From contig JAUKUA010000004.1 of assembly GCA_030549175.1 (NCBI GenBank), positions 682,001-746,000 of the forward strand: DNA of 64,000 bases, read 5' to 3'. How positions within the stretch are numbered: position 1 is the first letter of the stretch; each line of letters starts with the position of its first letter. This document shows positions 1-64,000 of the stretch, one piece after another. Made by a program: the position numbers and the translations under genes. Origin of the DNA: Lasiosphaeris hirsuta (Eukaryota; Ascomycota; Sordariomycetes; Sordariales; Lasiosphaeriaceae). A model generated the notes under the pieces. The model was not told where the DNA came from and searched no databases. It saw only the letters and a list, made by a program, of their open reading frames with translations.

Positions 1-142
1 GCTACAGGACAGACAACACGACATTGACCTGGCCATACTTCGCGGCAGTGATGCCAGCGGTCCCAAACTCCCATCAACGCTACAAACAGCACCACCTCAC
101 ATACAAGCATTATATTGTATTCATGACTTTCCCCCTCAAGCC

Positions 143-2520
143 CTAACCGTCAGTCCCGCTGCTTCGGAATGTAGCGCACAGCGCCGCATAATGATGTGTA
201 AGGTCGAGAACGTTCTGCGGGAGATTGGTGGCCTGGATTATACTCCTGACCTTGACGGCGCCCTCGTCCTCAATCAACATCCGGATGGTATGGAGAAGCT
301 CGGGCGAGAACTCGCTGTACCATCGATACTGCCAGGTCACCAGTCGGATGGTGGCGGCAACCGTCTCACGCGTGTTTTTGTTCAACTCGAACACCTTGAG
401 GATTCCAGAGAGAGCCTTTGGACTGAACCGCATGCCAAGGCATGCCCTGTATGCCTCGACGGCTTCATCGAGGTGTTGAAGGCGCTCGGCAAGTGTGCCG
501 AGAATCTCCCACTCCTCGGCTGACTTCTTGTACTGCATACTCTGGGCGCGGTACTGTGCCATCTGCGTGCGCCATATGGTGTAGACGCGGAGATCTTCAT
601 ACAGCACCATGAACAGGCTATCAAGCCAGCGCTCACAGAGGCGCTTGTTGTTCAGGCGGGAGAAATGGTCTTCAACACCCTATTTGGGAGTTAGCATCGC
701 CTCATATGCTGGCAAGATTCGGTCGGGGCTCACGTTTTCAGCCTCTTTCTTTGCCTCATCTGGGTCAACGGCGCCGGAAGGTCTCTCAAGCTCGTCCGGT
801 TTGCCATTGGTAACGAGGGTTTGTGCAATAGAATCTCCATCTGTGTCCTTCTCTGCGTCGTCTTCGTCCTCGTCATCCGACGCTTGGGATACTGCTACAT
901 TGCCATTGGCGGTAGGATCCGGTGTTCCACGAAGAGCGTCGGTACTAGCGTTGCGTTTCGCTGGATACGCCTGCTGGGCTGTTTCCTGCTTTTCGCTACG
1001 GTACTCGTCTTCCATGACAAAAACATTGCTCCGGATTTTGAGCAACTGGTCCCAGCCAATCTTTGCCGTCATCTCGGTGAGAATGCTGTAGGCCTGCTTG
1101 AAGGTTCCACGATAGGCAGCCGCACGGAGGTTGAGGAGGCTGGGGTCAACCTGCTCATGGTATCTGGACTCGGGCTCGCTGTCAATCTCGTCTAACCTGG
1201 TCTCGGGAAGTGTGGGGAGGTTGACGTCTTTCGGTTCGGGCATCAGTGGCGCATCCTTGTCCTGATAGGTGAACATGGGACATGAGTTAAGGATGGTAAG
1301 GGCGTTCTCCCAGTCTTCCATGGCAACATAGACCTGGGCTAATCTTGCCCAGGTTCCAAATTCGCTGGGCGCAGCAATTGTGCTCCGGTCCGCGCAACCC
1401 AGGGCCATCCGCAGTCTTTCTTCCTTTTGCTCAGGCGTTGTCGCGGTTTCGGCCTTCTTCATGAGGAACTCGGCTTGTGTATCAAGCATGACGTAATCCA
1501 TTGGCGAGTCCTTCAGAGCCTCGTGGAGAATGCGTACTCCCTCTACTTCTTCATTGCCCATAAACAAGACCTTGGAGAGTAGCGAGGCCACCTCGGGGTT
1601 TTGTGACCGGAGTTTTTCGAACAGGTTGATACCAGAGGCGTAGCGTCCAGTCGTCTGGAAGTACTTGAGGAGACCAGTGGTTAGGTGGTTGGAGACAACG
1701 TTGGGTACCTGCACAACCGAGTCGGAACCAAGTTGCCAACCTACGATCAACGTCAGCAAAGGGCAAGCGGAATAGCAGCCCTAATGACCTTACCTCTGAA
1801 GAAGAGCTGTTCAGCGGCGCTGAGGAATCGATGCTCGGTCTCGGTATTGGTCACAGGATTGAAGCGCCTGACACCCATGATCTTCCGAATAGTATCACCA
1901 GTTCCATCGTCGGCATAAGAGTACGCGCGAAGCACACTGCACAGATACGTCTCAAGCCAGAGTTCCTCGGTCGCCTTGCGCTTTTCGCCCCGCTCGTCGA
2001 CACAGTAACTCTCAACTGATCCCGGAAAGGGGGCGTGGACGCGCATATCGACTCGGGAGAAAGCATTGTAACAGCTAGCTGGCGGTTAGAGACTGCGCGC
2101 GAGTATTCGAGAGGAGGCATACCAGTATGTGCCCTCGACGGTTTTGGTCGTTGCTGACTGGCCAAACTCCTTGTACGTCAGGGTGTTGATGTATGCAGCA
2201 AGACTTGCCGAAGACGATGCATCAACGCCGGTAACATGGTGATAAACCCCGAGCTGTGCTCGACGGGTTAGCAGATGCCGCGCAGAACGCTCAGGCAGGG
2301 ACGCACTTGTTTTCCAGGGTTTCGGACGGGCTGCTTGAGCAGGTGAACGAGATCGGGGGGACCAAGTTCTCGAAGGGCTAGAAGGGACTCGGTTCGGGCA
2401 TCAATTGAGTCGTGCAACACCTCCTCGGTGATCCTATGAAGAGGCAGGTCAGCTACAGCATAGCTAGGGACGGGAGGTAATAGCGGGCACAACGTACTCG
2501 GGGACAGCTGGCGCAACCAT
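143..2520 (-). CDS. BUD7: Chs5-Arf1-binding TPR protein (exomer subunit, BUD7/BCH1 type)
   Basis: Exomer cargo-adaptor subunit; with Chs5 and Arf1 this family exports selected membrane proteins such as chitin synthase from the trans-Golgi. Six exons read from splice sites: 2520-2498, 2433-2307, 2253-2123, 2074-1794, 1740-734, 679-143, joining in frame to 701 aa, the usual family length (about 700-750). The protein is a helical TPR array; recognisable stretches include LPETRLDEIDSEPESRYHEQ and the C-terminal ERWLDSLFMVLYEDLRVYT. An acidic, low-complexity insert lies about 60-90 residues into the last third of exon 5. The start gives MVAPAVPE and is followed after 23 nt by a GTACGT donor. The gene is divergent from HIR3 across 717 bp. 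The family assignment is firm; whether it corresponds to BUD7 or BCH1 cannot be told, since filamentous fungi often keep a single copy. Confidence 0.88.
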
Positions 2521-3237
2521 TGCGACGACCTAGCACCCAACCAAAGGCGGGCTGCTGGATGCGGTGGAGACCTTAGGGTCAAGGGTCGCGATGTCGATCA
2601 ACAGCCTGAAGGCAGTTGTTGAGGTATTGTATCGTTGATACCGTAGGGAGATGGCTCGAGGGACGGTCGAGGCGGGGAGCTTCTCGCGGCGAGTTGGTGC
2701 TTCGACGTCGCCAAATGTCTTGGGCCAAATTGTCCGCTGGCAGCTACGGGCAACTAACGCTAGCGTGCACGGACCCCAACGGCTGTAGTGCTTTGTGCCA
2801 CACCTGGAAGCCTGCTTGCTGTATGAACAAAAGTTCACCTTGACTGGTTCGCAGATGTCTTGGAGACTCCAAACTTCATTTAAGATATTTATATTCAATT
2901 AAATGCCGTAGCCTATGATATTTCATCCTGATCCGCTTGAAAAGTAGAGTCAGCTATGGAAAGTGTTGAGGAACATTGAGGGGTGTGAGCACTAGCTGTT
3001 TCTTATTCGCACCACCCACCCACCTTGTAAGACAGCTTGAGCCACACCAATTAGAGTTGCTGCCAGGGGTGTGCCAAGGTGGACGCCCCTCCGTCGCGTC
3101 TCCTGCTGGAGTGCCGCGAATTTGGAGAAGCCATCTTGCGACGAAGGCAAAAGCGCTGCGAACTCTTTTCCGGCAGACGGTCTCTTTCTCTTTGTATCGA
3201 CCAAATCAACCTACATGATATCAATACTCTAGAAAAT
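2521..3237. promoter_or_regulatory. Bidirectional promoter region between BUD7-like and HIR3
   Basis: 717 bp between two divergent start codons. No coding potential on either strand that continues into a neighbour. It must hold both promoters, but I see no clear TATA box or named factor site. The half near HIR3 (2870-2910) is AT-rich. Confidence 0.6.
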
Positions 3238-6200
3238 ATGGTACGCTGCCCAGTTTAGTTCTGCCGAATGTCAAATATGTTTGCTGACCTTGACCGTTTT
3301 TGTGCCCCAGCCAGCGTTCACGGCGCTCAATGTCGAGCCGGAGGAGAATGTTGTCGAGGAGGTCGACACCACCAGGGAGCTCCAGGTAAACGATTCCCAT
3401 TCCCCAACCTCGATATTGACATACTGTATCCTCAATTTGCTGACGTGCATTGCGCTTGGCAGGTCGATGAAGCCCTGAAGCGGTTCCAGACAGCGCTGAA
3501 GCTCCACGCCCAAGGGCCCCGGTTCTTTGACGATGCCGCCGACGCCTACGATGCCCTCTTTGAGGCCGATATCTTTCAGTACCCCGAGAGCAAAACAGAA
3601 TACGAGCGCAACGAGCGACTACCATCTGGCTCACTGCTCATTGAGCCGTCCTTCGCCCCGAGCCTCGATGTAACTGGGGCAGATGTCGATGGAACGGCTA
3701 GCAGTCTTCCACAAGCATTCTACCTATCATACAAAAACCATGGCCAATTCGTCATCGACTGCATCCAGCATAGACTTCGCGCTGCTGAGCCCGCCGCGAA
3801 GGCTACTCTCCTCGAAACACCAGAGGTCCTGGATCAAGCTCGGAGGGCGCTGGATGACTTCAATGCAGCGCTTGATCGTGATCCATCTGATGCTGAAGTG
3901 TGGCGCAAAACTTCCCGGGTCGCCGCTTTTCTCAAGAGTGCCAGGATCAGCCGTTACAGTCTGGAGGCAGCCATTGAGTTGGACGATGACCCTGCGATCG
4001 CCGATGTCGAGCCCCCTTCCTTAGCCGAGGGCTTTGCTGGCGAGCAGCTCAAACAGCAACTCGAAGTCCTGGGTGACAAAATGGCTCTGACACACCCCAT
4101 CATGAAGCCCTTCCTGGAGAAAGGCTTTCCACGGGACCTGGAGCGATTCATTGATCCTATACCGTTCCTTCCGAACCCGGCCACACGAGTCGCAACCCCA
4201 AAGACGCATTCCAAGGACGTCATCCCCCGCGCCGTCGTTGATATCTCGAGCTACTCATGGGCAGAACTTGGCCTAGCTCTAGTACGTTTTGTCGCCGAGA
4301 ACGGCTTCTCAGGCCAGGCCGTTTCATTCCATATTCCCGAAGTCGCCATCGAGGAGGATATCCAAATGGAGGTCGACAAACAGCTGCAACCCCCAGAATC
4401 ATCTCCGCCCCCCAAGAATCCGACCGAGGCCATGTCGTCAGAACCGATGGCGACGGATAAGCTCAAGGAGATCGACGGCGTGGGAGACGAGCCAAACGCA
4501 GCTACGGACACACCCGCGGCAAATGATCAACTACCGAACGAGCGGGGCGCCTCTTTGCCATCTAGAAAGCGGTCACAGTCTGCAGCCGGGATCCCCGACA
4601 TCCCGGATGAAGAGGGTGGCGAGAACAAGAGAAGCAAAAGAACCAGACGCCGAGACACTGCCGCCGAAGAGGTTATGGACCCTGCTACTCTGCTCGCCAC
4701 CCAGATTCAGCCTTTCCAAGCGGCCGACCAAAACCTCTTTCAAATGACCAAGGATCTCCTCGAGAATCTAGGGGTGACAGATTCAGTAACTCTAAACAGG
4801 ATTGCTGAAGTGCTCGATTCCTGTGCATCAGAAGATCGGACGGGCAAAATTCAGAATCTATCCACCATTGATTTGCGAGACTCTATTGTCAAGTTTGATG
4901 AGGATACAGCAAAGATTCTCTTGAGCAAGAGAGAAAGTCCTCAGCTCAGCCTATCCGCATTCCTCGAGCACTCAAAATCGGGACCTCAGAGAGCCCTCGA
5001 AGCACCAGCGTTCGACGATGCTAGAGGTCTCAGTAGCTTCGTAGAAGGGCTGAACGAAGGATGGAATACGATACATGACGCACTGTATGAGTACGTCAAG
5101 TCGTTGACAACGACCTACACCAAGTTTAAATGGCCAGATTCGACCAAGACATCGGTAGTGCAAGTTATTAGCCAGCTGGATGAGAGTCTCTATTACAGGG
5201 TTGTCTACGAACTATCAGTTTGTGAAACAAGCCAGCAAAAGGACGAGGCATTGACAAACACGGCCGAACTAGTATACATGCTCTTCGAACTGCATCTTGA
5301 TGTCTTTGAGCGCATAACAAACCCGAATAGCGTGGTGGATCTGGCCACCAGGGTTGAGGCAAGGGGAAGGTTAGAGAGGTGGTTCTCTCTCGCAACAGAT
5401 GTCAATCGTCACCGCGCCCAGGATCCCGATGACGAGCTCTCACTCCGCTATCTCTGGGCCGCCGTTTTTGCTACTGCCTTGACCAAGGACATCCCACGGG
5501 ATCACATCATTACTTGCTGGCATAGCCTTCGCGACTATCTTGCCGAATCCTCCGTCGCCGACATTGTTCTTCCCAACAATGCCGTCATGCCCGAAATCTC
5601 AACAGTCGCCGCAGAGCGAGAGATATCCAAACTGACAACCATGGACTTTTTTTTGGGTCTGTTTCAGGACGACATGGGCGATCCAGTCTCCGTGATCGAC
5701 ACACTGGAGCCTGTGCTGAATCCAGAGTCAGTCTACATCAGTGGTTCTGTACCTGAGCCAAACGGAGTCAGCGACGATAGCGTCAAGCACAAACAGATCA
5801 AGCAGTCTATTCAAGATTGTGCGAGCCAAGGCCTCCGTGATCTCTGGAAGTTCTTGGAGAGTAGTAGCACGGATCTTCGGTTGCTTCTTTGGGCTAGGCT
5901 TGGTGAGGCTTATGGCAAGATCAAGTACACCACGAAGCAGTTTTCCTGCTTCCTGCGAAGCATTGAGACGATTGTCACCGACTTTGAGCGTGATGACTAC
6001 GCCAATACACCCGCAGACTCACGGAAAGCCCTGTTCATGACCATGCTCAAAGCCCTAGACGACCTTATCATTCAATCTCTCCATTTAGCCTTGAATGATA
6101 ACAGTTCTTTTGATATTGTTGACGAAGAGCACTCCAGGTCTACGCTGTCCGCTCTCGCCAAGGTCAGCTGCCTCTTGCAGATTGCTGCAATGTATGAGGA

Positions 6201-9200
6201 CGAGATCCGGATTGGGATGACGCAGGCCTCTGCGAGCGGCTCAACCTTTACGTCTTTTCTCACAAAGCTCCGCGAGATGCAAGTGCGCACATGGTCACTG
6301 CAGTATACGGTACTCAAAGTTGGCATTTATCAGCACGGGGCCAAATTCTTCCCCAGGCCCGAGAACGATCTTGCCGACTATCTAGCAGCCGTCCATCAAG
6401 TCCTGGGCCTGCGCAAATCCTGCAAGTCGTCGAACAAGATCTTCCTCAAGATGATGCGCGTCGAGCTGTTGAAGCAGAGAAATATCGAGAACTGGGAAGA
6501 TTACCTGGGCCAGGTCCTGTACGACCTTCACGGCCTTAAACTGGGTGTTGGAATCTGGGATGTGCAGGATCATGGCTGCCCGCCTGAATCGCTCGAAAAG
6601 AGACAAGCGATGGCTCTAGTTGACAAGATCACAGTCTTGGCGAATAGGATGACGATGAAGGACTTGCTCAAATCCGACCTCAAGACAACCATCGACCACA
6701 TGCAACAAGCAATTGGGCAAACGAAATCCACGCCTCAGATGATTCTTAACCTTCGCAACTTTACCGAGTACCTCAAAACAGCGATTCATCCACTGCACCT
6801 CTATCAGGCACTGACCGGTAACATCGACCTCGATGCCGTCACTATCCACACCCCAGAGAGCGCATTAGCCAAACAGGGGTGGTTCTTCTTGCTGGGCATG
6901 ATTGCCCTCACGAAATTCAAAGGCGTTGACCTAAATAGGCGCCAGACGCCAGGCGCTACTGACGACCTGCGCATCGGGGCGACATTTCTGCGCCTCCAGC
7001 TCCAGTTCACGCCGGATCGTTGGGACGCATGGTTTCGGCTCGCCGAGTGCTTCGACTACGAGCTGGATGAAGCGGTTCTTTGGACCGCCGACAAGATGAA
7101 CAAGGACCGGGCTGATTTGGTCAAATTCCAACGCAACTCGATCCATTGCTACACCCTCGCATTGTCGCATTCGTACGCGTGGGCGTCAGATCCACTCGCA
7201 TTCGTTGCGTCGGACGAGGATGAAGATGCCCTCTACGACCTGTACCACGAATTTGGCATGCGGCTGTACGCTTCCAGCCGTGAACCATTTGCCATGGATC
7301 CGTTCAAGCACGCGGACCAAGAACGCTTTTTCATCGAGACCATGGGTGTTGGGACATACAAGAAAATACTACACAACGAGATGTCGGACTACCAGGTCTG
7401 GAAGTTCGCGGCCAACCTGTTCAAAAAGGCCGTGGTAGGCAAGCCGAAAGACTGGAAGAACCCATACATGGCTGCGAAGTGCCTCTGGAAAATGTACCAG
7501 AAGCCGCTAGACACCCTCGACGCTAAAAACCGGTTGAGCCGTCCAACGGTTCAGGCTGTCCTTGACGCCCTTGAAAAGACGGTTGAAGTCGTCTCGGCGC
7601 TGCCTAAACCTCGCCACGGCCAGGACCCTGTTCTTGAGCCACACTACAAGATCTTGACAGTGATCCACAAACTTATCAAACGCGGCGACCTCCCCGCGCA
7701 GGAAGGTGCTAATATTCTACAACGGCAACCCTACGCGCCTGATCGCGGCGAGGAGGTCATAATCCTTAATGCGGACGATTGGGAGGCCTACGTGATCAAG
7801 TCTTTGCGTTATCTCCGTGACAAGGACAAGTCTAATTGGCAGCACCGTTTGATTATTCGTCACGCCCGTATTCTGTTTGACGAGAATAGCACCGAGGACG
7901 CTGGCTATATCCTTGCTGCCAAGGCCGCCTTTTCGGTGCTGCGCGAAAGCATGTTCACCAAGACAATGGTCATGAATGTGTGGAAGTGCGATGCAGAACG
8001 ACCGGGTCGTCACCATGTCTACACGGAGCAGTACGTCCGATTCATGGCCAGGCTACTGGCTGTTATGAACGACCGGGTCAGCCTTGAGATGGTGCTCCGC
8101 CGGATCCGCAAGAAGGGCATAGACTTTTACCACTTCAACGAGTTGTGGCAATCTTGCGTCTTGACTTACGTGAAGCTACTCCGTCAAACCTTCAGGGTCG
8201 TCCTGACAGAAGAAGATGCGTTCAAGAGTCTTAGTCCTGAAGACTTTGAGGTTGTGTCTGAGCGCATTACGGCGTGGGCCGCAACCGGATCGGCCGAGAA
8301 CAACGATGCGCTGAACGCCATGAAGGAGGCGGTAGAGGTGAAGAAGCTCAATGCCAACCTGATGAAGGCCGGTCCGATCGACGATCTGATCAATGATTGC
8401 TACTCGACCATCTACCTCGATCACAAGGCCGAGTTTGCGGTACCGGAGCCTGTGCGCACAACAGAGGAACACAGCCGGCCGCGGGACGAGGACCCGCGGG
8501 CCGAAAACGGAACAGACGTCACAACAAAGAAACTCTCCCTCCTCATCGGCCGCGATAAGGAGCTCACCACGCTCGGCTCCCTCCGCGCAGGCTCAGAACA
8601 GCCTGATAAGCCGGTCTCCCTGGCGGGAGAGCCCGCGCCGCGCGGCCGCCGTCCTGGCGTCAGGCGGCTGGATGTCATCCGCAAGGCAGAGCAAGCCGTC
8701 CTCAGGGCTGCCGAGGGGCCGCCGAAATCGGCTGGTGCTAACGGGACCGGGACCAAGTCCCGTTTGGGATCGACGTCGAGCGGCAAGAATGGACATGCCA
8801 CACCACGGGGTGAGGACGGAGAGAGTGATGAGGGCGGGGACGAGGATGACACGCACCACGGTGATGATGACGATGTGGAGATGAAGGATGCGGATGAGGA
8901 GGGTGGGGAGCAGGCCAATGGGGAGGGCGGCAGTGGCGGGGCGAGAGGCAGCAGCGCCAATGTGGAGCATCACCATGTAGAGGAGGGCAGCGACATCTCG
9001 AGCCCGCCCGGCAGCGTGCATGATTCAGCCGACGACGAGAGTGACTTGAGCGATGTCCCCGCCGACTACGAAGACGACGTGCCAGCGTCACTGCTGTTCC
9101 CGAATCTAAGGAGGAGCGTGGATGCTGGGACGGCAGGCCGGGAGAGCACAGCGAGCACGACTAGCGCGGGAGAAACCGAGGACGAGGCCGAGGAGGAAGT

Positions 9201-9492
9201 TGAGGATGGTGAGGAGGACGAGGGTGAGGATGAGGAAGAGGGTGGGGAAGATACTGAAGAAGGTGATGGAGTTACGGAAGTGGAAGAGGAAGGAGACGAG
9301 GCCGAGGGCGTCACGGAGGGCGAAGGAGAGGAAGCGGAAGAGGGGGACGAGGGGGACGAGACGAATGCGGCTGAAGACACGATCGACGAGGAAGAGGGGG
9401 ATGAATCGAATGGGCCGGAAGAAGAGGCCGAGGAGGCCGAGGAGGAGGAAGAGGATGAGGAAGATGAGGAGCACGAGGGTGACGAGGAATAG
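3238..9492 (+). CDS. HIR3: HIR histone-chaperone complex subunit HIR3 (CABIN1 homologue)
   Basis: Scaffold of the HIR complex (Hir1, Hir2, Hir3, Hpc2), which deposits H3-H4 independently of replication and represses histone genes; nuclear. Exons: 3238-3240 (only the ATG), 3311-3385, 3463-9492; total 2035 aa, typical for fungal HIR3. The N-terminus MPAFTALNVEPEEN and the segment VDEALKRFQTALKLHAQGPR match the family. The next ATG in the long reading frame (3277) would add out-of-family residues and skip the conserved N-terminus, so the ATG-only exon is preferred. TPR-like helices run through about residue 1700; a basic patch (GENKRSKRTRRRD) lies in an early linker at 4619-4660. The last ~300 residues are low-complexity, ending in an almost continuous Glu/Asp/Gly run (9175-9489). 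No internal introns are needed. Confidence 0.92.
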
Positions 9493-10027
9493 ATGGGACA
9501 GGCAACAACAGCCTGAGGCTGCAGGCAGGATGGATGGGGAGAATCGGTTGCTTTGAGCATGTTTGCATCGGCCGGAACAGGAAGGTTCTCCAGGCGTGCC
9601 AGGTTTCGATTTGGTTATAAACGGGTGGGTGTTTGCGTACTGTGACAATAAAAAGGCATTGGCTTGGAGCTAAACGGTAGTGCATAAACAGCGTGTCTTG
9701 TTCTTGGGTGGTTTGAATTGCATGGGCTTGCTGGGGTTGCCAGCATGGGTAGGTTGTGCGGGATTAGGTGCTAGCACGCTAACTTGGCAAGAACAGGGCT
9801 GCAGGTCGAGATACAAGGGGTGGTAGTGACATAGCGGTAGGTCTGGTACCTTTGGCTGCCTTTGGGGTTGCAGGCTAACAAAAGGACTTGCAGGGCAGGC
9901 AGGGCTGAGGTGCGGGTAGGGATGCCGTGCCGATTGCACGTCAGCTTCTCTCCTCCCCTTCTTCCCAGACTTGAGCCGCACAGGGACTGAAGGAGGGGGA
10001 AACACGAAGGGGAGGAGGGGAGGGGGG

Positions 10028-10165
10028 AACTGCCCACCATGAGGGAAGGGAACTGCCCACCACGAGGGAAGGGAACTGCCCACCACGAGGGAAGGGAAAT
10101 GCCCACCACGAGGAAAGGGAACTGCCCACCACGAGGAGAGGGAACTGCCCACCACGAGGGAATTG
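10028..10165. repeat. 23-bp minisatellite, six copies
   Basis: Six consecutive copies of a 23-bp unit starting with AACTGCCCACCACGAGG; unit starts at 10028, 10051, 10074, 10097, 10120 and 10143. Copies 2 and 3 are identical; the others differ by one or two substitutions. Because 23 is not a multiple of three, the array reads through all frames, and the reverse strand gives a Gly-Ser-Trp-Pro repeat that is not a credible protein. Confidence 0.93.
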
Positions 10166-10640
10166 AGGAGATTTGGCCCCCCTCCCGCTCTGGCAGAGCC
10201 GCAAAGAGAGGGGGTTTTGGCCATCCCCCTCGCAGAGCCGCATGTAAGTCGAGCCGAGATGCAATCACATCATGTCATCAGCCCAGTAGGGCTCAAGCAG
10301 CCACTCACTCGGCCACGCTCCGCTCCCCTGTACTCGCCTACATCAGCGCATTCGCCTGCACCCTCCTGCACTGTCCTCCGCGCCGGCATTGCTGGTGCGA
10401 CCCGACGACGAAAACCGACGAGAACCTTACCCACCGATTTGGTAACACGTCGGATGCCAATTGGGCCTGCCCGCCCAGCTTCTAGACTTCTGCGTCGCTT
10501 CCCCACGGCCCAAGCCGGCGCCTCGTGCAGCTCTTCTCGCATTATCTCCAATGGCCGGCCGCGCAGCGCTGGCGTCCACGGCCCGCATGAGGGACTGGAT
10601 ACTGGCTACAACTTTACGGGGCAGAGTTGTGCGTCGGGAT

Positions 10641-10720
10641 GGGGGCAGAGGGGGACCCGGCCGGGGGGGGGGGGGTTGGCCTGGGAGGGGGGCGACTGGG
10701 GGGGTTCCGGGGGGGGAGGT
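10641..10720 (+). repeat. G-rich tract with a 13-nt G run
   Basis: About 80 nt in which the plus strand is mostly G, with a G13 run at 10663-10675 followed by several runs of 4-8 G. The spacing of four or more G-runs would permit G-quadruplex folding; that is an inference. Confidence 0.8.
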
Positions 10721-11329
10721 TAGGGAGGGATGGGGTGCTGACGGCAGTTTGCGCCATTGGTGCTGTAGCGGGGCTGCCCGCATGCAAGAGTCGCCCAGAT
10801 GACCGCTGTGCAGGCAGCGTCAATTCCCACTTCCCCAATCAAGAAGTGCCTCCTTATCGGATGCGGCTCAGCCCAGCGCCGTCGAGCCCTTCCCCCGATG
10901 GCCGGTCCCCTGCCTGAGGCTCTGCGGCGATATGCGGTGCCGACGCGGGCCTTGGGGAGAGAGGCTGCGAGGAAGTGAGAGAGCCTGGGCTGGACGGGAG
11001 GGGGGTTGGAACCGGTTGAGTGTGCGGAACGAGCCAGGCTGTCGAGGACGGGGACGTTGGAGAGTATGGGACCATGGGAGAATCGGGAGCGTCGTGGTCG
11101 TGGCTCTAGGTGGTCTGTTTGGCAGCAGTATAAGAAGGGGAGGCAAAGGCTGTGCTGTTGGAGGAGTGTTCTGTAGATCTCGCCAGAGTTGAGTTCCAGC
11201 CTCCAGTTATCAATTGACTCTTTCAGCGTCCTCCAGGACCAACCACAGCCCTTGTTTCGGCAAAACACCAATTACAAGACAAAAAAACCTGCCCAAGACC
11301 AGACCCTCTCTTCACCCCTACGCGCAACA

Positions 11330-12825
11330 ATGGCTTGTCCGCTTGCCCTTGGCTCCGTGTCCCCCCTCCCCGTTGCCAAAACAGCCCAAGAACCCATCAT
11401 CCGGCCCAACATCGACTGGTTCCCTTCGTACAAGGTCTACAAGGACCGTGTTGACAGACTCGCTGCCCTCAACCCGAACCGTCCGACCACAGTTCCAGAG
11501 GGATGGCCCACCCATATCGACGCGGAGCGGGCCTGGTCTGGGTCTGACTTCAAGTCGGAGAACGACTATGTTGTCCAGCTCAGCCCCGAGGACATTGCTG
11601 AGATTGACGCCGGCTTGGCTCACTTCAAGGGTTCGTCTCTTGTATCCAGTGTCTTTGATTCTCGTTAGATAGGCTCGCTGACGCGCTCCTTGGCAGACCT
11701 ACCCGGCAACCTCGGTCCAGACGACGTGGACCAAAACACGTTTCCCCTCCCGACACTGGGCAGCCGGCTCATCAATGTCGCCAATACCATCCACAACGGC
11801 AGGGGCTTCGCTGTCTTGCGCGGCCTTCAGCCGGACAAGTACTCCAACTTTGACAACATCCTCGTCTACCTGGGAGTCACCAGCTACATTGCCGAGACCC
11901 GGGGCATGCAGGACTTTGATGGCCGCATGATTCGTTAGTCCAACTGTTCCTGCACCCAACAAATCGTCATCCTGCTAACATGGATGACGCTAGTCCATAT
12001 CCAGGCCGTGGTTGACGACGTTAAGAAGCACGGGAGCATGCCGAACTCGCCCTATGTTGCACGCGCCCAGGTTTGTCGTCTCTTCCCAGATTGCCCCTTC
12101 CAGGTCCATTTCTTTCTAACCATTCCGTCTCCAGCCTTTCCACACCGACCTCTGCGACATCCTGTCTCTCTACGCCCTCGGCGTTGCCGCCTACGGTGGC
12201 GAGTCCTTCCTAGCCTCGTCGGCCAAGATCTACAACGAGATTGCCAGGACGCGGCCCGACGTTCTCCACGTCCTAGCCAGCGACGACTGGCCTTTCGATG
12301 AGTGAGCCAATCCCCGCCGCCATTCTCTTCTTCCCCATCCAAAATAATAACCATATCAGATTCTGGAACGGCGAATACCACACGCGGCCCATCATGCACC
12401 TCTTTGGGCCACACGGGCCCGGCTTCCAGTTCTCACGGCGGCCGCTGACGGGGGCGCACTTCTCGCCGCACCACCCGGACGTGCCGGCCATGACCGAGGC
12501 GCAGGCCGAGGCGCTCGACATGGTCTACTTCCTGGCCAAGGAGCACGCGGTCGAGATCGCGCTGCGCAAGGGCGATATACAGATCTTCAACAACTTCGCC
12601 ATGCTGCACGCGCGCAGCAGCTTCACCGACGACGCGACCGCCCGCCGCCACATGCTGCGGCTCTGGCTGCGCAACGAGGACCTCCGCTGGCCCACCCCGC
12701 GCCCGCTCGAGCGCCTCAGCTGGGAGTGCTACGGCGACAATGCGTACCGCCAGAACGCCATCTGGGACATTGAGCGCTCGCCACCCGAGCTGCGCGTCAA
12801 GCACCGCCGGGCGAGCTGTGCCTAG
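11330..12825 (+). CDS. TauD/TfdA-family Fe(II)/2-oxoglutarate dioxygenase
   Basis: Predicted non-haem iron oxygenase that couples 2-oxoglutarate decarboxylation to substrate hydroxylation; the substrate is unknown. Exons 11330-11630, 11697-11933, 11994-12070, 12135-12301, 12360-12825 join to 415 aa. The iron ligands are visible: PFHTD (His208, Asp210) and the distal His344 in NNFAMLHARSS; Arg361 in RRHMLRLWLR should bind 2-oxoglutarate. These lie on exons 4 and 5, and both flanking introns keep frame. The start is the ATG in context CAACAATGG. There is no signal peptide, so it is probably cytosolic. The family covers sulfonate, carnitine-pathway and secondary-metabolite enzymes; no partner biosynthetic genes are adjacent, which favours a stand-alone catabolic role. 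Confidence 0.9.
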
Positions 12826-13247
12826 GTTTTCGGGGACGGGTCACGGTGTTGTTCGATATGTTTGAACTGGGTTTCTTGTCGTTGTTGTTATTCCCGAGTG
12901 GATTGGTCCCTATTTCTGGGCAGGACGTTCATTTGTGTTGCTATGGGTCGGCTGTGCAAAAGACCACTGACCTCAACAAATGTGAGGTGAAAGATACCGG
13001 TTCCTTACCATAGCGTGAGCTACAGCTACCAAATATTCATAACCTTGGTATATTTATTCCCAAAAAAACCAAACTAGGCGTTTCAATCCTACACGCACCA
13101 CCCCACACGCTGTCTTTTTCTCGGGCTTTTCCCACCACAGCCCTTTGCAAGCGGCATGCCTTGCAAGCAAACACTTTCCCCCCCTCAGACTCAGTCATCA
13201 CCTCTCCAGGTGCGGGAATACCGAAACCTACCCTCAGCAAACAACAA
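12826..13247. other. 3' flank of dioxygenase gene and tRNA upstream region
   Basis: 421 bp without coding signal. The part after 13020 is C- and A-rich and leads directly into the tRNA gene. Confidence 0.6.
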
Positions 13248-13333
13248 GGGGGTGTGGCTCAGTTGGTAGAGCGTTCGCTTAGCAGCAGCTTCTCAACTGC
13301 GAAAGGTCCTGAGTTCGATTCTTAGCTCCTCCA
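13248..13333 (+). tRNA. tRNA-Ala(AGC), intron-containing
   Basis: Cloverleaf readable by eye: acceptor GGGGGTG pairing with CTCCTCC (one G-T, one mismatch) plus discriminator A; D-arm GGCTCAGTTGGTAGAGC; anticodon stem TTCGC/GCGAA with anticodon AGC at 13281-13283; T-arm CTGAG-TTCGATT-CTTAG. A 13-nt intron (13285-13297) sits one base 3' of the anticodon, the standard position. The imperfect acceptor stem leaves a small chance that this copy is degraded. Confidence 0.85.
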
Positions 13334-13376
13334 TATTGTCCTGATCAACACCATGCGTTGACTCAACTTTTGGCCT

Positions 13377-13398
13377 CCACCACCCCCCGAGGTGGTGG
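13377..13398. repeat. Hairpin-forming inverted repeat between two tRNA genes
   Basis: CCACCACC at 13377-13384 and GGTGGTGG at 13391-13398 form a perfect 8-bp stem with a 6-nt loop. It lies 44 bp past tRNA-Ala; no T-run follows it directly, so it is not an obvious Pol III terminator. Confidence 0.6.
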
Positions 13399-13480
13399 GA
13401 TCCCGTTTTCCCCAACGAGGAGTGCGGCCTCTGTCCAAAACCCAATGTCCCAACTCTGCAAAAACATCAAGTAGTTCAAT

Positions 13481-13579
13481 GCCATGTTGGCTCAGTTGGT
13501 AGAGCGTTGGTCTCATAATATGATCTGGTTAAACTTCAGGAACATCCAAAGGTCGTGAGTTCGAGCCTCACACGTGGCA
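13481..13579 (+). tRNA. tRNA-Met(CAT), elongator type, intron-containing
   Basis: Acceptor GCCATGT pairs with ACGTGGC, discriminator A; D-arm GGCTCAGTTGGTAGAGC; anticodon CAT at 13514-13516; T-arm GTGAG-TTCGAGC-CTCAC. An intron of about 25 nt starts one base after the anticodon (from 13518). A TTTTT run at 13583-13587 is a fitting Pol III terminator. The T-stem and acceptor suggest elongator rather than initiator Met. Confidence 0.88.
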
Positions 13580-13864
13580 TCCTTTTTGCTGTCTGAATTC
13601 TCATCGCGGGCATTATCTAAGGTTCAGCAAGTCCTTGCAGGAGATAGCAAAGCGCCTTTGTGCTTGGTTTTCAATTAACTACCATGCTGCAAACCGAAAG
13701 CTCTTGGTCAAAGTAGCGTTTCAAACTATAGACGGCGTTCGACGGTATGTATCCTTGAAAACGGTTCGCTGACCGGATATGGGAAATGAAAACCCTCAAT
13801 ACATTCCAGCTTGCTCACATCGTCCCATATATCACACATGATTAACCTTATTCCTGGGTACACA

Positions 13865-16419
13865 TCAATCCTCACATGAGGGCAACTCCACAACCCGAGC
13901 CGGAGTATCATCCCAATCCTCAGTATGCAGCTGGCCAGACCAGTACAGCGGGCCCTCGTATCTATGCTTCTTCCGTAAGGTGAGAAAGTCGCCCTCTTGA
14001 TGAAATAAGTTAGCGCTGGGCGTTCAACATCGGGAAGCAGGACATACTCCTCGCTACTATCAATGCTTGCGACTGCTTCATGAACTCAACCTCATTTGCC
14101 TCGAGCTGCGCCATGTTTACGGTCGTTGGCAACTCCCAGTCGGCACGGAACGGCGCGGACCCGTTGCACGCAAAATGGAAGCGGGAGAGGATGGCCTTGG
14201 CGGAGTGGAAGACGCTCTCGAGAAATCCCGTGTTGGAGAATCGGCTCTGGGAAAAGGTTAACCCTGCACAGTTTGTCCTTGACAAATCAGACACCTACCT
14301 GCATGGAATGCAGTGTGGCGTGAAAGGCAGAATGCTCGGCCAGCTTCTCAATGTGGTTGAGGAGAATGAAAGAAGTAAGATAGATGTCAAACCAATCCTC
14401 TGGCTTGGCCGGTGAGATCATCTCCTCAAACTTGTCTATGAGTTTTTTCTTGAGCGGGTTTAGAACATAGCTGATGATAATCTGGTCGAGCTGTGTGTCC
14501 ATCATTGGCGGGATCGGGATCATGCCGTAGCGGGGATTGGCCTTGTCCGTAACTTGGGTTACACCAAGGGTCGTGCTGGGATCCCCGGGGCACATCTGCC
14601 ATTGTATTTCAATCATTCGAGAGACGGCCCAAAGGTCTAACGCCAGCGCAACAAGAGATTTCTTGCATCCTCGGTCAGCATGCAGCAGCCTTGAGTGGAC
14701 GTCGAGGGAGTACGTACCTGCTTCTTCTTTTCATAATTCAAGGCCATAGCAACTGTGATCTTAACCAGGGGGTCAACCAGGGGGTCATCCTTTGTCAACC
14801 TTTTCAGGTACGTCCGCTTTGCCTCATATATGTACTGCAGTATTTGGGCCTTGACCTTGAACATGTTGGTAAGGCAGAAGGGCGGCATTTTCAGCTCATT
14901 TGTGTTTCCCTCTTTATCCATCCAAGTATAAGACACCTTGTCATGAGGCAATGGAGTAAACTCGGAGGCGTAGACGGTAAGACGGTGGTTGCCGATCTTC
15001 TGGGTAAGCTGTATGCTCTGCACGTCCACGTTGGGCTTGGAGATATCAGTTTCTGCTAGGGTGGAGAATCGGAGGTTGAACAGTGGCTCGTTCGCGGCCG
15101 GGCCTGCGCGGAAGAAGAGTATGTCCTTCAGTGTCTCCCGAAAGCAGGGCATCCGAGGCAGGCCTTTGTAAGTCTTGGTGTTTTCGCACCGGGAACAGCC
15201 CCTGTACGGGTTGGTCTGCAACGCAAGATTGCACTTTGTAAAGTACACATTAGTCCGAGAATAGTAGTACTTGGGGGGTACGAACACAAAGGTTTCACAA
15301 GCCACCTACCTTTCTCTTCGAATCCTTGCATCGGGAACACACGCCCTCCTTCCTTGCGATTGCAGTCTCGGCCCTCTTGTCTGGTGCGAAGGAAGACCGT
15401 TTACTGACGGGATTCCCAGACGTGATTGTGAGTCCCTGCAGCTCGCCGCCGTCACCCTTATGCGAGATCTTTTTGATTGTCCGAAGAGGGTCGGCGCCTT
15501 GTCTGCCATCGTCCTCGGCCGACCTCTTCCTTGTGAGCTCGCCGGCGCTGGTGGGATTGTACGAGACGAACTCGAGCTTGGGTCGGCCGTTAGGAGTCCT
15601 TTCTCTCTTCCGGGCATTTGGTTGAGGCCCCAAAGGCAGGACCGAGTTGGATGCTACGAAATCACGGCTTCCATGGTGGGACACAGGAGTCGGGGACGGC
15701 AGGTAGTGGGACTCGCTAGGAGGGGATTCACTGGCACAAATATCGAAGCTGGGCGTGGAAACAGACTGCTGGGGCAGGTTGAAGTCAAAGTCATGAGGAA
15801 TGGGAAAGCTGATCAGGACCTGTTCAAGCAGGGCTGTGGCTTGCTCGGGAGGCGGATGCGCGGCACTGTATGGCGACGTATCGGAGCTCTGGACGTTAGT
15901 CGGAGGCCAATCCATTGGGTCGATGAGCGTAGCGGGATACCCATGGGTGTCCTGCTGCTGCTGCTGCTGCTGCTGCTGCGGTGGTGATATCCACTGGCTG
16001 GGTGACACGGCTGGGGGGTAGGGCCCATTTGACCCATTTGGCGGGTTCGACATTTGCGATGCTCTTCTGAGACCTGTCGTGGTAGGTGCTGTGGCCGATG
16101 TCGTGGACGGGACACTCGACCCGCTAGGCTGTCGCGCAGGCCACACAAGGCTCACGACCCTTGTGTCACCTGCCTGGATGCTGCTCTCCGCAATTGGCGA
16201 TATTGCTGGGTCTGCATGTTCCGGGGTTGCGCTGGCCGTTTCGGGGGGTGCGGTGAGGTCGATGGTGCCGCTCCCGAAGCCGTTGGAGTCCGGGCTAAAG
16301 AAGGCGAGGAACTGTGTCGCGTGAGCAGCATGAGCTTCCAGGATGTGGCCTACGGCGGGGGTCTGCCAGCAGCCGTTAGAACTAAAGGGCGTGTCGCTCG
16401 GCCGGCCGGGGTGCTCCAT
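13865..16419 (-). CDS. Fungal regulator with internal, atypical zinc cluster
   Basis: Probable DNA-binding transcription regulator of a Sordariomycete-type family. Exons 16419-15310, 15233-14718, 14661-14299, 14246-14048, 13995-13865 join to 772 aa, all frames consistent. The zinc cluster is in mid-protein: Cys361, 364, 371, 383, 386 and 400 (CX2CX6CX11CX2CX13C), with an intron placed exactly between SKRK and the third Cys. The N-terminal 360 residues are Ser/Pro-rich and contain a Gln9 tract coded by (CTG)9 on the plus strand. After the cluster comes a helical region (SRTNVY is replaced by the intron; the mature reading goes KRKCNLALQTNPYRGC). Sixth-Cys spacing is longer than in classical Zn2Cys6 proteins. 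Target genes unknown. Confidence 0.85.
15952..15978. repeat. (CTG)9 trinucleotide repeat coding poly-Gln
   Basis: Nine perfect CTG units on the plus strand, read as CAG = Gln9 in the minus-strand regulator. A typical length-variable site in fungal activation domains. Confidence 0.95.
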
Positions 16420-17292
16420 GTCGGAGCATATTAGAGGTCCCCCACAAGTGCTCGACAGATACTATCGCAAGGCAGGGAGTGTAGTAATCGCTAATCGTAG
16501 ACAGTTCCGGGACTGGTGTTGCGAGATTATGTACCGCGTTTCCCGAATGCAGCGTCGAGCGGTGCGCCGGCGAGTTGAGGGGGCGGCTGTGCCCCTCCAT
16601 CCCCCTTACCTCCCCCGACACCGCATTGCTCTTTCCTGCGAGCCTGCTCACCGCACTCCTTGTTTTGGCATAGCGCGCGCTGCAGCCCAGCGGCCAGGCG
16701 CTTTGCACTTGGCTGCCTGAGCTGCCTTCTAGCAAACCGCGACTGCCTGTTGCACCGATGCACCGATGTTGCATTCGCATCTATTCCATGTCACCTCCAC
16801 ACACGCGTCCTGGCATGTCACTCGCGTCTCTCTACCGTGTTTGCTCCCAACCAGTCAGCCCCCGTCTCCCGATAAGCAAGGCTCGCCGAGTTACACCGAC
16901 GATAAGGTCATCCGAGGTCATACAAAGTCGAGCCAAAAAAGTCAGAGCCGCGTGAGCTAAGCCCTTGGGGTCGACAGACGCCGGCTGAGCCCTTTGCTCT
17001 CGCGTTTCATCCCTTCGACTTGCAGACCGAATGCTGGATTGTAGGCCGCTAACGCCGATGGCTGTTTGTCTGGGGCGTAAGTTTTGCAGCCTGAGTTCAC
17101 GTAAGAGACGGCAAGGCTACCCCATACCCCCTCATAAAAACCTCCAGTGATAAGGTGCTTCTCCCGCGCGGCACGTCCCATTGTCCATGTTCAACTTGGC
17201 TCTCGGTGACGCCCTGCCTTCACTCTGCGGATACTGGACCTCCCGGTATTTGGAACCAACTAGCACGCTCTGTTTTCTGCCGCCCTAATGCA
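16420..17292. promoter_or_regulatory. Bidirectional promoter region
   Basis: 873 bp between the divergent regulator gene and the acetyltransferase gene. Pyrimidine-rich stretches occur near both starts. No coding or RNA signal recognised. Confidence 0.55.
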
Positions 17293-18035
17293 ATGAAGCC
17301 CCGGCTGGGCCTGCCCTCGGACGCTGAGGCTGTCACCAAGGTCATCATCGAGACCATGCCCCTCGACCCCCAATGGAATTATCGCTTTCCGCTACGGCTC
17401 AAGTTCCCCGACGACCACTACAAGTATACCCGCATGTTGATCGAGTACTTTCTCGATCCTGCATACGATGATTGGCTCGTAATGGTCGTCGAAGACAGCC
17501 TTGATCCTCACAGCCCTGAGGACGCCACAATCGTTGCCTTTGGTGTCTGGGATGTGTCGTACCTCAACAAGCGAGTTTACGGCCCCAGTTACCAGCCTCA
17601 AGACCGCAAGTCCTCAGTTCTGCATGTCCCTGCGCTCTGGCTAACGTTCTCTCAGCTGTGACGGATGTTGAGAATCGGGGCGGAAGCATGCGCAGAGATG
17701 CCAATCATGAGCGATTCAACGCATTTTGGAAGGGCCAAATACAAGCTTACAAGCTTTATTTCAGTCCTATCGGCCCCGAGCAAATTCACCTACAGATCCT
17801 CGCCACTTTGCCTGCCTTTCAGCGCCGTGGCCATGGCTCCTCGCTTTGTGAATGGGCCATGGAACTGGTTCGCCGCGAGGACCTTGAAGACATGTCGGTT
17901 ATGGCAAGCCCCATGGGGTACGAGCTGTACACATGGCTCGGATTTGAAACCGTAGCCCGCTTCAGAATCCAGGTCCCCGGCGAGGAGGAAGGCTTGACTT
18001 TGCAGGCCATGATATATAAAAGGTTCAACGGTTGA
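17293..18035 (+). CDS. GNAT-family N-acetyltransferase with a GC-AG intron
   Basis: Acetyl-CoA-dependent acyltransferase, substrate unknown. Exons 17293-17605 and 17656-18035 give 230 aa. The GNAT core is clear: LQILATLPAFQRRGHGSSLC contains the acetyl-CoA-binding (Q/R)xxGxG/A pattern (QRRGHGS), followed by MASPMGYELYTWLGFE, the usual strand-helix end of the fold. The best frame-keeping junction uses a GC donor (GCAAGT at 17606) with the acceptor CTCAG at 17655, yielding GPSYQPQDP-VTDVENRGG; a GTTACC donor at 17588 also keeps frame but would drop six residues. The ATG at 17288 is followed at once by TGA, so 17293 is the start. No signal peptide. Confidence 0.85.
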
Positions 18036-20845
18036 GCGTGGCTGGAAATGGGTCGCTTGTAACAATAACTCCTCAACTCGTGGCTTTCCCAAGAAGGATA
18101 GGCAAGTTGACCTTTTTCAACCTCAGTCCAGCCCTTCGGCAGACTCCGCCTCCGAGTCCAGATGGACTGCTGCAGATAATAACAGTCGATGCAGCTCGCG
18201 AGTAGTAAAGAGAACCGGATCGATTTCGATTGGCTCGATCAAGGGGGCGCGAAGAATAGGGCGAGTATATGGGGCGTCGTTTGCCGGCGTTCGCCTATTC
18301 TGGTTTCAAATGCACTTATTGGACCCCGGAGGTTCCGGTTCCGCCTCGTGTGACTGCTGCTTGGTTCCCAATCGGGATGAAACCTCACCGCATTTCTCCA
18401 TTAGGTACCGTCTAAGCCGCTGGGCCACACTTTACGCGGTCAAAGGACTCCAAGGGTCGCCGATATCTGGCGGCGTTGCCAGAACGCACTCCTTTGATAG
18501 GCCGAAAGTGTTTTGTTTGGATACCCCGCGATGCCAGCCATGACTCTATCGTCGGCGGTTGGCCAGAAGTCGCTGGAAATACCACCGGCATCGGAGGAGT
18601 GAGAATCACATGTGACATGTGAACGAGCGACCGGGGAAGTAGGATGACGGCAGTGCAGCAAAGTCATTATATATACGGCTAGTTCGTCACGCGTATGGAA
18701 TCACATACTATCGCACTCTGCTGTGGAAGGAGAGATCCAGAATCATGTACAACGAATACGACGAAACAGGTAGCGCCTGGGGGCAAAGTGTGGTTGTTGA
18801 GGTCGAGGGTAGTCTGCCGGCGGGTAGAGATCCCGACATCCCCCCTCAACGTCCCCTGGCCGATGCACAGGCTAGGGGCGCCGTGAGCAGAGAGTAAGTT
18901 GACGTCCCCATGTTCAGCAGGTCGAACTTCAGATCGCGATACTGACACTCGCAGTAGAAACGATGTAAACTGGAACACCCTCGCCCTTTTGTATGAGAAG
19001 CCCGGCACATCCGCCCACGTATCATCAATCTCGGCTGGCGCTCGCCGGGGGCACGAGAGGCGAATCAATACCCGGCACGAGAGACACTGCCCGGACCACG
19101 GTGTAGGCGCGGTAGGCCTGCTCATCGTTTTCGTTGATGTGCCGTCTTATCGTGTTCAGAGACGCCGGCGAACCGTAGAGCGGACTACTAGGCCTGCCAT
19201 GCGGCAATGGCTAGAGACGAGCATGCGGCATGAGCAGTGGTGGAGCTGAACTGGGGTTTCTCGCCGTCTTCATTCAGGCGTATTGGGGATTTTGGTGGTG
19301 CTGGTTTGATTTGGTCGGCGTTCAGGTTACTGGGAGAAGGGGTGGTTAGTCATTGGCGTTATCATTCGGCCATGGATAAGTTGCCAGATGCTGGAGAATT
19401 TGTGTTGGATTTAGTGATGAGATTCCGAGTCAAGTTTGAAACGAAGAGGGCGATATTTCCCGCTCAGCCATTGCTCCGTGACCGAGTGTGACACCTCAGG
19501 CCTCTCAGGTGCCGAGAATCAGAGCAGGTCTTGTAGGGCTGGATTGTGACAGCCACCCCCTGAATTCGCTTCCGAGTTGCTCTCAACGGTTGACCGAGAC
19601 AACCTCATTCGGACACCATTGCGATCAGTGCTCTTTGACTTGGCCACCAGCCGCAGCCTCCCTCCGCAGTCCCGAGGCCGCCTAAGTGTTTTAAGGTCCT
19701 TGATTCCAGCCACAAATATTCTTTCTGTCGCTAGCTCCTCGAGCTGAAAATCAGGGGTCTTCGCATCACAGGAGTCTCGTTCCCGTTTTCTTAATTGGGC
19801 TTGGTGTGCAGGGGATGGGATGATGATGTAAAATGCTACTTTGTCATCTTGGCGCCGTCCTTGGCGCCGCCATTTGAGAAATGCTGGGGGCTTGTTTGAG
19901 AAACGACATCTGCACGGAAAGTATCACAGGTCGAGGACAGCGGCTGGTGCTGGCGAATCGATTCCGCGAGAGACGAGTGGTCATACGTCCCGCTGGACGC
20001 AGTGCGGGAGTTTGCAGCGGTGTCACCCATTTAGGGATATGATGTCTGGTGCTGGGTGCAGGTGGCGATGGCGATGGTACCTTGCGCTCCAGCTTGAGAT
20101 GCCGCAACTCACCTTACCCAGTGTGCCTTGGCATATATTTTGCACCTTCTAATAAGATTGACCAGATATGCGAGGGGAGCTTGGGCGTGCTTTGAATGAC
20201 GGTATCATGGGTATAAATGAAATTTGGAGAAAAGAAAGGATAAAAGTAAAGGCAAGGCCGTCTGCCGACATGGGGCTCGGGAGGCGTTCATTGGAATAGC
20301 GCACCGTTGTTTGCTTTTGGCTGTGGCTCCAGAAACGGCGACGAGCGCGATCTCCGAACCTCATTTCCCTGCATCGAGGGCTGAATGTCCATCGTCGGGT
20401 TACCGTGAATCGAGCGCTAGCGCAAAACAAGCTTTTGGCATCGATACCACAAACATTGGCACCGTGCCACATCGGCTTTCGCCCAATGTGGCTGTCCAAA
20501 TCCAGAGAGGCTTGGGGCTGTCATTCATCATCATTCATGGTACGGATACTTGAGTCTCCTTTTGTTCTCGAAGATGGGGAAGCTTCGCGCCGATCGCTGT
20601 CCAAACGAGCTAGACTAGACCAGGCGGGATCCTCTCGCTTGTGGCATCGGATGTTGTCTCGCCTCAATAACCCCTGAGCAAATGTGGATACGATGGAATT
20701 ATAAAACCCAAGCTCCTTCCCTGTTCCCCTTTCCTTGTGCCGGGTGTTGTTGCCCAACCACGCTCTCTCAACCAAGCCTGATAGCCGTCATCACACACGC
20801 TCTTTCCCAACCAAAAACCACATTCTCTAAACAGAACTCACCACC
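18036..20845. other. Gene-poor region, 2.8 kb
   Basis: No family-level match on either strand. The longest open frame (minus, 19125-18679, about 148 codons) is Arg/Ser-rich and lacks supporting splice structure. The last 150 nt contain a TATA box and a C-rich leader for the next gene. Confidence 0.55.
20699..20706 (+). promoter_or_regulatory. TATA box of the secreted-protein gene
   Basis: TTATAAAA about 140 nt upstream of the ATG at 20846, followed by a CT-rich stretch that commonly precedes fungal transcription starts. Confidence 0.5.
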
Positions 20846-21481
20846 ATGCTCTCCAAAGCGCTCCTCACCACGGCCCTCGCCGCCACCGTCCTGGCTGCCA
20901 CGCCCGCCTTCCCCCGCCACCTGGCCGACCGCGCCGCCCTGCAAGCGCGCCAGACCGACGTAGGCAGCGCGACGGCCTGCCTCGACGGCCTCCTGTCCGT
21001 GTACTCGACGGCCCCGACGCCGCCGCCCTCGTTCAAGGACCTCTCGGTCTCGGTCATCGACGCCTGCCACTTCACCGTGCCCGCCTCGCTGTCATCCGAC
21101 TTTTACAAGTACGAGTCCGAGGTCATCTCGTGGGCGTCGGTCAACGAGCCCCTCATCAGCTCCGCCCTCGCCGAGTGCCCCCAGTACAGCAGCCTGGTCG
21201 GCCAGTATAGCAGCCTAGCTGATCAGCTGCCCGGCGTGTGCAGCACCGGAGCAAGCGCGAGCGGCAGCGAGGCCACGGCCACGTCGTCCGGGGGAAGCAC
21301 CGCTAAGACGTCTGGGAGTAGTGTGGTTGGCACCGGGTTGACCACCGCGAAGGCGACCACGGCGACCGGCGGCGTGGCTGGTGCGTCGTCGACCCATACT
21401 GCGGCTGGGCCGAGGGAGACTGGGTTTGTTGGTGCTGTGGTTGCAGTTGCTGGGTTGTTGGGTGTTGTTGCTGCCTTGTAA
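20846..21481 (+). CDS. Small secreted, probably GPI-anchored protein
   Basis: 211 aa, single exon, start in CACCACCATGC. A signal peptide is clear (MLSKALLTTALAATVLAATPA). The middle (about residues 45-130) is a compact domain with four Cys (ATACLDGLL, IDACHF, LAECPQ, PGVCST), as in small surface proteins of filamentous fungi often described as infection-structure-specific. It is followed by a Ser/Thr-rich stalk (about 131-185) and a hydrophobic C-terminus (GAVVAVAGLLGVVAAL), consistent with a GPI signal. Role probably at the wall; not known. The stop codon is followed 10 nt later by a G14 run. Confidence 0.85.
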   Translation: MLSKALLTTALAATVLAATPAFPRHLADRAALQARQTDVGSATACLDGLLSVYSTAPTPPPSFKDLSVSVIDACHFTVPASLSSDFYKYESEVISWASVNEPLISSALAECPQYSSLVGQYSSLADQLPGVCSTGASASGSEATATSSGGSTAKTSGSSVVGTGLTTAKATTATGGVAGASSTHTAAGPRETGFVGAVVAVAGLLGVVAAL

Positions 21482-21490
21482 AGGGGAGCC

Positions 21491-21504
21491 GGGGGGGGGG
21501 GGGG
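21491..21504 (+). repeat. G14 homopolymer
   Basis: Fourteen consecutive G, ten bases after the stop codon of the upstream secreted-protein gene, so in its 3' UTR. Confidence 0.95.
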
Positions 21505-21714
21505 CGCGAGGATAGGTATAAGACGTTGTATTCGAAGGGAGAGATTGAAGCTTCCAAAAGGCGTCTTGTTTCAAAAACGGCATAATTGATATTTCACAAT
21601 GGCTTTCTGACACCCAAGTAGGCCCATGTGTTTCTGAACATGAGTGAGACGTGACAGGGGTTACCGTAGGACAACAGGTCTTGGTTGGCCTTCCGAGTCT
21701 CGCGATCTCGAGCA

Positions 21715-23287
21715 TCACTCCTTGTGAAGGCTGCGATCGACATTCTCCTCGCGTATCTGCCAGAGGGACGTGGGTGAAACCACTTGACAGGGCAATTTCA
21801 AACGATAGATAGCATCACCATGGGAATTGATGACGCCCCGCACTTCCTGGTTGTCAGTGCGAAGTGTATGGCGCGAGTGGCCATCAAAGGCCACACGTCG
21901 CCACGCTTCGACCACGCGAGGGCTAAGGTCCATATTCCACGTTCCGAGCCAGGTGACAGACGCGTGGTCCCCGCCCGTGCGGTACACGAACGCACACGCA
22001 TTGTCTTTACGACCATCCCAGAGGACCAGGGCCCGCAGTTTCGGCATCCGAAGCGCCGTGACACCAGCTTTGAACAGCAAGGCATCAACCTCGTCGCGCC
22101 TTCCCGGATCTTGGAAGTGTTGTGACGTCAGCGCCAGAGACTCTAGGCGCGCCCAGGTCCAGGCCGGCTGGCAAGCCTGAAAGAAGTCCTGGGCATTGAC
22201 CATGTAAGAGACGGAGAGCTGCTCAAGGTCGCGACTCCGTGCAGCAAAAGCAGCGCCAAGCTGGGGCTGCACGATGCGGGAGGCGCTCACGAATACCGTC
22301 TGTCGGCGATACGCTGCAGCAATATCATCGCTGAAATCTTCAAAGACGGATATTCGCTTGAGGGTTTGGGGAAGTCCATGCTGGACGAGGCGTATGAGCA
22401 CTGCGATCCAGGTCTCAGTACGGTGTCTTTTTGAAAAGGAGAGGGCTTGTTTCAAGGTACGTACTTTCGTCAGTGTGGTTTCTTATTCCGTTATGCCATT
22501 TCCGCCACGGCTCATAGATCAGGTGCTCCAAACGACGGAGCTTCTTCAATAGAAACTCAATATCCTCAACAAAGACGGCGCGACGTCCTTGCCGACCTAG
22601 GATGAGACATGTGACGCTATCAACTTGAGCAAGTGTTTCCTGGTCACTCAGATGGAGTATGCCGAAGAGGCGCGATACAGCTCGATTCGGAGGAGCTATC
22701 AACTGCCGGCCATCGATCCAACCGTGATCTGGGTCGTGCCAGTTGCAGTCGGCTTCTCGTATGCCCTCGTCACTAGAGGTGAAATACCAGTTCTTGAACC
22801 AGTGTTTCGAGTCGCTAGGAGAGTAGGCGTTGAGCTCCAACGTCAAGCCATTTTTTGCCAGCTTCCAGGTGCCGAGGATGCGGTATATCTCTTTGACTCC
22901 CTTGGTATATATTTCGTCTCTTCTTGTCCGTTGAAAATCCTCCGACTGGCAACTTCGGCATGTGTACTTCCGTAACTCGATATCGAGACAAATATGGCGA
23001 ACGAGCTCTCTCTGGCGAACGACGATACGTTCGAAATCATCGAGGCAAGATACTCGTAGGTTCAGCCGCCGAAAGTTTTGCCTCTCTATAACGTACTGCC
23101 ATTCTTTGCAGACGGATGCGAAAGAAGCCCAGCCGGGATGCTTTTGCTTTGCAATCGTGTCCAAAATCATGAGGTGAACCTCGGCCGGCAGAGATGTCCA
23201 GCAGACGGGGTCTTTAAGTTGTCTTGTCGAGCCGCGGAGTGTCATTCCATGGCGACGAGCCTCGGTAGCGCTGGACCGGTCATCCAT
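21715..23287 (-). CDS. F-box protein
   Basis: Substrate-receptor candidate for SCF ubiquitin ligase. Exons 23287-22465 and 22400-21715 give 502 aa; the intron (GTACGT ... CGCAG, branch TACTGAGAC) interrupts an ATG codon and keeps frame. An F-box is visible at about residues 32-66 (SLPAEVHLMILDTIAK ... FASVCKEWQYVIE). The remainder is an alpha/beta region of the kind seen in the large fungal F-box families with a C-terminal DUF6546-like part (LRMPKLRALVLWDG; NMDLSPRVVEAWRRVA). These families are expanded and rapidly evolving in Sordariomycetes; the substrate is unknown. Confidence 0.83.
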
Positions 23288-25022
23288 GGTGGAAAGGGGG
23301 TGACTGGTGTCGGTAGTTGGAACCTAGGGTGAGGAAGAAGAGTGATGGGTTCCGATGGGTATGTAAATCTCAATGCCACAAACCTTGACGAGATTGTGCA
23401 AAGTTTGGTTGAGCAGGTTTTAAGGTTAATGGGACGGATTTGCGGGAAAGGTTTACGCTTCCATGTATCTATCACCTATTAGTCTAACATTTTCGCTAGG
23501 CTTCCATCGCTATTCGCTATGGATTGAGTTTCAGTACCTAATGTTGTTCAGCTTTCAGCTTCTACGATTCTAGAACCTCACAACACATGTTGTCTCATGT
23601 TAACTAGGAGGTGGGTGATGTGACTCGGACTAGCTTGGAGTGACATCCCCAGCATTGGAGCTAGACGGGTCAAGCAAGTTCCTCACACCCGCCTCGGTGA
23701 ATGTGTGCGTCCTCAGCCATTCGTCTCTATGCTCGAACCCTGGGTTGACCTTCAGAGGGGGAAGGGTAGACTGAGGGCGACGAGGCATGGTCGCTGTCTT
23801 TTGGTGTTGATAGAATTGGCGAAATAACCCTTCCTTTTCCGGCTTCACCGCTGTCCCCGTACACCTTTCATGGGCCATAAGGCTGGTGGATCGAAATTTT
23901 CGTGCATGAAGCTGCGGGTTTTGCTGGAGTTTTTGAGAGGGCACCTACTAATGAGCAGTGTCGAAGGAGATCAAGGTTCTGACGTCGACCGTCTCAACCC
24001 ATTCGCGATCTGTGCCCATGATATAGGCAACGGCAAGCCAGCCACCAACAAGCACCCGGGGACCGTCGTCTGCCACTTGCGAAAAGACCACGCGTCGGAT
24101 CCAGGCCAGCAATTGTAGGATGCGAAGGGACAATGGCATCGTTGCAGACTTTAAGTAGACGGTTCCAGCGGATTGTGTGTCGCTCGAATAAATTCGAGGT
24201 AAAATCTAGACTAAGTGACAGCGATGGTCTCTAGCTAGCGGGGGTCCGGGGTTGGTGTCATGATGGAATCGTGTATGGCCGCTCCTTCCTCAATGTCCCA
24301 TGTGGTCAACGCTGCAACGCCCATCCCAAGCAATGTCGGAACGATGAAATACATGTGCAATGGGGGCATAGACCCCCCTTTCCTGGCTAGCTGACCAGAG
24401 CCTCGAGTACCAGACCATGTGGGTTAAGTTCATGTTCCGAGCGGATATCTGAGCCAAGCCTGTTGTGGGCGCTCATTGACGCCTAGGAAGGCACTAAAAC
24501 TCAAACTAGGACTTCGGACGATGTCTTTCGACAATTTTATCTTTCGATTCCTAGTACATGACAGTCTGGGTATCTGAGGTTATGTCTCTGCATTTATCTT
24601 CTGCGTGTAGCCAATACGGGAGCTGCGCACAGCTTGGCGTACCGTCGACCGATGGTACCTGCCTTTTTTTCCGATTCCCCCAAACCCACCGCCGATGTGA
24701 CGTCCAGACTTCGTCGTAACCTCCAAACCGAGGGGATGTATTTTTCCTGACGGCATCTGCGGTTTCCATCAATGGAGTGGAGCCCCGTCTGTTTGGATAA
24801 CTTCCATAAACACACTACCAGGGGCTGGGTCGTATGCTACGCCATGGAAGCATCCTTGGCTCGTGCGGACAAATTGCAGACCTAATTGACCCCCTCATCC
24901 CGTCCCCGGAATTTGGCTGTGGGTAGCAGCCGCAATATGAACGGGTGGATAAAATGGCCATCATCCGCGCTTTCGTTTTGCAATTCGTCGACATGATTCC
25001 AGCTTGACTAGGCTAGTTGTCT
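23288..25022. other. Gene-poor region upstream of GH28
   Basis: 1.7 kb, lower GC than neighbouring genes. Short open frames on the minus strand (23944-23630 and 24139-23948) are not joined by convincing splice sites and match no family I recognise. A GATAAAAT element at about 24947, 75 nt before the GH28 start, could serve as a TATA-like element. Confidence 0.5.
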
Positions 25023-26435
25023 ATGATGAAGAGCTCTTTCCTCGCAACCCTTGCTGTCGTCGCCAGTGCTCTAGCCAGCCTCGAGCTACCGGCAGGCATC
25101 CCGCGTTCCTTGTCAGAGTTCCGGGTGAGGCATCCATACGTACCCAGGTCACCGTGCCGGAAGATCATCGAAATCCGTGCCTCTGCCAACGATACGGACG
25201 ATGTCGCCGACGACTTCCTACAGGCTCTCCACAAGGCCAACCATGGCGGCGCGGTACGCCTACCCAAGGGCAAGACCTTCATGATCGGGAAGCCGCTAGA
25301 CCTGACATTTCTCGGCAATATCCACATTCTCCTCGACGGCGAGATCAAGTTCACCAATGACACGCCCTTCTGGCAGGCAAACGCCTTCCGTCACCCCTTC
25401 CAGAATAGCATTATGTTCTGGAAATGGGGCGGCAAGGATATCAAGATCTACGGCGAGGGGGTCCTGAACGGAAACGGCCAGAGATGGTGGAACGAGTTTG
25501 CCGGCCTGGAGATTCTCGACCCGACCAACAACTACTTGAGACCCATCTTGTTCTACGCCGAGAACGCTACGGGAATCGAGATCAAGGGCATACATTTCAA
25601 GGACTCACCATGCTGGACCACCTTTTTCGTTACCTCCAAGGACATCTCCATCACCGACGTTGCGTGCACCGCCGAGTCCAACAATGCCGCGCTGCCCAAG
25701 AACACCGACTTCTTTGACTCTCTCAACGTGGAGCGCGTCAGCATCGAGCGCGCCTGGGTCAACATTGGTGACGACTGCTTCTCGCCCAAGTCCAACGCCA
25801 CCGGCTTGTATGTCAACACTATGTACTGCAACGGCACCCACGGGCAGTCCATGGGCTCCATCGGCCAGTACGCCGGCGAGATGAGCTTCATCCGCGACGT
25901 GCACATTGAGAACATGTGGATGCTCAACGGGCAGCACAGCGCCAGGCTCAAGAGCTGGGCTGGCCCCAACGTTGGGTATGGCTTCATCGATAACGTCACC
26001 TTTAAGAATTTTTGGAACGCCAACAACGAGTACGCCGCGTTTTTGGATTCGTGCTATTTCAATGTAGGTTGAACAAACTTTCTGTCAGAATGCGTCTAAC
26101 TTCGGTAGATCAACGCCTCAGCATGTTCGACGTACCCGTCGCGGGTCAACGTTACAAATGTGACATTTGAGAACTTTACCGGATACACGTCCGGCAAATA
26201 CGGCCGTACTGTGGTGCGTTTGACATGCAGTCCGAATGCTGTCTGTGAGAATATCCAGTTCAAGAACTTCAATGTTAGCAGCCCATGCGGCGGTCAGCCG
26301 ATCGTCATCTGTGACGGCATCCACGGCAGCATCGGCATACCATGCGTCAACTCGACGAGTCTCGAGGCAACAGCAGCGCTGAAAGATACGTGCACCGCGA
26401 GCATGGCCACACTTCCGAACGCGACGCCGTGGTAG
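25023..26435 (+). CDS. Glycoside hydrolase family 28, exo-polygalacturonase-like
   Basis: Secreted pectin-degrading enzyme. Exons 25023-26063 and 26109-26435 give 455 aa. A signal peptide starts the protein (MMKSSFLATLAVVASALAS). All GH28 landmarks are in order: NTD (227-229), GDDC with catalytic Asp250/Asp251, THGQSMGSIGQY with His273, and ARLKSW with Lys310 (usually RIK). The form G-T-H-G-x-S-x-G-S-x-G-Q is characteristic of exo-acting members. Many N-glycosylation sequons occur in the last 200 residues. Expression is presumably pectin-inducible, but no known site was identified. Adjacent genes are unrelated. Confidence 0.92.
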
Positions 26436-26934
26436 AGTCGGTACAAATGAAGTGTCTTGGAAACAATATATAGTAGTACTTGGCCAATCGTCGCGCTTCA
26501 GCAATTGGACTTTTTCAAACAAGAACTACATGCACCTCGTAGTAATTCCCATCTATGCAAACTCTCTGAACTCTCGCGGATTTTGCTCTCGTCGGCCCCG
26601 GCTAACCACCCCCTCGTAGGCTTTTTACCTAGGGTAGCTCCTGCTGGGAAATTACCCCTGATTGACAATTCAGAATATAGCTCTGCTCTCCCAGGCAGCG
26701 TGATCATGCATGTTTTTGTTTGCTGCTCGCTTCGCAGTCTGAAACGGGTTCGTCACTGCGAATGAATGGCACAGCAGTATGTATCGTTGGGACATCGGCT
26801 GTGCTGCCTAATCACCGACACTAACAGTCACACCCGATATTAATTTTAGGCTGTTTATATTTCGCAGCACCTGCATCTTCCTCCTCCAACACCACTCGCC
26901 ATCCGCCACTCTGCTTCAACAGAGACAATTCGTC
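26436..26934. promoter_or_regulatory. Intergenic, promoter of membrane-protein gene
   Basis: 499 bp. The second half includes a CT-rich leader (26875-26930). No other feature seen. Confidence 0.5.
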
Positions 26935-28404
26935 ATGGATGGGGAGACATCCAGGGACTGGGACCTCATCGCCGTGGCCGAGAACCTGTTAGACCACGTA
27001 TGCCACAGCCGGAAGACGCGCTCTGCCACGCTGGCAACACGCCGCCACGGCAGGCCGTTCGCCGTCTACTACAAGATCGACCCGCACATCCTCTCGGGCG
27101 CAGACATCAGTGACCACGTGTACTACAGCCGCACCGCCTACCCGTGGTATGAACCCGTCGTGGCGCCGACGCAGCTCTCGTTGTGGATCGCCACCTTTGT
27201 GCTCTGCGCGGCGGTGCAGCCCACGGGGAGGATCCTCGGTCGCGACTTTGAGGCGCCTTGGGTGATGCGCTGCTTCCCCATCATGTATGCCGCCGATGCC
27301 GTCGCCTGCTTGGGGAGCTGGGCCCGTCTGGCTGTGTTCTCGGGCCAGGGGGTTGTGGGTGCTGCCACACAGGTTCTAAGGGACCGGAATACTGGATCCG
27401 AGTCGGATGAGTGGCCGCTTGCTTTGGAGAAGATGAAGGCTGCGGCGCCGGCAAGATGGGCGGTCTTTGTTGCGGGTGTCCTGCCTTGCTTCTTGAAGCT
27501 CTGCGTCGCCGGTGGGCTGTTTCATGCCCAAGTCCTCGGGTGTATGTACGTCGGGGGTTGGTTGATATTCGAAGCTCTGGTCCTGGCGGCTGCGACAGAC
27601 GCTACCGAAACATCGGACGATGAACCGGACGCCAGTACGTCGGAGGACTCAGCGGACGCCACCCCGCCGAAAGACACAGCGGACACCAATGTGACGGAGG
27701 ACACGGGAGATGTTGTATCGTCAGATGATACCACAGAAGAAGCATCGGAGAACACGCCAGATGCAAGCACACCGGACAGCCCGACGGACGCCCCAGCGCC
27801 AAACGAGCAGGACATTTCTCCATCCCCCGCATGGCTCGGAAACCTGCCCGCCCACTTGCATAGCCTCTTCGTCACCAGCGCAATCGTCGCATCGGCAGTA
27901 CACTATTATTTCCCCATCATCAAAGAAGACGTGCTGCTGTGGCGCGCCCTCCTCACGAACGGCGGCCTAGCTGACGAGCCTAACGTGGGAGAACTTTCCA
28001 TCATCGGAAAGCAGGTCGCCGGCCTGCTGCTCCCGTGGCTGTGGATCAAGATGTTGCTGCAGGACCTGAGAGGCCACGCTTCCTTGGCCGGGGATGAGTC
28101 GCTCGTGTTTGGGTACGGCTCCATCATGAAGGTCTCGAGCTTTCTCTACCTCTCCATGTTGGCGGGCCGGATGATCCCCCTGGACGAAGGCTTTGCGTCG
28201 GACCTGGCGTCCGGCGTGTTGCCTATCGGACTATATCTTGTGTTACAGCGGCTGCTTGGGCCGCCCGATGATACAGATGGTACACAGGTGGTTAGCGTCA
28301 TGAGGCTTAGTCTGTTGCTGTCGGGGTTGATGGCCTATGGCCTGTGGGTGGATGGGAACGGCAATGCGAGCGCCCTGCCGCAGTGGTTAGATGACCTTCC
28401 TTAG
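26935..28404 (+). CDS. Multi-pass membrane protein of unknown function with acidic loop
   Basis: 489 aa, single exon, ATG after AATTCGTC. Hydrophobic segments are seen near residues 80-97, 172-195, 198-220, 309-330, 362-378, 399-415, 424-440 and 456-470, so about seven or eight transmembrane helices. Between the two halves (residues about 222-298) lies an acidic Thr/Ser/Asp-rich loop made of imperfect repeats such as TSEDSADATP, PPKDTADTNV and DDTTEEASEN. No signal peptide. I do not recognise the family; it may be a fungal-specific orphan. Location (plasma membrane or endomembrane) cannot be told from sequence. Confidence 0.75.
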   Translation: MDGETSRDWDLIAVAENLLDHVCHSRKTRSATLATRRHGRPFAVYYKIDPHILSGADISDHVYYSRTAYPWYEPVVAPTQLSLWIATFVLCAAVQPTGRILGRDFEAPWVMRCFPIMYAADAVACLGSWARLAVFSGQGVVGAATQVLRDRNTGSESDEWPLALEKMKAAAPARWAVFVAGVLPCFLKLCVAGGLFHAQVLGCMYVGGWLIFEALVLAAATDATETSDDEPDASTSEDSADATPPKDTADTNVTEDTGDVVSSDDTTEEASENTPDASTPDSPTDAPAPNEQDISPSPAWLGNLPAHLHSLFVTSAIVASAVHYYFPIIKEDVLLWRALLTNGGLADEPNVGELSIIGKQVAGLLLPWLWIKMLLQDLRGHASLAGDESLVFGYGSIMKVSSFLYLSMLAGRMIPLDEGFASDLASGVLPIGLYLVLQRLLGPPDDTDGTQVVSVMRLSLLLSGLMAYGLWVDGNGNASALPQWLDDLP

Positions 28405-28868
28405 GGTGGGTGGTCTGGCTGTTTGCTGTTGATAAAGATGATGAGGACATTGCAGTTGGCTCTAGGTATCGTGGATGAGGTATTTGCGTACGAGTGCGGA
28501 AGTGGGCAGCGCATGTAGCCACAGAGAGAGAGAGAGAGAGGTACCTGCCTGTCTGAGAAGTCTGTCGAAAAACTACAGAGGCAGCTGCGAACCGATGAGG
28601 GGTGGGGGGAAGCGGTCCGCAGCGGCAGAAGGGTGTGATTTGGATAGGTCTTGCAAGCTTAGCTCTCGCCCAACTCTCTGTCACGCTCTTGAAAAATGAA
28701 AACCGATTGCATGTGCGACTACACCACTCTAACACCCATGCCTGTTATGCAACACCCACCCCCGCCTCCACCCCCTATCGAATCTGGCCCTCATAGCCCA
28801 TATCAGAGATTAACTTCCCTGGCAAGTAACCCGGCCCCAGCTCTTCTATACAAATTCCCAGACTTGCC
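28405..28868. other. Intergenic with (AG)9 microsatellite
   Basis: 464 bp between the membrane-protein gene and the HET relic. It holds the dinucleotide repeat listed separately and nothing else recognised. Confidence 0.6.
28523..28540. repeat. (AG)9 microsatellite
   Basis: Eighteen nucleotides of perfect AG repeat. Confidence 0.95.
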
Positions 28869-30200
28869 CTACTCCGAGACAGAGACCGTCTCCTGTTGGA
28901 CCAGGAGGAGGTAGTGTCGCCGGACCCTGATCAGCTGGGGCCCCTTTTCGATGCCAAGAACAACGCATTGCAAACTTGAGTTCCTCGCTGCCTCAGCAGA
29001 CATGTCGTAGAACGGCTTTCCGGTCGACACACGACCTGCGCCGGGCTGAACCTCGCCCACATTCCCCTTCAAGACAGTAGCCAATATGTTTGCCGTTCGG
29101 TGAAGAAGATTGTTCGACGAGCCAAGGCATGTTCCTGCAAAACCCACCCCTTTTTGTTGAGATGACCGTTCAAGACGTGAAGGTCAAAGTCGTCAATATC
29201 CTCACAGATATAAAATGGCGGCCCGCGAGGGCCCTCTCTCATCATAACGCAATCCCGCTCACGGCGAGGGTGGAGGAACCCGTCAGTCTGGTTGTGTGCT
29301 CTACTCGCAGCCAGGACGCAGTACGCAGAGCTGAACACGGTCTCCATGTGCTTCGCCTGATCCTGAAAGTCACCTCCTAGCCCCTGAATGATACGGATGG
29401 AGTCAATCTATAGATGCTTCTTGCTGAGGGCTCGTGTTGTAATGACAGCGTCGCGGAACGTGGCGGGCAAATCGTCGAGCTTGATTGCCTTGTGCTGCCC
29501 TAGATTTTTCGACGTTGGTGACAAAGTGTGGTCCAATGCTGCCCCATGGATGTGATAGCCTAACGTAATCCTCCACATGATGCGCGCTCGGCTCCCAGAG
29601 ACGAACGCGGTCGTCGCCGTCTTGACCCATGGCAATCACTCTTTTTGGCATACTTCTAATCGCAGAGCTTGATATGAAGGAGTTAGGGTGAAGTCTTCCA
29701 TCGTTACAAAGCTAAAGCCATTGCCTCATGATCTCAAAATGGGTCTCACTTCCAGAGATTGGAATTAGAAGACTTGGAAGTCCAAGCTAAATGTCTGGCT
29801 TGGGTGTCGATTCTGCAAAAGTAGGTGTTCAGCAAAAGCGAGAGGCCACACAAAGGGAGGGCTTACCAATTGTGCGGCAGATCGAAAGGACAGGTAGGCC
29901 GCCATTCATCCTTATCGAGGATTGAGCTTTTTCGAACCACACTCTGCTCCCTGGACGGATTCCGTTGTATCGCTGCGCCGTCCTCCAGAAAAGAGCACAA
30001 AGCTCACAGCTCCTTGCCCTGGATTGTAAATCGTCCGGGTCGTATTCTATGGAGAGCCAGAGGGTGGCGAAAGGGTTTATTCGTTGGCAAGGGCCGCAAA
30101 GCGTAGGCCAGTGGCGGGTTTGTGAAGTGTGAGAGGGGAAGGATTTTGGACCCGCGACAGCACCAAAGAAGCAAAGTATCGGTCTGGGCGGATGTCCCAA
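28869..30200 (-). pseudogene. Decayed HET-domain (heterokaryon incompatibility) gene
   Basis: Translated segments match the HET family in order: a CxLC N-terminal part (RARSCELCALFWRTAQRY, 30100-29880), a good intron (GTAAGC ... TTTTGCAG, about 29870-29811), LSHPWG (29560), LPATFRDAV (29470), IDSxxIIQG (29400), METVFSSAYCVLAASRA (29345) and KGWVLQEHALARRTIFF (29140). The reading frame is broken: TAG between PDI and LGLPS (about 29787), TAG after RQWL (about 29712), a one-base frame change near 29500, and TAG replacing the conserved Trp of the L-W-IDS motif (29410). Two stops fit CAG-to-TAG and one fits TGG-to-TAG. Functional HET proteins trigger cell death after fusion of unlike hyphae; this copy cannot make a full protein. 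Confidence 0.82.
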
Positions 30201-30912
30201 TCATTATCGAGCTGAAGTGTTAATGCAAATCCTGAGGTGGGACAAAGCTTGGCTAAGGATACACTTTCTAGATGTGAAAAGTTAGCTGTAATTAGGTGTT
30301 ATACGACCTGCAAGATAACCTCCCGGCTAAAGGAGAGATGTTGGAGCTCAAGTATTAGGTGGGCCCCATCCTGGAAGATATAAGGGCTACTCTCAAAGAT
30401 TATTGTGCATCATGACTTACATGCTGATGTTCCAGCCGCAGCTGTCAGCAAGTGTGTCCTAGCACATCCACGTAGTAGGGAACATACCTTCTATGCAGAG
30501 AACCGATCTATGTTTAACCGGAGTGCCTGCGTACTTACGTACTATCAGGAGGTATCAACAAACATTCTTACCGATGCAGATGCCAGTTCGCTTACACCCT
30601 GTTGAATAGTGTTCAGTGAAACTTCTTGAGGCGTTAGAAGCTGGTCATGAGGGGGATCACACGTACGATCTAGAAGAAATACGATTGAATTAGTTTTACC
30701 GGACCGAGATAAGGGCTGGAGCAACTTGGCATTTAGACGGCCTCTCTGCACTCACAATTTGTTGCCCTTTGATGGAAAGGTTCCGGTTGCCTTGCATCGC
30801 GTTACCGAATCGCAGCCCACCAGGGGGCGCTTTTTGGTAAAAAGTGACCAGAGATATTGTTGGAGTGGCAATGTGGTGTATTGCTACTATCTCTAGAGTA
30901 GTAGGTGTAAGA
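30201..30912. other. Low-GC spacer between HET relic and kinase relic
   Basis: 712 bp. Short minus-strand open frames (30751-30545, 30965-30696) could be 3' exons of the kinase gene, but I cannot join them convincingly. Confidence 0.4.
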
Positions 30913-32988
30913 TCATGGAGATGGATGTGCACCTGCGAGTGGGAAAAGGTGGTGGGCTGGAGCACTGACCCAATGTGGCCTTGTGCCAGGCGCGGTCCTT
31001 AGCGCCTTGGGAGTGGGGCACTCCCAACAGATATCTGTTCTGGCTCTCGACTTCAACGTTAGTATCTGACCCCGGAGCCCCGGGCGAAACCACCAGTCTG
31101 GTGGGGGCGTCGAGTCTTTTGAGGGCCCTGATTCGAGGAACACTTCTCGTTTGAGAATTCCCAAGAATTCGCCAGAAGTAGCCCGCTGTGGTCCGAGTGC
31201 CCTTGGAGCCGAATCATATACTGAAGTTATTGTCACCTGAATAACAGGATTCCCAGGGTCAGAACCTCGCGCTCCGGGTGGTTCATGGGGCGTTTGCGGC
31301 CTAGATGCGGCCTGTCCATCCTTCTTGTATACTGTCTGCCCTCTACTAGGGGGCAGTTCAACGACAAGAAGCCTCTTCCTAACCAAGTTCAAAAGCGCGC
31401 CGAGAACCGTGTTCTCAGGGCAAACGGCCTCGGCAATTTTGCTCATCCAATCTACCACAATTGGCCGCAGTACCGCTTTGGATCGGTTGGCATCCGTATC
31501 ATGATCAGGCCTGATTTCGCAACACGTCAACTTCTCCGGTCCCCGCCCATTGACGTCGGCATGGAATTTCTGGACGCCTTGATAGCCCCAAAGAAGCCAG
31601 ATAATTATCTCGAGGACAATGCATCCCATGGACCACACATCATATTGATGACCCAAGAGCTTTACTTCACCGAGCTCTACCTTTGGAGGCTCATATAGTG
31701 GTGTGCCGTATCTGGTCGTTGTGTCTTGGCCCTTCTCTCCCTGCAACATCGTGGCCATGCTGTGATACTTGGCCAGTCCCCAGTCGCCGAACTGGAGAGT
31801 CCCAATGATGTTTTCCTGTGTCGGCCCAAATCGCAGAATTTTGTCTGGCTTAAGGTCCCCATGACGTATCTGAGCTTGTCGTGCATGGAATTCAACGCAC
31901 AGGCAAATCCACATATCTGCTCCGCGGCAGACTTCGCAGGGTTTTCGCTGAGCACCGGATTCGGATATTCCACAAACAGGTCTTGTAGGCTTCCCCCATC
32001 AGCCCATTCAAAAATGAGGTAGTAAGATTTATCCGCGTTAGCGTCGCCTCTAGTGAAGGCCGTAATAAAGCGCGCGATATAGTCGCAATGAAGCTTGTTC
32101 ATAGAATGCAGCGTTGTAGCTATGTTGGCGAAACTTTCTGAAATTTTCTCTCGCTCCGTCGAATCAGGGGGTATTATTTCTTTCACGGCAAAGTACTCTA
32201 GCGACAGAGATTCCTAGTGAATCTGTTGGACTGTGGGGATGGCAGCGACCTGACAAGCGCACACACCACCACGCCTGGCTAGTGCCACGGCTTTAGCGTC
32301 ATGCTACACCGGCCAGGAAATTCCTGGCCCGCAACACCACACAATTCATAACCACTTCACATGCTCTGCTTCGCCCACAAAAACTCACCCCCCGACCCGG
32401 ATCGCCAAAGTGCCCTGGCTCGATCTTGACCTTGTACACGCTGCTGAACGCGCCATATCCTTCACCCTTGTGGTATCTGCTGCTGAAGGGCAAGATGGCT
32501 TCCCCGGGGAAATCATAGCTTGCTTGCGCGGTGGAAAACACCGGGACCAAAACTTTCCACTGGTAATCCTCACATATGCTGAACATCAACTGGTGCGTGA
32601 ATATGGCTGAGCTGGTAAGCGACTTGAGAGTCAAGCAATATTGCTGGGCCGTTATGTCGGTGAAGCCACTCTCCCGAAAGAACTGCATAATCTTCAGGAG
32701 GGTGCCATCGATGTAGGGAGCCTTTGCCGCTAGAACAGTGACCACGAAAGGCTTGCTGGCTTTCCTAACGATGTGCTTGACCAATTCATCGTCATATCTT
32801 CCCCGGTTGTTACCAAGGACTTCACGAACGGCCCCTTTGTGGAACTTTTTGCGAATGGTCTCAGTAGACCAATATTGTGCTTCATTGTCCGTGAATTTGC
32901 TGATGGCTCGATGTTTCCAAAGGTCTTTGACGAAATGACGATGGGTTCCCGTGACTTCGCGGTGTGGCTTGTACGTACAGCAGCCCAT
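30913..32988 (-). pseudogene. Protein kinase gene, frameshifted in the catalytic loop
   Basis: Ser/Thr kinase of the type found in fungal HET-like architectures, with an N-terminal helical part (HRHFVKDLWKHRAISKF, VREVLGNNRGRYDDELVKHI). Kinase landmarks follow: GYGAFSSVYKV glycine loop (32470), YFAVKEI with the ATP-binding Lys just after an intron (32388-32196), FEWADGGSLQDLF (hinge side), IRHGDLKPDKIL catalytic loop, FGDWGLAK in place of DFG, and YGTPLYEPPKVE activation segment. The reading frame changes between MHDK (31890) and IRHGD (31875), needing a 2-nt insertion or 1-nt loss, with no usable intron. Thus either an inactivated gene or an assembly error. The C-terminal tail (31300-30913) is Pro/Arg-rich and unsure. 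The true start may lie farther upstream, to 33098. Confidence 0.68.
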
Positions 32989-33099
32989 TGTTGGACCAGG
33001 GCGAGATCATGAGTTGGGTTGGCGTTTGGCAATGGCAACGAGCGGAGGGGTGGGTGACCAGGTTTTGACTCAATGCTGGGTTGAGCCGCATTCTCCAAG

Positions 33100-33576
33100 C
33101 GATGAGGGGGTAGAAATGAACGCCATTCCTGCTGGGCTTCGACTTGGCCGCAGCTCAGAACGATCAGGTTCCATCATAACTGACTTTCAACCAACCACCA
33201 AGATCTGCACAATTGTGCTGATAGAAGAACTAGGTGTTTAACAAGTGCATTCTTTGGCACCATTGGCCTTGAGAGCTCTGTGGTGCTCTGCAGTAGCTGA
33301 CGTAGTCGTAGTTTGGAGGACGAGGATGCAGATGACTACGACGACTCTGCAAGTAGCTAGATGATAAAATGATAGCTAGAGGATAAAATTATACCGAGAG
33401 ACAGCTGTTTGATGTCTAGTTCGCTGGGTGATGTCAACGGATGGTTACATTGCAAGCACTGTCTCTCCTTATAGTACTACTTACTGGCTTTGGAAATTGT
33501 CTTCTTGGGGCGCGTAGTCCCCACAGCCGGCATTGTATCATTGTAATCCGGAGCCAATCCGAATTCACTCTCCCAC
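33100..33576. other. Intergenic, with a 19-bp tandem duplication
   Basis: No gene seen. An AT-rich element at 33354-33391 is listed separately. The region lies 5' of the kinase relic and 3' of the enoyl-CoA hydratase gene. Confidence 0.5.
33354..33391. repeat. Two tandem copies of a 19-bp AT-rich unit
   Basis: TAGCTAGATGATAAAATGA followed directly by TAGCTAGAGGATAAAATTA: 16 of 19 positions match. Confidence 0.8.
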
Positions 33577-34422
33577 TCAAAGCTTACTGTCTTTCCAAAC
33601 GGGCTTCCTCTTCTCCACAAAGCTGGCCACGCCCTCCTTCATATTCTCACCCCTATCCATCCTCCCAAACACGCCCTTCACCAAGATATCGGTCGCCAGC
33701 TCGGGCCCGACCCCTTCCCAGCCCAACTTGAGCCCCTCCCGAGACGTGATGACGGCATCTGGCGAATTCCCGGCAATCTCCTCAGCCACCCTAACAGCCT
33801 CCGCCACCACCTCCCCCTCCGCCACCACGAAATTCACCACCCCCCACCTCTCCATTTCCCTGGCCCCATACACCCTCCCAAGCAACGCCATCTCGGCCGC
33901 CCTCTGCCGGCCCAAAGTCCGGATGACCCTCGGCAGCGCCCCGGCGACAGCAATTACCCCCTTCGTCACCTCCGGCAGCCCAAACTTGGCGCCCTCAGCC
34001 GCCACCACGATATCACAATTCACCACCATCTCCATGCCCCCGCCCAGACACAGCCCATTCACCGCCGCCACGACGGGCTTCTTCCCAGCGCGGTTCGACA
34101 GCCCGCCGAACCCCTCGACGGGGATCCCGATCCGGCCCTGCGTCCCCTCGGCCGCGCCGTTCAGCGCGTGCCACTCGCGCAGGTCGGCGCCGGCGCAGAA
34201 GGCGCGCCCGGACCCCGTGAGCACGGCGCACCGCAGGTGCGGCTCGGCGTCGTACCAGGCGTAGAGGGCCGCGAGGGCGGAGTGCTGGGCCGAGGGGATC
34301 GCGTTGAGCTGGGCCGGGCGGTTGAGGGTGATGAGCAGGACGTGGGGCGCTGGGAAGGTGAGGAGGACGTTGGGCACCGGCGGGGGAGGGGAGGTGAGGG
34401 CGGACGGGAGGGGGGTTTTCAT
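33577..34422 (-). CDS. Enoyl-CoA hydratase/isomerase (crotonase) family protein
   Basis: Acts on a 2-enoyl-CoA thioester, as in fatty-acid or branched-chain amino-acid breakdown. 281 aa, single exon. Crotonase features: GSGRAFCAGADLREW (oxyanion half, about residues 70-84), NGLCLGGGMEMVVNCDIVVA with Glu131, and AKFGLPEVTKG with Glu151; both catalytic-type glutamates are present. The C-terminal segment KEGVASFVEKRKPVW is the usual end of the fold. The end KDSKL resembles a peroxisomal PTS1 (SKL), so a peroxisomal location is likely. Start ATG at 34422 gives MKTPLPSALT with no mitochondrial presequence, which agrees with peroxisome targeting. Confidence 0.93.
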   Translation of the reverse strand: MKTPLPSALTSPPPPVPNVLLTFPAPHVLLITLNRPAQLNAIPSAQHSALAALYAWYDAEPHLRCAVLTGSGRAFCAGADLREWHALNGAAEGTQGRIGIPVEGFGGLSNRAGKKPVVAAVNGLCLGGGMEMVVNCDIVVAAEGAKFGLPEVTKGVIAVAGALPRVIRTLGRQRAAEMALLGRVYGAREMERWGVVNFVVAEGEVVAEAVRVAEEIAGNSPDAVITSREGLKLGWEGVGPELATDILVKGVFGRMDRGENMKEGVASFVEKRKPVWKDSKL

Positions 34423-35015
34423 GGTGGTGGCGGCCGGGGGTGGTCACAGAGTGAGTGCTGAGGTTGAGGTGAGGGGTTGGGATTGGCGGGTTGTTTTGGA
34501 TTGGCGCGCTGCGCAATTGATCTTGATGGGCGGGTTATCAGATACGGCGCTGAGATAGCAATGGTGATGATATGAATGAACCAAAAAAGTCAAACAGAGA
34601 TGGAGTCAATATGTAAGTCAAGATGTTGGTCGGCTGGGAACCCCAAACAGTTTACCCCAACCGCCGATGTCGAATAGGAATAGAACGGAGATGCGGGCAA
34701 GTGGCAAGGATCGCTTACCCTGCCTGCCGAGGCAATTGCATCCCGGATCTCCAACTCCGTGCGGGGGACAGCGGCTTTACTTCCGATGAAGTCAGAATTG
34801 GTATTTCTATCTGTACACACTAATAACCAGACGCTGGGCCGCAATTATGACCGCAAGCAGGAACATGTTGACAGGTTCAATCAGGGCGTTTATTCTGGAC
34901 TGCCCACAACGCCTCAAGCAGATGTTAACCTCGAATTGAGCTCCGCGATGCCCATCCACGCTGTTCCTCGACAGATATCAACTTTTGTTGTCCTGATACA
35001 TATTTCTCTCCCCTT
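34423..35015. other. Intergenic region
   Basis: 593 bp: promoter of the hydratase gene (near end) and 3' region of the PWI-protein gene (far end). No RNA gene or repeat seen. Confidence 0.55.
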
Positions 35016-37432
35016 CTAAGCAGGGAGTCCTCGTTTCTCGCTCTCGGTGAAGAAGATCACCATGCGCCAGAGCTTCTTCACCAAATCTTCGGCATCCTCA
35101 TCCAAAGCCTCGCTCAGTGTTTCGACGAGGTCGGCGGGCTTCAGATGCTTCCGTAGATGCTCATCCACCACGTCGACAAGGAACTGCTCCTGGACGCCAA
35201 GGTACTCGACCACCTTCTTCTCCACAAACGGCCGCAGCTTCTCGCGGAGAACCGAGTCCTCCAAAAAGTCCCACTTGACATCCCACGCCCACAGGCCTTC
35301 CTTGTCCGTCGGGATTTCGTGTGCTAGGGCACGGATGGCCTTCTGGATATCCTCCTCCGTCATCGCCTTGGTATCCGTGATGGGCTCAAACTTGATCGGC
35401 ACAAGCTGTCTCTTGGCAGTCTGGTCTTGCTCCTCGTCGTCCAAAAGACCTTCCACTTCAGCGACAGTTCGTCGGGAAGGTGCTGCGCGGTGGGCTGCCT
35501 TTTGAGCGGCCGCGCCGAGCGAGATACTGAACGGTTTTGGTGCCACAGGAGTGACCGGCCGCCTCTCCATTTCCTGAGCTTGCCGCTCGAGGAACGAGTC
35601 AGCCATGCCTCGGGCATGCTCCAGGTCTGCCTCTGCTCTGCGACGCTCGTCCTCCTCGGCGCGACGGTCCATTTCATCTCGGGCCGCTTCTTCGTTTCTA
35701 TCACCAGTCCGTTTCTTGGTCCACGTGGCGTGGTCCCGGTAGTAGAGATGGTTCCTCCGCGAAGCCTCGCGCTCGTCATCCCAGTTCTTTTCTCTCTCGA
35801 GCTGCTCCTCTCTCCGTCGCGCGAAGCTCTCAGTCTCGCTCCTTTCGCGTTCCCGTTCTCTTTCCAGCGCGGCTGTTCGTTGACGTTCTCGGTTGACCCA
35901 TTTACGTTCCGCTTCGAGATATAGCTTGTCGTCTTCTGCTTTTTGTTTGGACAGCTCCCGCCCATACAGCTCGTCATCGCTGGCATCTGTGTCATCTTCT
36001 TCCCGGAAGTTGTAGTGGCCGTTGGTTGTGCCCCCATTGACAAACTCAACCCCCCTGTCTCGGCCTCTCGGCCCAGACGGCGCATTCGGGACGCGGGGAC
36101 CGAGAGGGACCATGTTAGAACTTGCCGACGCGGGCGGAGAGTCCAGGCGCGACATGCGAGGCGCGCCGTTCCGTAGGCGTTCCTGCTCCTCGAATTCCTC
36201 CTCCCGCCTGAGACGCTCCATATCCCTTCGGTTGCTCCTATCCCTGAAGGCGGCGATCTCGGCGGCGACAGTATCACGCATCTCTGCTGGGATGTCTGCC
36301 AGCTCATCTTCTTGAGCGAGGGGAATATTGATTACCTCGACGTTTTCTCCGTGGCCGTTGGCGTCACCCATGGGTGTGTCTCCATCGCCATCTTGGTTGC
36401 TACGAAGACGGGGGTAGAATAGCTCGCGGACGAACCTTTTGAGATCACCCCTGGCATCGGCCAATCTTATGTCGGCGCCCGGATCGTCACCCCTGCTCTC
36501 CTTCCAGGAATCGAGATAGTTGGATGTGCTCTCGTCGACCTCGACCTTGAGCTTGATCTTCTCGATACCGTCGAACGAGTCGTCTTCATCGGCTGGGGGC
36601 TTTTCAGTCGGCGACTGCTTCTTCACGGGCACCTCAACACCTTTAAGTAACTCGACAGCACTAGCGAGCGATTCGGGATCATCGTACTGTGCAAATCCAA
36701 ACAGCGCGCCCTTGTGGTCCGAGAGATGTGACCGCCCCGAGTCCCAGCGCTTCAGCTTGCCAACCATGCTCACCATCCTCTGAACGCTGTCCTCGCCGCC
36801 AAGGCCCTCGGGAATCTTGTGGATGAATATCGTACGAAGGCGCTCTTCGCTGGTTGGCGGAACCATCGACTGCATGCTCTCTCTCAACTGGGCGCGCGAC
36901 TGTTCGAGGCCGCGCTCCATACCAAGCCCGGGCCGCCCGCCAGTCGGAGTGTGCGAGTCTCTACGGTCGGAGGAAGCGCCTGGTTTGGAGGGCGGCGCAA
37001 TGGAGCCGAGGCGGATCACGGGGGCGTTGAAGTTGATGTTGGGCAGGTTTGGGGGCGGTTGGAAGGAGGCAGGTAGGCCGCTTGGTCGATTAGCTTGTGC
37101 GAGGTTACTGGACTGCTGGACACCAGGTGGTGGCGCCATTCCGGGAGCAGAGGACATGCCTGGTGGTGGACCTGGTGCTTTCTGTCAGCGGAGCTTGGGA
37201 GATCGGGGCTGCGTCGCGTACCTAAGCCCGGGGGAGGCGCCATTCCTGGAGCATGAGATGCGCCCGGGAAGGATGGGAAGCTGCCGGGGGGTGCCCCATA
37301 AGGCGGTGCTGTAGAAACATGTCAGTCAGCCAAACCGATGCGAGTCTGCGAACCGTCATCTCCAGAGGTTGTGAAGTCGCGAAGGAGGGGGGAGCGAGAC
37401 TGGGACGCACCTCCATAAGGATTGTACGCCAT
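35016..37432 (-). CDS. RBM25-like splicing factor (RRM and PWI domains)
   Basis: Predicted U1-snRNP-associated splicing regulator, homologous to RBM25/Snu71; nuclear. Exons 37432-37411, 37308-37222, 37171-35016 give 754 aa. The first 75 residues are Pro/Gly/Met-rich (PPPGL, PPPGM repeats). An RRM occupies about residues 148-225 (TIFIHKIPEGLGG ... GALFGFAQYDDPES). Then follows a long charged Arg/Glu/Asp coiled-coil (about 400-600, with many RERE-type runs), and a C-terminal PWI domain (about 660-750; VKWDFLEDSVLREKLRPFVEKKVVEYLG, spread over helices). Both short 5' exons end in phase 1 and join in frame. Divergent from the mitoribosomal gene across 558 bp. Confidence 0.92.
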
Positions 37433-37990
37433 GGCGGGCGGCGGTAAACGGTGAGACAAGTTCCTCTAATTAATGTAGCTGTCGGCAGGAGCACAAAGTT
37501 GCGAAATGGTGAAAGGGCTAGTGGCGCATAAAGTGGTGATGTCGGCGTTGCAGTTTGGGTGTGGGATTGCGGATGCGGCAACCATCCGCGCTACAGCAAA
37601 AAGTTCGAGAGTTGAAAGACGATGGAACCGCGCCAAGCTGTGGCGCAGGCGCAGGCGCAGGCGATCGACAGCTGGAAGGTCCGCGGGGGGCTGGGGCGTC
37701 GGATTCGGAGGTACAATGTGCCGGTGGAGCGTGGGAGCAGCTGCAGTGGCCCAGGCGTCGTACGGATTAGCCTGTGGAAATTCCCGATTCGGGGAACGCC
37801 TCGACTCGAAAATCGCGAAAGCAGCTGTAAGAAAGTTTGGAATAACTGCGTATGGGGATTCTATCCGCCTATTGATCACCACTTGGCGGCCAATTGAGTA
37901 AGCCACCACCGATGCTTTGACTTGTCCAGACTATGCTGCCCCCGGGCGACCAAGCCAGGCTCAATTGCTAACGGGGTTCCCAGCATCACC
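37433..37990. promoter_or_regulatory. Bidirectional promoter, RBM25-like and bS21m genes
   Basis: 558 bp between divergent starts. GC-skewed with GCAGGCGCAGGC-type repeats (37649-37665). No other gene seen; a plus-strand open frame across it is low-complexity. Confidence 0.55.
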
Positions 37991-38689
37991 ATGGACATCA
38001 TCCAAACCGCCTGCCGCTCCGCAGCGATCTCGAGCGCGCGGCCATCCCTCCTCCTCGCCGCCCACCCCTTCCGCCCGACTGCTACCTCCATTCTCTTCCA
38101 GAACTGCCGCTTCTCTACAACACAGCCATCCCTCAAGGATGACCCGCCATCCTTCCCCTTCCCGCGCCCATCAGCGCGGCCGATCCCCATCTCGGGCGTC
38201 CAGGCGCTGAGGCAGACGGTGCGATCCCGCGGCGGCAATAATGCCTCGCTCCCGCCCCGGCCTGGCCCTCCGCAGGTGGGCGACCTCCTTTCGCCAAACT
38301 TCCGCGACTCAATCCCAAAAAGACCCATGAATGCCGCCGATTTGCCCGGCATGATCGACGAGGATGTCAGCAAAATGAGGACCTGGGATCTCAAGGGCTT
38401 CCAGGCGGAGAAGGGCTTGATCCTGAAAGAGCAGGTCATTCGGACGCGGCCGTCCACGGGGCGGACTGTCTTGGTCACCGGCTCGTCCGATGTAGGCCGG
38501 TCGTTCCGCACCCTCGAGATGCTCTGCAAACGCAACAGGGTCTCCCGCGAGGCCAACATGCAGCGGTTCCACGAGCGGCCGGCGCTCAAGCGCAAGCGCC
38601 AAAAGAGAGAGCGCTGGAGGGCGCGGTTCCAGCAGGGCGTGCGAGCCACCATCAGTCGGGTCATGCAGCTGCGGGCGCAGGGCTGGTAG
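37991..38689 (+). CDS. MRP21: Mitochondrial ribosomal protein bS21m (MRP21-like)
   Basis: Small-subunit mitoribosomal protein. 232 aa, single exon, start MDIIQTACRSAAISS in context CACCATGG. The N-terminal 45 residues are Arg/Ser-rich, amphipathic and end with RFSTTQPSL, a mitochondrial presequence with likely cleavage after RF-S. The S21 core lies at the C-terminus (GRTVLVTGSSDVGRSFRTLEML, NRVSREANMQRFHERP, followed by KRKRQKRERWRARF), the typical basic helices of bS21. The long linker between the two is usual in filamentous ascomycete homologues. Confidence 0.88.
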   Translation: MDIIQTACRSAAISSARPSLLLAAHPFRPTATSILFQNCRFSTTQPSLKDDPPSFPFPRPSARPIPISGVQALRQTVRSRGGNNASLPPRPGPPQVGDLLSPNFRDSIPKRPMNAADLPGMIDEDVSKMRTWDLKGFQAEKGLILKEQVIRTRPSTGRTVLVTGSSDVGRSFRTLEMLCKRNRVSREANMQRFHERPALKRKRQKRERWRARFQQGVRATISRVMQLRAQGW

Positions 38690-38888
38690 ACGGAGGTCGT
38701 GGGGAGTGTAGAAGAGATCATGTCGAAGAGTAAACTGTACATTATACGTCAATGACACTGCATTGTCTGTCCACTATGAAAACACGAATAGCTGAATCAA
38801 GTCATTCCTCTTCAATTCATCGACATAGCACTATATCCCAAAGAAACCCTTACTCCGCCCATAACAGCATTACTTCGTCAATCTCTCA
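38690..38888. other. Tail-to-tail spacer
   Basis: 199 bp between convergent stops of the mitoribosomal and augmin genes. AT-rich, as expected for two 3' ends (AATAAA-like signals are not obvious). Confidence 0.5.
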
Positions 38889-41288
38889 TCAATCATCCCA
38901 TAGACCCCTCACCGGCGTCCCGACCGGGCTGGTCTTGATTTTCGGCCGGCTCATAAAGACACTATCATAATCCACATGTTCCACGCTCATCAGCTCCTCC
39001 GCCAGCACCAGCGTCGTGTTCTCCTCCTCGTCCACCGTGGCAAAGTTGCGTCCCGCCGGTGCCGGCTGAATCTGCTTTGACTTGCGGATCGACCGCCGCC
39101 GCTCGAGCTGCGCTTTCTTCTGCGCTGCCTCAAACCCTGCCATGCTGCGTCGCGTGCGCGAGGCTAAATCTTCGTAGGGCACATCCGCCTCGTCAGTGCC
39201 ACCGTTTTGATACTGTTGCTCAGCGGGCTGCGGCGGATCTACCGAGATGGTGGGGCCGTTCCGCTTGACGGGGAGACGTTCAAGCTCTTCATCATCCTCG
39301 TCGGCGGCGACGGCCTGGGAGACAGCCTGGGAGGTACGCCGTGCCATGGAGAGGCGAGTGCGCTCGGCTAGAGACAGGGTGTGCCTAGGTTTCTTGACGG
39401 GCGAGGGGGAGGCGGCATTGACAGATGCTAGGATTTGGTCGGCGAGTTGCTGGGTCGGCGAGACAGGCTGTTCGGGAGAAACCGAACGGTCGGGGGAGAC
39501 TGGAGCAAGTATCGGGGGGGACCGAAGCGAATATGGGGGGGATCGCGCGACACGAGTGGGCGATGGCTGAGGTTGTGGTAGGGGTGGGCTTGTCCTCTTT
39601 TCGGGCCTCTTCTCAGGACTCCTTAGCGGCTTCCTCTCCGGGCTTCTCTCGGGGCTTCGCGTTGGGGAAGGGTTTGTTGGCCGTCTTCCTGTAACAGCGG
39701 AGTTTCTCGCCTGGATAGTCGCGGACCTCCGCAGCTGTGTCGGCTCTGGCTGGTCGCCATCGAAATAAGAGTGCTTTTGGGCGAATGTCCGCGTTCTCCG
39801 TAGCACTGGCTCCAATGTCTTGACCGGTTCGCGGCGCTGGGGCGGGCGGTGAGCTGGCAATGGCTCGTCTTCGATATCACTAAGCTCGGAGACAACCTCG
39901 GGCTCGGGACTAGTGATACCCGCGCCATTTGCCGCGTCCCTCGGTGTCTGTGGGGGCCTCTTGAAGAATTCGGAAACACGTACCACCTCGGGGCTGATCT
40001 CGGCGAGGTCAGTCTCCAGGCTCTGTATCAGCTCGGTGTACTCGTCTTGCAGCTTGCTGGGCTTTGGGCGGGCGAGTTTCCTCGGGCTCATCCGCCCAAA
40101 GTGGAGATTGTCGTGAACCCTAAACCCGAGATCAATCCCTCTCTCTCTTGGCTGCGAATCTGGTTCTTTCGCCGGTTCGGAGTCGGTCTTGCCAAACATC
40201 CTTTGGCGGAACCCCTTCCATTTCTCTAGGCGCTCTTTTTGGTTCTTGACCCTATTGTCCAACTGTTCGAGAAGGCCACCCGACTTGTCCTGGAGCTCTG
40301 CCAGGCGACCAGACTCGACCCGCCTCCATACCCTGTCAAAGGGGGCAGATAGCAGGCCGTCCTTGTGGGAGTTGCTATCTCCGTACAGCAGTGTTTCCAT
40401 CCAACGCTCGTTACCCGACCAGTTATTTCGCACCGTACGCCATACATCGAGCTTCAAGTCGTCCGAGATATCCTTCCCACCCGCCCCTTCATCTTGTAGC
40501 GCCTTGATCTGTCCCCGCCTTTGAGCAAGAGCTTTCTCCTTCATATCCAAAGCTTGTGAGAAATCGCTATACCGGACGCGGGCTGCGTTTTTCTTCTCGA
40601 GGGTCCGACCGAGGGACGCCCTGTGAGCAAGGATGAGAGTGATAAGCTCCGCCCGCTCACCAGAGTACCCCCGGTTCTCGAGCGCGAGGGTCTGGGCGAG
40701 GGCGGGAAATTGAGGCTCGTTGAGCTGTTGCTCTGCAACCAGCTTCTTTAGGACTGCCGACGAGAAGACAGCGAGAACCTCCTCCAATCGCTCCCCCTTG
40801 CATTCGTCCAGCATTGTCTTTCGGACGACGGCATCACGGCCCAGGACGCCATTCTTCTTTGCGTGTTCCAGACTCCGGAGGAGTGCGGCGCGGAGGTTGA
40901 GAGATTGGACCTGGTCAAGGGGCGGGAAAAAAGGCTGGAGCTTCTCCCGTGCCTCGCTGGGATCCCACAGAGTGAAGAGCTGGTAGAGCGCCCACTCGAC
41001 ACATTGGATGCGCTTCTTCTGGCCCTGCTGCGCATCTTTCGTACTAAAGGTGAGGGCGCTGATGTCGGGCCAGCTCGGGTGCAGGTCGAGATCAAGGAGT
41101 CGAAGGTTCGTCAGGAACAAGGAGATGTTGGACACGACGGTTGGAGTAGCGGTCGAGAGGGAGGCGGCCACAGTGCTCGAGCTGCTTGACGGGGACGCCC
41201 GAGACGAGCTCTGGGCTGTTTTGGAATTCAGCGGCACACGAGCAGTCCTTGTGCGGGTGAGAGACGAGGTTCCGTGATGGCTTGCCAT
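38889..41288 (-). CDS. HAUS6-like augmin complex subunit
   Basis: Augmin recruits gamma-tubulin to existing spindle microtubules; the N-terminal domain matches the HAUS6 N-terminus (ISLFLTNLRLLDLDLHPSWP, ALLRSLEHAKKNGVLGRD, RVRYSDFSQALDMKEKAL). 799 aa, single exon from the ATG at 41288 (ACCATGGC). The open frame extends 18 codons upstream but only to GTG, so 41288 is chosen. Residues about 30-60 are Ser/Thr-rich. After about residue 430 the protein is Ser/Pro/Arg-rich and disordered, with repeated SPERSPERKPLRSPEK-type motifs that look like kinase sites. HAUS6 retention suggests augmin function in this species, which many yeasts lack. Confidence 0.85.
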   Translation of the reverse strand: MASHHGTSSLTRTRTARVPLNSKTAQSSSRASPSSSSSTVAASLSTATPTVVSNISLFLTNLRLLDLDLHPSWPDISALTFSTKDAQQGQKKRIQCVEWALYQLFTLWDPSEAREKLQPFFPPLDQVQSLNLRAALLRSLEHAKKNGVLGRDAVVRKTMLDECKGERLEEVLAVFSSAVLKKLVAEQQLNEPQFPALAQTLALENRGYSGERAELITLILAHRASLGRTLEKKNAARVRYSDFSQALDMKEKALAQRRGQIKALQDEGAGGKDISDDLKLDVWRTVRNNWSGNERWMETLLYGDSNSHKDGLLSAPFDRVWRRVESGRLAELQDKSGGLLEQLDNRVKNQKERLEKWKGFRQRMFGKTDSEPAKEPDSQPRERGIDLGFRVHDNLHFGRMSPRKLARPKPSKLQDEYTELIQSLETDLAEISPEVVRVSEFFKRPPQTPRDAANGAGITSPEPEVVSELSDIEDEPLPAHRPPQRREPVKTLEPVLRRTRTFAQKHSYFDGDQPEPTQLRRSATIQARNSAVTGRRPTNPSPTRSPERSPERKPLRSPEKRPEKRTSPPLPQPQPSPTRVARSPPYSLRSPPILAPVSPDRSVSPEQPVSPTQQLADQILASVNAASPSPVKKPRHTLSLAERTRLSMARRTSQAVSQAVAADEDDEELERLPVKRNGPTISVDPPQPAEQQYQNGGTDEADVPYEDLASRTRRSMAGFEAAQKKAQLERRRSIRKSKQIQPAPAGRNFATVDEEENTTLVLAEELMSVEHVDYDSVFMSRPKIKTSPVGTPVRGLWDD

Positions 41289-41983
41289 GGTCGCATCGTC
41301 AGGAATGCTCGAGGTGTCAGAAGCGCAGCTCTGGCTGGTCACGGAAGACTTGGTCGAGAGGAGGGTTCAATGCTGAAAATTTGGCTAGCAATTAAATGGC
41401 CGCTTGTGCGCCAATGCGAAGGTGCTACGTTCGAAACGACGGACTGCGCATACGTGGACCCGCAGTCTGCAGTGCTAGAGCTTGGAGGACGAAGCGCAAT
41501 CTGCTTGGCCGAATTGCAGGTGTAAACATGAAGCGCCCTGGTCGTTGGTGGGGTGCCTGCCGATGCGCCCCCAGCCCACGGCAATTGCAGCGATTGGCTG
41601 CCCGGACAGGGCCCGCTCGCGTACTACGCAGTATGCTCGCCGCAAAAGGCGGTCGGTCAACCAGGGTTGGGGTTCGACTTTAATCGAGCTCCCGTCAAGT
41701 CCAAATTCGGATGTCAATCCAATTCCAATTCCAATTCCAATGAACCAGGTGAAAGTTGTGAATTCGCTTTCCAGTTGCTGCCCCTTGAACTTCAAATTCC
41801 TCAGGCACTCATTGTTGGAAAATACTACTGTCATGCTATTGTCTCTTAGCTCCACCGTGTCTCATTCTAGCCTTGGTTCCCGCAGCCCAAAAACACCTCA
41901 AGACATCCCTCCAAGACAACCCTTTGAAAGACGAACCAATCCCGTCGCACAATCGCCCCCTTTTAACTTGAGCTTTCCACCCC
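41289..41983. other. Intergenic region with a hexanucleotide repeat
   Basis: Promoter of the augmin gene and 3' flank of the next minus-strand gene. Contains (ATTCCA)4. A plus-strand open frame spanning 41482-42165 is antisense shadow. Confidence 0.55.
41716..41740. repeat. (ATTCCA)4 hexanucleotide repeat
   Basis: Four near-perfect copies, AATCCA then three of ATTCCA, followed by ATGAACC. Confidence 0.9.
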
Positions 41984-42598
41984 TTAGATTTGGGTCTCCC
42001 TGGAACATGACGGAGAAGCGGCAGACCCGGCCCGCGCCGCAGGACACTGATGATCGTAGACCAGAGTCTCCGTGGTGGAAACGGATGCCGAGTAATCCTT
42101 TATCGAACTGGCGGGTCGCGGTGGCATCTGCATCACTCGTTGTATCGGTGGCCCCTGTCTCGTGATGACGAATGTCTGCTGCAGCGCAATGTTCCTCTCG
42201 ATGCGACGGCGCTCCTCGGCTTCCCTGCGCACCTCGTCGCTGATGCAAGGTTTGCACCCAGCGCAGCAGCGACCTCCAAAGCACCATCCCCCAGGTCCCA
42301 TTCCACAACATGACCTAGTGCCCACGCAGAACCGTGCACAGAAATCCCACATGGCAATTCCCGGCCAGGAGAAAACGGCAAACAGGAAGAGCGCCAGCGG
42401 GGCGATGCACGCACAGCAGCCCTCCTGTCCAACAACGGGCCATCGCCGGCGAGCTCCATGTGGGAGAAGACGCATGTAGTAGGCCGCCACGCAGAGCGAT
42501 ATCAAGATCCACGCGACAATAACGGCAAAAAGCTCGGCGAATATGGCTGACTGGCCATTTCGGGGGGGAGGAGCAGGAGGCAACCACGGCAAAGACAT
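41984..42598 (-). CDS. Small Cys-rich membrane protein of unknown function
   Basis: 204 aa, single exon, start MSLPWLPPAPPP. Two hydrophobic helices are seen at about residues 20-43 and 60-85, followed by a striking Cys cluster (FCVGTRSCCGMGPGGWCFGG then RCCAGCKPC), about ten Cys in 35 residues, then a charged amphipathic helix (EVRREAEERRRIERN). Cys-rich segments next to membrane helices may be palmitoylated or bind metal; that is an inference. The last 20 residues may be replaced by another exon, as no conserved ending is known. No family recognised. Confidence 0.7.
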   Translation of the reverse strand: MSLPWLPPAPPPRNGQSAIFAELFAVIVAWILISLCVAAYYMRLLPHGARRRWPVVGQEGCCACIAPLALFLFAVFSWPGIAMWDFCARFCVGTRSCCGMGPGGWCFGGRCCAGCKPCISDEVRREAEERRRIERNIALQQTFVITRQGPPIQRVMQMPPRPASSIKDYSASVSTTETLVYDHQCPAARAGSAASPSCSRETQI

Positions 42599-43562
42599 GA
42601 CCCCTTTTCCTCAGCAAGTATAATATAATGGTTGAGTGACTTGGATGAGTATCAAAGCACCGTGCATGACGAGAAGCTCTTCTTAAGTAACAGCGGAGCT
42701 AAAGGCAAGGGACGCGAAACGCGGCCCTGAACGCTGGAATGCCACTGCGCTATCATACCAGGAACGGACCAAGATAGGTCGCTCGATAACGTGGAAATAG
42801 ACCCCTGAGACAGTGCTCCCTAAATATGCCTTGCGCATTCCTCGTTTATCGACGCAGTTTGCCCTACAATCCCTGAGGACCGGCCAACTGGGTCTCAGTC
42901 AAAGGTACATTCCTCGCTACCCAATAATAGCAAACTGGATCATTTGTGGATGGGAGTTTCAATATCAATCGGCTTCCAGCATTCAACATGAGGATAGCTT
43001 GGCAGGCCCAACTTCACAAGGGGCTGTGAACTACTTAGAAGGCCCCACTCCGTTCCGTCATGATCTCGGTAGTGACGGTGTCTTGTTTAATCCGGGGTTG
43101 CCGAGGTAAAATGGTGTCGCCCGGGCTGGCGACCTTCACCTGCCCGTCGGAGTAACTCCATCCCCCGAAGCAAATCCTCATCCAACTCTGAGTCTTTGGT
43201 CGAAGGCCAGCCCGGCGGGGGCCGGAACGGAGCCCGAGGTGGGCAAGGAATGAAACATACTCCTTTGTCTTGGGGAAACTGTCTAAGATTAGTATTTGGT
43301 GGCTTACCTAAAGAGAAGACCGCATGCTTGCTAGGTGGGATGAACTACCGGGAGATAGATGCCTATGACTGGAGGCACTCAAGACTTCAACTCAAAGTAT
43401 CAAAGCCAAGAAGGCTTCACCACCGAATAGCATAACAAATATCGATTTCCATGAGATCCCGGTTTAGCTTTATTGAGTATATAGACAATGCCGATCGTAG
43501 TTCCCATTCCCTCTACTCGACCTTACTACAACGCCTCGTCTGCCACCACGTGATCGCAAGGA

Positions 43563-44038
43563 TCAGGACCAAAACTCCACCCGCGGTCCAGGAGACCGGG
43601 CTACTCCGTCTGGAGACAGAAATAGCTGCCGGGTTACCCATTCGACGGCGGGCCACGGTGCCCACGCTCTATTTTCTAGAAGCTGAGGATACGCGGTGGG
43701 CAGCTGTCTACCAGGGTTAGTTTCCTGGTACTGTCTCTCTGACTCCTGCTGTAGGGCCGCAATCCTCGACAAATCCAAGTTAATCATGGTATAGCCATTG
43801 ACGCCCGTCTGCGCCCCAAGGCGGCCGAGACCGACTTTAGCCTCGTTGATGGAGAATTGACCAAGTCCTCTAATGCTGGTGCCGGCGGTATACGAATTCA
43901 ACCATGGCTGTCCGTCCCGCTGCTCGAGGTTGAAGGTCGGGCGGTGGTATGACTGTCTGTTCCTCTCATATTTCTTGAGCTGCTTGGATATTCGGATGGT
44001 GTGAGGCTGTTCCAGACTTCGGGCGATGCCACTTGCTT
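43563..44038 (-). other. Orphan open frame, possible exon or gene relic
   Basis: About 158 codons open from an upstream TAA to a TAG at 43563, without an in-frame ATG in the first 110 codons. The residues are balanced and not low-complexity (ISKQLKKYERNRQSYHRP; GTSIRGLGQFSINEAKVG), unlike random GC-rich frames, so this could be an internal or last exon. No upstream exon with a start was found. Family unknown. Confidence 0.3.
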
Positions 44039-45020
44039 ATATATCAACTATTTGAAAGCAGCACTGATTTGAGTGCTTTATCAAGCTGAGTATGATGTTA
44101 CGGAGAAGATTGGTTTCCAGGTTGTTTTACAAGCTCGTAGCAGGGCCGAGTTCCCTCCACTTTGCATTGGGAGGCGAATCTCGAATTGGAAGACAGAGCA
44201 GCTTCACTCGTAACCCTCATCACTAGGGCAACGCATAGGGGAAGAATCGCTAGTAGCAATGGCCCGGTGACTTGGTCAAGGCATTATTCACAAGCATCAA
44301 TATACCAAGGCAACTCTGGCTTGGAAAGTTCATTGGAATATCTTTGACGCTGACGCTGGTAGGCCCGGCTCCTTCCCGAGACAAAATGCAGGTGAGGTTT
44401 TCAAGGCTCCACCCGCCAGGAGTAGGGCCCCCTTTGGCTGTTCTCTACCAAACCAAACAGGTCCGCTCAAAGAAAGTTCTCCCGCCATGGTGCAGAATTC
44501 GTGGTGAGCTGCGCTAGAAGACTGGCATTTAATACCTTTCGAGATGCAGGACAAGACTCACGAAGAAAAGTCACTGAACACGGAAGCTGTTTGCAAGGGC
44601 CGCCCAACTGTGTGTCGAAATCATGGAGTCCATCATCTTTGACAGCCCCTAAAAGACGTTGGTGGTGGGCGCCATCCCACGATTGCTTCGAACCGTCATT
44701 GATTGTTGACTACAAATGGCCATTTCCAGTCCTGATATCTCTGTTACTTACTCCAAAGTGGTTGGCTCGTTAAGCTGCCGATATGCTGGTCTCCTTACGA
44801 AGCTGCTCGCCATCTTGACATTGCAACGGGGAAATGGGGAATTTGAATGCGTGCCAAGACATTGACATGTGTCGTCGGCCGCGCCCACACGTGACACTCG
44901 TATCCATTCAAGGCACTCCTAGACAGCCCCCCAGACACGCTCCGAACGGCACCGGAATTTCCGAATCTCGAGAGCGGAGACAGTAGCGTGTCGTGATTGT
45001 GGAGTGTGGATGAAGGGGCG

Positions 45021-45110
45021 TTTCTTGGTCGCTCTTGGGTCGTTCTTGGTTTTCTTGGAGGTTCCTGGGCTTTTCTTGGGGTTCTCCTGGCGTCCTTGGG
45101 ACCTCTTGGT
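45021..45110. repeat. Degenerate ~10-bp tandem repeat (TTCTTGG core)
   Basis: About nine consecutive units of 10-11 bp with core TTCTTGG or close variants (CTCTTGG, TTCCTGG, TCCTTGG). Confidence 0.75.
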
Positions 45111-45371
45111 GTTATTTCGGGCCCCCCCTGAGGACAATCTGACAACAGTGTGTGACCCAATCAATCCGCCCCCAATTTTGGATTTTGCGTTCTGATCACG
45201 AAGTCGCGTCGGCTAGTTAGTCCTCCTGTTGGTGCTAGCTCGTCCCTCGAACCTAAAATTCCCCGCATGAATTGCCACATTCCTGCTGCGTACCTCGCAT
45301 GTTCACGTCACCCTCGCGCCTCTCGCCTCGTCCTGGCGCTCTTGCCTTCATTGCCCCATCTGCGTCGTATC

Positions 45372-45394
45372 GGGGGGGGGGGGGGGGGGGGGGG
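45372..45394 (+). repeat. G23 homopolymer
   Basis: Twenty-three consecutive G, the longest homopolymer in the window, about 710 bp upstream of the glucanosyltransferase gene. Confidence 0.95.
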
Positions 45395-46107
45395 CAGATT
45401 GCTGCAGTGCTCTGCAAAGTGCTGCAGCGGAGCAGAGCCGAAAATCTTGGTGGCACGACAGTTTCCTTGGTGATCCCGTCGCCCAATATGGGATGATAAG
45501 CTCTGCAGGACTGCATAACCGGTTTTGCGCATGTGAAATGGTCGCCGAGTGGAATGGCCGCCATGGATGTCGCCCTGGTGGCTTCCCGGCGGCGGCTTCC
45601 CTGGCTGCCAACAACTGCCAGCAGTCTGCCAACAGCAAGTGGATTCGCTGGATCGGGTGGGGACGAGGCCTGGAACAACTGCGGGCCCAGCTGGGATGGA
45701 CTGGCCAAGGACGGCTTCATTGGCGCTTGGCGGTTTAATGAAGAGACGACGGCGTGGCCTTGGCGCACGCAATTGCGGCTCCCAAGACCGCCCAAGATGC
45801 TTGGAGCGTGCTTGGAAGGCTTGGAAGAGGGCTATGCACCCCCCTAATCCATCGCTAATCCATGTTTCGGAATCTGGCAGGCGGGTCAGTCCCTTTCTAC
45901 GGGTTCATGCCCACCTTCCCCCCGGCGTCCAGCTTTCCTTTAACTCAGCCCGTCGCCAACATCGAATTGCGTTTCGATTGTTGTTTTCACCATCTTCTCT
46001 CTCCAAAGGCCAAATCGCTCGTTTTGATGGCCCATTGAACTTCTCTTTTCCCAGACCATTTACTTTTTAATTGAAGTTGCGCCTTTTCCCACATCACAGT
46101 CGCTACA

Positions 46108-47527
46108 ATGCGTTCCGTCTCCCTCCTATCCGCGTTGGCGGCCGTGTCTGCGGTGCAGGCTAGCCCGGCAACGCCGATGAAGCGCCAGAGCTCCCTCACA
46201 CCCATCACCGTCAAGGGAAACGCCTTTATGGTCGGCGACAAGCGCTTCTTCGTCCGCGGTATTGCTTATCAGCCCGGCGGTTCCGCCGCCAACCTCGACC
46301 CGCTCGCCGACAGCAAGGTCTGCCTGCCCGATATTGAGAAGTTCAAGAAGTTGGGCATCAACGTCGTGCGCGTCTACTCGACCGATAACTCCAAGGACCA
46401 CAAGGATTGCATGGACGCGCTCGCAGAGGCTGGCATCTACGTCGCTCTCGACGTCAACAACCCCCTGTACTCGATCAACCGCAAGGACCCCGGCCCGTCG
46501 TACAATGCTGCGTACCTGCAGAGCGTCTTTGCCACCATTGACGAGTTTGAGAAGTACGACAACACCATGGCTTTCTTCTCGGGTAACGAGGTTATCCACG
46601 ACGAGAAGGAGACCACGCTGGCGGCCCGCTACGTCAAGGCCACCACGCGTGACATGAGGTCGTACATGAAGTCCCGCGGCGTCCGTCAGATCCCCGTCGG
46701 CTACTCGGCCGCTGATGTGTCGGACAACCGCATGCAGACCGCCGCGTACTTCAACTGTGGTACCGACGACGAGCGCAGCGACTTCTTTGCCTTCGTTAGT
46801 CCATCCCCCCACCCCAATGACTGCCCGGCGATCTTGCTAACCAACTTGCGTGCAGAACGACTACTCGTGGTGCACCAGCGACTTCAAGACGGCCGGTTGG
46901 GATGTCAAGGTGAAGAACTTCACCGGCTACGGCGTGCCCATCTTCCTCTCCGAGTACGGCTGCAACAAGAACGTGCGCGACTTTGGCGAGCTCGAGGCCC
47001 TCATGAGCGACAAGATGACGGCTGTCTACTCGGGCGGTCTGATGTACGAGTACTCGCAGGAGGCCAACAAGTACGGCATTGTCGAGATCACGGGTTCCAA
47101 GGACCAGAGCGGCCCCCGCAAGGAGCTGCCCGAGTTCGCCGCTTACTCCAAGGCCCTTGCCGCCAACCCGGCCCCCACCGGCCTTGCTGGCGCCGTCACT
47201 TCTTCCAACTCCAACTCTTCTCCTTGCCCCGCCAAGGACGACTTCTGGATTGTTCAGAGCACCCTGCTGCCTGCCCTGCCCGACGGCGCCAAGGCCTACC
47301 TCAAGGATGGCGCCGGCAAGGGACCTGGTCTCAACGGCCCTGGCTCGCAGAACGCTGGTGGCGCATCGACCGAGGATGCCGAGCCAGGCTCTGGCACGGG
47401 CGGCAACAGCACGCCCACGCAGAGCAGCGCTGCTGTTGCTGGGCACATGGGACCCATGGAAAAGGCGCCGTTTGTCCTGTCGGGTGCTATCTTCATCTTT
47501 ACCATGATTGGCGCTGCTCTGTTGTAA
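46108..47527 (+). CDS. GEL1: GPI-anchored 1,3-beta-glucanosyltransferase, GH72 (GEL1 type)
   Basis: Elongates cell-wall beta-1,3-glucan by splitting and rejoining chains at the outer plasma membrane. Exons 46108-46794 and 46856-47527 give 452 aa. Signal peptide (MRSVSLLSALAAVSAVQA), GH72 domain from about residue 30 to 340, catalytic glutamates Glu161 in FSGNEVIHD and Glu262 in FLSEYGCN; spacing equals that of the known GH72 enzymes. The C-terminus has a Ser/Gly-rich stalk (GGNSTPTQSSAA) and a hydrophobic tail (FVLSGAIFIFTMIGAALL) for GPI attachment. There is no CBM43/X8 Cys-box, which places it in the GEL1/2 rather than the GEL4 group. The symbol is a group assignment. Confidence 0.94.
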
Positions 47528-48009
47528 GGAGTGACGGGAAGCAGTGACGGCAGTGTTGGATAGTGTTGATCACGGGTCGCTGAGTTTCCGGCGAGACAAT
47601 TTGGTTGGCCATCTTGTATCACGGCATGGGAAAAGTAACAAAATGGTTTTGTTTCGAATTGTACTTGCACTAGCATAATACCAGCTTTCTGCAGGCGTTT
47701 TCTGTTTACAGCACAGCTGCACTGGCATAGAATAATACATGAGTTGTCGAAAGTCGCTCATTTCAGGGGAAGTGCAGTCACGTGAATGTAGAGCCAATGT
47801 GCCAGTGCCACGTGACTCCCCTGTGCTGACCCGGGACATGCGGCCTCGCCGGCATAAACCCGATGGGGTGAGACATATCAGAGTAGGATTCAGGGTTTTG
47901 ACGTAATTACGGGTGCTCATGGTAAGATCGGCAGGTACTTATACCGCGGGAGGGCCTCCCGAAGCCGCCCTCCCCGTCACCTCAACCTCGCCCCGGAACG
48001 CAGCCCAAG
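47528..48009. other. Intergenic region
   Basis: 482 bp: 3' flank of the glucanosyltransferase gene and promoter of the cupin gene. CACGTGA occurs twice (47779, 47810), possible bHLH-factor sites; nothing else recognised. Confidence 0.5.
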
Positions 48010-48673
48010 ATGCTCCTCGACGCCCACGCCCTCCTCACCTTCCTCATGGCCGCGCCAGCGACGCTGTGTCTCGCCGCCGCCACGCCGGCCGAAGCCCGGG
48101 GCGCCCAAGGCCACCCCCCGCACCACCCCAGCAAGCCTATCAACCAGCGGACCGCCCAGGAAGTCGTCGCCCAGCTGAACCTGATCCCCAACATCGAGAA
48201 GGGCTACTTCATCGAGACCTTTCGCGATACGGACAACGTCACGACCACGACTGGCGGCGTGCCCGCCCGCGCCGCCAGCACGGCTATTTATTATTTGCTC
48301 GAGGGCACCGTCGGCGACTCGGTGTGGCACCGCGTTGATGCGCCCGAGGTGTGGCACTATTACGCCGGCGCGCCGCTGGTGCTATCGCTCAGCTACGACG
48401 ACAGCGCCCCGCTCAGGAAAGTCACGCTCGGGCCCGACGTGTTTGACGGCCAGAGCCCCCAGGTGGTCGTTGGCAAGTGGGAGTGGCAGAGCGCGCGGAG
48501 TCTGGGCAGCTGGACGCTCGTGGGCACGACGGGTAAGTTGGGCCGGCTGTCTTGCTTGGGGTATGCTGACGCGGTGGGCGGGGGTAGTTGCGCCGGGGTT
48601 CGAGGTGGCTGGGTCGGAGTTGGCTGAGGCTGGGTGGGTGCCGAATGCGACGCAGATGGCGGTTGTGTTCTGA
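48010..48673 (+). CDS. Cupin_5 (DUF985) family protein with signal-like N-terminus
   Basis: Small beta-barrel protein of the cupin superfamily; function uncertain, members have been linked to sugar-epimerase-like folds. Exons 48010-48532 and 48588-48673 give 202 aa. Cupin_5 signatures are present: LNLIPNIEKGYFIETF, RAASTAIYYLLEG, SVWHRVDAPEVWHYYAG, VVVGKWEWQSARSLGSWTLV and, across the intron, VAPGFEVAGSELA. The first 26 residues (MLLDAHALLTFLMAAPATLCLAAATPA) look like a signal peptide, unusual for this mostly cytosolic family. The intron (GTAAGT ... GGTAG) keeps frame. Confidence 0.88.
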
Positions 48674-49037
48674 GGCTGGTGTTGGGGATGCGGAACGGAT
48701 CGACGGTTGGGATAGCCACGGGGCACATTCCATTTGCCCCACCCTCTGGGTAACCGGTCTGTTGCTCACATACTCAATGTAGAATTGTTAATGTTTACTG
48801 CCCCTCATGGCATTTGGTCATGTCAGAATCGGTGTGAAGTTTGTTCTGGGTGTAGGCCCGGGCTCACTTCGCCCTAAGCTAACATGTCAATAACTCTCAA
48901 GGTATAACAAGAAAGCACCATATCCGACCCTATCCTGCTTTCAACTTTCAAGTGCCCACCAGTGCTCAACTATCTTTGCTGAATCCTAGCCTATACAGCT
49001 TCGTCTTGGTATCATCAACCAAAAACCACGGTCCAAC
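48674..49037. other. Intergenic region
   Basis: 364 bp, AT-richer than its neighbours; presumably holds the promoter of the small secreted-peptide gene. No other feature seen. Confidence 0.5.
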
Positions 49038-49248
49038 ATGCATTTCTCAACTGTCCTCTCTGCCCTCGGCCTCGCCGCGCCCCCGTCGAGCCCCTTTACT
49101 ACCACGAGACTGTACCTGCTCGACTAATGACAACTATTGCAATGATAGCAAGTACTGCAAGTACAACGAGGGGGACTGCAACTTTGAGCTGGGGTGCGGG
49201 ACGCTGTGGCTCGAGGAGTGTGACGGAATGTGCGTGAAGAAGCGATGA
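49038..49248 (+). pseudogene. Small secreted Cys-rich peptide, frameshifted
   Basis: The ATG at 49038 opens a signal-peptide-like start (MHFSTVLSALGLAA) but this frame stops at 49125. A second frame, one base off, carries a compact Cys-rich domain ending at 49248 with eight Cys (CTCSTNDNYC, YCKYNEGDC, GCGTLW, ECDGMC). The two frames meet at a C5 run (49080-49084), where loss of one base would make them continuous. No intron with usable splice sites fits. It is either a real inactivating indel or a sequencing/assembly error in a homopolymer. Small Cys-rich secreted proteins of fungi act as effectors or antimicrobial peptides; which, if either, is unknown. Confidence 0.55.
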
Positions 49249-49358
49249 TTGATGGTCAGGGAGCTGCTAGGTCATAATTAGATTGCAATATTTTTCGTCT
49301 AGATCAGATCAGCTCTTCCAGCTTAATTCTTGACCTGATAGTGGCAGGACCATGCTAC

Positions 49359-50424
49359 TCAGGACCAGTACTTCTTCACAAACTCGACTCCTTTCTTGAC
49401 CCACTCATCATCGAGTCCATTTTCGTTATCGAATCCGTGATCACCCGGGACAACAGTATAGTGCAGCGGCGTCTCGGGACGAGCCTCCCTGATCCGAGCA
49501 ACCAACTCATCACTCGACACCCTAGGGACCTAAATTCAACGTCAGCAACAGTCATGCCACCAACCATGTCACCCGCTTGCATCAACTCACCAAAAGGTCC
49601 TCCGACCCCTGGATAACCCAAATAGGCGGCACATTTCCCGCCTTCTGCAGCGCGTGGCCCAACGTCAACCGCTCATCATCCCCCAGCAACTCGCGATGCC
49701 GCCCCGTCTTCGCCATCGACTCGAGCAAATCCTGTAACTCGGGCCACGGCGACGACACCCTGACCGGCGGCTTCACACCATCTCCTCTCACCTTGGCCAG
49801 GTACTCGGTCACGATGGCGTCGGTCCCGGGCTCCACCTCGGCGGGGCGCTGGTTGTACGAGGCGATGTCGGGGTACATGGCGGGGTACGCAGCCAGGACG
49901 GCCTTGATGTGCGCGGTGCCGTTGAACAGGAGGGCCGACTGGATCGACAGGAAGCCGCCGGCGGACTCGCCCACGGCGGCGATGCGCGCCAGGTCGGGAG
50001 CTAGGTGCGGGAACTTGGCCTGCAGCTCTTGGGGGAAGATCGCGTGCAGCCAGCCCCAAAAGTCCTCGACGTCGTCGAGGGTCTGGCCGCCTGTAGTGTC
50101 GGGCACTAGCCGGTAGGCGGGGGAGACGAAGATTGCGGGGGTCGTCAGGGCGAGCTGGAAGATCCTGTTGGAGCGGTTTCGTTAGGTCTTGTGGCGGAAA
50201 AGGGTGATTCAAACTGACCACTTTGAAAGCCAGGGGAGCTCTGGGTTGGTGCCCATGACGAGGGCGCCGCCGTGAAAGTGGACGAGGACGGGGTACTTTC
50301 CATGGTCGGGCGTGGAGAGGATGGATTTGGGGACAAAAACAGCCACTCCGAAGGGGGTTTTGTCTAGCGTCTTGTAGACGAGATCAATACGCTCAAATTC
50401 GGGGACTAGGGGGAGGGCGGCCAT
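49359..50424 (-). CDS. Alpha/beta-hydrolase fold esterase (HSL-like)
   Basis: Predicted carboxylesterase or lipase-like enzyme. Exons 50424-50219, 50164-49591 and 49529-49359 give 316 aa. HSL-family features: oxyanion motif HFHGGALVMG (His51-Gly53), nucleophile elbow GESAGG with Ser136, acid Asp258 in QGSEDLLV just before intron 2, and His291 in VPGDHGFD. The catalytic acid and histidine are thus on separate exons, and the join is in frame. No signal peptide, so probably intracellular. The substrate is unknown; the neighbourhood (cupin, phosphotransferase) gives no clue. Confidence 0.9.
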
Positions 50425-51723
50425 TTTGGATGTCGTTCGTGCTTGTGTGAAAGATACACAGGGTGGAGTGTTTGAGGGGCGTTGATGGAGCTACACTTTA
50501 TATCAGCCGCCAGCTGGTTGTGCCGTCTCGGACTCCGGTTTGCACCAGTCGAGGAGCTAGCTGTAAGCATTTGCGGGGTCGCCCACGCTGCATGCTAGGT
50601 AGCACTACCTGTAGCGGATTGCTCAAAAGAGTTTGCGGTCTCTCGGATTCAAAATCTCAAATCCTTGGGAATCCGAGCCATTGAGCCTCCTGCCTGTGTG
50701 CCGTGTCCACGACGTGCGTGCCTGGGCAACTTAGAGCGCCCGGTTATTACCCCAACATCGTAGCCAACTGCTGCAAAACCTGCGGCCGATCCAGTAGCGG
50801 GCCATCTACTTCAACTCATACCCCCCTCGACTTGCGACATCTCGAACACACCAAAATCTCGCGCAGCCAGCCATCCTGTGCTCCTCAACACCTGCGGTTG
50901 GCGACGATAAGCCGAATCACAAGCACGTTTCACAAATCCCTCCACTTTCAGAGCCCGAACAGCCCATGATTCCAGAGCATTACAGCCACAGAGAGCCTTC
51001 GGCTTCCAAACACCAACAGACACTGGAACAATGTATTCTTACAAGGCCGCGCAGCCTACATAGTAGGACGTTACGCAGCCCGCCAGGGGCCACGCAGCCT
51101 ACGGCCGAGATCGAGGTATGATGGTTGCCTAAATCAGCAGTGCTAAGTCCGAGGGCGAGGGCATCCCTATCCGAACTGGTACATACACAATGCGCAACCC
51201 AAACATGTGAACCGCATTCATATCCAGCTGGCGCCTCCTATAATAAGAAACCCGAGGCCCGACAGGTTGCGGAGGTTGTCTCACATCCAGGTAGGTTCTG
51301 AGTCCTTGCAGATAGCCAGCCTCAATACTGACTACGAGTTGGGTTCAAAGACTAGACTTTATTTGTAAATATGCGGGGATGGCGCGGAAACGAAAACTTT
51401 GCCATTCAAGAATACTTACTGAAGGTTCAACCGCGAGCGTGGGAGCCATGGGTCGGACGGTTAGCTTCTTTCACCAACAACCAAGGTGAGGTTGGTTTGC
51501 TCACCTACCTTTAGGCAGCAGTCAGGTAGGTGTCCCACACAGCCAGTAAGATTGCTGACCGCACCAATCAAATATCAAATCACGGATCTGCCATGCTGTT
51601 CGACAATTGCTTTTTCTTTATACTGCCCCTACTATTGCTTCAACCGACTACAGTGGAGCGCAAGACAAGAAACTCCCTGGAATTCTCCAAGATTCAACGG
51701 CCGATCGGAAGCAGCACCCCAAA
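50425..51723. other. Promoter region between two divergent genes
   Basis: 1.3 kb between the hydrolase and the phosphotransferase gene. Contains a hairpin-forming inverted repeat (51502-51532). No coding frame of interest. Confidence 0.5.
51502..51532. repeat. Perfect 9-bp inverted repeat
   Basis: CACCTACCT (51502-51510) and AGGTAGGTG (51524-51532) with a 13-nt loop, about 190 bp upstream of the phosphotransferase start. Could be a hairpin or a paired factor-binding site. Confidence 0.7.
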
Positions 51724-53129
51724 ATGGACGCACCCGTCAAGACGTTCCCAAGTGAACGTTGGTCTTCGTTCACTTGCTGTGGCTCTGACGAGGAGGAGGC
51801 TAGCCTCAGAGGCTTCATCGAATCTGTCAATAAGCCCGCGCTCATAGAACACGCCTTGGATATCCTCGGTGTTACAATGACTATCAGCGAGCCCTTCTCT
51901 ATCGGTCAGTCATGGTGCTGCCTTGAGCTCGTTGCACCAGATCGAGAGAGCTTCATCATCGCGCGGCTTCAGGTCTCACAGGACCCCGAAGGTACATCCG
52001 ACTTATCTAACAGCTATGCGATCGAATGCGAGGTTGCCACCATGGCCTATGTGCGAGACAATGTTGAGGGCGTGACGGTCCCCAAGGTTTACGCATACGA
52101 AGGTCCAGGGTCCGCGGGAGCAGCTAAAGTTGGCGCCGTGTACATGCTCATCGAGGGATTCTTTGGCAACACGGCAGCCGACGTGGAGCTTCAACTCTAC
52201 AACCTCCCCGTGCGTCTCACCCAGCACACACCCCGAGCCCCCCCCCCCACACACACACTGACCCGTATCAGATCGCAACCCAGCAACACTTTATCGCACA
52301 GTGGACGTCCATCCAAGCCTCGCTCGCCTCCCATACCTTCCCCCAAATCGGCTCCATCCGCCACTACACCCCATCCACAGGACCCATCATTGGCCCCCTC
52401 TCATCAGCCACCTCCTTCACCACCGCCGGCCCCTTCACCTCGGCCCACGCCTACTTTACTGCCCTCGCAGCAAGCATCCTGACCAAAGCCCTCTCGGGAC
52501 CCCACCCCTACCGCCCCGCGATCCTCGGCGCCCTCATCTTCCGCGCCATCGTCCGCGACACCCCCCTCTTCCGCGACGACGGCCCGGGTCCCTTCCCGCT
52601 GAACCACATGGACCTTGGGATCCAGAACCTCCTCATCGACCCCGCCACCTACGACATCCTCGCCGTCATCGACTGGGAGATGGCCCACGCCGCCCCCTGG
52701 TTGACCTACGCATCCTACCCGATGCCCTTCCCGTCATACCACTCGGACCGCGAGACAGCCGCCCGGCTGCACGACCCGGCGCACGTGGCGCACGTCAACG
52801 TTGCGCGCCAGCTGGGGTCGCAGCGGCTGTACCGGCGGGGCTTCCTCGATGCCGAGAGGCGCCTACGTGGGCAGGGGTGGCCGCTGGGGCGGTCGATTGC
52901 GGCGGGGCTGGAGGGGGATGATGCAGGGCGGGTCTTGTTTGTGGCCGAGAAGCTTGGGCACTGGTCGATGGACAAGCAGTTGACGTACGAGTTGGTGAGG
53001 GTAGGGTTTGGACTAGAGGGGGAGGCGGCGAGAGAGTATGCCCGGGGGGTGGAGGCTGAATTTCAGAAGGAGCTGGAGGGCGGGGGGGGAACTTGGAACG
53101 GCCAGCCGGAGGTTGAAAGAGAAGTCTAG
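51724..53129 (+). CDS. Aminoglycoside-phosphotransferase-fold (APH) family kinase-like protein
   Basis: Kinase-fold small-molecule phosphotransferase of the large fungal APH family; substrate unknown. Exons 51724-52209 and 52272-53129 give 447 aa. The catalytic loop is NHMDLGIQNLLIDP (His274, Asp276, Asn281), the metal-binding acidic motif is AVIDWE (Asp296), and the N-lobe includes EVATMAYVRDNVEGVTVPKVY. The ATG at 51724 is used because it begins the recognisable domain lead (MDAPVKTFPSERW); the frame is open upstream. The intron has a C11 run (52238-52248) followed by an AC repeat. The stop is 167 bp from the end of the convergent regulator gene. Confidence 0.88.
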
Positions 53130-53296
53130 ATTCTGCTTCTTTACCTGTCTCAATTGCGAGTCTGACTCTTTCCATATTTCTACGCGGCAATCTTACAATT
53201 GTGAGCGGACTGTTCAGCGACGCGAGTCGCGAGGAGCAAGCCCCCCGGCAGTGGCCTTCTATCAACACCAGTTCATCTGCGGTACTCATCAACCAT

Positions 53297-55072
53297 CTAT
53301 CCCCCTTCAATAACGTTTAAAACCGCCCTACTATCCCAAAATGCATCTCTCCTTGGGTACTGTTCCAACAACGCCACCGCCTCCCCGCGCACCTGAGGAT
53401 CAAGACACCTTGACGCAACCGTAAATAGCGCCAATACAGGCCCGTGATCCATGGTAAAAACCTCGGCGCAGCCAGCCGGCTTTGGCTGGTTTGCGAGGAG
53501 GATGGCCGCGAGACGGACAATCTCCTTGAACCGCGGCGTCATGGCATGGAGCAAGTCGTATTCGGCCTCGCCGGCGTTCGCCACGCACAGGCTAACCCAA
53601 GATGAGTGGTACTGCAGGAGAAGAGAAGTGCACTGGAAGTAGCGAGTTGGGTCTGCGATTTTCGTGGCGATCGACGATGTGTATAAGGGGTAAAAAGAAA
53701 CACTCCACTGTTTCATCTTGTCAAGGTCTTGACCCGTGGTGAGTGCTGGGTCTATGGGGAACGATCCGCCGCATGATGCAGCATTGGGTGCCTGCTTTTC
53801 CACAAGCCCTCGTAATGCCAAACGCTGTACCAAGTCCCACCACCTTCGAGCTTCGGCAATGTCGGCGAAGAAGCTAGGAACCGCGCGGCGACAGAAGATC
53901 GGGGCCTGCGGTGTTTGATTTACCAACCCCGTAGACCAAGAAAGGAATTCCAAACGTTGAAAGACTTGCAGGATTTCGTCTTCGAGGAAGCATTGGGGTC
54001 GAGGAGCCTCGGGTATGTCTGTGGGCGCTGGATGGCCTGGTGGCTTTGTGCTGGTGCACATGAACTGTTCGACAATCATCAAGCCGTGGTTTATGTGGTT
54101 AATGGCGGCTTCGCAGCTGTCGTGGAGGGCCTCGAAGCATGCGAACATGATGCAAGCAATCACGGCAACGCGAAGGGTCAGCTGAGACCCGAGGTCTTGT
54201 TGGAGACGCACCAGGCGCAACGCATGTCCGTAGTATGTCAAGGCACGATCATAGTGCGGGTTGCCTTCCAGAGGTGGTGCTGGCAACTCTGGTAGGGTGC
54301 TGGGGGCCAGCGCACTCGCGAGGGCACCGACAGCCATAGCTGCGTACCGGATAGCTGGTTCTGTACGCCCGAGTTCTGGTATCGTTTGTGTAAAGAGATT
54401 AGTCTGGAACCAACCACCGCCCATATTGTCGGCAAGGGTTAGCCAGTTGCCAAGGTAGGTGGTTTCCCATTGCAACTCTGTGAGACCGCCGTTACATTCT
54501 AGTCCCGGCACCGATTCGGGAGAACCAGTGCTTGGCGGTGGTGTTGCTGATTCGTCTGTTTCCGACTGAGAGGATGTTGGCGATTTCGACCGCTCCCTTT
54601 TCGCGCCTGGCACATCTGAATTGCCATATCCGTCGCAGTTACCCTGCCATTTCAGACAGCGTTGGCACGCTGGCTTTGCCTCGTCGCACTTGACGTGACG
54701 TCGTCTGTCCGGCATGCATGTTAGGACGGGTCGAGGTAATATACGGCGGTGGCCTGGAGGGTAGGGGGGAGTTGGAACTCACTTGCCTGCGGAGCGCATT
54801 CATTAGTACATGCACAAGCACAACACTATGCATTCTGCTGGTTGCTTACAGGTGATACAGCCAGAGCGGACTTTGGGAACGCTTGCTCGCGTCGCACGGG
54901 GACGATGCTGGAGAGTGAAGACGATTGTGTTTGGGCCCGACCTCCCATCTCTGCATCTACATCAGCTTTGCTACCAAGTAACTACCGTGGGGATATCGAC
55001 TGACCTTCCTGATACTTTCGGCATGAGTGTAGCTGTCCTCCACGAGGACGAATCCGGCTTGGGCCATGACAT
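53297..55072 (-). CDS. Zn2Cys6 transcription regulator with a 4-nt microexon
   Basis: Fungal binuclear-zinc transcription factor. The main exon 54704-53297 encodes RRHVKCDEAKPACQRCLKWQ and the following ~460 residues, including a fungal middle-homology-type helical region (IACIMFACFEALHDSCEAA; RLEFLSWSTGLV). The upstream exon ends at 54850 with VRSGCIT plus one base. Only a 4-nt exon (54786-54783, GCAA), with a TACTAATG branch and CGCAG acceptor before it and GTGAGT after it, completes CX2CX6CX6CX2CX6C in frame. The first exon is less sure: the frame has a TGA at about 55012, so another intron is needed; a start near 55067-55072 spliced by a GTCAGT donor is possible. Targets unknown. Confidence 0.78.
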
Positions 55073-57204
55073 AGCGGGCAGACGCAGTATTCAAGAGACC
55101 CAGTGGCCCGAGTTTGGTCCGGGGTTGTAAGCTGCTTACAAAGGAGGGCGAGATGAGCGACGCTTAAGTAGATACGTGCTTGGGCTGAGCGGGACGAGGA
55201 GAAGGGGGTGCGGCAGCACGCCCATTATCAACCGTAACCCTGCGCCAAGCATCGGTGGAGTGGCCCAAGCAGGGAGGGAGCATGCGGTGTATCAAGCGGC
55301 CAAGCGGGCCACACGGCGTAGATCCTGTGGCGGGCAAAAGTCAGGCGCAACCTCAGGCGGCCGAACTTGAATGGATTGAGTCGGTTGCGGATGCCCCGAG
55401 AGGACGGGAGCTCGAGGACACACGATTGACGAGCTGGACAGACTTGTGATTGGCGAGCCAAGCGATGTTTGCCGCCTAGTGCAGCACGAAGCAGGCCTCG
55501 AGACGGGATTGGAAGTTACTCGGTGACTGCCTTGGGATTGCCATGGGGTTCGGGCTAAGGCTGTGCGACTTTAGGGAGGTAATTGGGCGAATGTGGCCGG
55601 GGTGTTCTCGAGAGCCCGAGGGGGCCATTTCACGGCAGGACAGGGGCCTCCCGGAACTCGGTGGCCGATGGGAGGGATGAGGGTGCTTCGCCGTGGTTCC
55701 GCTCTTTTTGCGCGTCATGTCGGGCAGGGGGAGGGAGGGGTTACAGCACATGTGGCCGCATACACCCTTTGGAATAGAGAATTGCAAGATCAACAAGCGG
55801 CCAATCGTTCTGAGAACAAGCGAGGAGGGGAGCAGAGCACAATTGGGGGGGGGGGGGGGGTCATGAGGGCTGAGCTGAGGAACTACACAAGCTCAGAATT
55901 AATTGCCTGCCCGAGTGGGCTGGTGAAGCGAGCCCCTCAAATGACCTGCATCCTTTGCACTTTCCAAAGAACGCCCCACGGTGGGATTTTCAGCCCTATG
56001 GCGCGATTTCTCAGGGCAAAGGTGGGAGTGAGTGGGTTCAACGAAGGCTAGGGTGAGGTAGGCAGGTACGTGCCTTCCTTAGTTGTCAGCATCGTTACTC
56101 GACCTTTCAGAGAACTCGAGGCAAACAGCTTGTGACCCGGCAAGGGAATTTGGTGCGACGTGAAGTTTACCTCGCCTGTTAGTGCGGACGGGACCCCGCG
56201 ACTTCGCCCAAAAAAGCCGTTAGCCGGGTCAAGATGCGGGCGGTGGTGCGGCCGCACGCGAATGGAATTCCGCAGTGCCACCGCCACCTGGAAGCGGCAT
56301 CCCCATATCCGACACGCCGTTGACACGGTAGCATCTGGCGCGGAAGGACGGCCGGCGAGGCGAAATAGAGTCCCACGACGCGAATGACGCCGCTCAGAAC
56401 AGCGTTGCTTGCACCCAGCCGTTTTGGTGCGGATCTGTAAAAGGCTGGATGTGCATAGCGACTGTAGGTACGGATAACTGCGGTGCATTCCGTCGTTCTC
56501 CGTCTGTCAGCCTACGTCAGCAACGAGGCATTGCGCACTCGTCGCGCTTCATCACTTTAGCCCCCTCAGAGAACCCCTTGCCGAAACTACAGACCGTTCG
56601 AGTCGCTATCAATTCCCGAATTCGCGCCGAACCCAGACGCGGTCACGGACCGGATGCTTGCCCATTGGAGACCTAGGTTGCATCAAGCGTCTGCCAAGCA
56701 TGTAGTGCGGAGGCTCGACGGAGGCGCTGCAGACAATAGGGCAAAATGCCAATCCGGCTAGCGGCAGTAAGCCACTGCAGCTGTAATGGAGGGCTAAATT
56801 GCCTATTCCAACGACCCGCCATGCAAAAAATCTCCCAAAGGCGTTAAGAAGCCCTAGAAAAGGCGCAAAAACGCTCTGTGCCAGACGGGTGCTGGGTGGT
56901 CAAATGAACAACTCGTGCATTGCACACGAAAGTTCCAGCGCTAGGTGGGAGCGGTGAGAAGTTGTAAACTGAGAATCTCGATTCGGCACTCATCTTACGC
57001 GACTGGTCAGCACGTGGAGAGGATCAAGACAGGGGCCTCCAATCGGGAGGGCACGGGCCATCCAGACAGGGGCGAACTGCTGATGGTGGGCAGCTGGGGG
57101 GGCGCGGGGTTTTGCGGCCACGTCTAAACCCGCAGCCGCGGATATAGGGACGGTGCCGCTTACACACAGTGCTGGATTCCTTCCTCCAGCTACGGTAGGT
57201 TTTG
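55073..57204. other. Gene-poor region, 2.1 kb
   Basis: No gene supported. Contains a G16 run (55845-55860). Many stops on all frames and no family-like segment. Confidence 0.55.
55845..55860 (+). repeat. G16 homopolymer
   Basis: Sixteen consecutive G in a gene-free region. Confidence 0.95.
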
Positions 57205-58014
57205 ATGCTGAAAAAGTGCCATGCGTTACCAATTTGCACCTCCCGAGGAGCCTGGAGCCTCGGTAGCAATCGTAGTCGCGAATGGAACAAGCCTCCACCA
57301 CCTGGCATTCAATGCAAATCGCTACCTGCACCAGGCAGCCATAACAGTACCTACCCAACTACCTCGCCAGCCAATGACTTGCCGTATACTACGGGCAGTT
57401 TAATTGGCAAATCCAATCCGGCCTCAAAGTTGGCGGGCTTGTGGATTGGTATGGACCTAGGAGCGCTAGGGGCCTCACTCGGCGCAGCCCTCCTTGAATG
57501 GACCCATCGTGCCATCCCACCATGGTCCAGCGTTCGGACATTGTCACGTCAAGCTTGGCGATTACTCAACGCAGACATCGACATGTTTCGTTTGCCCCAA
57601 GTGATTACTAGTAGTCGGACGAGTTCGCGGAGGAGTACCACAATGCAAGGACGGGACTGGTCAAGATCTGATCGGAGCACAAACAGGATTGGCTGCCGCA
57701 CGGCACAATTTCCCACAGTGCCACCTCAGTATCCTTACCCGAGAGGAGTTAGCTACACCGGGAAGGATTCTTGGTGGCGCGCTCGTCCCGTCACACATAT
57801 GATCCTTGCATTAGATTCTGCTGACAAAGTCGCGAGAATTTATAGATTCGATATTTTGCTGTTATGTCATCATCCGAAGGATCTCGGCAACAATGGCTGT
57901 CGCATGGGAGCACCGGCCAAGTTCGACCCAAATGGCAATTCCGATTTCAGCCTTACCGGGCTGCTAGGTGACCGCCATGTAGGTGAAATCAGAATCGAGC
58001 GGCAGTCGGAATAA
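57205..58014 (+). other. Orphan open frame of 269 codons
   Basis: ATG at 57205, uninterrupted to the TAA at 58014. Composition is rich in Arg, Ser and Pro and no domain, signal peptide or motif is recognised. It is longer than expected by chance in a region of moderate GC, but codon use does not resemble the real genes here. No introns are suggested. Either an orphan gene or chance. Confidence 0.2.
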
Positions 58015-58684
58015 AGTTCTAACACATTGAAGTGTAGCTTCTTGGCCAACTTTAAATGCCGATACACACGGGGACGCAGTTCTAGGCTGGGAGCTGGAAT
58101 GAACCGCTGTTGTTTGTTTCATCTTGATCTAGAGACCCAGAACATCCCCCCGATCGCCATGTCGGCAGTCACCACGTGGCGCGGGAACCGCTACCTGGAA
58201 GGCCTCCCGGTCCGTATGCACGTTGCCAAACTGTGGTGCCCCGGGTCTCGGGCATCGGGCGTGAATCTGGGGGCCACATACGTGCCAAGGACGGCGGGGC
58301 GAAGTACCTGGAGAGGGGGAAGGCAGGAGGTTTGGGCTGAGAGCTGCCTGACAATCAGGAGGCTAAAGCTGTTAGCCAGAGGCTGTCAGCATCTGCTTAC
58401 GCTCCTCTACTTGCAGCCACCCTGCTTACGCCGTCTGGAAGCTATGCCGAGGCAAGTCACATGCCATATGCGACCAGTGCTATTGCATGTTGGTGTTTCA
58501 GGTTCGCGACAGCGTTGATGTGGTATGGGACATTATCAAGAACTGTCCTGTTCTTGAGTACTATTAATTCTATCTCGCTAACCAGGGGCAACCTCCCTCC
58601 ACTCTGGCCCCGGCTCAAAACTATCCTTCATGGCATATGCATAGATACTAACAATGTTCCTGCGTTCAGCAAGCCCTTGACTAA
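58015..58684. other. Intergenic, nothing recognised
   Basis: 670 bp without a coding, RNA or repeat signal on either strand that I could support. Confidence 0.5.
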
Positions 58685-60323
58685 TTAGCATAACGTGGAG
58701 CCCACGAAGAGGAGAACGATAATCAGAACTACAGGCTGCATGCTAAGATAATGCCAGCACCTCGAACGGCTCTTGGGATTCAAAAACGGCGTTTCCTCAA
58801 ACCCGTCGAGCGTGACACTACCACACACGGAACCCCTTCTATTAATGAATTTGCCTGTGGCATGAAAGACATCGATGCCGCCAATCTTGAGGTAAACTGT
58901 CAGTGTCCGGAACTGAAGAATCGGATAAGCCGGCGTTGTTTGCTTGTCTCTGGAAATAATTGGCTCTTTCACATTTGTCGGGGGTTCTGTCAGGCTGAGT
59001 CTCTGAGAGCCCTTCGTAAGCAAATGGTGACCGAAGAATATATCTCTCGAATCCCAATCCGTTAGCGGCTCCCCGAGTCGTGTGAGAACCCGACCCGACA
59101 GTAACCTGCTGACCTTCCCAAACCGGGTATATCCTGCTGTTGGGCCCACTTCGCTACCATACGATCCAAGTGCATTCACGCAACCATCCGTCAAGCATTG
59201 CACGTCCATCTTGATTTTGATCTCGCCACACCCAACCAGCCCACGAGTAGCTCGGAAACCCATCCCCGACGGCGAAGATTCCGGCCAGAAAACAGCAGAA
59301 ATGCGTCAAATGCACCTGTTGGCGAGCCTTGCATCATGGGGTAGCCTAGCTTTTCGGTTAATCGCCGCATAATTCTAAATACAGCCCGCAGCGCATCCTC
59401 TTGGTTCGTTAGGGCACGCCGTGTGTAGTATGATAACATGTTAGCCCAGTCATGGAGCGGATAATTCATGAGGGCAAACTCGGTCAGAGGGTTGATGCGG
59501 GAGATCCCTAGCTCGTGATGATCGTGGCAAGTCTCTAACCACTCGGCCTGACGGCAGCGAAAGAAATTCTTCTTGTCCACAAAATACAGAATCCGTCGCG
59601 ACAGGACGTGTTCTTGGAATCTAGTAGCGGTGTCAGCGTGACTTCTATTCTGTACCTCAAGTAGAGGAACAGAACCTACATCCATGCTCTAGTCTCGTAA
59701 ACAGACCCTGACAACAAATGGTTGGGGCCAAAGTACGCTCCAAGCAAGAGCCCGGGGAGCACCTGGCGCGAAAAGAGCTGATTCCCCTCCCGACTGCCAA
59801 TGCGAACCCCTAGGAGACCGGCATTGGCGTCATGACCGGAAGCGGCCACAATTGTCAATTTAGCCTTTTCATATATTTGATCCATGGCGTTGACGCCTCG
59901 ATTGGGATCTCCGGGATCGTTCTGGAGCAAGCAGAGTGAGTCGACCCAGAGATAGGGGAACCCAGCCGCGAGAGGAATATGATGGAGTCACTTTTGGTTC
60001 TAGGCAGCGCGTCTCACACCTGAGGCTTGCATGACTAGACAATTGTCGCACTCGGCTGTACAATATCGCATCTATCCGCTCACTCTTTCGTAGTCAATCT
60101 CGGCATCGATATCGGGGCGCAAATAATGGGTATCCCTCGTCTTTTGAGGGAGCGAGTGATATTTATCGTCTAAAAGACTGAAGGCAACCCAAACGTTGGA
60201 CAGGGCCGATTCTTGACTCGGGCCAGGTTTGAAGCCTACGCGTTTCCCAGGGGCGAGATGTCGGCGCCAGAAGACGATGATTCCCATGTCTGACAACCAG
60301 CTAGCAAAACGCGCAGGGACCAA
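58685..60323 (-). pseudogene. Second decayed HET-domain gene
   Basis: Matches HET architecture in pieces: FPYLWVDSLCLLQNDPGD (59955-59920), MDQIYEKAKLTIVAASGHDANAG (59880), ETRAW then an in-frame intron (59679-59621) and FQEHVLSRRILYFV (59620), ALRAVFRIMRRL (59390). The region upstream has stops: TAG at 60074-60072 after DYERVSG (where a Trp codon would fit), then further TAG and TGA before the FPYLW segment. The central part of the domain between these pieces is missing or scrambled. The 3' part (below 59260) is frame-broken too. No intact product possible. Confidence 0.7.
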
Positions 60324-60329
60324 TCCGAA

Positions 60330-61209
60330 CTCGAGGTAGTTTTCCTAGAGGATATCGTGTCCTCTCTATTTCTTTGCCGCGACTAATTTGGCCGAAGGGA
60401 ACATCACGGCAAAGCGAGCATAAATATAGAGTTGCGTGGCTCATTCTGACTGATGATGGATCTTCAAACTATATGACAGCGAGTGAGTGAGGGAATATTG
60501 AGATTGGAAGTTGGGCTCACAGCGATAATTCTCAAGGAAATATTACAACTGCTGTTTCATGCATGACAAGGGCTGAAGCGGGGCTTTGGGAAGCCTGGTA
60601 TTGGAAGGCGCGAGCCGTCATGAAGCATAGCCACATCCGTCTTGATCCAGAATCCAGTTGCTTGGGAAAGCAGTAGTATACCCCACGTGATTAATTCCAA
60701 GCAGCCCATCAAACCTTGATCTTCCTGCAGTGAGGCAGCGCTAGCTCACTGCTATCTGCCTCAGTTTCCAATTCAGTCAATAGGCCGCCTGGTCAGCGCC
60801 CGATTGGATTGAGCATGCCTTGGTTGCTGGTATGCAGCTGTTTGACTTTGACTTCAATCGACGTATTCCCCTTTCTCACCCAATGATGGCTCCGCGGCTG
60901 ATTCGGCTGGTCCAGGCATTACAAAGCTGTGTCGTTGTGGGGCCGGGCAGCGACGGCTTGTCGTGGGCCACAACGCGCCAGGTCCGACTTTATTGGTTGC
61001 ATCCAGCATGGCTCACACCAGCACCGTACGAGTTGCGAATAGGAGTGTACGCCAAGCCCGCCATTGTCGGCCTCAGTGCATGCATGTCAAGAGTGCCTTG
61101 AGTGTGTTGACTAGGCTCGATATCATCTTCGTAACCCAACATGAACATCAGCTCAACTCCCCTTTCATCATCACTCTCTTCATTGTCGGCCCCTACACCA
61201 CCGATCAAC
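60330..61209. other. Intergenic upstream of DUF4238 gene
   Basis: 880 bp. No RNA or coding signal recognised. A second in-frame ATG candidate for the next gene lies at 61141. Confidence 0.5.
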
Positions 61210-63712
61210 ATGGCAGAGACTACGGCACCCCGGCCTCAATACCAACACTTTGTTCCTCAATTCCTCCTGAGAAATTTTTCCCATCCATACAAACCTGAAG
61301 GACCAAGAAAGCGAGTGAAGCCAAAACACGACAAGGGGCCACGCCGGAATGAAGATGTTGTCAGCACTCTAGATCTCACGGCTGAGCCGCCAACCATTGG
61401 TGAGAAGCCAGTCAAGCGCGTGCTCGGCCAGATGAACATGTACCAGGATACGACTCAGCCCGCGGAGCAGCAGCAGTACTTGGAGCAAATGTTCTCCAAG
61501 CTCGAGGACCAAGCCAGCAGAGTCTTTCGCAAGATCACCAAAGCTTTTGAGGACAAGAAAGACGGGATATGGATCACCCGAGACGAGCGCAACCTTCTCC
61601 GCAAATTCCTATTCCTTCTCAAGTACCGCGGCAAGGGCTACCACAAACGCTTCGATCATGAGACCCCTGCCGGATACAGCCAAGATGATAAGGAGCTGTT
61701 TCGCGAGTACATGGCCGACAACGGCTTCGAGCGACCGCTCGATGTTTGGTTCAACAACTTGAAGACCATCATGGAGTTGGATATGGATCTCGAGGGTAAC
61801 TGGATCCACGAGCTTCCCAAACGCATGTATCATGAGGACGCAATGGGCTTCTTCATCCACACCGAGTTCTCCTACATGGCCATCTGCACAGCCGCGAATC
61901 CCGATACTGAGTTTCTCATGACCGATAACAGCTATAATATCTTTGAGGGACCTAACCACTTTGGCAAAGACAAGGACACTGGCAAGGTTGAGGGCAACGC
62001 ATACACCCCGCTTCACGAGTTTGCCCCGGTGCATCCCAAGCTCATGATTATTCTCCGAGCCGACATATTCCCCAACCCGCTCGAGGATGCAGACGAAAAG
62101 GTGAAGGCGGCGCGCGCTTGGAAGCGTCGCATCGTTTTGGATGATGTTTACCCCTACGAAGTCAAATCTCTACTCGCCGATCTCCCCATTACCAAGGCTC
62201 AAAACAGCTACAGCAGGATTGTCAATGGCCGTGTGGAAATGACCGTCAGCCACGAGCGTTGGAAACGAGCAAAAGACCACAGGTTTTATTTTACCTTTTT
62301 CCCTGTTGGCTCGAAACACGTCAACACGATCAATGCAATTCTCCTTGACAATTCCGCCCCCTGCACCAACGTGGTGTTCAACTCCAGGGGAGCCTTTGCC
62401 AAAACCTTGGAGTGGTACCTGACAGCGCCCTGCACAGTCGGAAAGAGGGTCATTGAAGGCCAGGGTGATGAGAAGTTCATCAAGAGGCTGGAGGCCGCAT
62501 CTCGCTCTCTAGGGTCGGAGAAGGAGACCGTCTGGGAGAAGATTTATCTTCCTGGAATATTTGGCCTTGAGGACTACCTCAAGAGACACTCCGAGATGAG
62601 GAGCCAGTACTGGAAATGGACGCTCAATAGAGACCGGAACTCCGATCCCGACGAGGCAGAGGATATGGACATGCCCGACCTGGAATTCCTTCGGGTATAT
62701 GATGCGTTCTGGGATCTCAAGCTCCCCAGAGCAGTGGAATTCTTTCAGCTGTACGAGTCTCTCGGTAAGTCGGATTCCGGGGCCTCGCCTCACCATGTCT
62801 GTTCCTAACTAACCAGGCAACTCAAAGGTGGCTCGCGTGCGACTTTGGTCAAGGACTTTGACCAGGTTTGGCGGATGGTTAAGCTTCGAGTAAATCTTGA
62901 TTCGTGGTCGTCGGGTCTTGTCGCCGAAGAAATCCGCCATCGGAATCGCATCCTCCTCATTCAGGCCTATGTCCGCCTTCCCCCGCAGCGCATATTGCTT
63001 TACGTGAAGCATTTCCGTGCATCCATACCGACGCAAGAATACCGCTCTTACCTGGAAAGGGGAAACCTGACTGCCTCCTTTCATGGCCCAGAGGACATTA
63101 TCGTCCGAGGTATGTCGATCGAGGATATCCGAGCTCAGGGCGTTGCTGATTCGATTAGCGCATCGCATCATCAACCCAGAGAGGGTTGCGAAGCTCATTC
63201 ACGACGTTGGCGTGGCTGATATCCACAGAAAATGGAAGCCGCATGTAAATATGTGGGGAGAGATAAGCATGCCAGTGGCTATCGGTTTCCAGATATACGA
63301 TGCGATCATGATCCTTGCACTTGATCAGCCAGGTAGGCCCTACTGCCCGATTTGTCCGCTTGCATGCTGACAGATCCTGACAGGATTCATCCGGGATTGC
63401 GGTTAGTCTCGTACGACCATTGCGGATTGCTTTGACCAGACTGACTCCCGTCTAGGAATCCAAGAAATCGAGAACCTAGCCCGCCAAGCTCAACATGACA
63501 TTTTGCGGGGTAGGCTTTACGAGCGGGCCGACATGAAGGTGAGGGAGTTGTTTGAGGAAGGCCAGATTATCGAGTTGATGACACGGGTTCTTGTCCGGCC
63601 CAAGTTCATGGCCGCTCTTGAGGGGAAGTTGGAAAAGCCGTTGCTGAAGGACTTCAAGAAGGTGTTCTTTGAGCTGGCCTATCCGACCCCGCCGGTTGGA
63701 TGGAAGGCCTGA
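61210..63712 (+). CDS. DUF4238 domain protein with an 18-nt microexon
   Basis: Unknown-function family found in bacteria and fungi; no enzymatic activity assigned. Exons 61210-62764, 62828-63109, 63159-63332, 63384-63401 (18 nt), 63456-63712 give 761 aa; starting at the upstream in-frame ATG 61141 would give 784. The family start is clear (QYQHFVPQFLLRNFS), followed by KRVLGQMNMYQD and TEFLMTDNSYN. At 62827 the AAAG acceptor, not the nearer AACCAG at 62818, keeps the frame (GGSRATLVKDFDQVW). The C-terminal third holds LAHRIINPERVAKLIHD-type helices. In bacteria the domain occurs with toxin-antitoxin and defence loci, but nothing here shows such a role. Confidence 0.85.
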
Positions 63713-63799
63713 AGCAGGGTATGAGCGACAGGGGTTCTGGCTCTTGGCTGTGAGGTGATTCTTTGTGCCTGGTAGATGTAGTCTTGTAAGAAATGGCAT

Positions 63800-64000
63800 C
63801 TACAAATTGTCCGCCCAAACCTTGCGGTACACATCATACCGAGCGAGGACCACCCTCCTCGCAGCCCCATCCCCCCTCCGCCGGCAAAACACCACCACCT
63901 CCTCCACCGGCGCCCCCAGCATCACAAACTCGACCCCACTCAGCCTCCTCTCCTCAGGCAACACCGCCTCGTCGTCCTCCTCCTCCTCGTAGAACCCCCC
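63800..64000 (-). CDS. 3' end of a gene running off the window
   Basis: Minus-strand frame open from the window edge to TAG at 63802-63800: 66 residues starting with an acidic run (FYEEEEDDEAVLPEERR) and ending LARYDVYRKVWADNL, with VEFVMLGAPVEEVVVFCRRRG between. Balanced, protein-like composition with a beta-strand pattern. Convergent with the DUF4238 gene, 87 bp apart. Product not recognised; the 5' part lies outside. Confidence 0.5.
   Translation of the reverse strand, partial: GGFYEEEEDDEAVLPEERRLSGVEFVMLGAPVEEVVVFCRRRGDGAARRVVLARYDVYRKVWADNL

Follow-up and report, generated by a model that had tools for sequence, protein, structure and literature searches.

In Lasiosphaeris hirsuta, two introns with only four coding bases between them appear to interrupt the sequence encoding the DNA-binding finger of a Zn2Cys6 transcription factor, which raises the question of whether these bases form an exon of their own or whether a simpler splicing event could rebuild the finger. 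The window analyzed here, by which we mean the whole stretch of 64,000 nt, corresponds to positions 682001-746000 on contig C9 of the 44.4-Mb assembly G000. Splice sites, reading frame, shuffled sequences and traces in orthologue proteins together make a 4-nt coding exon well supported, and we consider it very probable that the four bases GCAA (54786-54783) form a constitutively included coding microexon, flanked by short GT-AG introns of the ordinary type.

Exon-intron layout and the finger

The spliced model, on the minus strand like all its parts and starting at 55072, encodes 526 residues identical throughout to the public protein P0001 (hypothetical protein B0H67DRAFT_220594, Lasiosphaeris hirsuta). 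Exon 1 (55005..55072) carries the start codon ATG, and the model built from it equals P0001. It is followed by a first intron of 54 nt (54951..55004, GTCAGT..GATGCAG) and by exon 2 (54850..54950), which encodes a leader common to many orthologue proteins, HRPRATRASVPKVRSGCITC, and the first cysteine pair except for the last two bases of its second member (Cys2), the 3' end of the exon reading ..GGC TGT ATC ACC T at 54850. The intron upstream of the microexon (54787..54849) starts with GTAAGC, contains the branch site TACTAATG at 54808-54801 and ends with CGCAG. The microexon itself (54783..54786) provides the last two bases of Cys2 and the first two of the following lysine, and the intron downstream of it (54705..54782) has a GTGAGT donor, a CCTAAC branch site and a GACAG acceptor. 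The last exon (53297..54704), which begins with A CGA CGT at 54704, encodes the remaining zinc cluster and the rest of the protein up to the stop TAG. Introns of 63 and 78 nt thus separate GCAA from ACC T on one side and from A CGA on the other, and in both of them the branch adenine lies 16 nt from the acceptor. As a 4-nt internal exon between two spliceosomal introns, GCAA falls, by sequence alone, within the definition of a microexon (about 30 nt or less).

Removal of the introns gives the finger CITCKRRHVKCDEAKPACQRCLKWQGNC with the exact spacing CX2CX6CX6CX2CX6C, and the product is P0001. The first-pass annotation was therefore right that GCAA completes the motif, and it had also correctly described the branch site and CGCAG acceptor before the four bases and the GTGAGT donor after them. 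Its guess that current gene models begin at the downstream ATG at 54715 was mistaken, since P0001 begins at 55072 and carries the whole finger. The PF00172 match in P0001 reached 36.6 bits against a cut-off of 21, with no second family at E 0.001, while the orthologue P0004 matched PF11951 (22.3 bits against 21). Another Zn2Cys6 gene, L010 (G000:C9:747297-747377), lies about 11 kb away on the same strand; it has one 46-nt intron, at a position common to the downstream intron of the window gene.

Single introns, GC donors and chance

From at least 129 Zn_clus matches in the L. hirsuta genome, we chose by eye 37 loci where the profile match broke off early, and enumerated at all of them the single-intron joins from a GT or GC donor to an AG over 40-259 nt. 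For the window gene (L046), no GT-AG join in this range rebuilt the finger. Eight of the 37 loci (L010, L011, L012, L018, L019, L020, L021, L027) have one GT-AG intron two bases past the second Cys codon, which matches the downstream intron of the window gene in both position and phase. Nine loci had no GT-AG single-intron solution: six had no solution of any kind (L015, L022, L023, L028, L037, L041), and for L031, L033 and L046 a GC-AG intron was the sole one. A strict microexon solver (exons of 1-12 nt) found a solution in 2 of the 37 loci, L046 and L028, and a looser one (exons up to 25 nt, three introns) solved four, L015, L026, L028 and L046. L026 can also be solved with one plain intron, and L028 has a second solution from the looser solver, with a different 3-nt exon, while the microexon model was the sole solution of both solvers for the window gene. 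L022, L023, L037 and L041 were not solved even with exons up to 25 nt and three introns.

The GC-AG solution is a rival that the first-pass annotation had not considered. A single 141-nt intron (54845-54705) would extend exon 2 to ACC TGT AA and join it to A CGA, the GCAA and the GTGAGT being then coincidental. This model yields the same 526-residue protein, so that P0001 cannot separate it from the microexon model; the transcripts would differ by one base, TGT or TGC at the second cysteine codon. GC-AG introns also seem to be present in this gene class, as L031 (G000:C7:509033) and L033 (G000:C12:2695567) were solved by GC-AG alone, with the donors AAG|GCACGA and AAG|GCAAGA. However, on a donor/acceptor matrix trained on a small set of 19 solved introns from these loci, these two donors scored 3.71 and 3.89 and the one of the window gene, TAA|GCAACC, only -2.08; it lacks the flanking G and the G at +5 that both others keep. 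A GT donor scoring 5.05, that of the upstream intron, overlaps it 4 nt upstream, and the splice signals on both sides of GCAA (acceptor, branch site and donor) would be left without explanation. We thus regard the single GC-AG intron as very unlikely. With the same matrix, whose training range was 4.25 to 11.26 for donors and 1.38 to 9.45 for acceptors, the GT donor of the downstream intron scored 10.71, and the acceptor of the upstream intron was low (1.98).

The microexon model also fared well against chance. We shuffled the intervening sequence by dinucleotides, keeping the outer six bases fixed at each end, and looked for exons of at most 12 nt with GTRNGN donors and YAG acceptors. A motif-restoring microexon appeared in 2 of 3000 shuffles of the window gene, and in 0 of 3000 when CTRAY branch sites were required in both introns, which places its microexon beyond chance. 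The corresponding numbers for L028 were 30 and 1 of 3000.

Introns in the 37 loci cluster at Cys2-Lys, where they interrupt the sequence after T (L046), after TG (L028 and L015) or after the whole codon (L013 and L014), with a further position two bases after the codon that is occupied in the 8 single-intron genes, L046 and L028. The most likely reading of the window case is an obligatory microexon at this intron hotspot. Such an exon would have arisen since two adjacent positions in this intron-rich stretch both hold introns, the downstream one being common to other Zn2Cys6 genes. Given the likeness of GTAA to GCAA, the upstream intron might conceivably have come from a local duplication. Rebuilding the finger at L015 (G000:C12:3574409-3574495) takes two short exons, 13 and 10 nt long, and the intron after TG matches the upstream intron of L028.

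Relatives and a 3-nt counterpart

We then turned to 102 proteins related to P0001, whose junction traces were read by back-translation of the protein models, so that a motif fit below means compatibility and not orthologue DNA. The anchor of exon 3 was readable in 63 of them: 42 were complete (including distant homologues whose gene structure need not match), 11 had R before the anchor, as expected from reading back through AG|A or AG|G, 2 had GK, 1 had W and 7 were of other types; the remaining 39 lacked the anchor. Three Colletotrichum models, P0045 and P0046 (the two GK cases) and P0056, fit YAG|GCAA immediately ahead of the junction with exon 3, and P0046 is also compatible with a GTRAGT donor following T| and with a TACTAAY branch site in a 72-nt intron. 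P0024 (Coniochaeta) and P0029 (Thozetella) fit a frame-shifting join of exon 3 to an exon 2 that ends in T|, with nothing in between. In P0010, P0011, P0044 and P0078, an E replaces K at the junction and may reflect models using a GT 4 nt inside the donor.

Other relatives could be built differently. Only 23 residues separate Cys2 from exon 3 in P0003, which leaves room for CTNAY but for no CTRAY, so its species may have a single intron at this place; for P0003, P0018 and P0042, one or two introns are not clearly legible from the protein. P0016, encoded on a contig of 16.6 kb, continues through the region without a break, and its gene probably lacks the introns. Other proteins from the same source, P0021 for one, run back into the intron, and the gene caller of that source therefore seems not to splice. 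A search with the exon-2 read-through peptide recovered one protein, P0102, which joined the other 101 in the set and ends in GCLTCK, an ending that fits one or two introns alike. P0001 had no match in viral contigs, and the P0004 query against genome contigs gave 12 pattern matches and 0 relatives.

The second Zn2Cys6 microexon gene of the genome, L028 (G000:C9:3491916-3492011), is moc3-like, and its corresponding codons contain an exon of 3 nt, CAA: ACC TG | GTATGT..64 nt..GACAG | CAA | GTAAGT..151 nt..CCCAG | A ATC. It shares with the window gene the place in the finger and the position of the downstream intron, but its exon is one of 3 nt (TG|CAA|A) and its family is not sister to that of the window gene in the tree described below. 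The public model of L028, P0104, is labelled partial; its 334 residues lack the finger. The expectation that such exons would be missed by most gene predictors thus applied to L028 and to some relatives of the window gene, but not to the window gene itself, for which the public model is complete.

Of 339 relatives of L028 that were found, the 120 listed were counted; the species named among them span Sordariales, Coniochaetales, Xylariales, Glomerellales and Microascales. The anchor was present in 74 and absent in 46. Among the 74, 23 models were complete, 17 had Trp, with exon 3 following C[IL]TW, 10 ended in SK, 17 ended in R and 7 were of other types. TG joined to G ATC gives TGG, that is Trp for Cys-Lys, the signature of a skipped exon, while SK corresponds to AG|C AA|G (Ser-Lys), and all 10 SK models fit YAG|CAA by back-translation. 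P0138 retains the whole upstream intron of 99 nt and fits, again by back-translation, TG|GTAYGT, YAG|CAA and a single CTRAY at a distance of 13 nt from the acceptor. CITW or CLTW was found in place of CITCK in P0110, P0125, P0143, P0174, P0183, P0186, P0191, P0192, P0194, P0197, P0202, P0205, P0206, P0210, P0214, P0221 and P0222. These public fungal proteins probably stem from a skipped 3-nt exon, either as a systematic annotation error or as a real isoform. In the window-gene set, P0014 (CVTW|RRHVKC) carries the signature of a 3-nt type. Since Trp replaces Cys-Lys in 17 of the 74 readable models (of 120 listed), databases hold fingers that seem broken and are probably intact.

A tree built from 30 proteins grouped each of the two microexon families together (100/99 and 98/93) without making them sisters, the deep forks being weak (35/83). 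The microexon labels on this tree cover whole families, with a DNA basis of one gene per family. The tree is compatible both with two gains and with a shared origin of the microexons, in which one gain was followed by losses.

Skipping, possible regulation and known systems

The first-pass annotation had stated that a direct join of 54850 to 54704 breaks the frame; skipping GCAA indeed leads to a stop at codon 74. Retention of intron 1 around the microexon leads to a stop at codon 72, and retention of intron 2 to a stop at codon 59. Inclusion of GCAA would be obligatory, because each of these events ends the protein early. The two introns would be excised one after another, by intron definition, because a 4-nt exon is too small to hold both sets of splicing factors at once.

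Skipping or intron retention could nevertheless serve as a regulated switch, giving a finger-less or dead product in some conditions. The in-frame ATG at 54715 could begin a protein of 472 residues that lacks the first two cysteines, and a precedent exists in another Zn2Cys6 gene, Xlr2 of Trichoderma virens, for which PMC11121469 describes a 20-nt microexon within the finger of a PF04082 protein, encoding PCRRCE with its two cysteines. According to the same paper, this exon is included without glucose, RNA-seq shows glucose-dependent expression, and the exon is missing from most public Trichoderma gene models listed there. Against a switch in the window gene stand the three early stops, and where the ORFs of relatives extend backwards into the intron preceding exon 3, the residues are dissimilar, so no conserved alternative start is apparent. 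A switch is compatible with the microexon reading, as both need the exon, and we consider it unlikely. Even less credible is a mis-spliced or dying gene whose product functions without ever making the finger: the finger is absent from some relatives' public models, but orthologues with an overall identity of about 45-52% conserve both the leader and the finger, and P0001 is complete. We consider this extremely improbable.

On a broader view, microexons of 3 and 4 nt at the second zinc ligand would be widely conserved among the Zn2Cys6 regulators of Sordariomycetes and would act, as a set, as a splicing switch, some of the CITW models perhaps being real isoforms; we give it a slim chance. If it were true, skipping in members of the 3-nt family whose next exon starts with G would keep the frame, replace Cys-Lys by Trp and leave an otherwise whole protein with a dead finger. 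In L028 of L. hirsuta, the next exon begins with A, so skipping CAA would give a stop.

A microexon within a Zn2Cys6 motif is already known in kind (PMC11121469), and the window gene resembles Xlr2 in having one within the finger coding sequence of an ascomycete. Unlike the 20-nt PCRRCE exon, that of the window gene is GCAA at Cys2-Lys, belongs to another protein family and is known from sequence alone. Exons of 3 nt, two of which are mentioned, also occur in the duplicated lipS genes of another filamentous ascomycete, Dactylellina haptotyla, in a passage of PMC5639578 that concerns a different gene with more than 10 introns and not a DNA-binding motif. Stwintrons (nested spliceosomal twin introns) likewise combine two short introns at one place that require consecutive removal. 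We rejected this reading for the window gene, as neither intron splits the donor, branch site or acceptor of the other and four coding bases lie between two complete introns. The main text of PMC9024468 contains no mention of microexons (micro-exon, mini-exon), Zn2Cys6, zinc or transcription factor, and 3- or 4-nt microexons at Cys2 of a Zn2Cys6 finger were not found in print in our searches of the open-licence literature, which showed nothing closer either.

A few bases thus determine whether a regulator gets its DNA-binding finger, and automatic annotation often loses them. The two genes provide a simple search rule for more such exons and two natural test cases for how the fungal spliceosome handles exons of 3 and 4 nt. 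A pattern search of the genome returned 9 sites, all within known loci: 7 of the 8 single-intron genes, L028 and the window gene.
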